Translations under genes and position numbers: made by a program
Shown: piece after piece, positions 1 through 40,380 of the stretch
How the letters are laid out: the number at the start of each line of letters is the position of its first letter
Numbering within the stretch: the stretch's first letter is position 1
Source of the DNA: Candidatus Dojkabacteria bacterium
GTDB taxonomy: Bacteria; Patescibacteriota; Dojkabacteria; J137
Assembly (NCBI GenBank): GCA_025993875.1
Contig: JAMQHH010000011.1
Location: forward strand, 1-40,380
Direction: 5' to 3'
Length of the DNA stretch: 40,380 nucleotides
Notes under the pieces: generated by a model
Seen by the model: the letters and a program-made list of their open reading frames with translations, nothing else
Told to the model about the DNA's origin: nothing
Databases searched by the model: none

Positions 1-41
1 ATTTGTTTTTTATTTTTTGCTATTGCAGCTTTATTTGCCAT
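1..41 (-). CDS. rpsN: 30S ribosomal protein S14, 5' end only
   Basis: Only 13 codons and two further bases are inside the window, read leftwards from the ATG at 41. The peptide MANKAAIAKNKKQ is Lys/Ala-rich, like the start of S14. Its place directly after rplE is the standard position of S14 in the S10/spc cluster. The Cys ligands that would show the zinc-binding form lie outside the window, so the subtype is undecided. A 62-base gap separates it from rplE, with no clear Shine-Dalgarno sequence. The identification rests mainly on synteny. Confidence 0.7.
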   Translation of the reverse strand, partial: MANKAAIAKNKKQ

Positions 42-103
42 ACTTATTTTTGTGCCTATAATTATATCTTTAAGGCTTAATTATATCAAGTAAATATTGC
101 CTT

Positions 104-667
104 CTAATTTGACTTTTTTACCTTTTTTCTTTCAAAAGGCATTCCTAAATTTTCCAAAAGAGCTTCGCCAATTTCGTCGTTTTTTGCATTAGTAACTACC
201 ACAACCTGTAATGACCTTATTTTAGAAAATGTGCTTGTATCAATTTCGGGGAAAATTGTATGTTCTTTTATTCCCAAAGTGTAAGAACCCTTGCCATCGA
301 ACGATTTTCTGGATACACCCCTAAAGTCTTTTATTCTAGGAAGCGCCACCGAAACAAGTTTATATAAAAAATCCCACATTCGATCCTTTCGAAGAGTAAC
401 TTTTAAACCATTTGGTGTACCTTCTCTCAACTTAAAGTTCGAAATTGCAAGTTTGGAATTTATTACAACAGGTTTTTGCCCTGTTATTTGCGAGATTACC
501 TGAGCCATCTCTTCTGTAACATTAGTATTGTTTTTATACTCGTTTCCAATTCCCGCGTTAACTACAATTTTTAAAATTGCCGGCACTGCCATTTCGTTTT
601 TAATACCAAATTCAGTCTTTAGTTTTTTTCTTATCTCTTTTTTGTATTTTTCTTGTAAAGCGTTCAT
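104..667 (-). CDS. rplE: 50S ribosomal protein L5
   Basis: L5 binds 5S rRNA in the central protuberance of the large subunit. The 187-residue protein has the full usual length (about 180). Recognisable family blocks are the KIVVNAGIGN segment near residue 33, the GQKPVV segment near 63, the region with RDRMWDFLYKLV near 95 and the IKEHTIFPEID block near 133. It lies 13 bases after rplX and before rpsN, as in most bacteria, and is surely part of the same long minus-strand operon. Confidence 0.97.
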   Translation of the reverse strand: MNALQEKYKKEIRKKLKTEFGIKNEMAVPAILKIVVNAGIGNEYKNNTNVTEEMAQVISQITGQKPVVINSKLAISNFKLREGTPNGLKVTLRKDRMWDFLYKLVSVALPRIKDFRGVSRKSFDGKGSYTLGIKEHTIFPEIDTSTFSKIRSLQVVVVTNAKNDEIGEALLENLGMPFERKKVKKSN

Positions 668-680
668 ACTTAACTTATCT

Positions 681-1022
681 TTAATTATTTAAAATCTCAC
701 CACTCTTTTTAGCAAATCGAACTTTTTTTCCGGTTTTGCTATCAACTTTGAATCCTACCCTAGTAGGAACATTCATTTTTGGGTCAATAAGCATTACATT
801 CGAAATATCTATTGGTTTTTCTATCAAAGTAATTCCTCCTGCTATACCTAATTGAGGATTTGGCTTTTGGGATTTCTTGGATATGTTAAGACCGGTAATA
901 ACAACTTTTAAAGCACTTTTCCCATTCTTTTGAGACCTGATAACCTTAGCAATAACCCCTTCCTTTCCAGACTCTTTTCCAGCTATTACCTTTACTTTGT
1001 CACCGCTTTTTAGTTTATTCAT
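681..1022 (-). CDS. rplX: 50S ribosomal protein L24
   Basis: L24 is an assembly-initiating 23S rRNA-binding protein. The N-terminal KOW motif is clear (residues about 5-32: [21 protein letters not shown]), followed by the family block around [13 protein letters not shown] and [20 protein letters not shown]. At 113 residues it is of normal length. It lies between rplN (16-base gap) and rplE (13-base gap), the canonical order. Confidence 0.97.
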
Positions 1023-1038
1023 AGTTTTTTTGTTAAAA

Positions 1039-1422
1039 TTACAAAACTTCGGGCGCCATCGAAATAATTTTATTAAATCCTTTATCCTTTAGCTCTCTTG
1101 CAACAGGTCCAAAAACACGTGTTCCTTTAGGCTCTTTGTTTTCTTTTGCAATTATTGCAGCAGCGTTATCGTCAAACTTTAAATGAGTTCCGTCTGCCCT
1201 TCTAAATTCCTTTCGGGTTCTAACAACAACAGCATGAACCTTATCTCCTTTTTTATAAGCAGTGTTTGGCAATACCCGTTTTACAGATGCGCTTACAATG
1301 TCTCCTACATAACCAAATTTTCGATACATACCACCTTTTTTTGTACCAAGAACCTGTATAATCATTATCTCTTTTATACCTGTATTATCTGCTACTTTTA
1401 ATCTTGTTTGACTCTGTACCAT
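1039..1422 (-). CDS. rplN: 50S ribosomal protein L14
   Basis: L14 forms an intersubunit bridge on the large subunit. The start [15 protein letters not shown] and the end [24 protein letters not shown] are textbook L14. The protein has 127 residues against about 122 normally; the small excess lies in the middle, around the [20 protein letters not shown] segment. It is transcribed 9 bases upstream of rpsQ's coordinates end, in canonical order after rpsQ. Confidence 0.98.
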
Positions 1423-1431
1423 ATTCTTTTA

Positions 1432-1695
1432 TTAATTTATTTTTTTTATAACGACCCACTTCTTTAATTTCGAAACGGGTCTAGATTCCTCAATAAGAAC
1501 ATTATCGCCAGATTCTATCCCAGTTACATCACTTGGTAAGTGTACAAGATACCTTACGTGTCGCTTAACAATTTTAGAATATTTAGGATGTGGAAATTTC
1601 TGTTCTACCTCTACCTTTACAGTTTGAGCGGAACTTAGCTTAACCACTTTGGCAACTAATGTTTTTTTTAAGGTTTTTCTTTTTGTATCTTTCAT
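1432..1695 (-). CDS. rpsQ: 30S ribosomal protein S17
   Basis: S17 binds the 5' domain of 16S rRNA. The OB-fold protein has 87 residues. Visible blocks are the KTLVAKVVKLSSAQTVKV strand pair near residue 10, the HPKYSKIVKRHVRYLVH segment near 36 and the GDNVLIEESRPVSKLKKW segment near 62. It follows rpmC with a 7-base gap and precedes rplN, as in other bacteria. Confidence 0.97.
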   Translation of the reverse strand: MKDTKRKTLKKTLVAKVVKLSSAQTVKVEVEQKFPHPKYSKIVKRHVRYLVHLPSDVTGIESGDNVLIEESRPVSKLKKWVVIKKIN

Positions 1696-1702
1696 ATTTT
1701 AA

Positions 1703-1888
1703 CTATTTCTGTTTTACTGTTAATTTTTTTGCAATTAATTTTTTTAATTTACCCTTTAAAGAGGTGTTTTTCTCTTTTCCGGATGCGATATCAATTGCAA
1801 GCTTTTGTAAAATATCTTTTAATTCGACACTACTTTTATTTTGCCATTCTTCTATATTTTTGATTTTATTCTCTTTTGATTTAGCCAT
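1703..1888 (-). CDS. rpmC: 50S ribosomal protein L29
   Basis: L29 is a small helical protein near the nascent-chain exit tunnel. The 61-residue Lys/Leu-rich sequence forms two predicted helices, with the family-like segment ELKDILQKLAIDIASGKEKN. It is weakly conserved even within known L29 proteins, so the position, one base after rplP and before rpsQ, carries much of the weight. Confidence 0.93.
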   Translation of the reverse strand: MAKSKENKIKNIEEWQNKSSVELKDILQKLAIDIASGKEKNTSLKGKLKKLIAKKLTVKQK

Positions 1889-1889
1889 T

Positions 1890-2303
1890 TTACTTCTGAT
1901 GTTTTGAAATAAATCTTGTTCTTAAAGAAAGCTTGCTGGAAGCTAATCTTAAAGCCTCTCTAGCAACATCTTCGGGCAAACCTCCAATCTCGAAAAGAAT
2001 TCTGCCGGGTTTGATTACCGCAACGTAATGATCAACGTCTCCTTTTCCTCCTCCTCTTACTACCTCATCACTTTTTTTAGTGTAAGGCTTATGAGGGAAA
2101 ATTTTTATCCATAGTTTTCCTTTTCTACTTGTGTAGTTTACTATTGTTTTTCGAGCTGCCTCAATTTCTCTTGATCTTATCCATCCTCTATCTAAAGACT
2201 GAATTCCAAACTCACCAAATGCAAGTTCAGACCCTCTTAAATCGAGCCCCCCCATTTTCCCTCTAAATTCTTTTTTATATTTTCGTTGTTTTGGCTGTAA
2301 CAT
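1890..2303 (-). CDS. rplP: 50S ribosomal protein L16
   Basis: L16 helps position tRNA near the peptidyl-transferase centre. The 137-residue protein starts MLQPKQRKYKKEFRGKMGG and carries the typical GEFGIQSLDRGWI, IFPHKPYTKK and GGGKGDVDHYVAVIKPG blocks. Near the end the family pattern LRLASSKLSLRTRFI is intact. It starts 4 bases after rpsC and ends one base before rpmC, which suggests translational coupling. Confidence 0.98.
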   Translation of the reverse strand: MLQPKQRKYKKEFRGKMGGLDLRGSELAFGEFGIQSLDRGWIRSREIEAARKTIVNYTSRKGKLWIKIFPHKPYTKKSDEVVRGGGKGDVDHYVAVIKPGRILFEIGGLPEDVAREALRLASSKLSLRTRFISKHQK

Positions 2304-2307
2304 AAAA

Positions 2308-2964
2308 TTATTCTATTGAGTAACTTGTTTTTTCTCCTTTAAAGATCCATACCTTTATTCCATGCTTTCCTGACCCGGGAACCTGTGCTTCTGTAAAGGC
2401 ATAGTCTATATCCGCTCTTAATGTGTGTCTTGGCACAGTACCCCATTTTACCCGTTCTCTTCTTGCCATTTCGGCTCCCTTTATTCTACCTCCTACCCAT
2501 ATATCTATTCCTTTAATTAAACCACTTTGCTTTGCCGCATCGGCAGCCTTAGACATTGCCACTTTTGGATTTACTCTTCTCTCGCACTGCATAGCAATAT
2601 TTTCAGCAACGATTTTAGCAATAGTTTCGGGGTTTTTTACCTCAAAAATTTTTATTTCAACATTCTGTTTTAAAAGTTCAGTAAGAGTTTCTTTTAGCTG
2701 CGCAATACCTGCCCCACCTCTTCCGATAACTATACCAGGCCTCGCAACGTTAATTTCTATTATAATTTTAGAAATCAGTCTTTTAATAATAATATCCGAA
2801 ACTCCAGCAGCTTTAAGCTTTTGGTTAATAATTTTCTTAGCAGCAATATCGCCAAGAACTTTATCGGCATACACTTTTTTATCAGCGTACCATCTGGAAC
2901 TCCAATTTTTATTTACCCCTATTCTAAATCCAACCGGATTTACTTTATGGGCTCCTCTTGCCAT
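2308..2964 (-). CDS. rpsC: 30S ribosomal protein S3
   Basis: S3 sits at the mRNA entry site of the small subunit. The 218-residue protein begins MARGAHKVNPVGFRIGV and has the N-terminal KH domain with the GRGGAGI loop (residues about 81-87). The C-terminal domain contains KGIDIWVGGRIKGAEMARRE and GTVPRHTLRADIDYAF. Length is normal. A 59-base gap precedes it, the widest within the S10 block, and that gap contains a promoter-like element. Confidence 0.98.
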   Translation of the reverse strand: MARGAHKVNPVGFRIGVNKNWSSRWYADKKVYADKVLGDIAAKKIINQKLKAAGVSDIIIKRLISKIIIEINVARPGIVIGRGGAGIAQLKETLTELLKQNVEIKIFEVKNPETIAKIVAENIAMQCERRVNPKVAMSKAADAAKQSGLIKGIDIWVGGRIKGAEMARRERVKWGTVPRHTLRADIDYAFTEAQVPGSGKHGIKVWIFKGEKTSYSIE

Positions 2965-3014
2965 ATTTTAATTATATTATTTAAATTCCCCGATTAAGGG
3001 TAAAAAGCCTTATC

Positions 3015-3023
3015 ATTATAGCA
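3015..3023 (-). promoter_or_regulatory. putative extended -10 element before rpsC
   Basis: On the minus strand the sequence is TGCTATAAT, a perfect extended -10 hexamer. It starts at the base next to the rplV stop and lies about 50 bases ahead of the rpsC ATG. No convincing -35 box is seen at 16-18 bases. The same nonamer occurs in the tuf leader. If active it would give internal transcription of the rpsC-to-rpsN part of the cluster. Confidence 0.35.
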
Positions 3024-3539
3024 TTATTGACCTGCTTTTGCTTTAGGTTTCAATGATTTCTTTTTGACCTCCGAGCTATTTTTTTTGCTCGCAGATTTTT
3101 TTTCTGTTTTTGTTGCTTTACTACCCCCGTTCTCTTTTGTTTTAATAGTCTTTTCTTCTTTACTTACAGATTTAACATCGGCCTTTAACTCTTTTTCTGC
3201 TGCAGCTGACTTATCTTCCAGTTCAACTGTAATGTGGGAACTTGGTTTTAAAAGAAACCTTGCACCTCCTTTACCTGTATAATAAATTCTCCTCGATTGC
3301 ATCCCTCTATCTAATCGAACATCTTTTACTATTAAGCTTGATTCGCTTAGACCATAATTATGTTTTGCGTTAGCAACTGCACTTTTAATTGTCTTTAAAA
3401 CATGTATTGCGGAACCCTTGTTTACATATTTGAGCATATCCAACGCCTCAGATGCTTTCATTCCCTTTACTACATCGGCAACAATTCTTCCCTTTCTGGC
3501 CGATATTCCAACTTTTTTAGAAACTGCTTTTACTATCAT
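3024..3539 (-). CDS. rplV: 50S ribosomal protein L22 with Lys-rich C-terminal tail
   Basis: L22 lines the peptide exit tunnel. The core (residues 1-110) is normal: VSKKVGISARKGRIVADVVKG, then the ALDMLKYVNKGSAIHVLK helix, and the tunnel-loop region GMQSRRIYYTGKGGARFLLKPSSH. From about residue 111 to 171 there is an extra low-complexity tail of Lys, Ser, Glu and Ala that ordinary 110-residue L22 lacks. It follows rpsS by 17 bases and is separated from rpsC by 59 bases. Confidence 0.96.
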   Translation of the reverse strand: MIVKAVSKKVGISARKGRIVADVVKGMKASEALDMLKYVNKGSAIHVLKTIKSAVANAKHNYGLSESSLIVKDVRLDRGMQSRRIYYTGKGGARFLLKPSSHITVELEDKSAAAEKELKADVKSVSKEEKTIKTKENGGSKATKTEKKSASKKNSSEVKKKSLKPKAKAGQ

Positions 3540-3556
3540 AGTATAAATTTATATAA

Positions 3557-3862
3557 TTATTTTTCGACCCTTCCAACAGCTCCGGTTGATTTTGCAATCT
3601 TTCCTTTTTTGGAATGTCCCGAAAACTTCCTTGTAAAGGAAAATTCTCCAAGCTTATGCCCAACCATAGATTCTGTTACAAATACTTTATTAAAATACTT
3701 ACCATTGTGTACTTCAAAATTAAACCCAACCATCTCTGGTGAGATTGAAGAACGTCTTGCCCAGGTTTTTATAGCTTTTGTATCTCCTTTTTGTTTTGCT
3801 TTTAAAACCTTTTCCAGTAATTTGGCATCTACAAAAGGTCCTTTTTTTGAACTTCGTGACAT
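3557..3862 (-). CDS. rpsS: 30S ribosomal protein S19
   Basis: S19 contacts the A-site region of the small-subunit head. The 101-residue protein starts [16 protein letters not shown] and contains [16 protein letters not shown] and [19 protein letters not shown], followed by the GHSKK segment. Length is slightly above the common 92. It lies 4 bases after rplB and 17 before rplV. Confidence 0.97.
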
Positions 3863-3866
3863 ATAT

Positions 3867-4730
3867 TTAAATTATAGACTTAAATTTTTTAAATGCATTT
3901 TTTTCGCTTCTTCGTCTTATTATAAACTTATTGGATGTTCTCTTACCTTTTCTGGTTCTCTTTCCCACAGGATTTCCCCATCTATCTTTTTTGGGGCCAC
4001 CCGTTCCGTGCCTGCCTCCTTTTCCCTGTCCAGCTCCATGAGGGTGCTTATAAGACATAGCTACCCCTCTAACTACTGGCCTAAAACCTTTTCTCCGTCT
4101 TCTTCCTGCTTTACCTAATTTAACATTTTTTTGATCGGGATTACTTACTATTCCAATTGTTGCTACGCAAGTTTCCTTTACAAGTCTATACTCGCCACTT
4201 GGCATTTTAAGTTGAGTATATCCCTTATCGCCACCCATTACCTGGATAGAAGTACCTGCCGATCTGGCAAGTGCTGCACCTTTTCCGGGGTACATTTCTA
4301 CTGCATGTACATAAGTACCCTGTGGAATTAGTTTTAATGGCAAGGAATTACCAACTTTAATTTCAGCTTTTTCGCCACTCATAACAGCGTCTCCTACTTT
4401 TAATGTGTCGGGAGAAAGAATATATCTTCTTTCGCCATCAGCATACTTAATTAATGCAATAAATGCTGTTCTGTTAGGATCGTATTCAACCCTTTCTATA
4501 ATGCCCAAAATTCCATCCTTTTCTCTTTTAAAATCAATACTTCTATAAAGTCTTTTTACTGTTCCACCCCTATGTCGAACTGTTACCCTCCCTTGGTTAT
4601 TTCGGCCCGAGTGTACCTTTGATCTTTCGGTAAGAGCCAAAAAAGGCCTTCCCTTATAAAGTTCTGAACGATCAACAAGTATAGTTCCTCTTCTTGATGC
4701 TGTTGTTGGTTTTAATTTTTTTAGTGCCAC
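3867..4730 (-). CDS. rplB: 50S ribosomal protein L2, GTG start
   Basis: L2 is required for subunit association and peptidyl transfer. The 287-residue protein begins, with a GTG at 4730, as (M)[14 protein letters not shown], which matches the conserved L2 start and so decides this initiation codon. The C-terminal block [18 protein letters not shown] contains the functionally important His, followed by [17 protein letters not shown]. It is about 10 residues longer than the E. coli protein. It lies between rplW and rpsS. Confidence 0.98.
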
Positions 4731-4746
4731 TATTTAAATTTATTAA

Positions 4747-5025
4747 TTATTTTTCTTCAAAAAGATCAATTGATCCATCTTTTAATTTAAAAACTGCAAT
4801 TTTTTTATCCGATAATTTATTGGTCTTTCGGCTATACCTGCTGTATTTATATTTTCCTAATCGATTGATAATTCTAACATTTGCTACCTTAACTTTAAAA
4901 GCTTTTTCCAGCTCTTTGGCAGCTTCTAACTTATTAGCTGTTAAAGAAATTTCAAATGTTACTTTTTTTTGATTTTTATAAAGTGATAATGTTTTTTCGG
5001 TTACTACCGGACTTTTAATAATCAT
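4747..5025 (-). CDS. rplW: 50S ribosomal protein L23
   Basis: L23 sits at the tunnel exit and docks the signal recognition particle and trigger factor. The 92-residue sequence shows IIKSPVVTEKTLSLY at the start, the helix NKLEAAKELEKAFKVKVANV in the middle and a basic linker ahead of KKIAVFKLKDG. It is the most divergent ribosomal protein of the set by eye. The location between rplD (5-base gap) and rplB supports it. Confidence 0.95.
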   Translation of the reverse strand: MIIKSPVVTEKTLSLYKNQKKVTFEISLTANKLEAAKELEKAFKVKVANVRIINRLGKYKYSRYSRKTNKLSDKKIAVFKLKDGSIDLFEEK

Positions 5026-5030
5026 TGTAT

Positions 5031-5675
5031 TTACTTAACTGATATGTTTTTCTCCCATTTAGTAATATATTCCAAAGCTCCTTTTTCCAAAAGAACTGTT
5101 GGATAATTTAGCAAATCGTAAACATTAATTTTAGAAATGCTTTGAACATAAACTTTTTCTATATTCGAAAAAGCTTTTAATGCTTCTTCATTTTTAGATG
5201 CTGTGATAATTAATACCTTTTTAGGAGCATCGAATGCTTTTAATACCCCCAACCCCATTTTTGTTAAGGACTTATCTCCTTTAAAAGAGAACTCATCCAC
5301 CAGCTTAATCATATCCTTTTTAACAAGATAACTAAATGCACTTCTAAATGCTGCTGCTCTAAATTTTTTTGTTATCTTTTTTTTATAATTTGTTTCGTTG
5401 GTTGGTCCAAAGGTAACTCCACCACCCTTCCATATTGGAGATCTGCTGGAGCCAGCTCTGGCTCTACCTGTTCCCTTTTGTTTAAACGGTTTTTTTCCTC
5501 CACCGCTAACCTCGCTTCTATCCTTTGTTTTTGCATTGCTCTCCCTTTGATTAGAGAGATAAGAATATACATACTGAGAAAGAACCTTTTTATTAACAGG
5601 CGCATTAAAAACTGTATCGTTTATGTCTATTTTTTCTAGCTCTTTACCTGATTTGTTATATACTACTGATTTCAT
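5031..5675 (-). CDS. rplD: 50S ribosomal protein L4
   Basis: L4 binds 23S rRNA and lines the exit tunnel. The 214-residue protein has the conserved tunnel-loop block around residues 50-85 (RSEVSGGGKKPFKQKGTGRA, then GSSRSPIWKGGG and FGP), followed by the KKITKKFRAAAFRSAFSYLV helix. The C-terminal half is weakly conserved, as is common. It starts one base after rplC ends, suggesting coupled translation. Confidence 0.96.
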   Translation of the reverse strand: MKSVVYNKSGKELEKIDINDTVFNAPVNKKVLSQYVYSYLSNQRESNAKTKDRSEVSGGGKKPFKQKGTGRARAGSSRSPIWKGGGVTFGPTNETNYKKKITKKFRAAAFRSAFSYLVKKDMIKLVDEFSFKGDKSLTKMGLGVLKAFDAPKKVLIITASKNEEALKAFSNIEKVYVQSISKINVYDLLNYPTVLLEKGALEYITKWEKNISVK

Positions 5676-5676
5676 A

Positions 5677-6294
5677 TTATTTTGATTTAATTAATACCAA
5701 ACTACCCTTTGCGCCAGGAATTGATCCCGATACTACTATTAGATTATTCTCCGCATCAATCAAAGAAACTTTAAGACCTTTTATAGTTTTATTTATTGTA
5801 CCCATATGCCCGGCCATTCTTTTTCCTTTCCAAACTCTTCCCGGTATTGTTCTCATACCGATAGACCCTATAGCTCTTTCTCTATCCGACTGACCATGTG
5901 TTCTAGGCCCACCTTTCATTTTGTATCTTTTTACTACACCCGCAAAGCCTTTTCCCTTGGTAATCCCCGAAATTACTACCTTTTCGCCTAAAGCAAAAAT
6001 CTCCGGAGAAATAATTGTTCCTGTCTCTAAAGCCATAAGTTCCGAAGTTTCGGCAACTTTTAAGTCTTTTTTTAACAGTGGAACATATCCTATTTCCTTA
6101 TATGTTCCAGTTTGAGATTTTGATGGTTTTTTTTGCTTGCCATATGCAAGTTCTACATGGTTGTTTCCGTTTACATCCTTGGTTTTTCTTGCTACATATC
6201 CTTCGGAAAGATCTACTGCTGTTCCAATAACTGCAGCCCCGTTAGACTCGAATATTTGAACCATTCCAATTTTTTTTCCTAATGCTGCCTTCAT
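5677..6294 (-). CDS. rplC: 50S ribosomal protein L3
   Basis: L3 initiates large-subunit assembly. The 205-residue protein begins MKAALGKKIGMVQIFESNG. It has the family blocks GEKVVISGITKGKGFAGVVKR (residues about 105-126), GGPRTHGQSDRERAIGSIG and GRVWKGKRMAGHMG. Length is normal. It lies 37 bases after rpsJ, the standard second gene of the S10 operon. Confidence 0.98.
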   Translation of the reverse strand: MKAALGKKIGMVQIFESNGAAVIGTAVDLSEGYVARKTKDVNGNNHVELAYGKQKKPSKSQTGTYKEIGYVPLLKKDLKVAETSELMALETGTIISPEIFALGEKVVISGITKGKGFAGVVKRYKMKGGPRTHGQSDRERAIGSIGMRTIPGRVWKGKRMAGHMGTINKTIKGLKVSLIDAENNLIVVSGSIPGAKGSLVLIKSK

Positions 6295-6331
6295 AATTAT
6301 TTGATTATCTAAACATGAATATCTAAAAACT

Positions 6332-6631
6332 TTATGAAATCTTAATTTCTACACCTGCAGGAAGCTGCATATGAGTTAAAGATTCAATTGTTTTTGCATT
6401 TGCTTCCAAAATATCTACAAGCCTTGTATGCTCGATCATTCCTATATGCTCTTTCGATTTCGCATCGATGTGTGGACCTCTGTGTAAAGCCATAATCCAC
6501 CTCTTATTAGGTAAAGGTACAGGACCTCTAACTCGAGCGCCGGTATCGACAACATTTTTGCATATTGCTTCGATAGTTTTATCTACTACTTTATGGTCGT
6601 ATCCTTTTATCTTTACTCTAATTTTTTGCAT
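6332..6631 (-). CDS. rpsJ: 30S ribosomal protein S10
   Basis: S10 (NusE) acts in the small-subunit head and in transcription antitermination. The 99-residue protein has IRVKIKGYDHKVVDKTIEAI at the start, GPVPLPNKRWIMALHRGPHID in the middle and a typical C-terminal strand ending PAGVEIKIS. It is the first gene of the S10 block and lies 80 bases after tuf, with a strong hairpin between them. Confidence 0.98.
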   Translation of the reverse strand: MQKIRVKIKGYDHKVVDKTIEAICKNVVDTGARVRGPVPLPNKRWIMALHRGPHIDAKSKEHIGMIEHTRLVDILEANAKTIESLTHMQLPAGVEIKIS

Positions 6632-6667
6632 ATATTTTAAAGAGCCTAAACTTAATATATTTTATAG

Positions 6668-6700
6668 AATTAAACTCCGGCTTAAAGCCGGAGTTTAATT
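6668..6700 (-). terminator. 16-bp inverted repeat between tuf and rpsJ
   Basis: Arms 6668-6683 and 6685-6700 are exact reverse complements around one base. Realistically this is a stem of about 10 bp with core ACTCCGGC and a five-base loop. It starts 11 bases after the tuf stop on the minus strand, where an intrinsic terminator for tuf would be expected. The run following it (CTATAAAA) is only moderately U-rich, so termination may be partial and some readthrough into the S10 genes is possible. Confidence 0.6.
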
Positions 6701-6711
6701 TATCTATATCA

Positions 6712-7905
6712 TTATTTTATAACCTTTGTAACAACTCCCGCACCTACTGTTCTTCCTCCCTCTCTGATTGCAAAGGAAGTCTTTTCTTCCAAGGCTACCG
6801 GTTCACCCAATTTAATACTTACTGTTATGTGGTCACCCGGCATAACAAGCTGAGAGCCCTCTGGGAGGAGAATCTCACCGGTTACGTCCGCTGTTTTAAT
6901 ATAGAATTGTGGTCTATATCCGGTTCCGAAACCTGTATGCCTTCCTCCTTCATCTTTACTTAAGATGTACAGTTCTGCAGAAAATTCGGTATGAGCCTTT
7001 ATTGAACCCTTGGCTGCTAAAACTTGCCCTCTTTCAATTTCATCTCTTTTAATTCCTCTAATTAACAATCCTACATTATCACCTGCTTGGCCTTCCGTTA
7101 ACTGCTTCTTAAACATCTCTACTCCTGTTATTGAAAGCTCTTTTGCCCCTTCCATTAAACCTAGTTGTTCTACAACATCGTTAATCTTTACTTTACCTCT
7201 TTCAATTCTACCTGTAGCAACTGTACCTCTACCTTCTATAGAGAACACATCCTCAACAGGCATTAAGAAAGGTTTGTCGTAATCTCTTACCGGCTCCGGA
7301 ATTGTTTCGTCCATTGCTTTTAGCAATGCGGCAATAGTTTCGTCCCCGTCTTTTTCTCCTGTAGTTCCATAAAATGCACTTCCTACTACAAAAGGAACCT
7401 TATCTACATCGTAGTTGTACCGTTTTAGATTGTCTTTAATCTCTTCTTTGATAAGTTCCAATAGATCTGCGTCCATATCATCCTTAAATCTGTTAACAAA
7501 AACAACAATGTGGTTTACGCCAACCTGTTTTGCTAAAAGTAAATGCTCTTTAGTTTGAGGCATTGGTCCATCTTCTGCAGATACAACCAAAATAGCTCCA
7601 TCCATTTGAGCAGCTCCTGTAATCATGTTCTTAATATAGTCTTTATGACCGGGACAGTCGATATGAGCATAATGTCTTACTTCTGATTCATATTCAACGT
7701 GACTCGATGCCACGGTAACAATTTTATTGGAACCTGCTCTCGCAATGCCTCCCTTTGCAATATCTGAATATGATTTACCGGAATTCTGCCAACCTTTTCT
7801 TTGAGAATAAGCTACTAAGGCGGCGGTTAAAGTAGTTTTACCGTGATCGATATGACCCAAGGTTCCTACATTAACATGTGGCTTTGATCGTACATAATCT
7901 GCCAT
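6712..7905 (-). CDS. tuf: Elongation factor Tu with unusual G4 motif
   Basis: EF-Tu delivers aminoacyl-tRNA to the ribosome in a GTP-dependent manner. The 397-residue protein has full length and all three domains. The P-loop GHIDHGKT (residues 17-24) and DCPGH (83-87) are intact, and domains 2 and 3 are well conserved ([26 protein letters not shown]). Two regions deviate. Switch I, normally ending RGITI, reads KIVTV at 61-65, keeping the Mg-binding Thr (T64). The guanine-specificity motif NKxD reads NRFK at 138-141, so Lys replaces the Asp. The gene precedes the S10 cluster but is separated from it by a hairpin. It is clearly EF-Tu by homology. Whether it is the only copy in the genome is unknown. 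Confidence 0.95.
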
Positions 7906-7977
7906 GTTAAGTTGTAATAAGATATAAAATAGTTTCTTCTGATTTTTTCAGAGAGAAAAAAATAAATTTTTATAAAA

Positions 7978-8004
7978 AATTCCCAGCCGAACTAAGTGGG
8001 AATT
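7978..8004 (-). terminator. hairpin with U-tract in the tuf leader
   Basis: The arms AATTCCCA and TGGGAATT (7978-7985 and 7997-8004) form an 8-bp stem with an 11-base loop. On the minus strand a run of six T follows immediately, then more T-rich sequence. This has the shape of an intrinsic terminator. It lies 109 bases after the SufB/D-like gene and downstream of a promoter-like element, so it could end the upstream transcript or act as an attenuator in the tuf leader. Confidence 0.5.
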
Positions 8005-8063
8005 ATATATCAAACCCCTTTAAACTTCAAGACATTTCGATATTTTTATACAAAATGCTGTGT

Positions 8064-8072
8064 ATTATAGCA
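8064..8072 (-). promoter_or_regulatory. putative extended -10 promoter for tuf
   Basis: The minus strand reads TGCTATAAT here, a perfect extended -10. At 16-17 bases upstream the sequence is only TTTATA-like, a weak -35. Predicted initiation near 8057 would give a leader of about 150 bases ahead of the tuf ATG, including the hairpin at 7978-8004. No better promoter was seen between the hairpin and tuf. The rest of the 207-base gap 7906-8112 shows nothing else recognisable. Confidence 0.45.
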
Positions 8073-8112
8073 TTGGTTTTTCTAATATAAAAGGGAATTT
8101 GCTTAAAAATTT

Positions 8113-8619
8113 TTAAAATTTTAGGAACGCATTAATTAAGAGTGACTGAGCTTTGTCTCTACTTAGTCCCCTGGACTCCAGATAAAAAAGTTCAACAGGA
8201 TTTAGGTAGCCAATAGTTGCTCCATGTCCCGCCTTTACAGATGATTCGAGTATCTCCAAGCTTGGTACAACTTTTGCCTTAGATTCTTTTCCAATAAGCA
8301 AACACTTAACACTTAAATAGGTATCCGTCTCGATAGCGCCCTTTTCTATTCTTAATATCCCATCAAAATCAAATGATGACTGATCGTAAAGAACCGCTCT
8401 AATATCGATTCTCGAGATACTTTGGGAGGCCTTAAAGTTAAAAACCGATGCAGTTTTTAAAACTGAGCTACCCTTTCCGATATATTTTCCAACAAGCCTG
8501 ATGTTTGGTTTTACCAAAATTGACCCAGGCATTTTGGTAAGATCTAGATTTACAACCTTCATTTTGCTTGGATTTAAATTTAAATTACTTGTTGAATGAT
8601 TATACACTACGATACACAC
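8113..8619 (-). CDS. truncated SufB/SufD-family protein
   Basis: The C-terminal part is recognisable as the SufB/SufD beta-helix family, the scaffold for iron-sulfur cluster assembly. Residues about 127-165 read VKAGHGATIGYLNP and then FYLESRGLSRDKAQSLLINAF, including the His of the conserved HGAT motif (H132). At 168 residues it has less than half the usual length of 400 or more, and the N-terminal region is missing. The listed start is GTG; the ATG at 8562 gives 149 residues and is a good alternative. No sufC, sufB or cysteine desulfurase gene is nearby. It may be a domain-sized working protein or a remnant. Confidence 0.65.
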   Translation of the reverse strand: MCIVVYNHSTSNLNLNPSKMKVVNLDLTKMPGSILVKPNIRLVGKYIGKGSSVLKTASVFNFKASQSISRIDIRAVLYDQSSFDFDGILRIEKGAIETDTYLSVKCLLIGKESKAKVVPSLEILESSVKAGHGATIGYLNPVELFYLESRGLSRDKAQSLLINAFLKF

Positions 8620-8653
8620 AGAGGAATCAAATAGTCAGATAATCCCTAATTTT

Positions 8654-11600
8654 TTATTCTTCTCTAATTGAGTACTCTGTAATTGAAAAGGTATCGGCAA
8701 AGAGACTTCTATATCGGGGATCGTATACCAGTAAAAGTGAAGGATAAGTCTCACTATTTTCGAGTGTTAGCTTTCGATATATTTGTGGTGAATTCTTTGA
8801 CAAAATTGTACCTTCGAAAATCACACCCGATTGGCTACTGGCGCTGCTTACTTCTAATAAAGAATCAGTAACGGCTGCAAATTGAAAAAAATCGTAATTA
8901 ACCGGCGATCCCGCCAAATTTTTGCTGTTTAGTAATATATTTCCCCTTGCTATAAAGAGGCATCCGTTTTGGCCGGTTGTTACAAAATTAGGATTTAGCG
9001 TAAGATCTCCATTTATAAATACAATACCCTTAATATCGCAAACCATATTTGATGGGAATTCCAAGTTACCATTGTATTCAAAATATCCATTAGACCCTTC
9101 TGCTACTCCAAAAGAAGTGGAGAATTTGGGATTGGACTGATCGACAATAACACTTATTCCCAATACCGAAGGAGAATTTTCCAAATTTGAAGCTAAAATC
9201 TTATTTTCAGCCGATGCGATACACATCCCAGTGCTGTATTGAAAAGAAGTAACGGCGGTATGGCGGGCATATGTAATATAATAAACCCTTACATAATATG
9301 TAGCGCCGTTAACCGGCACAAACGGAGTACCTGTTTGCGGATCGCTAAAACCATCCGGAATTACAGTTGTTGTAGGATCTAATTGGTCGACAAACTTATT
9401 GTAAAAAGTACTAAAATCTGGAGAGTTTGAAATATCTATATAATATCCCCATTCCTGTTGTCCCCAGTCGCTCCAAGAAAGTTCGTAAAAACAGCTTCCA
9501 CCAAAGCCAAAAGTTTGATTTTGTATTAGCTCGGGCTGCGGAGGTATCTCCGAATCACTTTTACAATAAAGACTTTTAGGAGACCAGGTTAAAAGCGTTT
9601 TCGATCCATCAGACGGATCTATTCCGTATGCTCTTAAACTAAGTTCTGAATTATTTCTTACCGATGAGGGCAAGCTGTATTCAAAGCCCGTTTCGGTATT
9701 TCCTCCACAATATTGTGCGCCTTCTTGCGAACTTGAATTAGCAGTTATTATTGCTACACTCTCTTCTACCCCTTCGGCGAATTGTTTTGTTATCTCTACA
9801 TTTATTGGAGAAGAAAAATTATCCAAGTCGCAGGCAAAGCCCGAAGTATAAACACAGTTAGTTGCAAGGTGCTGCCCTAGCGGCTCAGAAAGATTATTAT
9901 TTTGAACCTCAAATGAATCTATGTTTGTGATAACATTACCTTTTCGCAAAACCTGAGATCTTAAATAATCGTACCATAAAGTTCCATCTGGCGTTTCTGT
10001 TGCATTATTATGATAAGATCTTAAAACCTGTGCTGTTGAAGATAAAAGTGATCTTGTTGGCAAAGTTCCTTGATTATTTATTAAAAGGTAGGAAGAAAAA
10101 GCAGGTTCTTTGGAAACCGATACAAGTTCGAAAGGGTTAATTATTGAACCCAGATTTAGCGCCGCCGCAGTAGAGGAAATCTCCAATCCGCTTGTACCCT
10201 GGCCAATAGAAAGATTACCGTTATATGTTGCGACCCAGGGAAAATTTACCTGGCCGGGAGGCATTGTAAAGTTAGAATATGTAGTGTTACAAGCAACATC
10301 TCTGGCTCCAAGCCTGAAGGTGTATTCTGCTGATAATCCTGGATTTAAATCGGTGTAATATGTATCACCAATTAAATTTAAAGTTGATGGGTTGGAAAAA
10401 GCCGGTGGTTCCAAGAGAGGGTCGGTAGGAACAGATCCAATGCCCGAGAGTACTGCGCCATCAAGATTACTGGTTAAATACGAAAAGTTATCTTTAATTC
10501 CAAAGGAGTCGGAAACTGAACCGGTTAGGCCAAAATCAGTTGGATTGAACCTCTCTCCATTTAAACTTGCCAAAGGCGAAAGGGTATCTATGCGCCATGC
10601 ACCCTGTGGCGACTTAAAGTAATAATTTATATTAGAAATTATCGGTGAGCCGTTGTTATAGCTGTATCTATTTCCTGATTGATCAATACTTACAGCAGAC
10701 AGATAGACATTATAAAGATTGTTAGGGAAAATATTTCCAAAATTTATACTTATAATTGCCGAAAAATCTTTTAAAGAATCCCACGGAGAGCTGGGAGGAT
10801 TTACAGTTACAGCAGTTACATTTCCTATATCTATTACACTTGCATCTCCAAGTCCCGAAATCAAATTTCCGGAAGAAACAGAGCTTCCCCACAATGCCGA
10901 TGAATTTAATGTACTGACAGAAAGGAGTTGGTTGTTATAGTTAAGTTTTACTCCTATAGCATTTGCATTAGCTGCCTTTTGAAGAAGAATTGACTCTAGC
11001 GGAGATGCCGAATTTTCGGAATTTGCTCCAACGCTTGGCACAAAGACTAATATAAGTTCCTCCAGTTGAGCATTTACTGGTATAGAACCAGTTATTTGCC
11101 AGCTTAGCGGATTATTTACTAAATTAATTGCCGAAATGCTATCGATAGACCCGGTTGCTCTTCCCCCACATTGATCCATCTGGACATTGTGAAAGCTTAC
11201 AATGGGAGAAAGTGCCGGAACAACCGAAAAATTAACTGTTGAATTTGAATATAAAGCATTATTATATGCATTTACCTGTACCCTATATGTTTTGCCCGAA
11301 ACTACAGGAACCGACTGAGCTAATGTTCCCTCGGGTACTGAGTAGATATTTAAGAGAGTAAATGTTGTTTCGTCCGTTTTTTCGAAAAGTTCGATTCTAT
11401 AAAACCTGTTATCAGGGCAACCTGTCCCCCAGCTTGCAGGAGCATTCCACTGAATATTTACAGAAGATACACCGCTACCAATTATTTGATTATTTAAGGG
11501 AGAGGTTATAACCGGTGCAGCAGGTGCAGCTGCATTACAGGTTGGACAGGCGCAAACTCCTTGTGCGTTTGGCCATAACCCGGGGCAACAAAAAAACCAT

Positions 11601-12052
11601 TCGGGATTTCCCGGGCAATAATAATTGTTGTAGATACTACTCCATTGCGGATTCCCGCAATATGTACCATCACCGGCACAATTAGGACGGTTATCGGTCC
11701 AACTGCAGGCAGGGTTATACCCGCAAGAAAATCTGCAAATTCCGTCTGCACAAAGCTGCTGTCCGGCAGGACATTGATCAGGAATTGGAGTTACTGCAAC
11801 ACACGACGGATTAGATTGACAACTAAAAGTCCAATAACCCTGTCCCGGACAAAGATTGAAACCACCGGTATTTACACATACCCCCCTTCTGTTTGTACCT
11901 TCGGGACAGTTACCCGCTCCACATGGCCATGTAGAAGTTTCTCCAACCGTGCATTCTCCAGGAATACATGCAGATGCCTTGTTAGCACCAGAAACTAAAA
12001 GCCAAAATAGACCAGTTAACACTATTATTGTGATTAGAAATTTAATTTTCAC
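8654..12052 (-). CDS. large secreted Cys-rich surface protein
   Basis: With the GTG at 12052 the protein has 1132 residues and starts with a clear signal peptide: VKIK, a hydrophobic stretch and a cleavage-like AxA site at ASA near residue 28. The open frame extends upstream to a TTG at 12088, which would place 12 extra hydrophobic residues before the basic n-region, so GTG is preferred. The first 170 mature residues are rich in Cys and Gly with repeated CPxG-like spacing. A fibronectin-type-III-like segment follows (about 180-290), then long Ser/Asn/Thr-rich stretches. No C-terminal anchor or sorting signal is obvious. The C-terminal region (EFPSNMVCDIKGIVFINGDL and onward) resembles a beta-rich repeat. 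The function is unknown; a surface adhesin or pilus-associated role is a guess from its location near the pilus genes. Confidence 0.75.
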   Translation of the reverse strand: MKIKFLITIIVLTGLFWLLVSGANKASACIPGECTVGETSTWPCGAGNCPEGTNRRGVCVNTGGFNLCPGQGYWTFSCQSNPSCVAVTPIPDQCPAGQQLCADGICRFSCGYNPACSWTDNRPNCAGDGTYCGNPQWSSIYNNYYCPGNPEWFFCCPGLWPNAQGVCACPTCNAAAPAAPVITSPLNNQIIGSGVSSVNIQWNAPASWGTGCPDNRFYRIELFEKTDETTFTLLNIYSVPEGTLAQSVPVVSGKTYRVQVNAYNNALYSNSTVNFSVVPALSPIVSFHNVQMDQCGGRATGSIDSISAINLVNNPLSWQITGSIPVNAQLEELILVFVPSVGANSENSASPLESILLQKAANANAIGVKLNYNNQLLSVSTLNSSALWGSSVSSGNLISGLGDASVIDIGNVTAVTVNPPSSPWDSLKDFSAIISINFGNIFPNNLYNVYLSAVSIDQSGNRYSYNNGSPIISNINYYFKSPQGAWRIDTLSPLASLNGERFNPTDFGLTGSVSDSFGIKDNFSYLTSNLDGAVLSGIGSVPTDPLLEPPAFSNPSTLNLIGDTYYTDLNPGLSAEYTFRLGARDVACNTTYSNFTMPPGQVNFPWVATYNGNLSIGQGTSGLEISSTAAALNLGSIINPFELVSVSKEPAFSSYLLINNQGTLPTRSLLSSTAQVLRSYHNNATETPDGTLWYDYLRSQVLRKGNVITNIDSFEVQNNNLSEPLGQHLATNCVYTSGFACDLDNFSSPINVEITKQFAEGVEESVAIITANSSSQEGAQYCGGNTETGFEYSLPSSVRNNSELSLRAYGIDPSDGSKTLLTWSPKSLYCKSDSEIPPQPELIQNQTFGFGGSCFYELSWSDWGQQEWGYYIDISNSPDFSTFYNKFVDQLDPTTTVIPDGFSDPQTGTPFVPVNGATYYVRVYYITYARHTAVTSFQYSTGMCIASAENKILASNLENSPSVLGISVIVDQSNPKFSTSFGVAEGSNGYFEYNGNLEFPSNMVCDIKGIVFINGDLTLNPNFVTTGQNGCLFIARGNILLNSKNLAGSPVNYDFFQFAAVTDSLLEVSSASSQSGVIFEGTILSKNSPQIYRKLTLENSETYPSLLLVYDPRYRSLFADTFSITEYSIREE

Positions 12053-12461
12053 AGATAATATTATTAAATTTAGAATTACTAAAAACAAGCCCTATATAAG
12101 AACATTTTGGCAAAAGTACCTGTATATCATTTTCACTATTAAGCTTATCAGAAAAGCCGAATATTGTGGAAAAATTTTCAGGATTTTCGGGTTTAAGATC
12201 CAAACTTTGATTTTCTTTTTCTATCTTTATTAAATTACTTTTTTCGAAATAAGTAATTTTGAACTCGGAAGGATTAATAAAGTAAGTTAGGCCTGTGTAA
12301 TTTTGCGATATATTTTCTATCTGTCTTAAAAAAGATACTATTTTAACCAAACCGACAACGGTCAAAATGATACTAAGTATTATTGTTAGAGTAAGCAAAT
12401 TATTTTTCAAAATTATACAAATAAACAGTAGAAATATGCTTTTTATCGGGAAAATTAACAT
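12042..12461 (-). CDS. hypothetical membrane-anchored protein
   Basis: The protein has 139 residues from the ATG at 12461, or about 118 from the TTG at 12398. The latter lies just after the preceding stop and avoids a 62-base overlap. An N-terminal hydrophobic segment (LTLTIILSIILTVVGLVKIV) is followed by a soluble domain with a C-terminal pair of Cys (PKC, ICEN). No family was recognised. The end overlaps the GTG start of the large secreted protein by 11 bases, so the genes are probably one operon. Confidence 0.6.
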   Translation of the reverse strand: MLIFPIKSIFLLFICIILKNNLLTLTIILSIILTVVGLVKIVSFLRQIENISQNYTGLTYFINPSEFKITYFEKSNLIKIEKENQSLDLKPENPENFSTIFGFSDKLNSENDIQVLLPKCSYIGLVFSNSKFNNIICEN

Positions 12462-12873
12462 CTACCTTATAAACTATTGTTACCCTGCTGTAATTTTTAC
12501 AGTTAACAATAAATTCATCATGAGTAATTTTTTTGTAGACTTCGTTTTCGGCTAGATAATAACTGATGTTCTCCTGAATAGGCAATCTAACCGGTAATAT
12601 TGAGTTATCTTTAAGCTGAATTGATATACAAGGTCCCGCCCTACCATCGATACACCAAACATCCGCGGGGATGTAAAGCCCTTCTACTATCTTTTCTCCT
12701 ATTACCTTAGAAATATTAAAATTATTAGGAGAAAGCCAAACATTATTATTTATTACAGAGTTTCCCCAGTAACTATTTAAATTATTCAAATAAATCAAAG
12801 ATCCGATAGCAAACATAGCCGACGGAATAAATATTACCATCGCAACAATTTTAAATATTTTTGTTTTGGACAT
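12400..12873 (-). CDS. hypothetical membrane-anchored protein
   Basis: The protein has 157 residues: one transmembrane segment at about 8-28 (IVAMVIFIPSAMFAIGSLIYL), then an extracytoplasmic domain with four Cys (two in VWCIDGRAGPCIS, one in IVNCKNY). No family was recognised. It is the first of three minus-strand genes ending with the large secreted protein, with overlapping or touching ends throughout, which suggests related surface functions. Confidence 0.65.
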   Translation of the reverse strand: MSKTKIFKIVAMVIFIPSAMFAIGSLIYLNNLNSYWGNSVINNNVWLSPNNFNISKVIGEKIVEGLYIPADVWCIDGRAGPCISIQLKDNSILPVRLPIQENISYYLAENEVYKKITHDEFIVNCKNYSRVTIVYKVDVNFPDKKHISTVYLYNFEK

Positions 12874-12934
12874 CCGTTTTCGAAATAATCAAATTCAATA
12901 CTATCAATATATCTTTTTACTACCTAAATAGCAA

Positions 12935-13537
12935 TTACGAAAGTCCTGCTAATGGTTTGTAACTCTTTCTATGAAGTTTAGTAATTCCTTTTTCCCTTAT
13001 TGCGGCTAAATGTTTCGGGGCGGGATAGCCAACATTGTTTTCCCAGTCGTAAAAAGGATATTCCAAGGCAAACCTTTTCATTACATTATCTCTTGTTACT
13101 TTAGCAAGAATAGAGCTCATTGCTACACTGTAATAAATTCGGTCGGCTTTGATAGCTTTTTTTGTGTTTTTCCCAAAATCATTTGAAAACTGGCCATCGA
13201 TAATAAAAAACGTTTTATTATCATTAAGTTCAAGAATTATTTGAGAAATTAGCATGGAAATGCTTTTTCCAACACCATGAATATCGATAGAATCAGCATC
13301 CATAAATTTTAAAATGAAAGATGATTGCTGTACCAGAGAATAAATACTTTCTCTAACCTTTTTCCTTAATTTTTTAGAATCATTTACATTTTCCAAAACA
13401 GGTTCGTGCTGAGTGTAAATATATGCCCCTACATATACAGGGCCTGCCCATGCCCCTCGTCCTACCTCGTCAATCCCTACTACTCTGGAGTAAATACCTT
13501 TACTTATAATATCTTGTTCAAAATTGGGCAATAACAT
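12935..13537 (-). CDS. rnhB: ribonuclease HII
   Basis: RNase HII cuts RNA in RNA/DNA hybrids and at embedded ribonucleotides. The 200-residue protein has the first catalytic block GIDEVGRGAWAGPVYVGA (D23, E24), the FIIDGQF strand and the KADRIYYSVAMSSILAKVTRD block with the remaining acidic residues. It ends with the usual GYPAPKHLAAI and HRKSYKPL segments. It lies 9 bases after the HIT gene and is probably co-transcribed with it. Confidence 0.96.
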   Translation of the reverse strand: MLLPNFEQDIISKGIYSRVVGIDEVGRGAWAGPVYVGAYIYTQHEPVLENVNDSKKLRKKVRESIYSLVQQSSFILKFMDADSIDIHGVGKSISMLISQIILELNDNKTFFIIDGQFSNDFGKNTKKAIKADRIYYSVAMSSILAKVTRDNVMKRFALEYPFYDWENNVGYPAPKHLAAIREKGITKLHRKSYKPLAGLS

Positions 13538-13546
13538 ATTTTGATT

Positions 13547-13948
13547 TTATAATACTGGAATTCTAAATTTTTCTTGCACTTCGTGTGCGGTTAGATCATC
13601 CATTTTAACTCCTTTAAAAGCTTCCGATATCTTTACACCGGTTTTTGGATCGGTTCTTGGAATTATATGCAAATGGGCATGCTTAACCCCTTCTCCATGA
13701 ATAAGTGAATAAACTATAGGCTGATTTGTAACTTTCTGAAAATGTTTTGCAATCTTTTGAGCCACAAAAAAGAATTTATCGATATTATCAATATCCCAAA
13801 TATAATCATAATGTTTTTTCGGAATTAAAAGGCAATGCCCCGGTGCAGCAGGATATAAATCTAAAAAACCGAGATGATCCGAATCTTCGTAAAGTTTTGT
13901 TGATGGGGCTATCCCAGCTCCTATTTTGCAAAAAATACATTCATCCAT
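13547..13948 (-). CDS. HIT family nucleotide-binding protein
   Basis: HIT proteins hydrolyse nucleoside phosphoramidates or dinucleotides. The 133-residue protein has CIFCKIGAG at residues 4-12, whose Cys pair can bind zinc in this subgroup. It also has PGHCLLIPKKHY near 36 and the catalytic triad HAHLHIIPR at 90-98. It is divergent from the carboxypeptidase gene at 13986, with a 37-base gap that must hold promoters for both directions. Confidence 0.95.
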   Translation of the reverse strand: MDECIFCKIGAGIAPSTKLYEDSDHLGFLDLYPAAPGHCLLIPKKHYDYIWDIDNIDKFFFVAQKIAKHFQKVTNQPIVYSLIHGEGVKHAHLHIIPRTDPKTGVKISEAFKGVKMDDLTAHEVQEKFRIPVL

Positions 13949-13985
13949 GCTTTAAAATATAAAAAGATAATGTTAAAGTTAAAAA

Positions 13986-15002
13986 ATGAAAAAACGCACA
14001 AGAATTACAGTTATTATTATTTCTATTATTACTATAATTGGTTTGTACTACTTTAGTCAAAGTAGCAGGGAAACAAATATTGAAGAGCTTCACGAATCAA
14101 ATCCTGTTAATGCTCCTTTGGTTTATAAAACCAGTACTTCTTCAATCAAAACATACAGCAGTAAGGTTGCTATTAAACTGATAACAAATCAACAAGTTGA
14201 ACTGGAAGATACCACCCTGGTAAAGCTTTTTCCTTCATCTTTGCAAAATAACCAGTATACATATGCATTGGAATTTTCGAATATAGGTGTTGGGTTATCG
14301 GTAAGAAAAGCTAGAATTTTATCGTCTGGGAATGCCCCTACCGAAGTAACGCTGGAGGTTACCCGAGAATCTTACACCTTGCCTTTTGGGCTACTTGAGC
14401 TTGCAGACTGGGACGCCTATGAATACACTGCAGATGGCGATAATCTTAATGCAATAGTGAGCAAAAAAAATAAACTAATTACCGAATACTATCCTGCCGA
14501 TCTGGTTGATCTTAATAAAGACTACCTGCTATATACAAATATTCCCGGGATTACTTTGAGAAAGGAAGCCGCAGACGCGCTAAAAATAATGCTCTCCGAC
14601 TTAAAAAAAGAAACAGGAAAAGATATAGTTATTGCCTCAGGGTTTAGAAGTTTTAATGACCAATATAAGCAATACGCTTATTGGGTAAAAGAGCTTGGGC
14701 AGGAAGAAGCCGATAAAATTTCGGCTCGCCCTGGATATTCTGAACATCAACTTGGAACAGCAGTAGATTTTATGAGCGAAGACAGCGGGTTTGATTTTAC
14801 CAATGAACTGGATAAAACTGCTGCGGGAATTTGGTTAAGGGGGAATTCCCATAAATATGGGTTTATTCAAAGTTATCCGGAAGGCAAAACAGAAATAACC
14901 GGATACAATCACGAAGCATGGCACTACAGATATATTGGAATAACAAACGCCAAAGCTGTAAAAGATAGCGGGTTAACACTACTGGAATGGCAAAAAAAAT
15001 AA
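13986..15002 (+). CDS. membrane-anchored D,D-carboxypeptidase (VanY/M15B type)
   Basis: The 338-residue protein has an N-terminal signal anchor (residues 7-24) and a peptidase M15 domain in its last 150 residues. Zinc-site motifs are visible: ASGFRSFNDQYKQY, then SEHQLGTAVDF, and the C-terminal HEAWHYRY. These trim D-Ala from peptidoglycan stem peptides. The region between (about 30-190) is a separate domain I do not recognise. Its end overlaps the prepilin peptidase gene by 16 bases. Confidence 0.9.
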   Translation: MKKRTRITVIIISIITIIGLYYFSQSSRETNIEELHESNPVNAPLVYKTSTSSIKTYSSKVAIKLITNQQVELEDTTLVKLFPSSLQNNQYTYALEFSNIGVGLSVRKARILSSGNAPTEVTLEVTRESYTLPFGLLELADWDAYEYTADGDNLNAIVSKKNKLITEYYPADLVDLNKDYLLYTNIPGITLRKEAADALKIMLSDLKKETGKDIVIASGFRSFNDQYKQYAYWVKELGQEEADKISARPGYSEHQLGTAVDFMSEDSGFDFTNELDKTAAGIWLRGNSHKYGFIQSYPEGKTEITGYNHEAWHYRYIGITNAKAVKDSGLTLLEWQKK

Positions 15003-15592
15003 TTTTTTTACCCACTTTACCTGTATCAATTCTCCTGTTTTACAACCTTTTTGTAATTAGTAACATTACACCAATAGAAAAAATTTTTTATTTTGTAATT
15101 TTAATTTTCTCTTTTTTTCTTCTTGCCTTTTTAGCGTACGAAGATCTAAAAGAAAAAGAAATTTCGGCATCACTTACATATTTATTGGTAGCCGTCGCTG
15201 TTGTTTATAACCTGATACTGGTTATTTCTCCGATTGAATTTTTGTGGGATGGAAATTATGTTTCCGGAATACACAACCTTCTAATGGGAATTTTAGCAGG
15301 ATCGGTTATTTTTTTAATGGTTAGAGTAAGCAAAGAGAAAGCAATTGGTGCAGGAGATGTTTTTTTATTTTTTATAATGGGAGCTTTTTTAGGCTTTAAT
15401 AAATTTTTGTTTGGATTTTACATTACAATTCTTTCAGCAACAGCTGCAGCATTAATTTATGCAATTAAGAAAAAGACTATAAAAAATATCCGTATTCCGT
15501 TTATCCCATTTATTTATTTGGGAATAATAATAGGATTTTTTACCTCTTCGAATTATTTGTTTCAAATTTTAGAGAAAGTTTTTAATTTCTAA
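14987..15592 (+). CDS. pilD: prepilin peptidase (A24 family), short form
   Basis: This membrane aspartyl protease would cleave prepilin leaders. Both catalytic aspartates are visible: D53 in YEDLKEKEI and D124 in the GAGD motif (AIGAGDVF). The 201-residue protein is almost entirely hydrophobic helices. It lacks the N-terminal Cys-containing methyltransferase domain found in standard PilD proteins of about 290 residues. It overlaps the preceding gene by 16 bases and the convergent prepilin gene by 11. Confidence 0.88.
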   Translation: MAKKIIFLPTLPVSILLFYNLFVISNITPIEKIFYFVILIFSFFLLAFLAYEDLKEKEISASLTYLLVAVAVVYNLILVISPIEFLWDGNYVSGIHNLLMGILAGSVIFLMVRVSKEKAIGAGDVFLFFIMGAFLGFNKFLFGFYITILSATAAALIYAIKKKTIKNIRIPFIPFIYLGIIIGFFTSSNYLFQILEKVFNF

Positions 15593-16028
15593 CAAAAATT
15601 ATCTCATCTTGTTCGGCCATTGGAGCTAGCAATTCAATTGCATCCCCACTTGCAAGACAAATTTTGTATCCCGTTTTAGAGGAATATTTAAGTGATGGAT
15701 CAACAGGCATAATTATTAAATACCTGTCTACAAGTTTAGATTCCAAATCAATGTTGTCTTTATCTATTCCAATATATGCCCCGCCAGATTCGCAAGATGG
15801 CAGAGTTTGCTTATCAAAAGGCCATAAATTATTTTCGTATCTATATTGCGTTATTGCATTACTTATTTGTGTAAGATCGTTAAGCCTTTGAATGTTTCTT
15901 AGTTCAGAGAAGATTTTTAACGGGTTAACCGATACCCATATATAGCCCGATAAAAGAACAATTAAAAAGAATACCAAAATAAACTCAATAAAGCTAAATC
16001 CAAAAGATCTACTTTGTTTTTTTCTCAT
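15582..16028 (-). CDS. type IV prepilin-like protein
   Basis: The 148-residue protein has a class III-like leader ending at G11, then FSFIEFILVFFLIVLLSGYIW with Glu at position +5, the hallmark of a processed type IV pilin. The mature part has a pilin-like helix (FSELRNIQRLNDLTQISNAI) and a pair of Cys (PSCESG, KICLASG) that could form a loop disulfide. It is transcribed opposite to the pilus operon, next to the prepilin peptidase. Confidence 0.85.
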   Translation of the reverse strand: MRKKQSRSFGFSFIEFILVFFLIVLLSGYIWVSVNPLKIFSELRNIQRLNDLTQISNAITQYRYENNLWPFDKQTLPSCESGGAYIGIDKDNIDLESKLVDRYLIIMPVDPSLKYSSKTGYKICLASGDAIELLAPMAEQDEIIFVRN

Positions 16029-16047
16029 CTTTTTTAAATTATCCTTC

Positions 16048-16076
16048 TTGAATTCTACCAGAAATTTTTATAGGAT
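16048..16076 (+). promoter_or_regulatory. putative promoter of the pilus operon
   Basis: TTGAAT at 16048-16053 and TAGGAT at 16071-16076 are separated by 17 bases, which gives a start near 16083 and a leader of about 20 bases ahead of the response regulator ATG. On the opposite strand, 16052-16060 reads TGGTAGAAT, an extended -10 that could serve the divergent prepilin gene. The 75-base gap would thus hold two overlapping divergent promoters. Confidence 0.4.
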
Positions 16077-16103
16077 GAAGTAGATAAATAAAAAAAATTA
16101 AAA

Positions 16104-16595
16104 ATGGGATCACTAAATACAAATCTTGAGAAAGCTAAAGAAAGGGTTGAGAGCCCTGTTGTAGCCATAACAGATTCGCCTGCATTAAAAAATGTTGAAC
16201 CTAAAGCCGAAGTTTTATCAAAAAAAATTAAAAAAATAAAAGTTTTAATAGCAGAAGATGAAAAACCATTGGCAAGAGCACTGGAATTAAAGCTTCAAAA
16301 AGAAGGTATAGATACTGTGGTAGTTGCAAACGGTGAAGCGGCAGAGGAAGAATTAAAAAAGAAAATCTACGATGTAGCAATCTTGGATTTGGTTATGCCC
16401 TTAATGGACGGATTTGATGTTTTACAAAAAATTCAAGGTAAAAGTATTAAAACAATTATAATTGTTGTTTCTAATTTAAGTCAGGATGAAGATAAATTAA
16501 AAGTAAAAGAGCTGGGGGCTACGGAATTTTTTGTTAAATCAGATACCCCGCTGGCCACGCTGGTTGAATATATTAAAAATACTTATGCACAATGA
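16104..16595 (+). CDS. single-domain response regulator
   Basis: The 163-residue protein has a CheY-like receiver domain from about residue 44: acidic pair E51/D52, phospho-acceptor D95 in AILDLVMP, and conserved K145 in FFVKSD. There is no output domain. The first 43 residues are a charged, probably flexible extension. Its stop overlaps the pilB start (ATGA), so the two are translationally coupled. The sensor kinase at the end of the same gene run is the natural partner. It probably controls pilus function by protein contact. Confidence 0.93.
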   Translation: MGSLNTNLEKAKERVESPVVAITDSPALKNVEPKAEVLSKKIKKIKVLIAEDEKPLARALELKLQKEGIDTVVVANGEAAEEELKKKIYDVAILDLVMPLMDGFDVLQKIQGKSIKTIIIVVSNLSQDEDKLKVKELGATEFFVKSDTPLATLVEYIKNTYAQ

Positions 16596-18283
16596 GCTTA
16601 TCAACTAAAGAAATATCGGAAATATTAATAGACCATAGCTATATAGATACCAAATCTATAGAGGAAGCACAAGCTGAAGCTGACTCTTTAGGGGTGGATC
16701 TTATAAATTATCTTTTAGGAGAAAAGTTACTCACGACTCAACTTTTGGGCCAGGCTATTGCCGAACATTATAATTTAAAATATTTTGACCTTGGATCCAC
16801 TTCTAACGTTCCGCCAAGCGAGGTTATACTTAAACTTCCCGAATACATTGCTTCTAAGTATAAAATGCTTTTGGTAAAAGAGGAGAAGAGTTCTGTTACT
16901 ATTGCAATAGACGATCCGACAGCAATTCCAAGTGTAGAAAAAAGAGTAAATCAGCTCTTTGCCGGTAAAAAAGTTATTTATGTTTACTCGTTGCTTGAAG
17001 ATATTGAATCCATTTTGATCAGCTATAGAAAACCTCTACAAACAAGGTTAAAAAAAATAATTAAGTCAGCTGTCCATTTTGCGCCCGAAATTGTAAGTGA
17101 AATTATAGACGAGGCTCTTGAATTTAAAGCTTCGGACATTCACTTTGAACCGGCGGAAACAGGAGTAAGGTTAAGATTTAGAATTGATGGCATTCTAAAA
17201 GAGGTAACAACTGTTCCAAAAGAACTTTATGGAAATATTTTGAACCGTGTTAAAGTTTTAGCCAGATTGCGAATAGATGAACATTTTTCTTCCCAAGATG
17301 GTGCAATTAGAATGGAATACGACGATAAGTCTATTGACTTAAGAGTTTCTATTGTTCCAGTTTTAGATGGTGAAACTATCGTTATAAGAATTCTTTCAGT
17401 ATACATAAAGAATTTTACTCTAGAGGATCTTGGCGTTTCGAGTAGGGATAGAAAGATTTTAGAAAAATCTTACAAAAAACCTTTCGGAATGATTTTGGCA
17501 ACCGGTCCAACCGGATCGGGAAAAACTACAACCCTTTATTCAATTTTAAAAATATTGAATGCACCGGAAGTTAACATTACTACCATAGAAGATCCTGTTG
17601 AGTACAAAATTAGCGGAGTAAATCAAATTCAGGTAAATAACGAAACCAATCTTACATTTGCAAAAGGACTTAGATCGATAGTTAGGCAGGACCCAAATAT
17701 TATTTTGGTTGGAGAAATTAGGGATACGGAAACTGCCGAGATTGCAGTTAATGCAGCTTTAACAGGACATCTTTTACTTTCCACATTTCATGCCAACGAT
17801 GCTGCGACATCTATTCCAAGGCTTTTGGACATGAAAATTGAGCCATTTTTATTGGCAAGTACTTTAAACGTTGTAATTGCGCAAAGGTTAGCAAGAAGAG
17901 TTTGCCCACACTGCAAATACAGTATCGATTTTACAATGTCGGAACTTTCGGATTATATTAATAAACCATCTAATTATTTTGATACTAAAATAGCCACTTT
18001 GTATTCGGGAAAAGGGTGTGAAAGGTGCAATGGAACAGGTTATAAAGGAAGAATTGCTTTATACGAAATTATTTATGTAACTTCCGAAATGCAGGAGCTT
18101 ATTTTAAGTTCACCTTCGAGTAAAGAAGTGTGGGATCTAGCCTCTAAACAAGGTGCCAAGTCTTTTTTTGATGATGGAATAGAGAAAATAAAGCTGGGAC
18201 TTATATCGATCGAGGAACTAATAAGAGTTGCACCAATTAAACAAAGCAGTAAAGCAATATATGAAGAGGCAAAAGCGGAATAA
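16592..18283 (+). CDS. pilB: type IV pilus assembly ATPase PilB
   Basis: This cytoplasmic hexameric motor drives pilus extension. The 563-residue protein has an N-terminal GspE/MshEN-like domain (about 1-145). The ATPase domain has Walker A GPTGSGKT at 305-312, the Asp box near 330 (TTIEDPVEYK), the Walker B-like ILVGEIRD near 375 and the His box TGHLLLSTFHAND. A zinc-binding Cys4 element (CPHC and CERC) follows. It is complete and of normal length. It lies between the response regulator and pilC. Confidence 0.97.
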   Translation: MSLSTKEISEILIDHSYIDTKSIEEAQAEADSLGVDLINYLLGEKLLTTQLLGQAIAEHYNLKYFDLGSTSNVPPSEVILKLPEYIASKYKMLLVKEEKSSVTIAIDDPTAIPSVEKRVNQLFAGKKVIYVYSLLEDIESILISYRKPLQTRLKKIIKSAVHFAPEIVSEIIDEALEFKASDIHFEPAETGVRLRFRIDGILKEVTTVPKELYGNILNRVKVLARLRIDEHFSSQDGAIRMEYDDKSIDLRVSIVPVLDGETIVIRILSVYIKNFTLEDLGVSSRDRKILEKSYKKPFGMILATGPTGSGKTTTLYSILKILNAPEVNITTIEDPVEYKISGVNQIQVNNETNLTFAKGLRSIVRQDPNIILVGEIRDTETAEIAVNAALTGHLLLSTFHANDAATSIPRLLDMKIEPFLLASTLNVVIAQRLARRVCPHCKYSIDFTMSELSDYINKPSNYFDTKIATLYSGKGCERCNGTGYKGRIALYEIIYVTSEMQELILSSPSSKEVWDLASKQGAKSFFDDGIEKIKLGLISIEELIRVAPIKQSSKAIYEEAKAE

Positions 18284-19403
18284 AAAAAGAGTTAATCTTT
18301 CGTTTTTAACAGTTGAACTTAACACAAAAACTGAGAAAGAGTTTTTTTTTGAAAATCTTGCTCAGATGTTATCTTCGGGGATAAGTGTTGTTTCGGCACT
18401 CGAGGCTTTGTTAGAAGAGACCAGGAATAAATCTATTAATTTTCTAATCAGCGAGGTTAAAGAAGAGGTAGAAAATGGCCTGACATTGTGGAAATCGCTT
18501 GAAAAAAGAAAAGTTCTTCCATCACATCTTTTAACACTGGTAAGAGTTGGAGAAGAATCGGGAAATCTGGCAAAAAACCTTGCAATAGTTATAGAGCAGC
18601 AAAATAAAGACCGTGAATTTAGTTCTAAACTCCGTTCGGCAAGTTTATACCCTATTATTGTTTTAGTTTTACTGTCTGTTGTGGCATCGGCAGTGGCTTT
18701 ATTTATTTTGCCCCGCCTGGCATCGGTGTATTCCAGTTTAAAAGTAGAACTTCCATTTATCACTACATTGCTTATTGAGCTTGGAAGATTTTTAGAGTTA
18801 TATGGGTTTATAGCATTGCCGCTTTTTTTTATGTTTTTATTCCTTACGATTTATGTAATTTTCTTTAATAAAAAAACAAAAATTATTGGACAAAGAATTA
18901 TTTTTAAAATCAAGTTAACAAGAAATATTGTTACCGAAACAGAAATAGCAAGAATGGGATATCTTATGGGGACACTTTTAAAGAGTGGCTTTACAGCTGC
19001 GGATGCCTTACAACTGTTAGGTTCATCTACTTCTTTTTATATTTATAAAGAATTTTACAACTATTTATTTGACGCAATTCAAAATGGTTGGAGTTTTAAG
19101 CAGGCTTTTTTTGCTTTAAAAAAAATAAATAGAATTATCCCTCTATATCCAAGGCAGATGATTATATCGGGAGAACAAAGCGGCAAGCTTGCCGAATCGT
19201 TTATCAAAATAGGCGAGTTATTTGAGCAAAAAAACGAGGAAACCTCAAAAAATATAGGAGCAATTATTGAACCTATACTACTTATTATAATATGGCTTGG
19301 AGTAGCAGCAATAGCTTTAGCAGTAATTTTGCCAATTTATAGTCTGATTGGGGATCTCACTAATATCTCGTCGGGGCAAACTACTGTAGAAAGCAACAAA
19401 TAA
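18261..19403 (+). CDS. pilC: type IV pilus inner-membrane platform PilC
   Basis: PilC couples the motor to the pilin pool in the membrane. The 380-residue protein has two GspF domains: residues about 25-145 (FFENLAQMLSSGISVVSALEAL, then VRVGEESGNLAKNL) and about 225-350 (ARMGYLMGTLLKSGFTAADAL, then MIISGEQSGKLAESF). Three membrane segments are visible. I take the ATG at 18261; a TTG at 18228 is also in frame but would overlap pilB by 56 bases instead of 23. Confidence 0.95.
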   Translation: MKRQKRNKKRVNLSFLTVELNTKTEKEFFFENLAQMLSSGISVVSALEALLEETRNKSINFLISEVKEEVENGLTLWKSLEKRKVLPSHLLTLVRVGEESGNLAKNLAIVIEQQNKDREFSSKLRSASLYPIIVLVLLSVVASAVALFILPRLASVYSSLKVELPFITTLLIELGRFLELYGFIALPLFFMFLFLTIYVIFFNKKTKIIGQRIIFKIKLTRNIVTETEIARMGYLMGTLLKSGFTAADALQLLGSSTSFYIYKEFYNYLFDAIQNGWSFKQAFFALKKINRIIPLYPRQMIISGEQSGKLAESFIKIGELFEQKNEETSKNIGAIIEPILLIIIWLGVAAIALAVILPIYSLIGDLTNISSGQTTVESNK

Positions 19404-19421
19404 GTTTAGTTGTATTGATAA

Positions 19422-19877
19422 ATGAAAAAAGGACATCTTTATAAAAAAAAACTTAGAGCTTTTACCATTTTTGAAGTTCTGTTGGCTCTTGCCCTTTTTG
19501 CGGGGTTAATAACCATCTCTTTTCCTGTAATGCTATCTTTTGAATATCGAAATGACTTAGCTGTATCACGAGATTATGCAGTAAGTGCAATAAGGTTAGC
19601 ACAGATTAATGCTCAAAGTGTTTTAGAAGATACAACCTGGGGCGTACGTATAAACACAGGGCTTATTACCGTTTTTGGTGGGCCATCCTATGCAGGTAGA
19701 AATCCGGCGTTGGATATTACATATCCAATTAATACAACTATCGGAATATCGGGAGTAGGCGAGATTTTATTTTCTAAAGTAAGTGGAAACACAACTAACA
19801 CAGGAACTACAACTTTTTCGAAGGAGGGTAATAATTTTTCTATTACAATAAATGATAAAGGCAATATATCGTACTAA
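19422..19877 (+). CDS. prepilin-like protein (GspH/FimT-like)
   Basis: The 151-residue protein has a basic leader and then FTIFEVLLALALFAGLITI, with Glu at +5 of the presumed mature chain. The residue before the cleavage point is Ala (LRA/FTIFE) rather than the usual Gly. The remainder is beta-rich with Gly, Thr and Asn, like minor pseudopilins. It is the first of four consecutive pilin-like genes after pilC and overlaps the next by 26 bases. Confidence 0.85.
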   Translation: MKKGHLYKKKLRAFTIFEVLLALALFAGLITISFPVMLSFEYRNDLAVSRDYAVSAIRLAQINAQSVLEDTTWGVRINTGLITVFGGPSYAGRNPALDITYPINTTIGISGVGEILFSKVSGNTTNTGTTTFSKEGNNFSITINDKGNISY

Positions 19878-21258
19878 AAAAAAGGGCTCAGCCACAGTCG
19901 AGGCAATTCTGGCAATATCTTTGTTTGCATTAATTATTACAGGGGTAATTGGAGCTTTTTTGTACAGTGTGCAAAGTAATTATGCGGCAAGTGTTGTAAA
20001 TCAGGCCAGTTTTCTTGTTGACCAGGGATTTTCTGCAACAAAAAGTATTAAAGATACTAGCTTTGCCTCATTGGTAAATGGTACTTATGGGTTGAGCAGT
20101 GGAGGTTCTAGTTGGAGTTTTTCGGGAAGCTCCGATACTTCGGGAATTTTTACAAGAACTGTGTCAATTTCTACAGTTGATGTGCTAACAAAACAAATTA
20201 CGGTAACGGTTTCCTGGCCTCCGCAATTTACAGGGGTAAGCAATATTTCGCAATCAATGTATTTAACTAACTGGGATAGATTTGTCGCAGTTCTGGGTAA
20301 CTGGGCAATTCCATCTACTCAAAGCTCCGTTAATGTTGCTGGATCTGTTACTATAGTTGGGCTAAGATATGTTGGCAACTACGCTTTTGCAATAACCAGT
20401 TCCGGTTCTAATAATTTTATTGTGTTTGATGTAACAAACCTTGCTTCACCCGTTCAGGTTACAACTCTCTCTCTTCCCGGAACTCTAAATTATATTTCAA
20501 TAGCGGGGAATTTTGCTTATGTTACCAGTTCGTCTAACTCTCAGGAACTAAGCATTGTAGATATTTCTAACCCTCTTTCACCTGTATCTACTCCGTTAAA
20601 CTTAAGCGGAAATGATGATGCAAGGAATTCGTATATTGACCAAAGCAATAACAGGCTGTACGTTATAAGATCTAACAGTTCCAATCCCGAACTCAGTGTT
20701 TTTAGTACTTCGGCGGCACCCTCATTAGTTTCACTTGGCGATTACAACACTACCGACACACTAAACGAGATTTCGGTGCAAGGAAATTACGCTTTTGTGG
20801 CCTCAACCAATAACAGTAGAGAAATACAAATTTTGAATGTAACTAATCCTGCTTCGATATCCTTATCTGGAACTTTAAACCTCTCAGGGAATACCGATGG
20901 TGTAAGATCTCGCGCTTTTGGCGGAAACAGATTAATCATTACAAGAAGCGACGGTTCTACCCTGCTATATAATTCAACTAATCCTTTATCAATATCATTA
21001 ATATCAACTTACTCTGCAGGAGGTGCTGTAAACGATCTTTCTTTAGGAAATTCGAACCAATATATTTTTATGGCCACCTCAAATTCGGCAAGAGAGTTTC
21101 AAGTTGTAAATATAACAACCGAGGCTTCTCCTGTTTTGCTTGGAAGTCTAAATCTTTCTGGAAACCTTAACGGTCTAGAGTACGATGCAGCTGATGATCG
21201 TGTGTATACAGGTGGATCTAGCGCCAATCCGGAATTTTTAATTTTAAGGCCAAATTAA
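19852..21258 (+). CDS. prepilin fused to LVIVD-type beta-propeller
   Basis: The 468-residue protein opens with a prepilin-like leader: GSATVEAILAISLFALIITGVIG, with Gly12 as the presumed cleavage residue and Glu at +5. After a pilin-like stalk (to about 130) comes a domain of about 300 residues built from repeats of the type GNYAFV, then L.I.DV.NP.SP, then GTLNLSGN. This resembles LVIVD repeats, which fold as beta-propellers. It would be a pilus-displayed propeller, perhaps a tip or minor adhesin; that role is inference. Confidence 0.82.
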   Translation: MIKAIYRTKKKGSATVEAILAISLFALIITGVIGAFLYSVQSNYAASVVNQASFLVDQGFSATKSIKDTSFASLVNGTYGLSSGGSSWSFSGSSDTSGIFTRTVSISTVDVLTKQITVTVSWPPQFTGVSNISQSMYLTNWDRFVAVLGNWAIPSTQSSVNVAGSVTIVGLRYVGNYAFAITSSGSNNFIVFDVTNLASPVQVTTLSLPGTLNYISIAGNFAYVTSSSNSQELSIVDISNPLSPVSTPLNLSGNDDARNSYIDQSNNRLYVIRSNSSNPELSVFSTSAAPSLVSLGDYNTTDTLNEISVQGNYAFVASTNNSREIQILNVTNPASISLSGTLNLSGNTDGVRSRAFGGNRLIITRSDGSTLLYNSTNPLSISLISTYSAGGAVNDLSLGNSNQYIFMATSNSAREFQVVNITTEASPVLLGSLNLSGNLNGLEYDAADDRVYTGGSSANPEFLILRPN

Positions 21259-21259
21259 A

Positions 21260-21745
21260 ATGAAACTAAAAGGGTTTACATTAATTGAAATTGTTCTATA
21301 CATTGGACTTGCTAGCCTTGTGTTTTTATCTATCTCTTCACTTTTTAGCACCCTTTTACAAAGTAACTTAAAATCACGTGCTATTTCGGAAGTAGAAAGT
21401 AACGCCGTACAAATAATACAGCAAATAACTCAAACTGTTAGAAATGCTACCGGTATTAATTCTCCTGGCACAGGCAGCAGCGCTCCTGCTCTCTCTGTTT
21501 CTGTTCCAACAGGATCTTTAAGCCCAACTGTATTCGACCTATCTGCAGGTACTATACGTATGCAAGAAGGAGTAAATCCGATAAGTAATTTATCATCTAA
21601 TGTTGTTACAGTGTCGGCTTTAAGCTTTAAAAATTTATCGGGTAACTCGGTTCAGTTTAGTTTTATTATTTCGCGTAACAATCCTGAAGGAAGAGCAGAA
21701 TTAAATTATACACAAACATATAATGGTGCGGCAACAATACGGTAA
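21260..21745 (+). CDS. prepilin-like protein (PilW/PulJ-like)
   Basis: The 161-residue protein has the cleanest prepilin signature in the window: MKLKG/FTLIEIVLYIGLASLVFLSI, with Gly at -1 and Glu at +5. The mature part has a pilin helix continuing to about 70 and a Ser/Gly-rich beta domain. It starts one base after the propeller gene ends and overlaps the next gene by 23 bases. A minor pilin is likely. Confidence 0.87.
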   Translation: MKLKGFTLIEIVLYIGLASLVFLSISSLFSTLLQSNLKSRAISEVESNAVQIIQQITQTVRNATGINSPGTGSSAPALSVSVPTGSLSPTVFDLSAGTIRMQEGVNPISNLSSNVVTVSALSFKNLSGNSVQFSFIISRNNPEGRAELNYTQTYNGAATIR

Positions 21746-22130
21746 AAAAAATGGTTTTGTAACCCTAACGGCAGTTTTAGTGCTTGGACTTGTGGCTCTT
21801 ATAACTGTTAGTGGTTCATTACTCACTTCAAACGATAATTTCAGTAAAAATAAAACGTTGCGAATCTCAATTGCTGCAAGGCACCTAGCAGAATCTTGTG
21901 CAGAGATAGCATTAAACACATTAAAAAGTAATGTAGCTTATACCGGGAACGAAAACATGGTTCTTCCTTTTGGCACATGTTCAATTTTAACTATCTCGGG
22001 GAGCGGAAACAATAACCGGGTGCTGCAAACAAGAGCAACAATTAGTAACATTACACGAGAGTTACAAATCGATATTCAAACAATTAACCCTAATACCATT
22101 ATTACTGCCTGGCAGGAACTAGATATTTAA
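21723..22130 (+). CDS. PilX-like minor pilin candidate
   Basis: The 135-residue protein has the basic start KKNGFVTLTAVLVLGLVALIT and the AARHLAESCAEIALNTLK segment. This fits the PilX-type minor pilins, which often lack the +5 Glu, as here. Two Cys (AESCAE, FGTCS) could pair. It lies between the PilW-like gene and the sensor kinase with minimal spacing. The assignment is based on position and overall shape. Confidence 0.7.
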   Translation: MVRQQYGKKNGFVTLTAVLVLGLVALITVSGSLLTSNDNFSKNKTLRISIAARHLAESCAEIALNTLKSNVAYTGNENMVLPFGTCSILTISGSGNNNRVLQTRATISNITRELQIDIQTINPNTIITAWQELDI

Positions 22131-22133
22131 CAG

Positions 22134-24560
22134 ATGTTGCAAAAAATTTTTAAACCAAAATTTTTAAGCCTTAAATACAAAATTGCTCTTTCTTTCGGAT
22201 TGTTTTTATTTATTTCGGCAATTTTTTCCAACTTTCTCTTTTTTTTTCTTATTAAAAACAGCTATATAAACACCTATATGGCAGAACTTGCTTCCCGCAG
22301 CTTTATTTTTTCGCAACTGGTAGAAACGGAACTAAAAACTCCAAGTAGCTTATCCATAGAAGAAATATCACAAAAAATACTCGCTAATATCAATACACCC
22401 GGAGCTATATATTTACTTGATAATAATCGAACTTATCCTGAAAATAAGGAAGCTGTTTTAAGTAATCCATTTAAACAATGTAAGTCTTTACAAAATTTAA
22501 ATGAGCAAGAAAATAAATCCGGAATTATTACGGCAAAGGGAGAGGAAAACGGATATCTTTACGGTTACAGCTTTAATCTCTTTAATAAAATTTGCATAAT
22601 AGTAGCTCTACCAAACAGTATACCTGTTGAAAGAGTATATCCTTTATACACAGTTATTTTAGTGGCCAATACCTTTTTGTTTTTTGTTTTAACTTTTCTT
22701 TCTTACATAGTTGGTAAAAGAGTTATAAGGCCTATTATAAAACTTTCGGATGTTGCCAAACTAATTAGGAAAGGTAATATAAAGTTTAAAGTTCCTATCG
22801 ATACAAATGATGAAATTGAAGTACTCGCAGATACTCTCGACTTGGTAACCAAAAGGCTTCAGGATACTTACGAAAATCTAGATTTGCAAATAAAGGAAAA
22901 AACAAAAGAGATAGAGAACAAACTTATCACTATCGGAAAATCAAATGAAGAGCTTGATCGCTCCAAAAAAGCTGTGTTGAATATTTTAGAAGATGTGGAA
23001 AATAAAAATAAAGAGCTTGAAAATACAAAAAAAGCATTAACTCTAGCAATAAAAGATGCTACCGAAAAAAAAGAAGAGGCGGAAAATAAAGCTTTAGAAC
23101 TAAAAAAATTTCAACAGGCTGTCGAAAGTTCTAGAGACCAGATTGTAATTACCGATCCAGACGGCATTGTAATTTATGCTAATCCCGCTCTGGAAATAAT
23201 TACAGGATTTTCGGTTAAAGAAACTTTAGGTAAAAAGGCAGGTAACAAAGAGCTGTGGGGAGGATTGATGCCCAAGGAATTCTACCAAAATTTGTGGAAA
23301 ACAGTAAAAGTAAATAAACAGACATTTACAGGGGAGATTATTAATAAAAGAAAAAATGGTGAAAGGTATAGCTCTTTGGCAAGTATATCGCCTATATTAG
23401 ACTCGCAAGATAATGTCGTTGCATTTGTGGCTTCCGAAAGAGATATTTCCGATACAAAAAAGAAAGAGGAAGCCCTTGCTAAGCTGGCTTCTATTGTAGA
23501 AAATTCGAGCGAAGCAATAATAAGTATTACCCTGGATAAAAAGATAGTAAGCTGGAATCAGGGTGCTGAAAAACTTTTTGGGTACAGCGCAAAGGAAAAA
23601 CTTGGAAGATACTGCGGAGTACTGTTTACTGCTAGCGAGGCAGAAAAATTATTATTTGAAAAGTTGGTAAAAGGAGCAACGATAAAAGGATACAAAGGAG
23701 AAAGAACTACTAAATCGGGAAAGAAAATTGAGGTTTCAATTAACTACTCTCCCATCAAAGATGGTTTTGGAAATATTACAGCAATCGGAGCAATTATTAG
23801 AGATATAACGCGAGAGGCTGAAATTGATAAAGCAAAGACTGAATTCGTTTCACTTGCATCTCACCAGCTTAGAACCCCGCTATCGGCAATAAAATGGTAT
23901 ACAGAGATGCTAGTCGATTCTTCAGCAAATAACCTTTCCAATGAGCAAAAGGAATTTATAAAACAAATAGAGGAAAGCAGTTCAAGAATGGTTTCGTTAG
24001 TGAATGCATTACTTAACGTTTCCAGAATTGATATGGGAACATTTTCAATAAACCCCGAAAAGATCAATATTTTTTTAATCTGTGATAGTGTTATCGGCGA
24101 ACTAAAACCCGATATTGTTAGGAAAAAAATTACTATAAGTAAAGCTTATTTTACTGATGAACTAGTTATGAATCTTGACCCCGATCTGATAAGAATAATT
24201 TTTCAAAATCTTATATCTAATGCAGTTAAATATTCCCCCGATAACAGTAAAATAGTTGTTACAATTAACAAGGAAAAGAATGATTTACTTATCTCTGTAG
24301 CAGATAATGGTTACGGAATACCCGAAGCACAAAAAGAAAAGATATTTGATAAATTGTTTAGAGCAGATAACGTAGTAGGTAAAGATGTAGAGGGTACAGG
24401 TTTAGGTCTTTATATTGTAAAATCTATAATAGAACAATCGGGAGGAAAAATTTGGTTTGAATCCGAAATTGATAAAGGATCAACTTTTTATGTAACTATT
24501 CCAATTACCGGAATGTTAAAAAAGCCTGGAGAAAGAAGATTATCAGTTACAACGAGTTAA
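22134..24560 (+). CDS. PAS-containing sensor histidine kinase
   Basis: The 808-residue membrane kinase has transmembrane segments at about 17-40 and 170-193 flanking an extracytoplasmic sensor of about 130 residues. A HAMP domain (about 194-245) and a long coiled coil (about 245-330) follow. Two PAS domains follow (about 333-450 and 455-570), then HisKA with H577 in SLASHQLRTPLSAIKW. The HATPase domain has the N box (NLISNAVKYSPDN), G1 (ADNGYGIP) and G2 (GTGLGLYIVKS) motifs. It starts 3 bases after the last pilin-like gene, so it belongs to the pilus operon whose first gene is the response regulator. Confidence 0.95.
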   Translation: MLQKIFKPKFLSLKYKIALSFGLFLFISAIFSNFLFFFLIKNSYINTYMAELASRSFIFSQLVETELKTPSSLSIEEISQKILANINTPGAIYLLDNNRTYPENKEAVLSNPFKQCKSLQNLNEQENKSGIITAKGEENGYLYGYSFNLFNKICIIVALPNSIPVERVYPLYTVILVANTFLFFVLTFLSYIVGKRVIRPIIKLSDVAKLIRKGNIKFKVPIDTNDEIEVLADTLDLVTKRLQDTYENLDLQIKEKTKEIENKLITIGKSNEELDRSKKAVLNILEDVENKNKELENTKKALTLAIKDATEKKEEAENKALELKKFQQAVESSRDQIVITDPDGIVIYANPALEIITGFSVKETLGKKAGNKELWGGLMPKEFYQNLWKTVKVNKQTFTGEIINKRKNGERYSSLASISPILDSQDNVVAFVASERDISDTKKKEEALAKLASIVENSSEAIISITLDKKIVSWNQGAEKLFGYSAKEKLGRYCGVLFTASEAEKLLFEKLVKGATIKGYKGERTTKSGKKIEVSINYSPIKDGFGNITAIGAIIRDITREAEIDKAKTEFVSLASHQLRTPLSAIKWYTEMLVDSSANNLSNEQKEFIKQIEESSSRMVSLVNALLNVSRIDMGTFSINPEKINIFLICDSVIGELKPDIVRKKITISKAYFTDELVMNLDPDLIRIIFQNLISNAVKYSPDNSKIVVTINKEKNDLLISVADNGYGIPEAQKEKIFDKLFRADNVVGKDVEGTGLGLYIVKSIIEQSGGKIWFESEIDKGSTFYVTIPITGMLKKPGERRLSVTTS

Positions 24561-24578
24561 TTATTTATTATTACTTTT

Positions 24579-24872
24579 ATGTTTATATTTATATCTCTCT
24601 TTTTTACAATTCTTAGATCGGTTGCAGTACCTGCAATCGCTATTTTACTTTTAAGGTCGAGTTTTTTGGGCGAACAGGGATCCACTTTAGCAGTAACAAT
24701 CTCTCTTACTGTTGTCAATTTTTTTCTAATCTTATGGCAGGTTATAAAAATTATCCCCAATATTGTTCTTTTAAGAGCAGCCCATTTAGTTAAACTTTTA
24801 ATCGAGATTGCAATAGAAATTGTATCAGTATTAGGATTTTGGATATATTTTTTGGGGCTGCAACCGGTATAA
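24579..24872 (+). CDS. small hydrophobic membrane protein
   Basis: This 97-residue protein is almost wholly hydrophobic, with about three membrane segments (residues 2-24, 36-58 and 70-92). It starts 18 bases after the kinase and could be the last gene of that operon. No family was recognised. A charged segment (IKIIPNIVLLRAAHL) lies between the second and third helices. Small size and lack of a motif keep confidence moderate. Confidence 0.55.
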   Translation: MFIFISLFFTILRSVAVPAIAILLLRSSFLGEQGSTLAVTISLTVVNFFLILWQVIKIIPNIVLLRAAHLVKLLIEIAIEIVSVLGFWIYFLGLQPV

Positions 24873-24881
24873 TGATATAAT
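24873..24881 (+). promoter_or_regulatory. putative extended -10 before the YhaM-like gene
   Basis: TGATATAAT is a perfect extended -10 (TG, one base, TATAAT), about 39 bases ahead of the ATG at 24920. A second TATAAT lies 8 bases upstream. No good -35 is visible at 17 bases. It sits at the very end of the small membrane protein gene. Confidence 0.4.
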
Positions 24882-24919
24882 TTTTTTCTAAACCTTTAAT
24901 GTTAACAATTCTTTAGGAT

Positions 24920-25903
24920 ATGAAAAATCTCTATGTGTGTGATCTACAAAAAAGTCAGGTATTTGAAAATGAGACCTTTGTTATTTTTGAATCAGAAAGG
25001 TTACAGGATAAAAACGGAAACCCCTACTACTCTCTTGTTGTTGGAGATAAAACTGGAAGACTTCCGGCCAAAATCTGGGGAGAAAAAAAAGAAGAAATTG
25101 AGTTAAAAAGCCTTAAGCCGGGAAGTGTTGCCGAAATCTCCGCAAAAGTAGAGGAATTTAAAGGAAAACTTCAACTTAATATTTTGTCTTTAAGAGGTGT
25201 AAACGAAGGAATATTGGAAGAATATCTTGAACAAAGCAAATATAATTCGGAAAAAATGATGTCGGAGCTTTTGGAAGTGATAGAAAAAATTAAAGATAAA
25301 GATATAAAAAAAGTTCTTAAAAAAATTTTTTCTGATAAAGAGATCGCGCGTAAGTTTAAATACTGGCCGGCAGCTGTTTCTGTCCACCACGATTTTAGAT
25401 CGGGCTTACTGCAGCATGTGTTAGAAATGCTTGAAATCTCTTTTGGATTAAAAAAATATTATCCCGAAATTAACTACGATATTTTAACAGCGGGAATAAT
25501 TTTACACGATCTAGGTAAAATCTATGAACTAGATGCAACAGGCATAGTAGCCAGTTTTACTAAAGAAGGCACGCTTATTGGACATATTTCGAAGGGAGCA
25601 CTTGTTTTCCATGATTTTGCCAAAGATCATTTACCCGAAAACACTTACTTGCATATTTTACATTTAATACTATCTCACCACGGAGTACTAATGTATGGGA
25701 GCCCTGTAGTTCCATCCTCTATAGAAGCGGTAATGCTATCCTTAATTGATAATCTTTCAGCAAAATCTCGCATTGCCGAAAAAGCCAAAAGCAAAATAGC
25801 TAAAGGAATGGAATTTAGCCCAAATATTTCTTGGCTGGAAAACGCCAAAATTTGGAACGGAGGAGAATCTCAGGATTTTTCGGATCAAATAAGTTTTACA
25901 TAA
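24920..25903 (+). CDS. yhaM: YhaM-like 3'-5' exoribonuclease (OB + HD domains)
   Basis: The 327-residue protein has an N-terminal OB-fold (about 10-95, with the GRLPAKIWG strand) and an HD phosphohydrolase-type domain. The metal motifs are HHDFRSGLLQHVLEM (about 155-169), ILHDLGKIYEL (about 194-204), HISKGALVFHD and LSHHG. This order is that of YhaM/Cbf1 exonucleases of about 314 residues, which trim RNA and nicked DNA ends. AGGAT lies just before the ATG. The next gene, an RNA-processing family protein, follows after 4 bases. Confidence 0.9.
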   Translation: MKNLYVCDLQKSQVFENETFVIFESERLQDKNGNPYYSLVVGDKTGRLPAKIWGEKKEEIELKSLKPGSVAEISAKVEEFKGKLQLNILSLRGVNEGILEEYLEQSKYNSEKMMSELLEVIEKIKDKDIKKVLKKIFSDKEIARKFKYWPAAVSVHHDFRSGLLQHVLEMLEISFGLKKYYPEINYDILTAGIILHDLGKIYELDATGIVASFTKEGTLIGHISKGALVFHDFAKDHLPENTYLHILHLILSHHGVLMYGSPVVPSSIEAVMLSLIDNLSAKSRIAEKAKSKIAKGMEFSPNISWLENAKIWNGGESQDFSDQISFT

Positions 25904-25907
25904 ACAG

Positions 25908-26549
25908 ATGAATAAAAAAAAGCTTCCCGACTTAAAATTTAAAGGAATAAAATTTCAGCCCGACACTGAGAGGCTTTTTTTGGCTATTTATCCGGCAAGA
26001 GAGCAAATTGAGTATTTTAGAGATGTAATTAGAGGGCTTGCTAAAGAGAAAAGAAATTTAAATTTTGTACCTATAGACCAAATTCATTTAACATTAAGAT
26101 TTTTGGGGGCGAACGTTACGGAACCTAGCCGTGATCTTTTAATTGAAACTTTTAAAAAATACGAAGGACAATACTCAAAACCTACTATTAAAATTAATTC
26201 TTTACAACTTGGGTTTGATTATCAAAACGATCCCAGGGTAATATTTTCAATGGTTTTGGAAGATAGCGGGTTAACCGAACTAGCAAAAGAGATTCATGGA
26301 ATTCTTAAAATGTTAAGGCTAAGAGACACAATAAGATGGAAAGAAAAGAAATCTTTAGATTTTCATTTTTCAATTGCCAGACTTAAAGGATATGCCGGGA
26401 AAAATATCGGTAAACAGGTAAATAATAGTGTAAACAAAATTCATCTTCCGTTTCCTGCCTCGTATACTCCCGAAACTTTTGAAATAGTTAAGAGCAAAAT
26501 AACCGGTGGAGCGCCTCTTTATAAAAAACTTTTTTCAGTTAAACTATGA
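25908..26549 (+). CDS. thpR: RNA 2',3'-cyclic phosphodiesterase (ThpR/LigT family)
   Basis: The 213-residue protein of the 2H phosphoesterase family has FLAIYPAREQIEYF near residue 27, the first HxTx motif in IHLTLRFLG (about 62) and the second, as HFSI, in LDFHFSIARLKG (about 149). Ser replacing Thr in the second motif is common. It opens 2',3'-cyclic phosphates on RNA. It overlaps uppP by 4 bases. Confidence 0.88.
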   Translation: MNKKKLPDLKFKGIKFQPDTERLFLAIYPAREQIEYFRDVIRGLAKEKRNLNFVPIDQIHLTLRFLGANVTEPSRDLLIETFKKYEGQYSKPTIKINSLQLGFDYQNDPRVIFSMVLEDSGLTELAKEIHGILKMLRLRDTIRWKEKKSLDFHFSIARLKGYAGKNIGKQVNNSVNKIHLPFPASYTPETFEIVKSKITGGAPLYKKLFSVKL

Positions 26550-27376
26550 ATATACTAGAAGCCATATTATTAGGGGTAATACAAGGAGTCACAGAGTTTT
26601 TGCCAATTTCTAGTTCGGGCCATTTGGAGGTTCTCCCTCGATTATTTGGCTGGGGTACTCCATCAACTGTCTTTATGATTATGCTTCATGTAGGTACATT
26701 TATGGCCATACTAATATACTTTAGAAAAAAAATTTTTCTATACTTTCAGGCTTTAATTAACTTTTTAAATAAAAAAGCTGATAAATCGAAAAACGAATTA
26801 CGAATTATTTTAAGAATACTAGTTGCAACAATTCCAGCAGGAATCCTCGGATATCTTTTAGAAAAACCATTGGTTGATTTTTATGATAACAATTTGGATA
26901 ATAAATTAATTTTTCTACTTGTAGCCATACCGATGATAGTAATAGGAATAGTTTTTATTGTAGAAAAAAAATGGACAAAACACCACGAAAAAAAAATTGA
27001 AGAGATAAAGATAAATAATGCTTTAGTTATAGGGTTTGCGCAGGCACTTGCATTTATCCGAGGAGTTTCGCGCTCTGGAGTAACAATAATTTCAGGAAGA
27101 TTAGTAGGTCTATCCAGAGCCGAAGCAGCAGAATTTTCTTTTTTAATGAGTATTCCTATTTTAGTTGTAACTTCTTTATACGGGTTTATAAATCTAGGCG
27201 GGAATAATGTTTCGATAGAGATTGCTCCTATTATTGTTGGAACAATGTTTTCGTTTTTATCAGGATATTTTTCGATTGCATTCTTAATAAGTTTTTTAAA
27301 AAGAAATAGTTTGGCTGCCTTTGGAATTTACCGTGTTATTTTTGGAGCTATATTAATACTTCTTTTTCTTTTTTAA
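26546..27376 (+). CDS. uppP: undecaprenyl-diphosphatase UppP
   Basis: UppP recycles the undecaprenyl carrier for cell-wall synthesis. The 276-residue integral membrane protein has both signature motifs: GVTEFLPISSSGH (residues about 15-27) and the RGVSRSGVTIISG block (about 172-184). About eight membrane segments are visible. It lies ahead of the SEDS gene, together making a cell-wall pair. Confidence 0.96.
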   Translation: MNILEAILLGVIQGVTEFLPISSSGHLEVLPRLFGWGTPSTVFMIMLHVGTFMAILIYFRKKIFLYFQALINFLNKKADKSKNELRIILRILVATIPAGILGYLLEKPLVDFYDNNLDNKLIFLLVAIPMIVIGIVFIVEKKWTKHHEKKIEEIKINNALVIGFAQALAFIRGVSRSGVTIISGRLVGLSRAEAAEFSFLMSIPILVVTSLYGFINLGGNNVSIEIAPIIVGTMFSFLSGYFSIAFLISFLKRNSLAAFGIYRVIFGAILILLFLF

Positions 27377-27391
27377 AAAACTCGACAAAAC

Positions 27392-27424
27392 CTTTTACCA
27401 ATGGTAGTTTATTTTAGGTAAAAG
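27392..27424. repeat. nested inverted repeat between uppP and ftsW
   Basis: CTTTTACC (27392-27399) and GGTAAAAG (27417-27424) are exact inverted repeats, and TACCAATGGTA at 27396-27406 is a second palindrome sharing the left arm. There is no T-run beside it, so it does not look like a simple terminator. The 107-base gap 27377-27483 holds nothing else recognisable. It could be an operator or an RNA switch, or chance in AT-rich DNA. Confidence 0.35.
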
Positions 27425-27483
27425 ACATCTTAATAAGCACCTAAGCATAGATAGTTACATTAAAAATACTTACTCTCAAAATT

Positions 27484-28779
27484 ATGTTTGGTAAATCAAG
27501 AAAACCTTTAAAGAATTCGATTCAAAATAGAAGAATAAATTATTCGGCCATAAATAAAAAGCAACCAAATACAAGCGTTATAATAGTTGTTATCTTCTTA
27601 TCGGTCTTTGGTTTGTTAATGGTTTTTAGTTCCAGCGCAGTTATCTCTTATTTTTCACACAATGGGGATACCTTTTACTTTTTTAACAGACAGTTAGCAT
27701 GGATTGCAATTGGCTCCATTGTCGGGCTAATTTTTTACAGACTTAAATTGGTTCAGATAAAAAAGATTGGAATAGTTATGGTTATTGTTTCGATTCTTCT
27801 AATGATCTTTATGCTTCCCGAAGCTTTTTCTCCTACTTTGGCAGACGGAACTAAAGCTATAGATATTCCGCTTGTTTCAACACTTAACGGAGCTACAAGA
27901 TGGTACGATCTTGGGATTTTCTCACTACAACCTGCCGAATTACTAAAACTGGGTCTTGTAATATATACCTCTGCATTTTTAACTTTGGATTCAAAGAAAA
28001 AAAAAGAACAGGAAAAAATTATTAATAGCAACAAGGACTCTTTTTTTAAATATTTTGTTAGTAATCTTCTTACAAAATATCAGCATTTTACATTAATGGG
28101 ATTTATTGCGTTTTTAATTTTTGCGCAGCGAGATTTAGATACTCTGATTATTCTTTTCCTTATTTTTGTGTCTATCTATTTTGCGGGAGAAGAGAAAGAG
28201 GGAAAAGGAATAAAGGCAACATTTTTACTTGGTGTTGCTTCTATTATCGGAATACTTTCTATGGTTATTGAACAGTATCGAAGGATAAGATTTTTATCTT
28301 TTCTTGAGATTTTATTTAAAGGTGAACCTTCGAAAGAATTTAGGCTTGGTGAAAGTTTTCAAGTCTGGAATGGGCTTGTTGCCATAGGTTCCGGTGGGTT
28401 TTTTGGTCTAGGATATGGTGAATCTAGGCAGAAACTCTTTTTTTTACAAGAAGCATCGTATACTGATTCTATCTTTGCAGTTTTAGGTGAAGAATTTGGA
28501 TTAATGGGTTCATTTATTGTTATTTTAGGATTTATCTATTTTCTTTCGGCAGGACTTAGCATAGCAAAAAATACAACCAACAAAACAGCCTCGTTAATTG
28601 CTACCGGTATAACCTTGTGGATTGTTATTCAGGCTTTTTTAAATATTGCTGCAAATCTTGCTGCTATACCATTTGGCGGCATGGCACTACCCTTTTTTAC
28701 ATACGGAGGAAGCAATACAATAATAATACTTGCCGCAATAGGGATACTTTTAAATATCTCTGCCAACAAGTACGAATAG
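27484..28779 (+). CDS. ftsW: SEDS-family cell-wall polymerase (FtsW/RodA)
   Basis: SEDS proteins polymerise lipid II into glycan chains. The 431-residue protein has about ten membrane segments. Diagnostic blocks are GLLMVFSSSAV (about 43), TRWYDLGIFSLQPAELLKLG near 140, and GSGGFFGLGYGESRQKLFFL with EASYTDSIFAVLGEEFGLMG (about 301-340), which contains the essential Asp. PFFTYGGSN lies near the end. The GESRQK segment favours FtsW over RodA, but no division genes are adjacent, so the subtype is moderately certain. It converges on the next gene with 6 bases between stops. Confidence 0.9.
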   Translation: MFGKSRKPLKNSIQNRRINYSAINKKQPNTSVIIVVIFLSVFGLLMVFSSSAVISYFSHNGDTFYFFNRQLAWIAIGSIVGLIFYRLKLVQIKKIGIVMVIVSILLMIFMLPEAFSPTLADGTKAIDIPLVSTLNGATRWYDLGIFSLQPAELLKLGLVIYTSAFLTLDSKKKKEQEKIINSNKDSFFKYFVSNLLTKYQHFTLMGFIAFLIFAQRDLDTLIILFLIFVSIYFAGEEKEGKGIKATFLLGVASIIGILSMVIEQYRRIRFLSFLEILFKGEPSKEFRLGESFQVWNGLVAIGSGGFFGLGYGESRQKLFFLQEASYTDSIFAVLGEEFGLMGSFIVILGFIYFLSAGLSIAKNTTNKTASLIATGITLWIVIQAFLNIAANLAAIPFGGMALPFFTYGGSNTIIILAAIGILLNISANKYE

Positions 28780-28785
28780 GACTAT

Positions 28786-30321
28786 CTATCCTGCTACAAT
28801 TTTTAAAAAGCTAGCAGTTAAGAGCGCAATACAAGTAAATACTATACAAATTAAAACCGCTCTAAGAATACGATATTCACCTTTATAAGTTTTTCCCCTT
28901 AGTTTTAGATAAAAATCTACAACATCTAATTTTAGTTCTCTTGCCTTACTATTTTGGTATATACATAAAATTGTAAATGAAATCCACCAAATTAAAAATT
29001 GAAATAACGATGGTGTTGCGAAAACAAAATAGACTGTTAAAAATATTAAGAGCGACGAAACAAAAAACTTTGTAGTACTAGATAGCCCATACTTTTTTAA
29101 AGTTGTAAGTGCCAGTTTTGCTCCATATATTACTATTATCCCATACGACACTGTTCCTATAAGTCCAAATATCTGTATCACATTAGAAAAAAAAGGCAGA
29201 GAAAAAGAAAAAGATGCAATGCCCTTCCCTGTTAAAATTATCCTAAAGTTTTCCAACGAGGCTGTATTATTTCCCAGGGAAAGAATGCTGGACTTAAAGC
29301 TTTCGAAAGTCTCTGTAAATAAGCTAATCTTCACATTGTTTATAGCAATAACTACTACTAACACGGTGCTAAGAATAAAGGGAGATAAAAAAAGCAAAAG
29401 ATGCGTAACAGTATACAAAGATTTTATTCTTAAAAATTTAGTAAGGTTACGGGTTTTAAATAACTCCTTACCCATACTTATAAGCTCTGTGAAGTTGCGC
29501 CTAAATCTTAAAAAGCCCGATTGTAGAAGAGAAATCCAGATTATAAAAAGACCGATGTTAAATATTAGAGTAACTGCCAACAAGTAACCTAAGAATTCTA
29601 TTGTGCTTCCAAGATAATAAAATAACACTGAAAACATAATAATAGCCAATACTGCTTTGTATAGGTAACTTAACTTTACATTTTTTACAGCTAAAACAGA
29701 ACTTAGTGAGATAACATAAACAAAAAAAAGATTAAAAAGAAATGAAGTTATATTGCTGTAGTCTAAAATTCCTGTCGCCAAAATAAGAATATACCAGAAT
29801 AAAAACAAAGCAAAAAATAACCTGTTAAAACGAAGCAATAAAGTACTGTTACTTATATATAAACTGACAAAATAAAAAATGGAAACCAAAATCATTACAA
29901 ACAATCCCGAAAACAATTTGGTGCTCGAATTTCCAAAAGTCGATGAGCTTCCAACATTTACCGAAGTTACTGCGGTAAAGATAAGACCCAAAGCAAAAAG
30001 TAATACAGGGATAAACCCAACAGGATCAATTACAATTTTTTTTCCTGCTAAAACCAACTTTCCTAAAAAAAGAGAAGTGAGTACAGCCATACTCACTATT
30101 AAATAATTAATTAAATACTGCGGTTCACTTTCGAAAGCTGTATTAAAAATATTTGTTAACACAAAAAATACCGGCAAAAGGAAAACCACAACTAAAGAGA
30201 TTGTGTAAAACAAGTCCAAAACAGTTTTTAAAAATTTCTCCCGTTTTAAAGAGATCTCCGGAAATGGGATCTTAAAAGTTCTATTTGGTAACTCGCGAAA
30301 CTTAAATTTAAGTATTTTCAT
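28786..30321 (-). CDS. O-antigen-ligase-like polytopic membrane protein
   Basis: The 511-residue protein has about twelve membrane segments. One conserved-looking stretch, IPVLLFALGLIFTAVTSVNVGSS followed by KLFSGLFVMILV (about 105-150), resembles the start of Wzy/WaaL-type ligases, where a Thr/Ser-Val/Ile-Asn segment follows a helix. The large outer loop typical of that family is expected at about 320-370. Identity is therefore tentative; a glycan polymerase or ligase role would fit the neighbouring uppP and ftsW genes. It lies 18 bases after the CAP gene on the same strand. Confidence 0.6.
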   Translation of the reverse strand: MKILKFKFRELPNRTFKIPFPEISLKREKFLKTVLDLFYTISLVVVFLLPVFFVLTNIFNTAFESEPQYLINYLIVSMAVLTSLFLGKLVLAGKKIVIDPVGFIPVLLFALGLIFTAVTSVNVGSSSTFGNSSTKLFSGLFVMILVSIFYFVSLYISNSTLLLRFNRLFFALFLFWYILILATGILDYSNITSFLFNLFFVYVISLSSVLAVKNVKLSYLYKAVLAIIMFSVLFYYLGSTIEFLGYLLAVTLIFNIGLFIIWISLLQSGFLRFRRNFTELISMGKELFKTRNLTKFLRIKSLYTVTHLLLFLSPFILSTVLVVVIAINNVKISLFTETFESFKSSILSLGNNTASLENFRIILTGKGIASFSFSLPFFSNVIQIFGLIGTVSYGIIVIYGAKLALTTLKKYGLSSTTKFFVSSLLIFLTVYFVFATPSLFQFLIWWISFTILCIYQNSKARELKLDVVDFYLKLRGKTYKGEYRILRAVLICIVFTCIALLTASFLKIVAG

Positions 30322-30339
30322 TTACAAATTAATAATAAT

Positions 30340-31440
30340 TTATCTAATTATTCCTTCGGATATTCGCCCTGCAAAACCTCCCAAAAATATTAAACCTGCA
30401 ACAATTAAGGCCATAACAAAGTGATAGTGCGAAAAAGTTCTGCCCGGAATTAATGTTCTGGTTTTGGAGAGTATAGCAAAATCCGCAAAGAAAATTCCAG
30501 CAATAATCAAAATAAAAACCAGATTGATTGCATTTTTTGCCTCTAAATTAATGGCAAGCCTAGTGTTCCCCGAAACGCCTCCAGTCAGATTTGGTTCAAT
30601 AACCGAAAGCCCGGGGGATGTTCCTGAAGGCTGAAACTGCACTGTTACAGAATCGGATAGTAAAACTGTGCCCTCAGCCCATGTTGCCTTTGCATTTATA
30701 ATATTTGCCCCTACAGATAGATCTTTTAAATTGTAAGTAAAAATTCCCTCCAAAATATCGGCCTTACCAACGCTCGATTGATTGTTTAATATCTCCACAC
30801 TGCTTGCTCCATGTGCCTTGCCCTCAATTAAAACTTGATTTGTTACAGTTACTGTTCCGGTTAATGGTTTTGTTATGTTTACCGATCTTTGAGCTACGGT
30901 AGAAGCTATTTGATCGGCTCTTGTTCCAAAATGTACTGCAATAATTATATTATTTGAAATACCCTGAAAGGTTCCGCTTACTATGCCAAATCCTATCTCC
31001 TGATATTCCGGTTTAACAATGTTTGCCTTATGTGTTGGACTGTTAAGCCAAGCATTCATAACAGCATTTACATCAAAAAAACCTTCAGCAAGATTTTCTC
31101 CAGCTAAAACATAGTTGTATCCAGCTTCCTGAAAAAAAGTCCAAGGAGATTTACCATCGGGACAATAATGAGACCAGCAATCGCTTGAGAGCATTGCATT
31201 TGCCTTAGCAAGTGCCGAATTATCGAGGTTAAGATTTATTTTTAAAGGTTCCAGTCCAAGATTTGCTCTTATAACATTGTGCTCTCTTAGTAAATTAACA
31301 GGATCAATAGAACTTTCGGAAGTTTGTGCCGAAAGAGAAATTCCGGTAAGAGAGTTAAACCCAAAGATAATAATTGCAAGGCCCAAAACAGCCATCGGTC
31401 TTAAAATACCTTTTTGATTTGTAACATTTTTTACTTTCAT
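30340..31440 (-). CDS. secreted CAP-domain protein with Ig-like domain
   Basis: With the ATG at 31440 the protein has 366 residues and an N-terminal signal-anchor (ILRPMAVLGLAIIIFGFNSL). A second ATG at 31494 would add 18 residues and run into the divergent promoter, so the shorter form is preferred. The CAP/SCP domain (about 45-180) has NVIRANLGLEPL, the HYCPDGKSPWTFF and AGENLAEGF motifs, and SPTHKANIVKPEYQEIGFG, giving the usual His/Glu pocket. An Ig-like or Invasin-like segment follows (about 195-275) and a C-terminal membrane pair. CAP proteins of bacteria are secreted; their enzymatic role is unsettled. Confidence 0.88.
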   Translation of the reverse strand: MKVKNVTNQKGILRPMAVLGLAIIIFGFNSLTGISLSAQTSESSIDPVNLLREHNVIRANLGLEPLKINLNLDNSALAKANAMLSSDCWSHYCPDGKSPWTFFQEAGYNYVLAGENLAEGFFDVNAVMNAWLNSPTHKANIVKPEYQEIGFGIVSGTFQGISNNIIIAVHFGTRADQIASTVAQRSVNITKPLTGTVTVTNQVLIEGKAHGASSVEILNNQSSVGKADILEGIFTYNLKDLSVGANIINAKATWAEGTVLLSDSVTVQFQPSGTSPGLSVIEPNLTGGVSGNTRLAINLEAKNAINLVFILIIAGIFFADFAILSKTRTLIPGRTFSHYHFVMALIVAGLIFLGGFAGRISEGIIR

Positions 31441-31449
31441 TAGCTTGTT

Positions 31450-31478
31450 TTGACTTTTAAAAGGAATAAAATTATTAT
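31450..31478 (+). promoter_or_regulatory. putative promoter of the 31503 gene
   Basis: TTGACT at 31450-31455 and TATTAT at 31473-31478 are separated by exactly 17 bases. This predicts a start near 31485 and a leader under 20 bases. It supports the ATG at 31503 over an in-frame TTG at 31494. It also lies between the two divergent genes only if the CAP gene starts at 31440. Confidence 0.5.
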
Positions 31479-31502
31479 TTACAGTATAAACCATTGGTTG
31501 GT

Positions 31503-32333
31503 ATGAAAAAAGAAAAAACAGGGATTTTGGTATTTTTTAAGCCATTTTTATTTTCTGCTGCTATAACTACAGGCATATTTATTGCACTGCAGGAACTACA
31601 CAGGCTTAACAATTCAAACAATTTTATTATCTTCTCCGTTATAATCGGGTTTATTTATCTTATAGAGATTTATATCTCCTACCAAAACAAAAGTCCCAGG
31701 CTGGAATTGAATCTAGATTTAAAAGATGAGATAAACGAGTTTTCGGAATTTATTCATAAAATAGTTTTACCGATTGCTTTATATATTGCTACAGTTTTAT
31801 TTGGGAAATTTAATTACAATTCGGCTTTCCTACCTTTTTATCTTTGTTTTATATTTATTATCTTTTTTATTTTATTTACAAATATCACCTATTTTTTTGA
31901 ACACAAACTAACGCAGGAAAGTAAAACTCATTATGTATACGATATTATAAAGTTTTTAATCTTCTTTTCGATTTCTAACGTGCTAATTAACCTCTTTTTT
32001 ATTTATCCGCAATATGCAATATTATGGGGAGTTTTGGAAGGACTATTAACTTTTTTTATTATAATTTTAATGGTATGGAGAATTAATCTTTTAGGTTTTA
32101 AAACAATAGTTCTAACATGGGCAACCGCGCTGGCTACAAGTGGAGTTCTTTTGTTTTTAGGTTCTACAGAAGCCTTTAGCATAAACGAAAGCACTCTTAT
32201 ACTCCTATTTATATTTTACTTTGCAGTTGCTATAATTCACCATTATCTGATGAGATCTCTAAGTACAAAAATTGTTCTAGAATATCTGTCGGTTATTGCC
32301 CTACTAATGGCTGTAACCTATGGAATAAGGTAA
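31503..32333 (+). CDS. polytopic membrane protein, function unknown
   Basis: The 276-residue protein has about eight hydrophobic segments and a short charged loop near residues 65-80 (LELNLDLKDEINEFSEF). The ATG at 31503 is used rather than the TTG at 31494. No family motif was recognised. A pair of His lies near the end (AIIHHYL). It is the last gene before the tRNA and may be co-transcribed with it. Confidence 0.7.
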   Translation: MKKEKTGILVFFKPFLFSAAITTGIFIALQELHRLNNSNNFIIFSVIIGFIYLIEIYISYQNKSPRLELNLDLKDEINEFSEFIHKIVLPIALYIATVLFGKFNYNSAFLPFYLCFIFIIFFILFTNITYFFEHKLTQESKTHYVYDIIKFLIFFSISNVLINLFFIYPQYAILWGVLEGLLTFFIIILMVWRINLLGFKTIVLTWATALATSGVLLFLGSTEAFSINESTLILLFIFYFAVAIIHHYLMRSLSTKIVLEYLSVIALLMAVTYGIR

Positions 32334-32372
32334 AGGCAAAAGGTGTATTTTATTAACCAAATTAATTTTTAC

Positions 32373-32446
32373 TGCCGGATCGTCTAATGGTAGGACAATG
32401 CCCTCTGGAGACATTTATCTAGGTTCGAATCCTAGTCCGGCAACCA
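32373..32446 (+). tRNA. tRNA-Gln (CUG anticodon), CCA encoded
   Basis: The 74-base gene folds as a cloverleaf. The acceptor TGCCGGA pairs with TCCGGCA. The D-arm is GTCT, AATGGTA, GGAC. The anticodon loop CTCTGGA gives CTG after the conserved U33. The T-arm is CTAGG, TTCGAAT, CCTAG, and ACCA is encoded. The U1-A72 pair and the D-arm are typical of tRNA-Gln. The anticodon stem (ATGCC with GACAT) has one C-A mismatch at position 30-40. It is the boundary between the chromosomal block and the metal-handling genes. Confidence 0.88.
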
Positions 32447-32473
32447 ATCTGTACTTCCTTTATGGTCAACTAT

Positions 32474-32502
32474 AATGTCGAATGGTTCGAGCCGTTAACA
32501 TT
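32474..32502 (+). terminator. possible terminator after the tRNA
   Basis: AATGT and ACATT at the ends and AATGG with CCGTT inside form an imperfect stem around TTCGAG, starting 28 bases after the tRNA. A T5 run lies six bases further on (32509-32513). The spacing is loose for an intrinsic terminator. The rest of 32447-32635 contains the repressor promoter and operator described next. Confidence 0.35.
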
Positions 32503-32596
32503 CAGCACTTTTTAATACACATATATAGTTCGAGCTGAATTATAATGATTAATTCAGGGTTTTTGACAATGTGCTTTGCTAAACTTTAGTTTTGTG

Positions 32597-32608
32597 CTAC
32601 ACTTGTAG
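32597..32608 (+). promoter_or_regulatory. cop-box operator overlapping the repressor promoter
   Basis: CTACACTTGTAG contains the core TACAnnTGTA (32598-32607) known as the binding site of CopY and similar to BlaI/MecI operators. It overlaps an extended -10 (TG at 32595-32596, TACACT at 32598-32603) with a TTGCTA-like -35 16 bases upstream. A TTGACA at 32563-32568 is an alternative -35. The start codon follows at 32636. It implies autoregulation of the repressor and the protease gene. Confidence 0.75.
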
Positions 32609-32635
32609 TAGTTATTTTATATTGATTAATAAAGT

Positions 32636-33001
32636 ATGAAATCTTTAGTACTTGGTGACCTCGAACAAGAAATATTGTCAATAATTTGGGCTTCAAAAGA
32701 ACCTATGAATGTTAGGTCTGTGCTCGAACAACTAAAAGAAAAGTCAGCATACACCACAGTAATGACTGTAATGACTAGAATGGAGAAGAAAGGTATTCTT
32801 AAACGAATTCCAGACGGTAATTCGTTTGTATATACATATACTGAGTGTAAGGAAGAATTTGCTGGTAAACATTTAGGTGGAATTTTCAACTCGTTAGTTG
32901 ATACCTATGGAGCATTAGCAATTTCGCAATTCATCGATTCAGTGAAAAGTGATGACAAAAACTCACAACTTCTCAAAGACTTTTTAAATAAAAATGAATA
33001 A
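32636..33001 (+). CDS. BlaI/MecI/CopY-family transcriptional repressor
   Basis: The 121-residue protein has the winged-helix domain of the BlaI/MecI/CopY family: LGDLEQEILSIIWASKEPMNV, then SAYTTVMTVMTRMEKKGILKR (residues about 38-57) and the wing DGNSFVYTYTECKEEF. It has a single Cys (C71). The CxCxxxxCxC metal site at the C-terminus of true CopY is absent. The gene is preceded by a cop-box, and two more copies lie ahead of downstream genes. Its stop overlaps the start of the M56 protease gene, the arrangement of blaI/blaR1 pairs. Loss of repression is therefore likely to need the protease. Confidence 0.92.
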   Translation: MKSLVLGDLEQEILSIIWASKEPMNVRSVLEQLKEKSAYTTVMTVMTRMEKKGILKRIPDGNSFVYTYTECKEEFAGKHLGGIFNSLVDTYGALAISQFIDSVKSDDKNSQLLKDFLNKNE

Positions 33002-33947
33002 AATCTACCTTACTCAAACAAATCGACTTTTTATAATTTACGTTATTTCTGGTTTTGCCTACACTACTCTATTAACTCTTCTCTCTGTACGAGTATTACC
33101 AGGTTTTTTTATGCAAACACTCTTTTTTATAGATGGAGTTATTAAAAATCGTACTGAAATTGCATCAATTACTTCAAGTGAAGCTTTTATTCAATCTATC
33201 ATCTTCGGGCTATTATCCCTAACTTTATTATTTATTGCATCGAGGGGAGTTATTATTTCAATCCAACAGTTATTTTTGTCCCAAAAGTTTTTGAACTCTT
33301 TAAAAAGTAAGTCTAATAAAACCATTATTACCGTAGAGTCAAATGAAACCTCTGTCTTTACGGCGGGATTTTTTACACCGAAAGTATATATTTCATCAAA
33401 ACTAAAGAGTTCGTTAACTTCTGAACAGTTAAAGGCGGTTTTGCATCATGAATTTTCGCATTGGAAAGATCATGATCCTTTGAGAGGATTTATTGTACAA
33501 CTCATCAATAATATACTTCCTCAGTTTCCTTTTAAGAACAAGCTGAAAGATATTTACTTCACATCTGTTGAACTAAAAAGTGATGAACACTCAGAAAACA
33601 TATTAGGAAAGAAAAGACCAATTATTGAAGCCTTATACTCGATTCTGAGTAATGACTTTTCCATGACCATGCAACCAAATTTAGCACATTTTAGTAATAT
33701 GCCCGAAAGAATACCTGTATTAGTTGGAGCAAAGAAATTTAACTTTAAACTAGTTACTACTTTATCATCATTCTTTTTGTTTGCCTTGGTTAGTTTACCT
33801 GTTTTTGTATATACAGTGAAATTCTATAATTGTGAACACATAGAAGATTGTATTCAAATATTTGTTAATAATTTGCAAAACAATTCTTCTGAAAACCTAT
33901 GCTCTATGCATTCGATGGATACTCCAACTTCCTGTACATCAAATTAA
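32994..33947 (+). CDS. BlaR1-like M56 membrane metalloprotease
   Basis: The 317-residue protein has two N-terminal membrane segments (about 13-33 and 65-82), then a cytoplasmic zinc protease domain with HEFSH at 152-156 and E193 as likely third ligand. A further membrane segment at about 254-274 leaves a C-terminal tail outside. BlaR1 and MecR1 carry a penicillin-binding sensor there. Here there is only a 43-residue tail containing C280, H282, C286, C303, M305, H306, M308 and C314, which looks like a thiol/thioether metal site. It overlaps the repressor gene by 8 bases, so it probably cleaves that repressor when metal is bound. Confidence 0.88.
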   Translation: MNKIYLTQTNRLFIIYVISGFAYTTLLTLLSVRVLPGFFMQTLFFIDGVIKNRTEIASITSSEAFIQSIIFGLLSLTLLFIASRGVIISIQQLFLSQKFLNSLKSKSNKTIITVESNETSVFTAGFFTPKVYISSKLKSSLTSEQLKAVLHHEFSHWKDHDPLRGFIVQLINNILPQFPFKNKLKDIYFTSVELKSDEHSENILGKKRPIIEALYSILSNDFSMTMQPNLAHFSNMPERIPVLVGAKKFNFKLVTTLSSFFLFALVSLPVFVYTVKFYNCEHIEDCIQIFVNNLQNNSSENLCSMHSMDTPTSCTSN

Positions 33948-33959
33948 TTCTAAAAGTTC

Positions 33960-34002
33960 TTGACAATTAATTATTAAGTTACTACACTTGTAGTAACTTA
34001 AT
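33960..34002 (+). promoter_or_regulatory. promoter with perfect cop-box palindrome
   Basis: TTGACA (33960-33965) and TACACT (33983-33988) are 17 bases apart, a near-consensus promoter. A perfect palindrome with 14-base arms and a CT centre spans 33973-34002. Its core TACACTTGTA (33983-33992) covers the -10. A repressor bound here would block polymerase directly. The start codon of the HMA-SafE fusion is at 34019, so the leader is short. Confidence 0.88.
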
Positions 34003-34018
34003 TTGTTATGAACTATGA

Positions 34019-35608
34019 ATGAAAAGTAAATCGAAAAAATCAGAGCCTCAATTAAAGGAATGCAGTTACTCAGTAAAGGGAATGCATTGTGCAAGTTGCG
34101 AGGTCCTCATTGAAAAGAAACTAATAAAACAAAATAATATTGAAGGAGTTGATGCTTCTACCTCAGACAACAGGGTAACGATAGAATATAAAGGAGAGAA
34201 GCCCACTTTAGAACAATTGAATAAATTGTTTAAAGCTGAAGGGTATAGTTTTGATGAAAGTGACAATAAGGATGCAGTTCAAGAGGATGTTGAAAAATTA
34301 TTTCAAGTCGAAAATGGTAAGTTAACTTTTAGCACACGCAAACTTAACTCAATCCTTTTTATTATAATTGGAGTTGCAGGTATTTTCTTAATCTATAAAC
34401 TATTTGAACGATTTGGTTTAGCTTCTGCTGTCTCTGTAAATGCAACATCTGCCTTGCCTGCATTTTTCTTTTTTGGCATTGTAGCAGGGTTTTCGAGTTG
34501 TGCGGCTCTTGTTGGTGGAATTGTATTATCCATGTCAAAGCAGTGGTATGAATTACATTCAACGAGTAATTCCTTTTCTGAGAAATTACAACCACATCTA
34601 TTGTTTAACATCGGAAGAATTATTTCATTTGCAATACTTGGAGGCGTTTTAGGTGCAATTGGAAGTATATTTACCATTTCCCCTTTATTTACGGCTCTTG
34701 TCGCAATTCTCGTTTCAATTATGATGGTGTTGTTAGGTTTACAAATGCTTGGTATTAAGACTTTTCAAAGATTTCAGTTTAGAATGCCAAAAGTATTTTC
34801 AAGGTACATCGCTGATGAATCCAATTTTGCGGGTAAATATATGCCTATGATTATGGGGGCACTTACATTCTTTCTTCCTTGTGGATTCACCATTACAGCT
34901 CAGGGTTTAGCTATGGTGTCAGGAGATCCTATTCGTGGAGCTTTAATAATGTCATTGTTTGCATTAGGAACTTCTCCAATGCTTTTGTTCATTGGTATGT
35001 CGAGTACAAAGATGTACGAAAAAGCTCATGTAGCTGAAAACTTCATGAAGTTAGTTGGCATTCTCGTCATACTCTTCGGACTTTCAACAGTTAACATGCA
35101 ATTAATTGCACTTGGACTTCCAAATTTAAATGACATTAGTTTCGGACAAAGCAGTATTACCCCAAATAATAACACAGAATCTTCAAATTCATCTCTTCCT
35201 GAAATAGTAAATGGGAAACAAGTAATAAAAATGGAAGCAAGTGCCTCAGGTTATACGCCTAATAATATTAAAGTGAGAGTAAATGTCCCTGTTCGATGGG
35301 AAATTAACGACACTGGAACTTCAGGCTGTACAAATGTCATTATCTCAAAAGGCCTTTTTGATGGTCAGATAGAGCTTGAAACAGGAAAAGTTGCGGTTAA
35401 AGAGTTTACACCTACAAAGGTAGGAAATTATAGATTTAGCTGTTGGATGGGAATGGTAACTGGTGTGATCGATGTTGTGGATGATACTGGTAAAACAGGA
35501 AGTGATTCGGGAACAACTAAGGAACAAGTTGTTGTTGAGTCTGGTGCAAAAGGTTGTGGCTGTGGCGGAGGTGGTGGAAACTCATGTGGAGGTTCAAAAA
35601 ATAACTAA
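34019..35608 (+). CDS. HMA-SafE-cupredoxin fusion membrane protein
   Basis: The 529-residue protein has four parts. An N-terminal HMA domain (about 14-80) has the metal motif GMHCASC at 21-27. A SafE/DsbD-like membrane domain (about 108-365) has about seven helices, with a Cys in SSCAALVGG (C161) and another in FLPCGFT (C288). A cupredoxin-like domain (about 400-490) has C437, C475, M477 and M479 as candidate ligands. The tail is Gly/Cys-rich (KGCGCGGGGG and NSCGG, 511-525). The family is usually linked to heavy-metal handling. The cop-box promoter and neighbours point to copper. Confidence 0.87.
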   Translation: MKSKSKKSEPQLKECSYSVKGMHCASCEVLIEKKLIKQNNIEGVDASTSDNRVTIEYKGEKPTLEQLNKLFKAEGYSFDESDNKDAVQEDVEKLFQVENGKLTFSTRKLNSILFIIIGVAGIFLIYKLFERFGLASAVSVNATSALPAFFFFGIVAGFSSCAALVGGIVLSMSKQWYELHSTSNSFSEKLQPHLLFNIGRIISFAILGGVLGAIGSIFTISPLFTALVAILVSIMMVLLGLQMLGIKTFQRFQFRMPKVFSRYIADESNFAGKYMPMIMGALTFFLPCGFTITAQGLAMVSGDPIRGALIMSLFALGTSPMLLFIGMSSTKMYEKAHVAENFMKLVGILVILFGLSTVNMQLIALGLPNLNDISFGQSSITPNNNTESSNSSLPEIVNGKQVIKMEASASGYTPNNIKVRVNVPVRWEINDTGTSGCTNVIISKGLFDGQIELETGKVAVKEFTPTKVGNYRFSCWMGMVTGVIDVVDDTGKTGSDSGTTKEQVVVESGAKGCGCGGGGGNSCGGSKNN

Positions 35609-35629
35609 AACTGATCAAAATATCATTTT

Positions 35630-36400
35630 ATGAAAAAAATATTAAAAAGTTTACCGTTAATAATTTCACTTGTATTTATACTTGCCCCTGTATTTGCATA
35701 CTTAAAGCTAAGTTTCTTATCTGACCCAATTTATTGGTTTTATCAGTGGTTTTGCCATCAAAGACCGTGGCGTTCATATCACATGTTTGATTATCAGTAC
35801 GCACTAGATGCAAGAATGGTTACACTGTTTTTAGGTTTGGGGATAGGTGGATTATTAACATCTGTAAAAAAGATGAAACCATTAAAATGGAAACAAGCAA
35901 TGATTTTTATCATTATAATGCTTATTCCTATGGCAATTGATGGAATAACCCAATTGGTTGCTGAATTGAGTGTTATCAACAAGGTAATGCAATTACCATT
36001 CTATGAAAGTACAAATTTCATTAGAAGTATTACAGGTATTTTTGCAGGTGTAGGAATTTCAGTTGCCTTATTCCCATATATTAATAGTGGCGAATCTGTT
36101 GGTTTTAATAAAGAGTATGTTAAAACAATACTTTTTGGCATGTTTATAACGTTTTTATCAATCCCTCTTTTTGTGTATCTATGGTTTTTATCTTCTACTA
36201 AATACGTTCCATCATCAATGTTTATTGATTCATTGCAGAGATTTCCTGGATACAACTATGAAGTAACCACTGGTGGTGGTCATTCGACTATTAATAGAAT
36301 CTTTAAAGAACCTACAGATCCATATAAACAAAGAGAAAAGTATTATCAGAATGAGGCTAATGGAAAATGTAATGTAACTACAAAAGAAAATTGCGATTAA
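35630..36400 (+). CDS. DUF2085-family membrane protein
   Basis: The 256-residue protein has about five membrane segments and the DUF2085 signature: YQWFCHQRPWRSYHMF (about 39-54) followed by DARMVTLFLGLGIGG. The C-terminal 60 residues are hydrophilic, with a GGGHS segment and C249/C255. Its biochemical function is unknown. It follows the fusion gene by 21 bases and shares its cop-box promoter, which is the best clue to a metal-related role. Confidence 0.83.
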   Translation: MKKILKSLPLIISLVFILAPVFAYLKLSFLSDPIYWFYQWFCHQRPWRSYHMFDYQYALDARMVTLFLGLGIGGLLTSVKKMKPLKWKQAMIFIIIMLIPMAIDGITQLVAELSVINKVMQLPFYESTNFIRSITGIFAGVGISVALFPYINSGESVGFNKEYVKTILFGMFITFLSIPLFVYLWFLSSTKYVPSSMFIDSLQRFPGYNYEVTTGGGHSTINRIFKEPTDPYKQREKYYQNEANGKCNVTTKENCD

Positions 36401-36403
36401 CAA

Positions 36404-36432
36404 TTGACAGGCTACTACAAGTGTAGTAACAT
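36404..36432 (+). promoter_or_regulatory. promoter with third cop-box
   Basis: TTGACA (36404-36409) and TAACAT (36427-36432) are 17 bases apart. The palindrome TACTACAAGTGTAGTA at 36413-36428, with core TACAAGTGTA, fills the spacer. This site would control the second long unit, from the anchored cupredoxin through the ATPase to the small protein at 40078, all on the plus strand with gaps under 30 bases. Confidence 0.85.
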
Positions 36433-36471
36433 AGCTAAGTATGATCTAGATTAAATTTTTAATAATAAGTA

Positions 36472-36909
36472 ATGTCTAAAAAGAATAAAAATATGCAAGA
36501 AACTACCACAATTAATGGGACAGGAATATCGATTGGGATTGCAGTAATTGTGGTAATTGGGTTTGTCTTCCTCATAGGCTCTGGAAATAATAATTCTGCT
36601 GATGTAAAAGGTGCAAGTTCAAATGTCGTCAGCACTTCAGGAGATAAACAAATTATTGAAGTGACAGTTACTGGTGGCTATTCACCTCGTACAATTAACG
36701 CCAAAGCAGGTGTTCCAACAATTATTCGTATGAAATCAGATGGTGCGTATGGTTGTGAAAGAGCTTTTAGAATACCAAGTTTAGGAATTTCAAAGACATT
36801 ACCCGCAAGTGGTAATACTGATATTGAAATTACTTCTCAGAACGCAGGTACCAGCTTAAGAGGTTCTTGTAGTATGGGAATGTATAGTTTTGTAATTAAT
36901 TTTAATTAA
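36472..36909 (+). CDS. membrane-anchored cupredoxin-like protein
   Basis: The 145-residue protein has one N-terminal membrane anchor (about 19-37) and then a cupredoxin-like domain. Motifs are GGYSPRTINAKAGVPT (about 68-83), YGCERAFRIPSLGI (C95) and RGSCSMGMYSF (C133, M135, M137). These form a likely thiol/thioether copper site at the outer face. It is the first gene after the third cop-box and precedes the HMA protein by 8 bases. Confidence 0.85.
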   Translation: MSKKNKNMQETTTINGTGISIGIAVIVVIGFVFLIGSGNNNSADVKGASSNVVSTSGDKQIIEVTVTGGYSPRTINAKAGVPTIIRMKSDGAYGCERAFRIPSLGISKTLPASGNTDIEITSQNAGTSLRGSCSMGMYSFVINFN

Positions 36910-36917
36910 TATTTAAT

Positions 36918-37142
36918 ATGAAATACCAAATAGATATTTCAGGAATGCACTGTTCGGGATGCAAAAACTTAATAACTATGTCATTAGAAGATATTGGGTT
37001 AGAAGAAGTTGTTGTTGATTCTGAAAAGAATGTTGCTATTTTTGTGACTTCTAAAAATACTGAGGAAGTCGAAAAAGATCTTCAAGAAGTATTTAAAGAT
37101 TTAATAGACTATAAATATTCTAATCTTGATATTATTGCTTAA
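36918..37142 (+). CDS. CopZ-like HMA metallochaperone
   Basis: The 74-residue protein is a single HMA domain with the metal loop GMHCSGC at 9-15 (C12, C15). The rest shows the beta-alpha-beta pattern (LITMSLEDIGLEEVVVDSEKNVAIF). Such proteins hand copper to P1B ATPases or to repressors. It lies between the cupredoxin and DUF305 genes, upstream of the ATPase. Confidence 0.87.
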   Translation: MKYQIDISGMHCSGCKNLITMSLEDIGLEEVVVDSEKNVAIFVTSKNTEEVEKDLQEVFKDLIDYKYSNLDIIA

Positions 37143-37160
37143 TTTTTATTTCAAATAACT

Positions 37161-37721
37161 ATGTCAAAATATATAACAATTTCACTCGTCATTATTTTCT
37201 TTGTACTTGGAACTGGTCTCGGCTATGTTGTATCACCACAGTACTCAATGAATCAATATGAAAGCAAACAAATGGTGGATTTAGGTAAAGCAGATAAATA
37301 TGTTGATTTACGATATATAAATGCAATGATTGCACATCATAAAGGTGCAATGAAACTAGCAGAACAGGTTAAAAATGAATCCCAAAGACAAGATATTAAA
37401 GATCTTGCAAATATGATCTTAACAGATGAACCAAAAGCAATTGCTGAATTATATCAATGGAAGAAGGATTGGTATAACGATACAACAGAAGTCGCTTCAA
37501 TGGATGTTCCTAATTTAGGTACATATGATGAAAAGTTGGATTGGAGATTTTTAAATGCTCTTATTACTCATCACGAATCAGGAATTGAAATGACTATGGA
37601 GATTCAAAAAAAATCAACAAGAAATGAAATCTTGAACAATGCAAACGCAGTCGAAGACTTCTTACACAAAGGTAAGATCAAATTAAGTCAAATGAGAACT
37701 GATTGGTACGAAGTCAAATAA
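37161..37721 (+). CDS. anchored DUF305 protein, two His-His repeats
   Basis: The 186-residue protein has an N-terminal membrane anchor or signal (about 5-22) and two DUF305 repeats: MIAHHKGAMKLAEQV at 57-71 and LITHHESGIEMTMEI at 135-149. The domain is a helical, ferritin-like bundle often found in metal-resistance loci. Met and His spacing suggests copper binding at the outer face. It lies 18 bases after the CopZ-like gene. Confidence 0.87.
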   Translation: MSKYITISLVIIFFVLGTGLGYVVSPQYSMNQYESKQMVDLGKADKYVDLRYINAMIAHHKGAMKLAEQVKNESQRQDIKDLANMILTDEPKAIAELYQWKKDWYNDTTEVASMDVPNLGTYDEKLDWRFLNALITHHESGIEMTMEIQKKSTRNEILNNANAVEDFLHKGKIKLSQMRTDWYEVK

Positions 37722-37745
37722 TTAACCTACTATCATATAAATAAC

Positions 37746-40058
37746 ATGGAAAAAATAACAATACCTATTAAGGGAATGCACTGTGCAAGTTGTGCATTAA
37801 CCATTGAGAAAGCAATTTCCAAAGTAAATGGAGTTGACTCAATTAAAGTGAATTATGGCACAGAGAAAGCTACTATTGAGTTTGATAAAACTGCAACATC
37901 AATAGACCAAATGAGCGAAAGAATAAAACCATTTGGCTATGAATTGCAAAATGAAGTTGCAATGCCAATGAGTCATGGAAATATGTCAGCAAATGAACAT
38001 GCAGAACACTTAGGACTTGATAAAAGCAAGCAAGAAAAACTTAAGGAGTTGGATAAACAAAAATCTGAAGTTGAATTTGTCCTCCCGATTGCATTGATGA
38101 TCTTTGTATTAATGATGTGGGAAATTAGTGCAAAATCATTCCCAAATGTCGTTCCAGCATTCTTTCTCCCAATGCAACTGTACTCTACAATGATGATGAT
38201 TATTTCTTCTGTAGTTCTGTTTTGGATTGGACAACCTTTTTTAAATGGCATAGTAAACTTTATCCAATATAAAGTCGCCAATATGGATACTTTAATTGGT
38301 ATTGGCACGTTAACGGCATATCTCTATAGTTCTTTTGTTGTTTTATTCCCAAATATCGCACATTCAGCAGGGCTTCCAGAGACAAATTACTTTGATGTTG
38401 CGATCGTGGTTATTGGATTTATTGTCTTCGGTAAATATTTAGAAGCACGATCTAAGCTTAAAACAGGGGAAGCAATTGAAAAGCTGATGAATCTACAAGC
38501 TAAAACTGCGTTAGTTGAAAGAAATGGTGAAGAAATTGAAATAGCAATTGATATGGTGCAACTTGATGATGTCGTCATTGTTAAACCAGGAGGCAAAATC
38601 CCTGTAGATGGCGTTATTATCGAAGGTAAATCTTCAATTGATGAATCAATGGTAACTGGTGAGCCAATTCCAGTTGATAAAACAGTTGAAGACAAAGTTA
38701 TTGGAGGAACAATAAATAAGCAAGGTACATTCAAGTTTAAAGCTACGAAAGTTGGTTCAGATACTCTTTTAGCAAGCATTATTAAAATGGTTGAAGAAGC
38801 ACAAGGTTCTCGAGCACCTATCCAAAAATTAGCAGATCAGATCTCAGGAGTATTTGTGCCTGTAGTACTCATAATAGCTGTTTTGACCTTAATAGTATGG
38901 TTGGCAGTTGGAAGTCAATTTATGCCATTTAACGAAGCTCTAACCTATGGATTACTTTGCTTTGTTGGAATTTTAGTAATTGCATGTCCATGTGCTTTAG
39001 GTCTTGCTACTCCAACCGCAATTATTGTTGGTGTTGGTAAAGGTGCTCAAAACGGTATTCTCATTAAAAATGCTGAGAGTTTAGAAAAATTGCACAAGGT
39101 AAATACTATCGTTGTTGATAAAACAGGAACGATTACTAAGGGTAAGCCTGAAGTTACAGATATCCTTCCTTCATATGCAAATGAGTCTATTGATGGAGTT
39201 GAAATACTAAAATTAATCGCTTCTTTAGAAAAGAACTCGGAGCATCCATTAGCTGAAGCAATCAAAGAAAAGGCGAAATCTATGGATGTACAACTTACAA
39301 AAGTTGATGATTTCGAGATCATTGAAGGTAAAGGATTGAAAGGTACTATTGATGGCAAGATGTACTTTGCAGGAAACCTGAAACTTATGGATGATTTAAA
39401 GCTTGATTACGATAAGGATTTAATTGATAAATTGTCGAAACAAGGTAAGTCACCAGTACTTTTTACTGATGATAAAAAGGTGTTAGCAACAATTGCAATT
39501 TCCGACACTATTAAAGAATCAAGCGCAGATGCAGTTGCAAGATTACATAAGCTTGGTGTTAAAGTCGTAATGCTTACAGGTGATAATCGAAATACGGCTA
39601 AATACATAGCAGATTTGGTTGGAATTGATAAAGTCTTTGCAGAAGTATTGCCAAGTGAGAAAGCAGACAAGGTTCGTGAACTACAAGCAGAAGGTTTAGT
39701 TGTCGCTATGGCAGGAGACGGCGTAAATGATGCGCCTGCACTTGCTCAATCTGACGTAGGAATTGCGATGGGAACAGGTACTGATGTTGCAATTGAATCC
39801 GCAGATATAACATTACTTGCAGGAGATATTTCAAAGATTCCACAAGCTATCAAGTTGTCAAAGAAAACAATGGCTACGATTAAACAAAATCTCTTTTGGG
39901 CATTTATCTACAATGTTGTTGGTATTCCGTTAGCGGCTGGATTACTCTTTCCAATTTGGGGAATTCTATTAAATCCAGTATTTGCAGGTTTAGCAATGGC
40001 ATTTAGTAGTGTTTCAGTTGTTACAAATTCACTGAGACTGAAGTTTGTAAAGATTTAA
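37746..40058 (+). CDS. copA: copper-exporting P1B-type ATPase CopA
   Basis: The 770-residue pump has one N-terminal HMA domain with GMHCASC at 10-16. A short Met/His-rich linker (about 72-88) and eight expected membrane helices follow. Core motifs are TGEP at 304-307, the CPC site at 414-416 ([12 protein letters not shown]), DKTGT at 458-462, the HP motif in [16 protein letters not shown] and GDGVNDAPA. The last helices carry YNVVGIP and MAFSSVSVV, typical of Cu(I) exporters rather than zinc or cadmium pumps. It ends 19 bases before the small gene at 40078. Confidence 0.96.
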
Positions 40059-40077
40059 TTTCTTAAATAACTAATGT

Positions 40078-40314
40078 ATGAAAAAAGAAGTTTTAGGAGG
40101 TTTGATCATTGTAGCAATTGTTGTTGGAGGTTTAGTTTTCTATTCATTTAATAATAAACCAAAGTCCGATACTTTAACTACTCAAGTTCAGCCAACATCA
40201 AATACAACGCTAACAAGTACGTTAGAAGAAACTGAAGCGTATGTATTTACAGAAAATAAGGGTGAAACACTTCAAGTAGTTAATGAAGATGTTCCATTAA
40301 TTCAATCGCATTAA
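40078..40314 (+). CDS. small membrane-anchored protein, unknown
   Basis: The 78-residue protein has an N-terminal hydrophobic anchor (residues 6-23: LGGLIIVAIVVGGLVFYS) and a Thr/Ser/Glu-rich tail outside. It has no Cys and no recognisable motif. It follows copA by 19 bases and is probably the last gene of the copper unit within the window. It could be the N-terminal part of a longer ancestral protein, but no frame continues it. The 66 bases to the window end show only a weak stem at 40357-40374. Confidence 0.5.
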   Translation: MKKEVLGGLIIVAIVVGGLVFYSFNNKPKSDTLTTQVQPTSNTTLTSTLEETEAYVFTENKGETLQVVNEDVPLIQSH

Positions 40315-40380
40315 CGTATAGTAGTTTAGAGCGAAAAGAAATGCGGCAATTATCATAGATTTCTTTCTGAATCTGTTTAG

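Follow-up and report, generated by a model that had tools for sequence, protein, structure and literature searches.

A cluster of copper-handling genes that opens with a BlaI-type repressor and a BlaR1-like membrane protease raises the question of which genes this pair controls and to which signal it answers. The window analysed here is the whole of one contig (C6; 40,380 bases) of a 930-kb genome that is 96% complete and derives from a tiny, probably host-dependent bacterium.

Organization of the copper cluster

All genes of the cluster lie on the forward strand. The first unit encodes a BlaI/MecI-type winged-helix repressor of 121 aa (32636-33001; PF03965, E=2e-22) and an M56 (BlaR1-like) membrane metalloprotease of 317 aa (32994-33947; PF05569, E=1.1e-5), the start of the protease gene (32994) overlapping the end of blaI (33001). 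The second unit consists of a 529-aa protein in which Pfam recognizes an HMA domain, a SafE/DsbD_2 membrane domain and a cupredoxin domain, with a Gly/Cys-rich C-terminus (34019-35608), and a DUF2085 membrane protein of 256 aa (35630-36400; PF09858, E=4e-19); the initial annotation had recognized this unit as an HMA-SafE fusion with DUF2085 and had overlooked the C-terminal cupredoxin domain. The third unit comprises a membrane-anchored cupredoxin of 145 aa (36472-36909; PF13473, E=2.3e-9), an HMA metallochaperone-like protein of 74 aa (36918-37142; PF00403, E=2.6e-7), a DUF305/CopM-like protein of 186 aa (37161-37721; PF03713, E=4.1e-19; E=5e-12 against the CopM domain model, under its cut-off), a CopA-type P1B copper ATPase of 770 aa (37746-40058; TIGR01511, 608 bits against a cut-off of 397) and an ORF of 78 aa that has a membrane anchor at its N-terminus and no family assignment (40078-40314). 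Because the window is the entire contig, this last unit reaches the contig end at 40380, and since that end follows shortly after it, the unit may extend further. Only one PF03965 gene is present in the genome, with one M56 gene adjoining it; a second, weaker match to the M56 profile, below the cut-off, lies elsewhere.

Directly 5' of the cluster is a tRNA-Gln (CTG) gene (32373-32446), a possible insertion point for the cluster. GC content and composition, checked for signs of a foreign origin, revealed no shift.

The same genome also holds a complete-looking type V-A CRISPR system (G000:C16:12191-18116, L193:2192-8117; and G000:C18:17917-18877, L192:7417 on), in which a 1199-aa protein, Cas12a-like by its N-terminus, is followed by Cas4-, Cas1- and Cas2-like genes (named by eye). 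Its repeats contain TTTCTACTTTTGTAGAT at a spacing of 62-64 bp, with 15 copies on C18 and 2 at the end of C16.

One operator type at three unit heads

The core TACAnnTGTA occurs at 32598, 33983 and 36416, and the three sites, as first annotated, stand at the heads of the BlaI-M56, HMA-SafE/DUF2085 and cupredoxin-HMA-DUF305-CopA units. They share a longer dyad, TACTACA-NN-TGTAGTA (16-mer TACTACAnnTGTAGTA), to which operator 1 (TGCTACACTTGTAGTA; 32595-32610), centred about 33 bp 5' of blaI, has one mismatch, while operator 2 (TACTACACTTGTAGTA; 33980-33995) and operator 3 (TACTACAAGTGTAGTA; 36413-36428) are exact. Operator 2 lies inside a perfect palindrome with 14-base arms (33973-34002) that spans a -10-like TACACT, as had also been noticed. 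The claim that each site sits within a promoter fits two of the three: a TTGACA lies 5' of every site (32563-32568, 33960 and 36404), operator 2 falls on the -10 (TACACT, 33983-33988, 17 nt after TTGACA) and operator 3 in the spacer before TAACAT (36427), but operator 1 is downstream of a poor -10. A consensus scan returned no more promoter-like matches in the region than expected by chance, so the promoter claims rest on the common arrangement rather than on the scan.

The 10-mer core occurs three times in the window against 0.65 expected (at least three in 4 of 100 shuffles), and its 31 copies genome-wide, mostly within genes, are near the chance number. The genome scan proposed in the initial annotation thus recovers the three unit-head sites, but 11 of the 12 sites examined outside the window are within ORFs, as are all remaining exact CTACAnnTGTAG sites of the genome. 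On its own the core is weak evidence, and the true motif is the 16-mer: with up to two mismatches it occurs three times in the window against 0.18 expected (no shuffle of 100 reached three), and the only sites with at most one mismatch in the entire 930 kb are these three. When a 3-base spacer is allowed, the best sites genome-wide are two with two mismatches each.

The repressor belongs to the BlaI/MecI family

The repressor scores 80.1 bits against Penicillinase_R (PF03965; curated cut-off 22.6) and 41.6 bits against the CopY_TcrY equivalog (TIGR02698; E=1e-10), far under the cut-off of 121.95. The absence of the CopY cysteine cluster, remarked on earlier, is borne out: the single cysteine, C71, lies outside the C-terminal 50 residues, and a C-terminal CxC is missing. 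For CopY, TACANNTGTA has been found necessary but not sufficient, and the refined consensus is RNYKACANNTGTMRNY (O'Brien et al. 2020, PMC7253601). All three operators begin with T (position 1) and end with A (position 16), which breaks this consensus, and the 'cop-box' label has to be given up for these extended sites, which are of the BlaI/MecI type. We therefore rejected a CopY identity for the repressor on profile score, lack of a C-terminal CxC and operator sequence together. The outer operator bases presumably resemble those of the MecI and Mycobacterium tuberculosis BlaI operators.

In alignments with PDB chains, F99 of the repressor matches F102 of Staphylococcus aureus BlaI and MecI, so that Q98-F99 corresponds to N101-F102, which we take to be the known cut site of those proteins; the Phe is nearly invariant in 21 relatives and the Asn is not conserved. 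A TACA/TGTA dyad, the predicted operator, is present and conserved at the repressor's own promoter.

A BlaR1-like protease with a short cysteine-bearing tail

The protease scores 25.2 bits against Pfam M56 (PF05569), below the cut-off of 31, and passes the cut-off of M48 (PF01435). Its HEFSH motif (152-156) and third zinc ligand E193 are invariant across the family alignment (A1, A3). The family profile finds BlaR1 in the PDB (8exp; E=2.3e-10, residues 106-335 of a 602-residue chain), and BlaR1 is also the top fold match of an AlphaFold (AF2) model with a pLDDT of 83 (Foldseek E 0.0026, probability 1.00), though the low TM-score of ~0.4 makes this a match of domain type and not of close arrangement. 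Among full-length membrane matches BlaR1 ranks first both by profile and by fold.

The penicillin-binding sensor domain is absent from the M56 protein, whose chain stops 45 residues past the last membrane helix. These 45 residues (YTVKFYNCEHIEDCIQIFVNNLQNNSSENLCSMHSMDTPTSCTSN), which by homology with BlaR1 would be extracytoplasmic, carry C280, a CX5C and CSMHSMDTPTSC, in the pattern CX5C...CSMHSM...C, and their end (297-317) is unstructured in the AF2 model. C280 is invariant within a nine-member clade, and the CX5C is common to several members (NCEHIEDC in the window; SCPHLTLC, VCNNIEEC, RCHEFYTC and ACSNHDTC). At least one tail cysteine occurs in 19 of 19 homologues, in which Cys makes up 6.4% of tail residues against 1.0% elsewhere (odds ratio 6.6; Fisher p 9e-20, an optimistic value because the sequences are related). 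Copper-linked and Dsb-linked members have similar tail cysteine contents and do not separate by them.

Some actinomycete M56 proteins encoded beside BlaI (L099, L112, L130, L134, L148) end in a His/Cys cluster, AHHCH, and several of their genes lie near CopA or DUF305 genes; these tails are possibly copper sensors of another make.

The same module in relatives

Homologues of the protease were sought within the phylum Patescibacteria, Collierbacteria and WWE3 genomes among them, and were found in 4 of 9 genomes of the family, 9 of 86 of the class and 14 of 380 of the phylum. Two of the 14 (G157 and G405; L070, L071) look HtpX-like and lack a neighbouring BlaI gene, and they were set aside; in all loci that remain a BlaI gene adjoins the protease gene. 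A single M56 query gave no matches among genome and viral contigs, and a plasmid search gave only distant M56 matches, in Bacilli and Glaciecola.

The dyad, with up to two mismatches, lies near the start codon of 14 of 22 BlaI genes, the window's included (for each, none of 100 shuffles was as good). The window and 20 relative loci, 318 kb in all, contain 14 exact dyads whose spacer measures 2 or 3 bases; all of them are intergenic and 13 lie no more than 80 bp upstream of an ORF, and 60 permuted half-sites or motifs gave no exact match in the same 318 kb. A second operator is often found 5' of the gene after the protease, which in most loci encodes a DsbA/Thioredoxin_4 protein. Thioredoxin, GILT-like, CsoR and thioredoxin-reductase-like genes also lie behind such operators, as does, in Collierbacteria, an HMA-SafE-cupredoxin fusion. 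DsbB-like and DsbA-like neighbours are present within the window's own family.

Copper genes are linked to BlaI-M56 in the window, in Collierbacteria system A and in G218, G351 and G046. The Collierbacteria relative, in which the orthologue of the HMA-SafE-cupredoxin fusion adjoins BlaI-M56, has the same order as the window (BlaI-M56-operator-HMA/SafE/cupredoxin-HMA-CopA), and the two pair in the M56 tree (support 89/86), apart from G218 and G351. The copper wiring would therefore have arisen at least twice, a conclusion for which the tree provides moderate support.

In that Collierbacteria genome (G186, RIFOXYD2_FULL_45_13; L059:6269-16922) a pair of paralogous BlaI-M56 switches is separated by 8 kb. 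The operators of the copper-linked switch have a 3-base spacer and those of the DsbA-linked switch a 2-base spacer, a difference in length that may keep the two insulated from each other. Two other loci (L060:3449-11875 and L065:2053-13476), from genomes of different families, are near-alike BlaI-M56-CsoR-HMA/SafE copper loci with BlaI-M56 and CsoR side by side. Their likeness (M56 branch lengths 0.057 and 0.11) suggests recent horizontal transfer.

Outside the phylum, an FtrD-like (DUF2318) gene follows BlaI-M56 in Bacillota, Aquicultor and Thermoleophilia (L081, L084, L085, L094, L106, L127; assigned by Pfam in four of the six loci and by resemblance in the others), with operators like TACTACA-N3-TGTAGTA, and a MacB/FtsX permease gene lies behind BlaI-M56 and an operator in L080 and L123. 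The module is thus broad.

BlaI-M56 in the place of CsoR

HMA-SafE homologues occur in 177 of the 380 phylum genomes. A CsoR-like gene is found in the 1.5-kb flanks of 24 of the 30 best HMA-SafE loci, and BlaI in only two, those of the window and Collierbacteria, both of which lack CsoR there. BlaI-M56 occupies CsoR's place in the window's copper locus. The one CsoR-family gene of the window's genome is on another contig (G000:C31:2131-2355; L186), directly 5' of the thioredoxin and thioredoxin reductase genes trxA and trxB and not of copper genes; with a CsoR-family protein elsewhere in the genome, copper could be sensed differently.

Proposed mechanism and alternative explanations

We consider it likely, if by no means settled, that the window holds a three-operator copper regulon under a two-gene BlaI-M56 switch, in which the protease tail meets copper and M56 cuts BlaI. 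A BlaI dimer bound to TACTACA-NN-TGTAGTA at the three promoters would hold low the repressor-protease pair, the HMA-SafE-cupredoxin/DUF2085 unit and the cupredoxin-HMA-DUF305-CopA unit. As copper rises outside the membrane, the short Cys/Met/His tail of M56, which takes the position of the penicillin sensor in BlaR1, would bind Cu(I) or be oxidized because of copper; the altered tail would turn on the cytoplasmic zinc site, and BlaI would be cut at Q98-F99. Expression of all three units would follow, and because more repressor and protease would be made on derepression, the switch would reset. What the sequence shows directly is the operators, the domains with their catalytic residues, the tail and a module conserved across the phylum; from these we infer repression, cleavage of BlaI, copper as the probable signal and the tail as its sensor. 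The suggestion that regulation runs through the adjacent protease has held up: with one BlaI-family repressor, an active-looking M56 neighbour, one operator type and three copper-related units, proteolytic derepression is the most economical reading. Against copper counts the finding that, among the relatives nearest by family, the module mostly stands before DsbA/thioredoxin genes and not before copper genes.

This last point makes thiol redox a serious rival input. The M56 tail might respond not to copper as such but to the extracytoplasmic thiol-disulfide state, by losing or forming a disulfide; the copper genes would then be one output, as copper damages thiols, and SafE/DsbD-like proteins would belong to the same redox network. 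We regard this as unlikely, though well ahead of the other alternatives. It agrees with the DsbA/Thioredoxin_4, thioredoxin, GILT-like or thioredoxin-reductase-like gene behind the second operator of most relatives, with the DsbB- and DsbA-like neighbours in the window's family, and with cysteine-bearing tails in all members whatever their targets; it is kept alive by the failure of the tail cysteines to tell copper-linked from Dsb-linked members. In the window, however, no Dsb or thioredoxin gene stands under an operator, both target units are copper-typed, Met and His are present in the tail as well (CSMHSM), and trxA and trxB lie elsewhere in the genome, next to the CsoR-like gene.

It is improbable that BlaI itself senses copper or redox, as CopY does, with M56 serving constitutive repressor turnover or another purpose. 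The CopY_TcrY model does match, at a score far under its cut-off, and TACAnnTGTA is the classical cop box (PMC7253601), but a repressor with C71 as its one cysteine and no C-terminal CxC, operators that violate RNYKACANNTGTMRNY at both outer positions and a BlaI-M56 pairing that is near universal among relatives all argue against it. A response to cell-wall or beta-lactam stress in the manner of BlaR1/MecR1, with the copper genes as passengers, is suggested by membership of the BlaI/BlaR1 family and is very improbable for an M56 protein without a penicillin-binding sensor domain and for operators that precede neither a beta-lactamase nor a PBP gene but, the repressor-protease pair aside, only metal genes. 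A last alternative, in which the sites would be terminators or palindromes arisen by chance, as the near-chance frequency of the 10-mer and the terminator-like stem score of site 2 might imply, is largely refuted by the 16-mer statistics and by a position upstream of like genes conserved across the phylum; recurrence of the site 2 dyad at other promoters led us to discard a terminator there.

Around the preferred copper regulon a wider reading can be drawn, which we hold tentatively and at somewhat less than even chances: a Patescibacteria family of envelope switches built on BlaI-M56, in whose proteases a short cysteine-bearing tail replaces the BlaR1 sensor domain and acts as a direct Cu(I) or thiol sensor, wired to copper export at least twice and mostly to Dsb/thioredoxin genes. 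The family would stand in for CsoR in the window and the Collierbacteria relative, and the operators of the two G186 paralogous switches would be told apart by their spacer of 2 or 3 bases.

Relation to known systems and significance

The initial annotation considered a copper-responsive proteolytic circuit of this kind undescribed. This does not stand, as copper triggers protease-mediated loss of a BlaI-type regulator in the PetR/PetP system of Synechocystis sp. PCC 6803 (PMC7896320, PMC13421787, PMC10141476), and the mechanism class is therefore not new. There too a BlaI-family regulator adjoins a BlaR1-like membrane protease, and PetP removes PetR when copper is present. PetR/PetP differs in swapping photosynthetic electron carriers (plastocyanin/cytochrome c6), with PetR also activating petJ, whereas the targets inferred for the window are a copper exporter, HMA/SafE, cupredoxin and DUF305 proteins; a Pfam scan found no plastocyanin or cytochrome c6 genes under the window's operators. 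For PetP, the copper-regulated activity was left to future work (commentary, PMC7896320) and membrane localization has been called unresolved (2026 review, PMC13421787), and BlaR homologues in other phyla are described as having a role not yet known (review, PMC10141476).

With BlaI/BlaR1 and MecI/MecR1 of S. aureus, the window shares the repressor family, the membrane zinc-protease core, a Phe at the cut position and the TACA/TGTA dyad, but the tail of its protease has 45 residues instead of ~260 and the targets are copper genes. The cop operons of Lactobacillales under CopY/CopR have in common with it the repressor fold, the TACAnnTGTA core and copper-export targets, but the window's repressor is without the CxC metal site, the outer operator bases differ and a protease is present. 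The CsoR-linked HMA-SafE loci of Patescibacteria have the same kind of targets (HMA-SafE, HMA, CopA), and it is the regulator that differs, the window and Collierbacteria having BlaI-M56 where CsoR stands in 24 of the 30 closest loci. What is new here are the copper-efflux/HMA-SafE targets, the minimal cysteine tail, the Patescibacteria setting and a module held in common with Dsb genes.

The way in which M56 proteases lacking a penicillin-binding domain, PetP included, perceive their signal becomes directly approachable by mutation here, as the candidate sensor is cut down to ~45 residues with an invariant Cys. Across the phylum, one operator-protease module has been put to use for copper genes and for disulfide genes alike, which suggests a general response to thiol/metal stress at the envelope of bacteria whose very small genomes retain few regulators.
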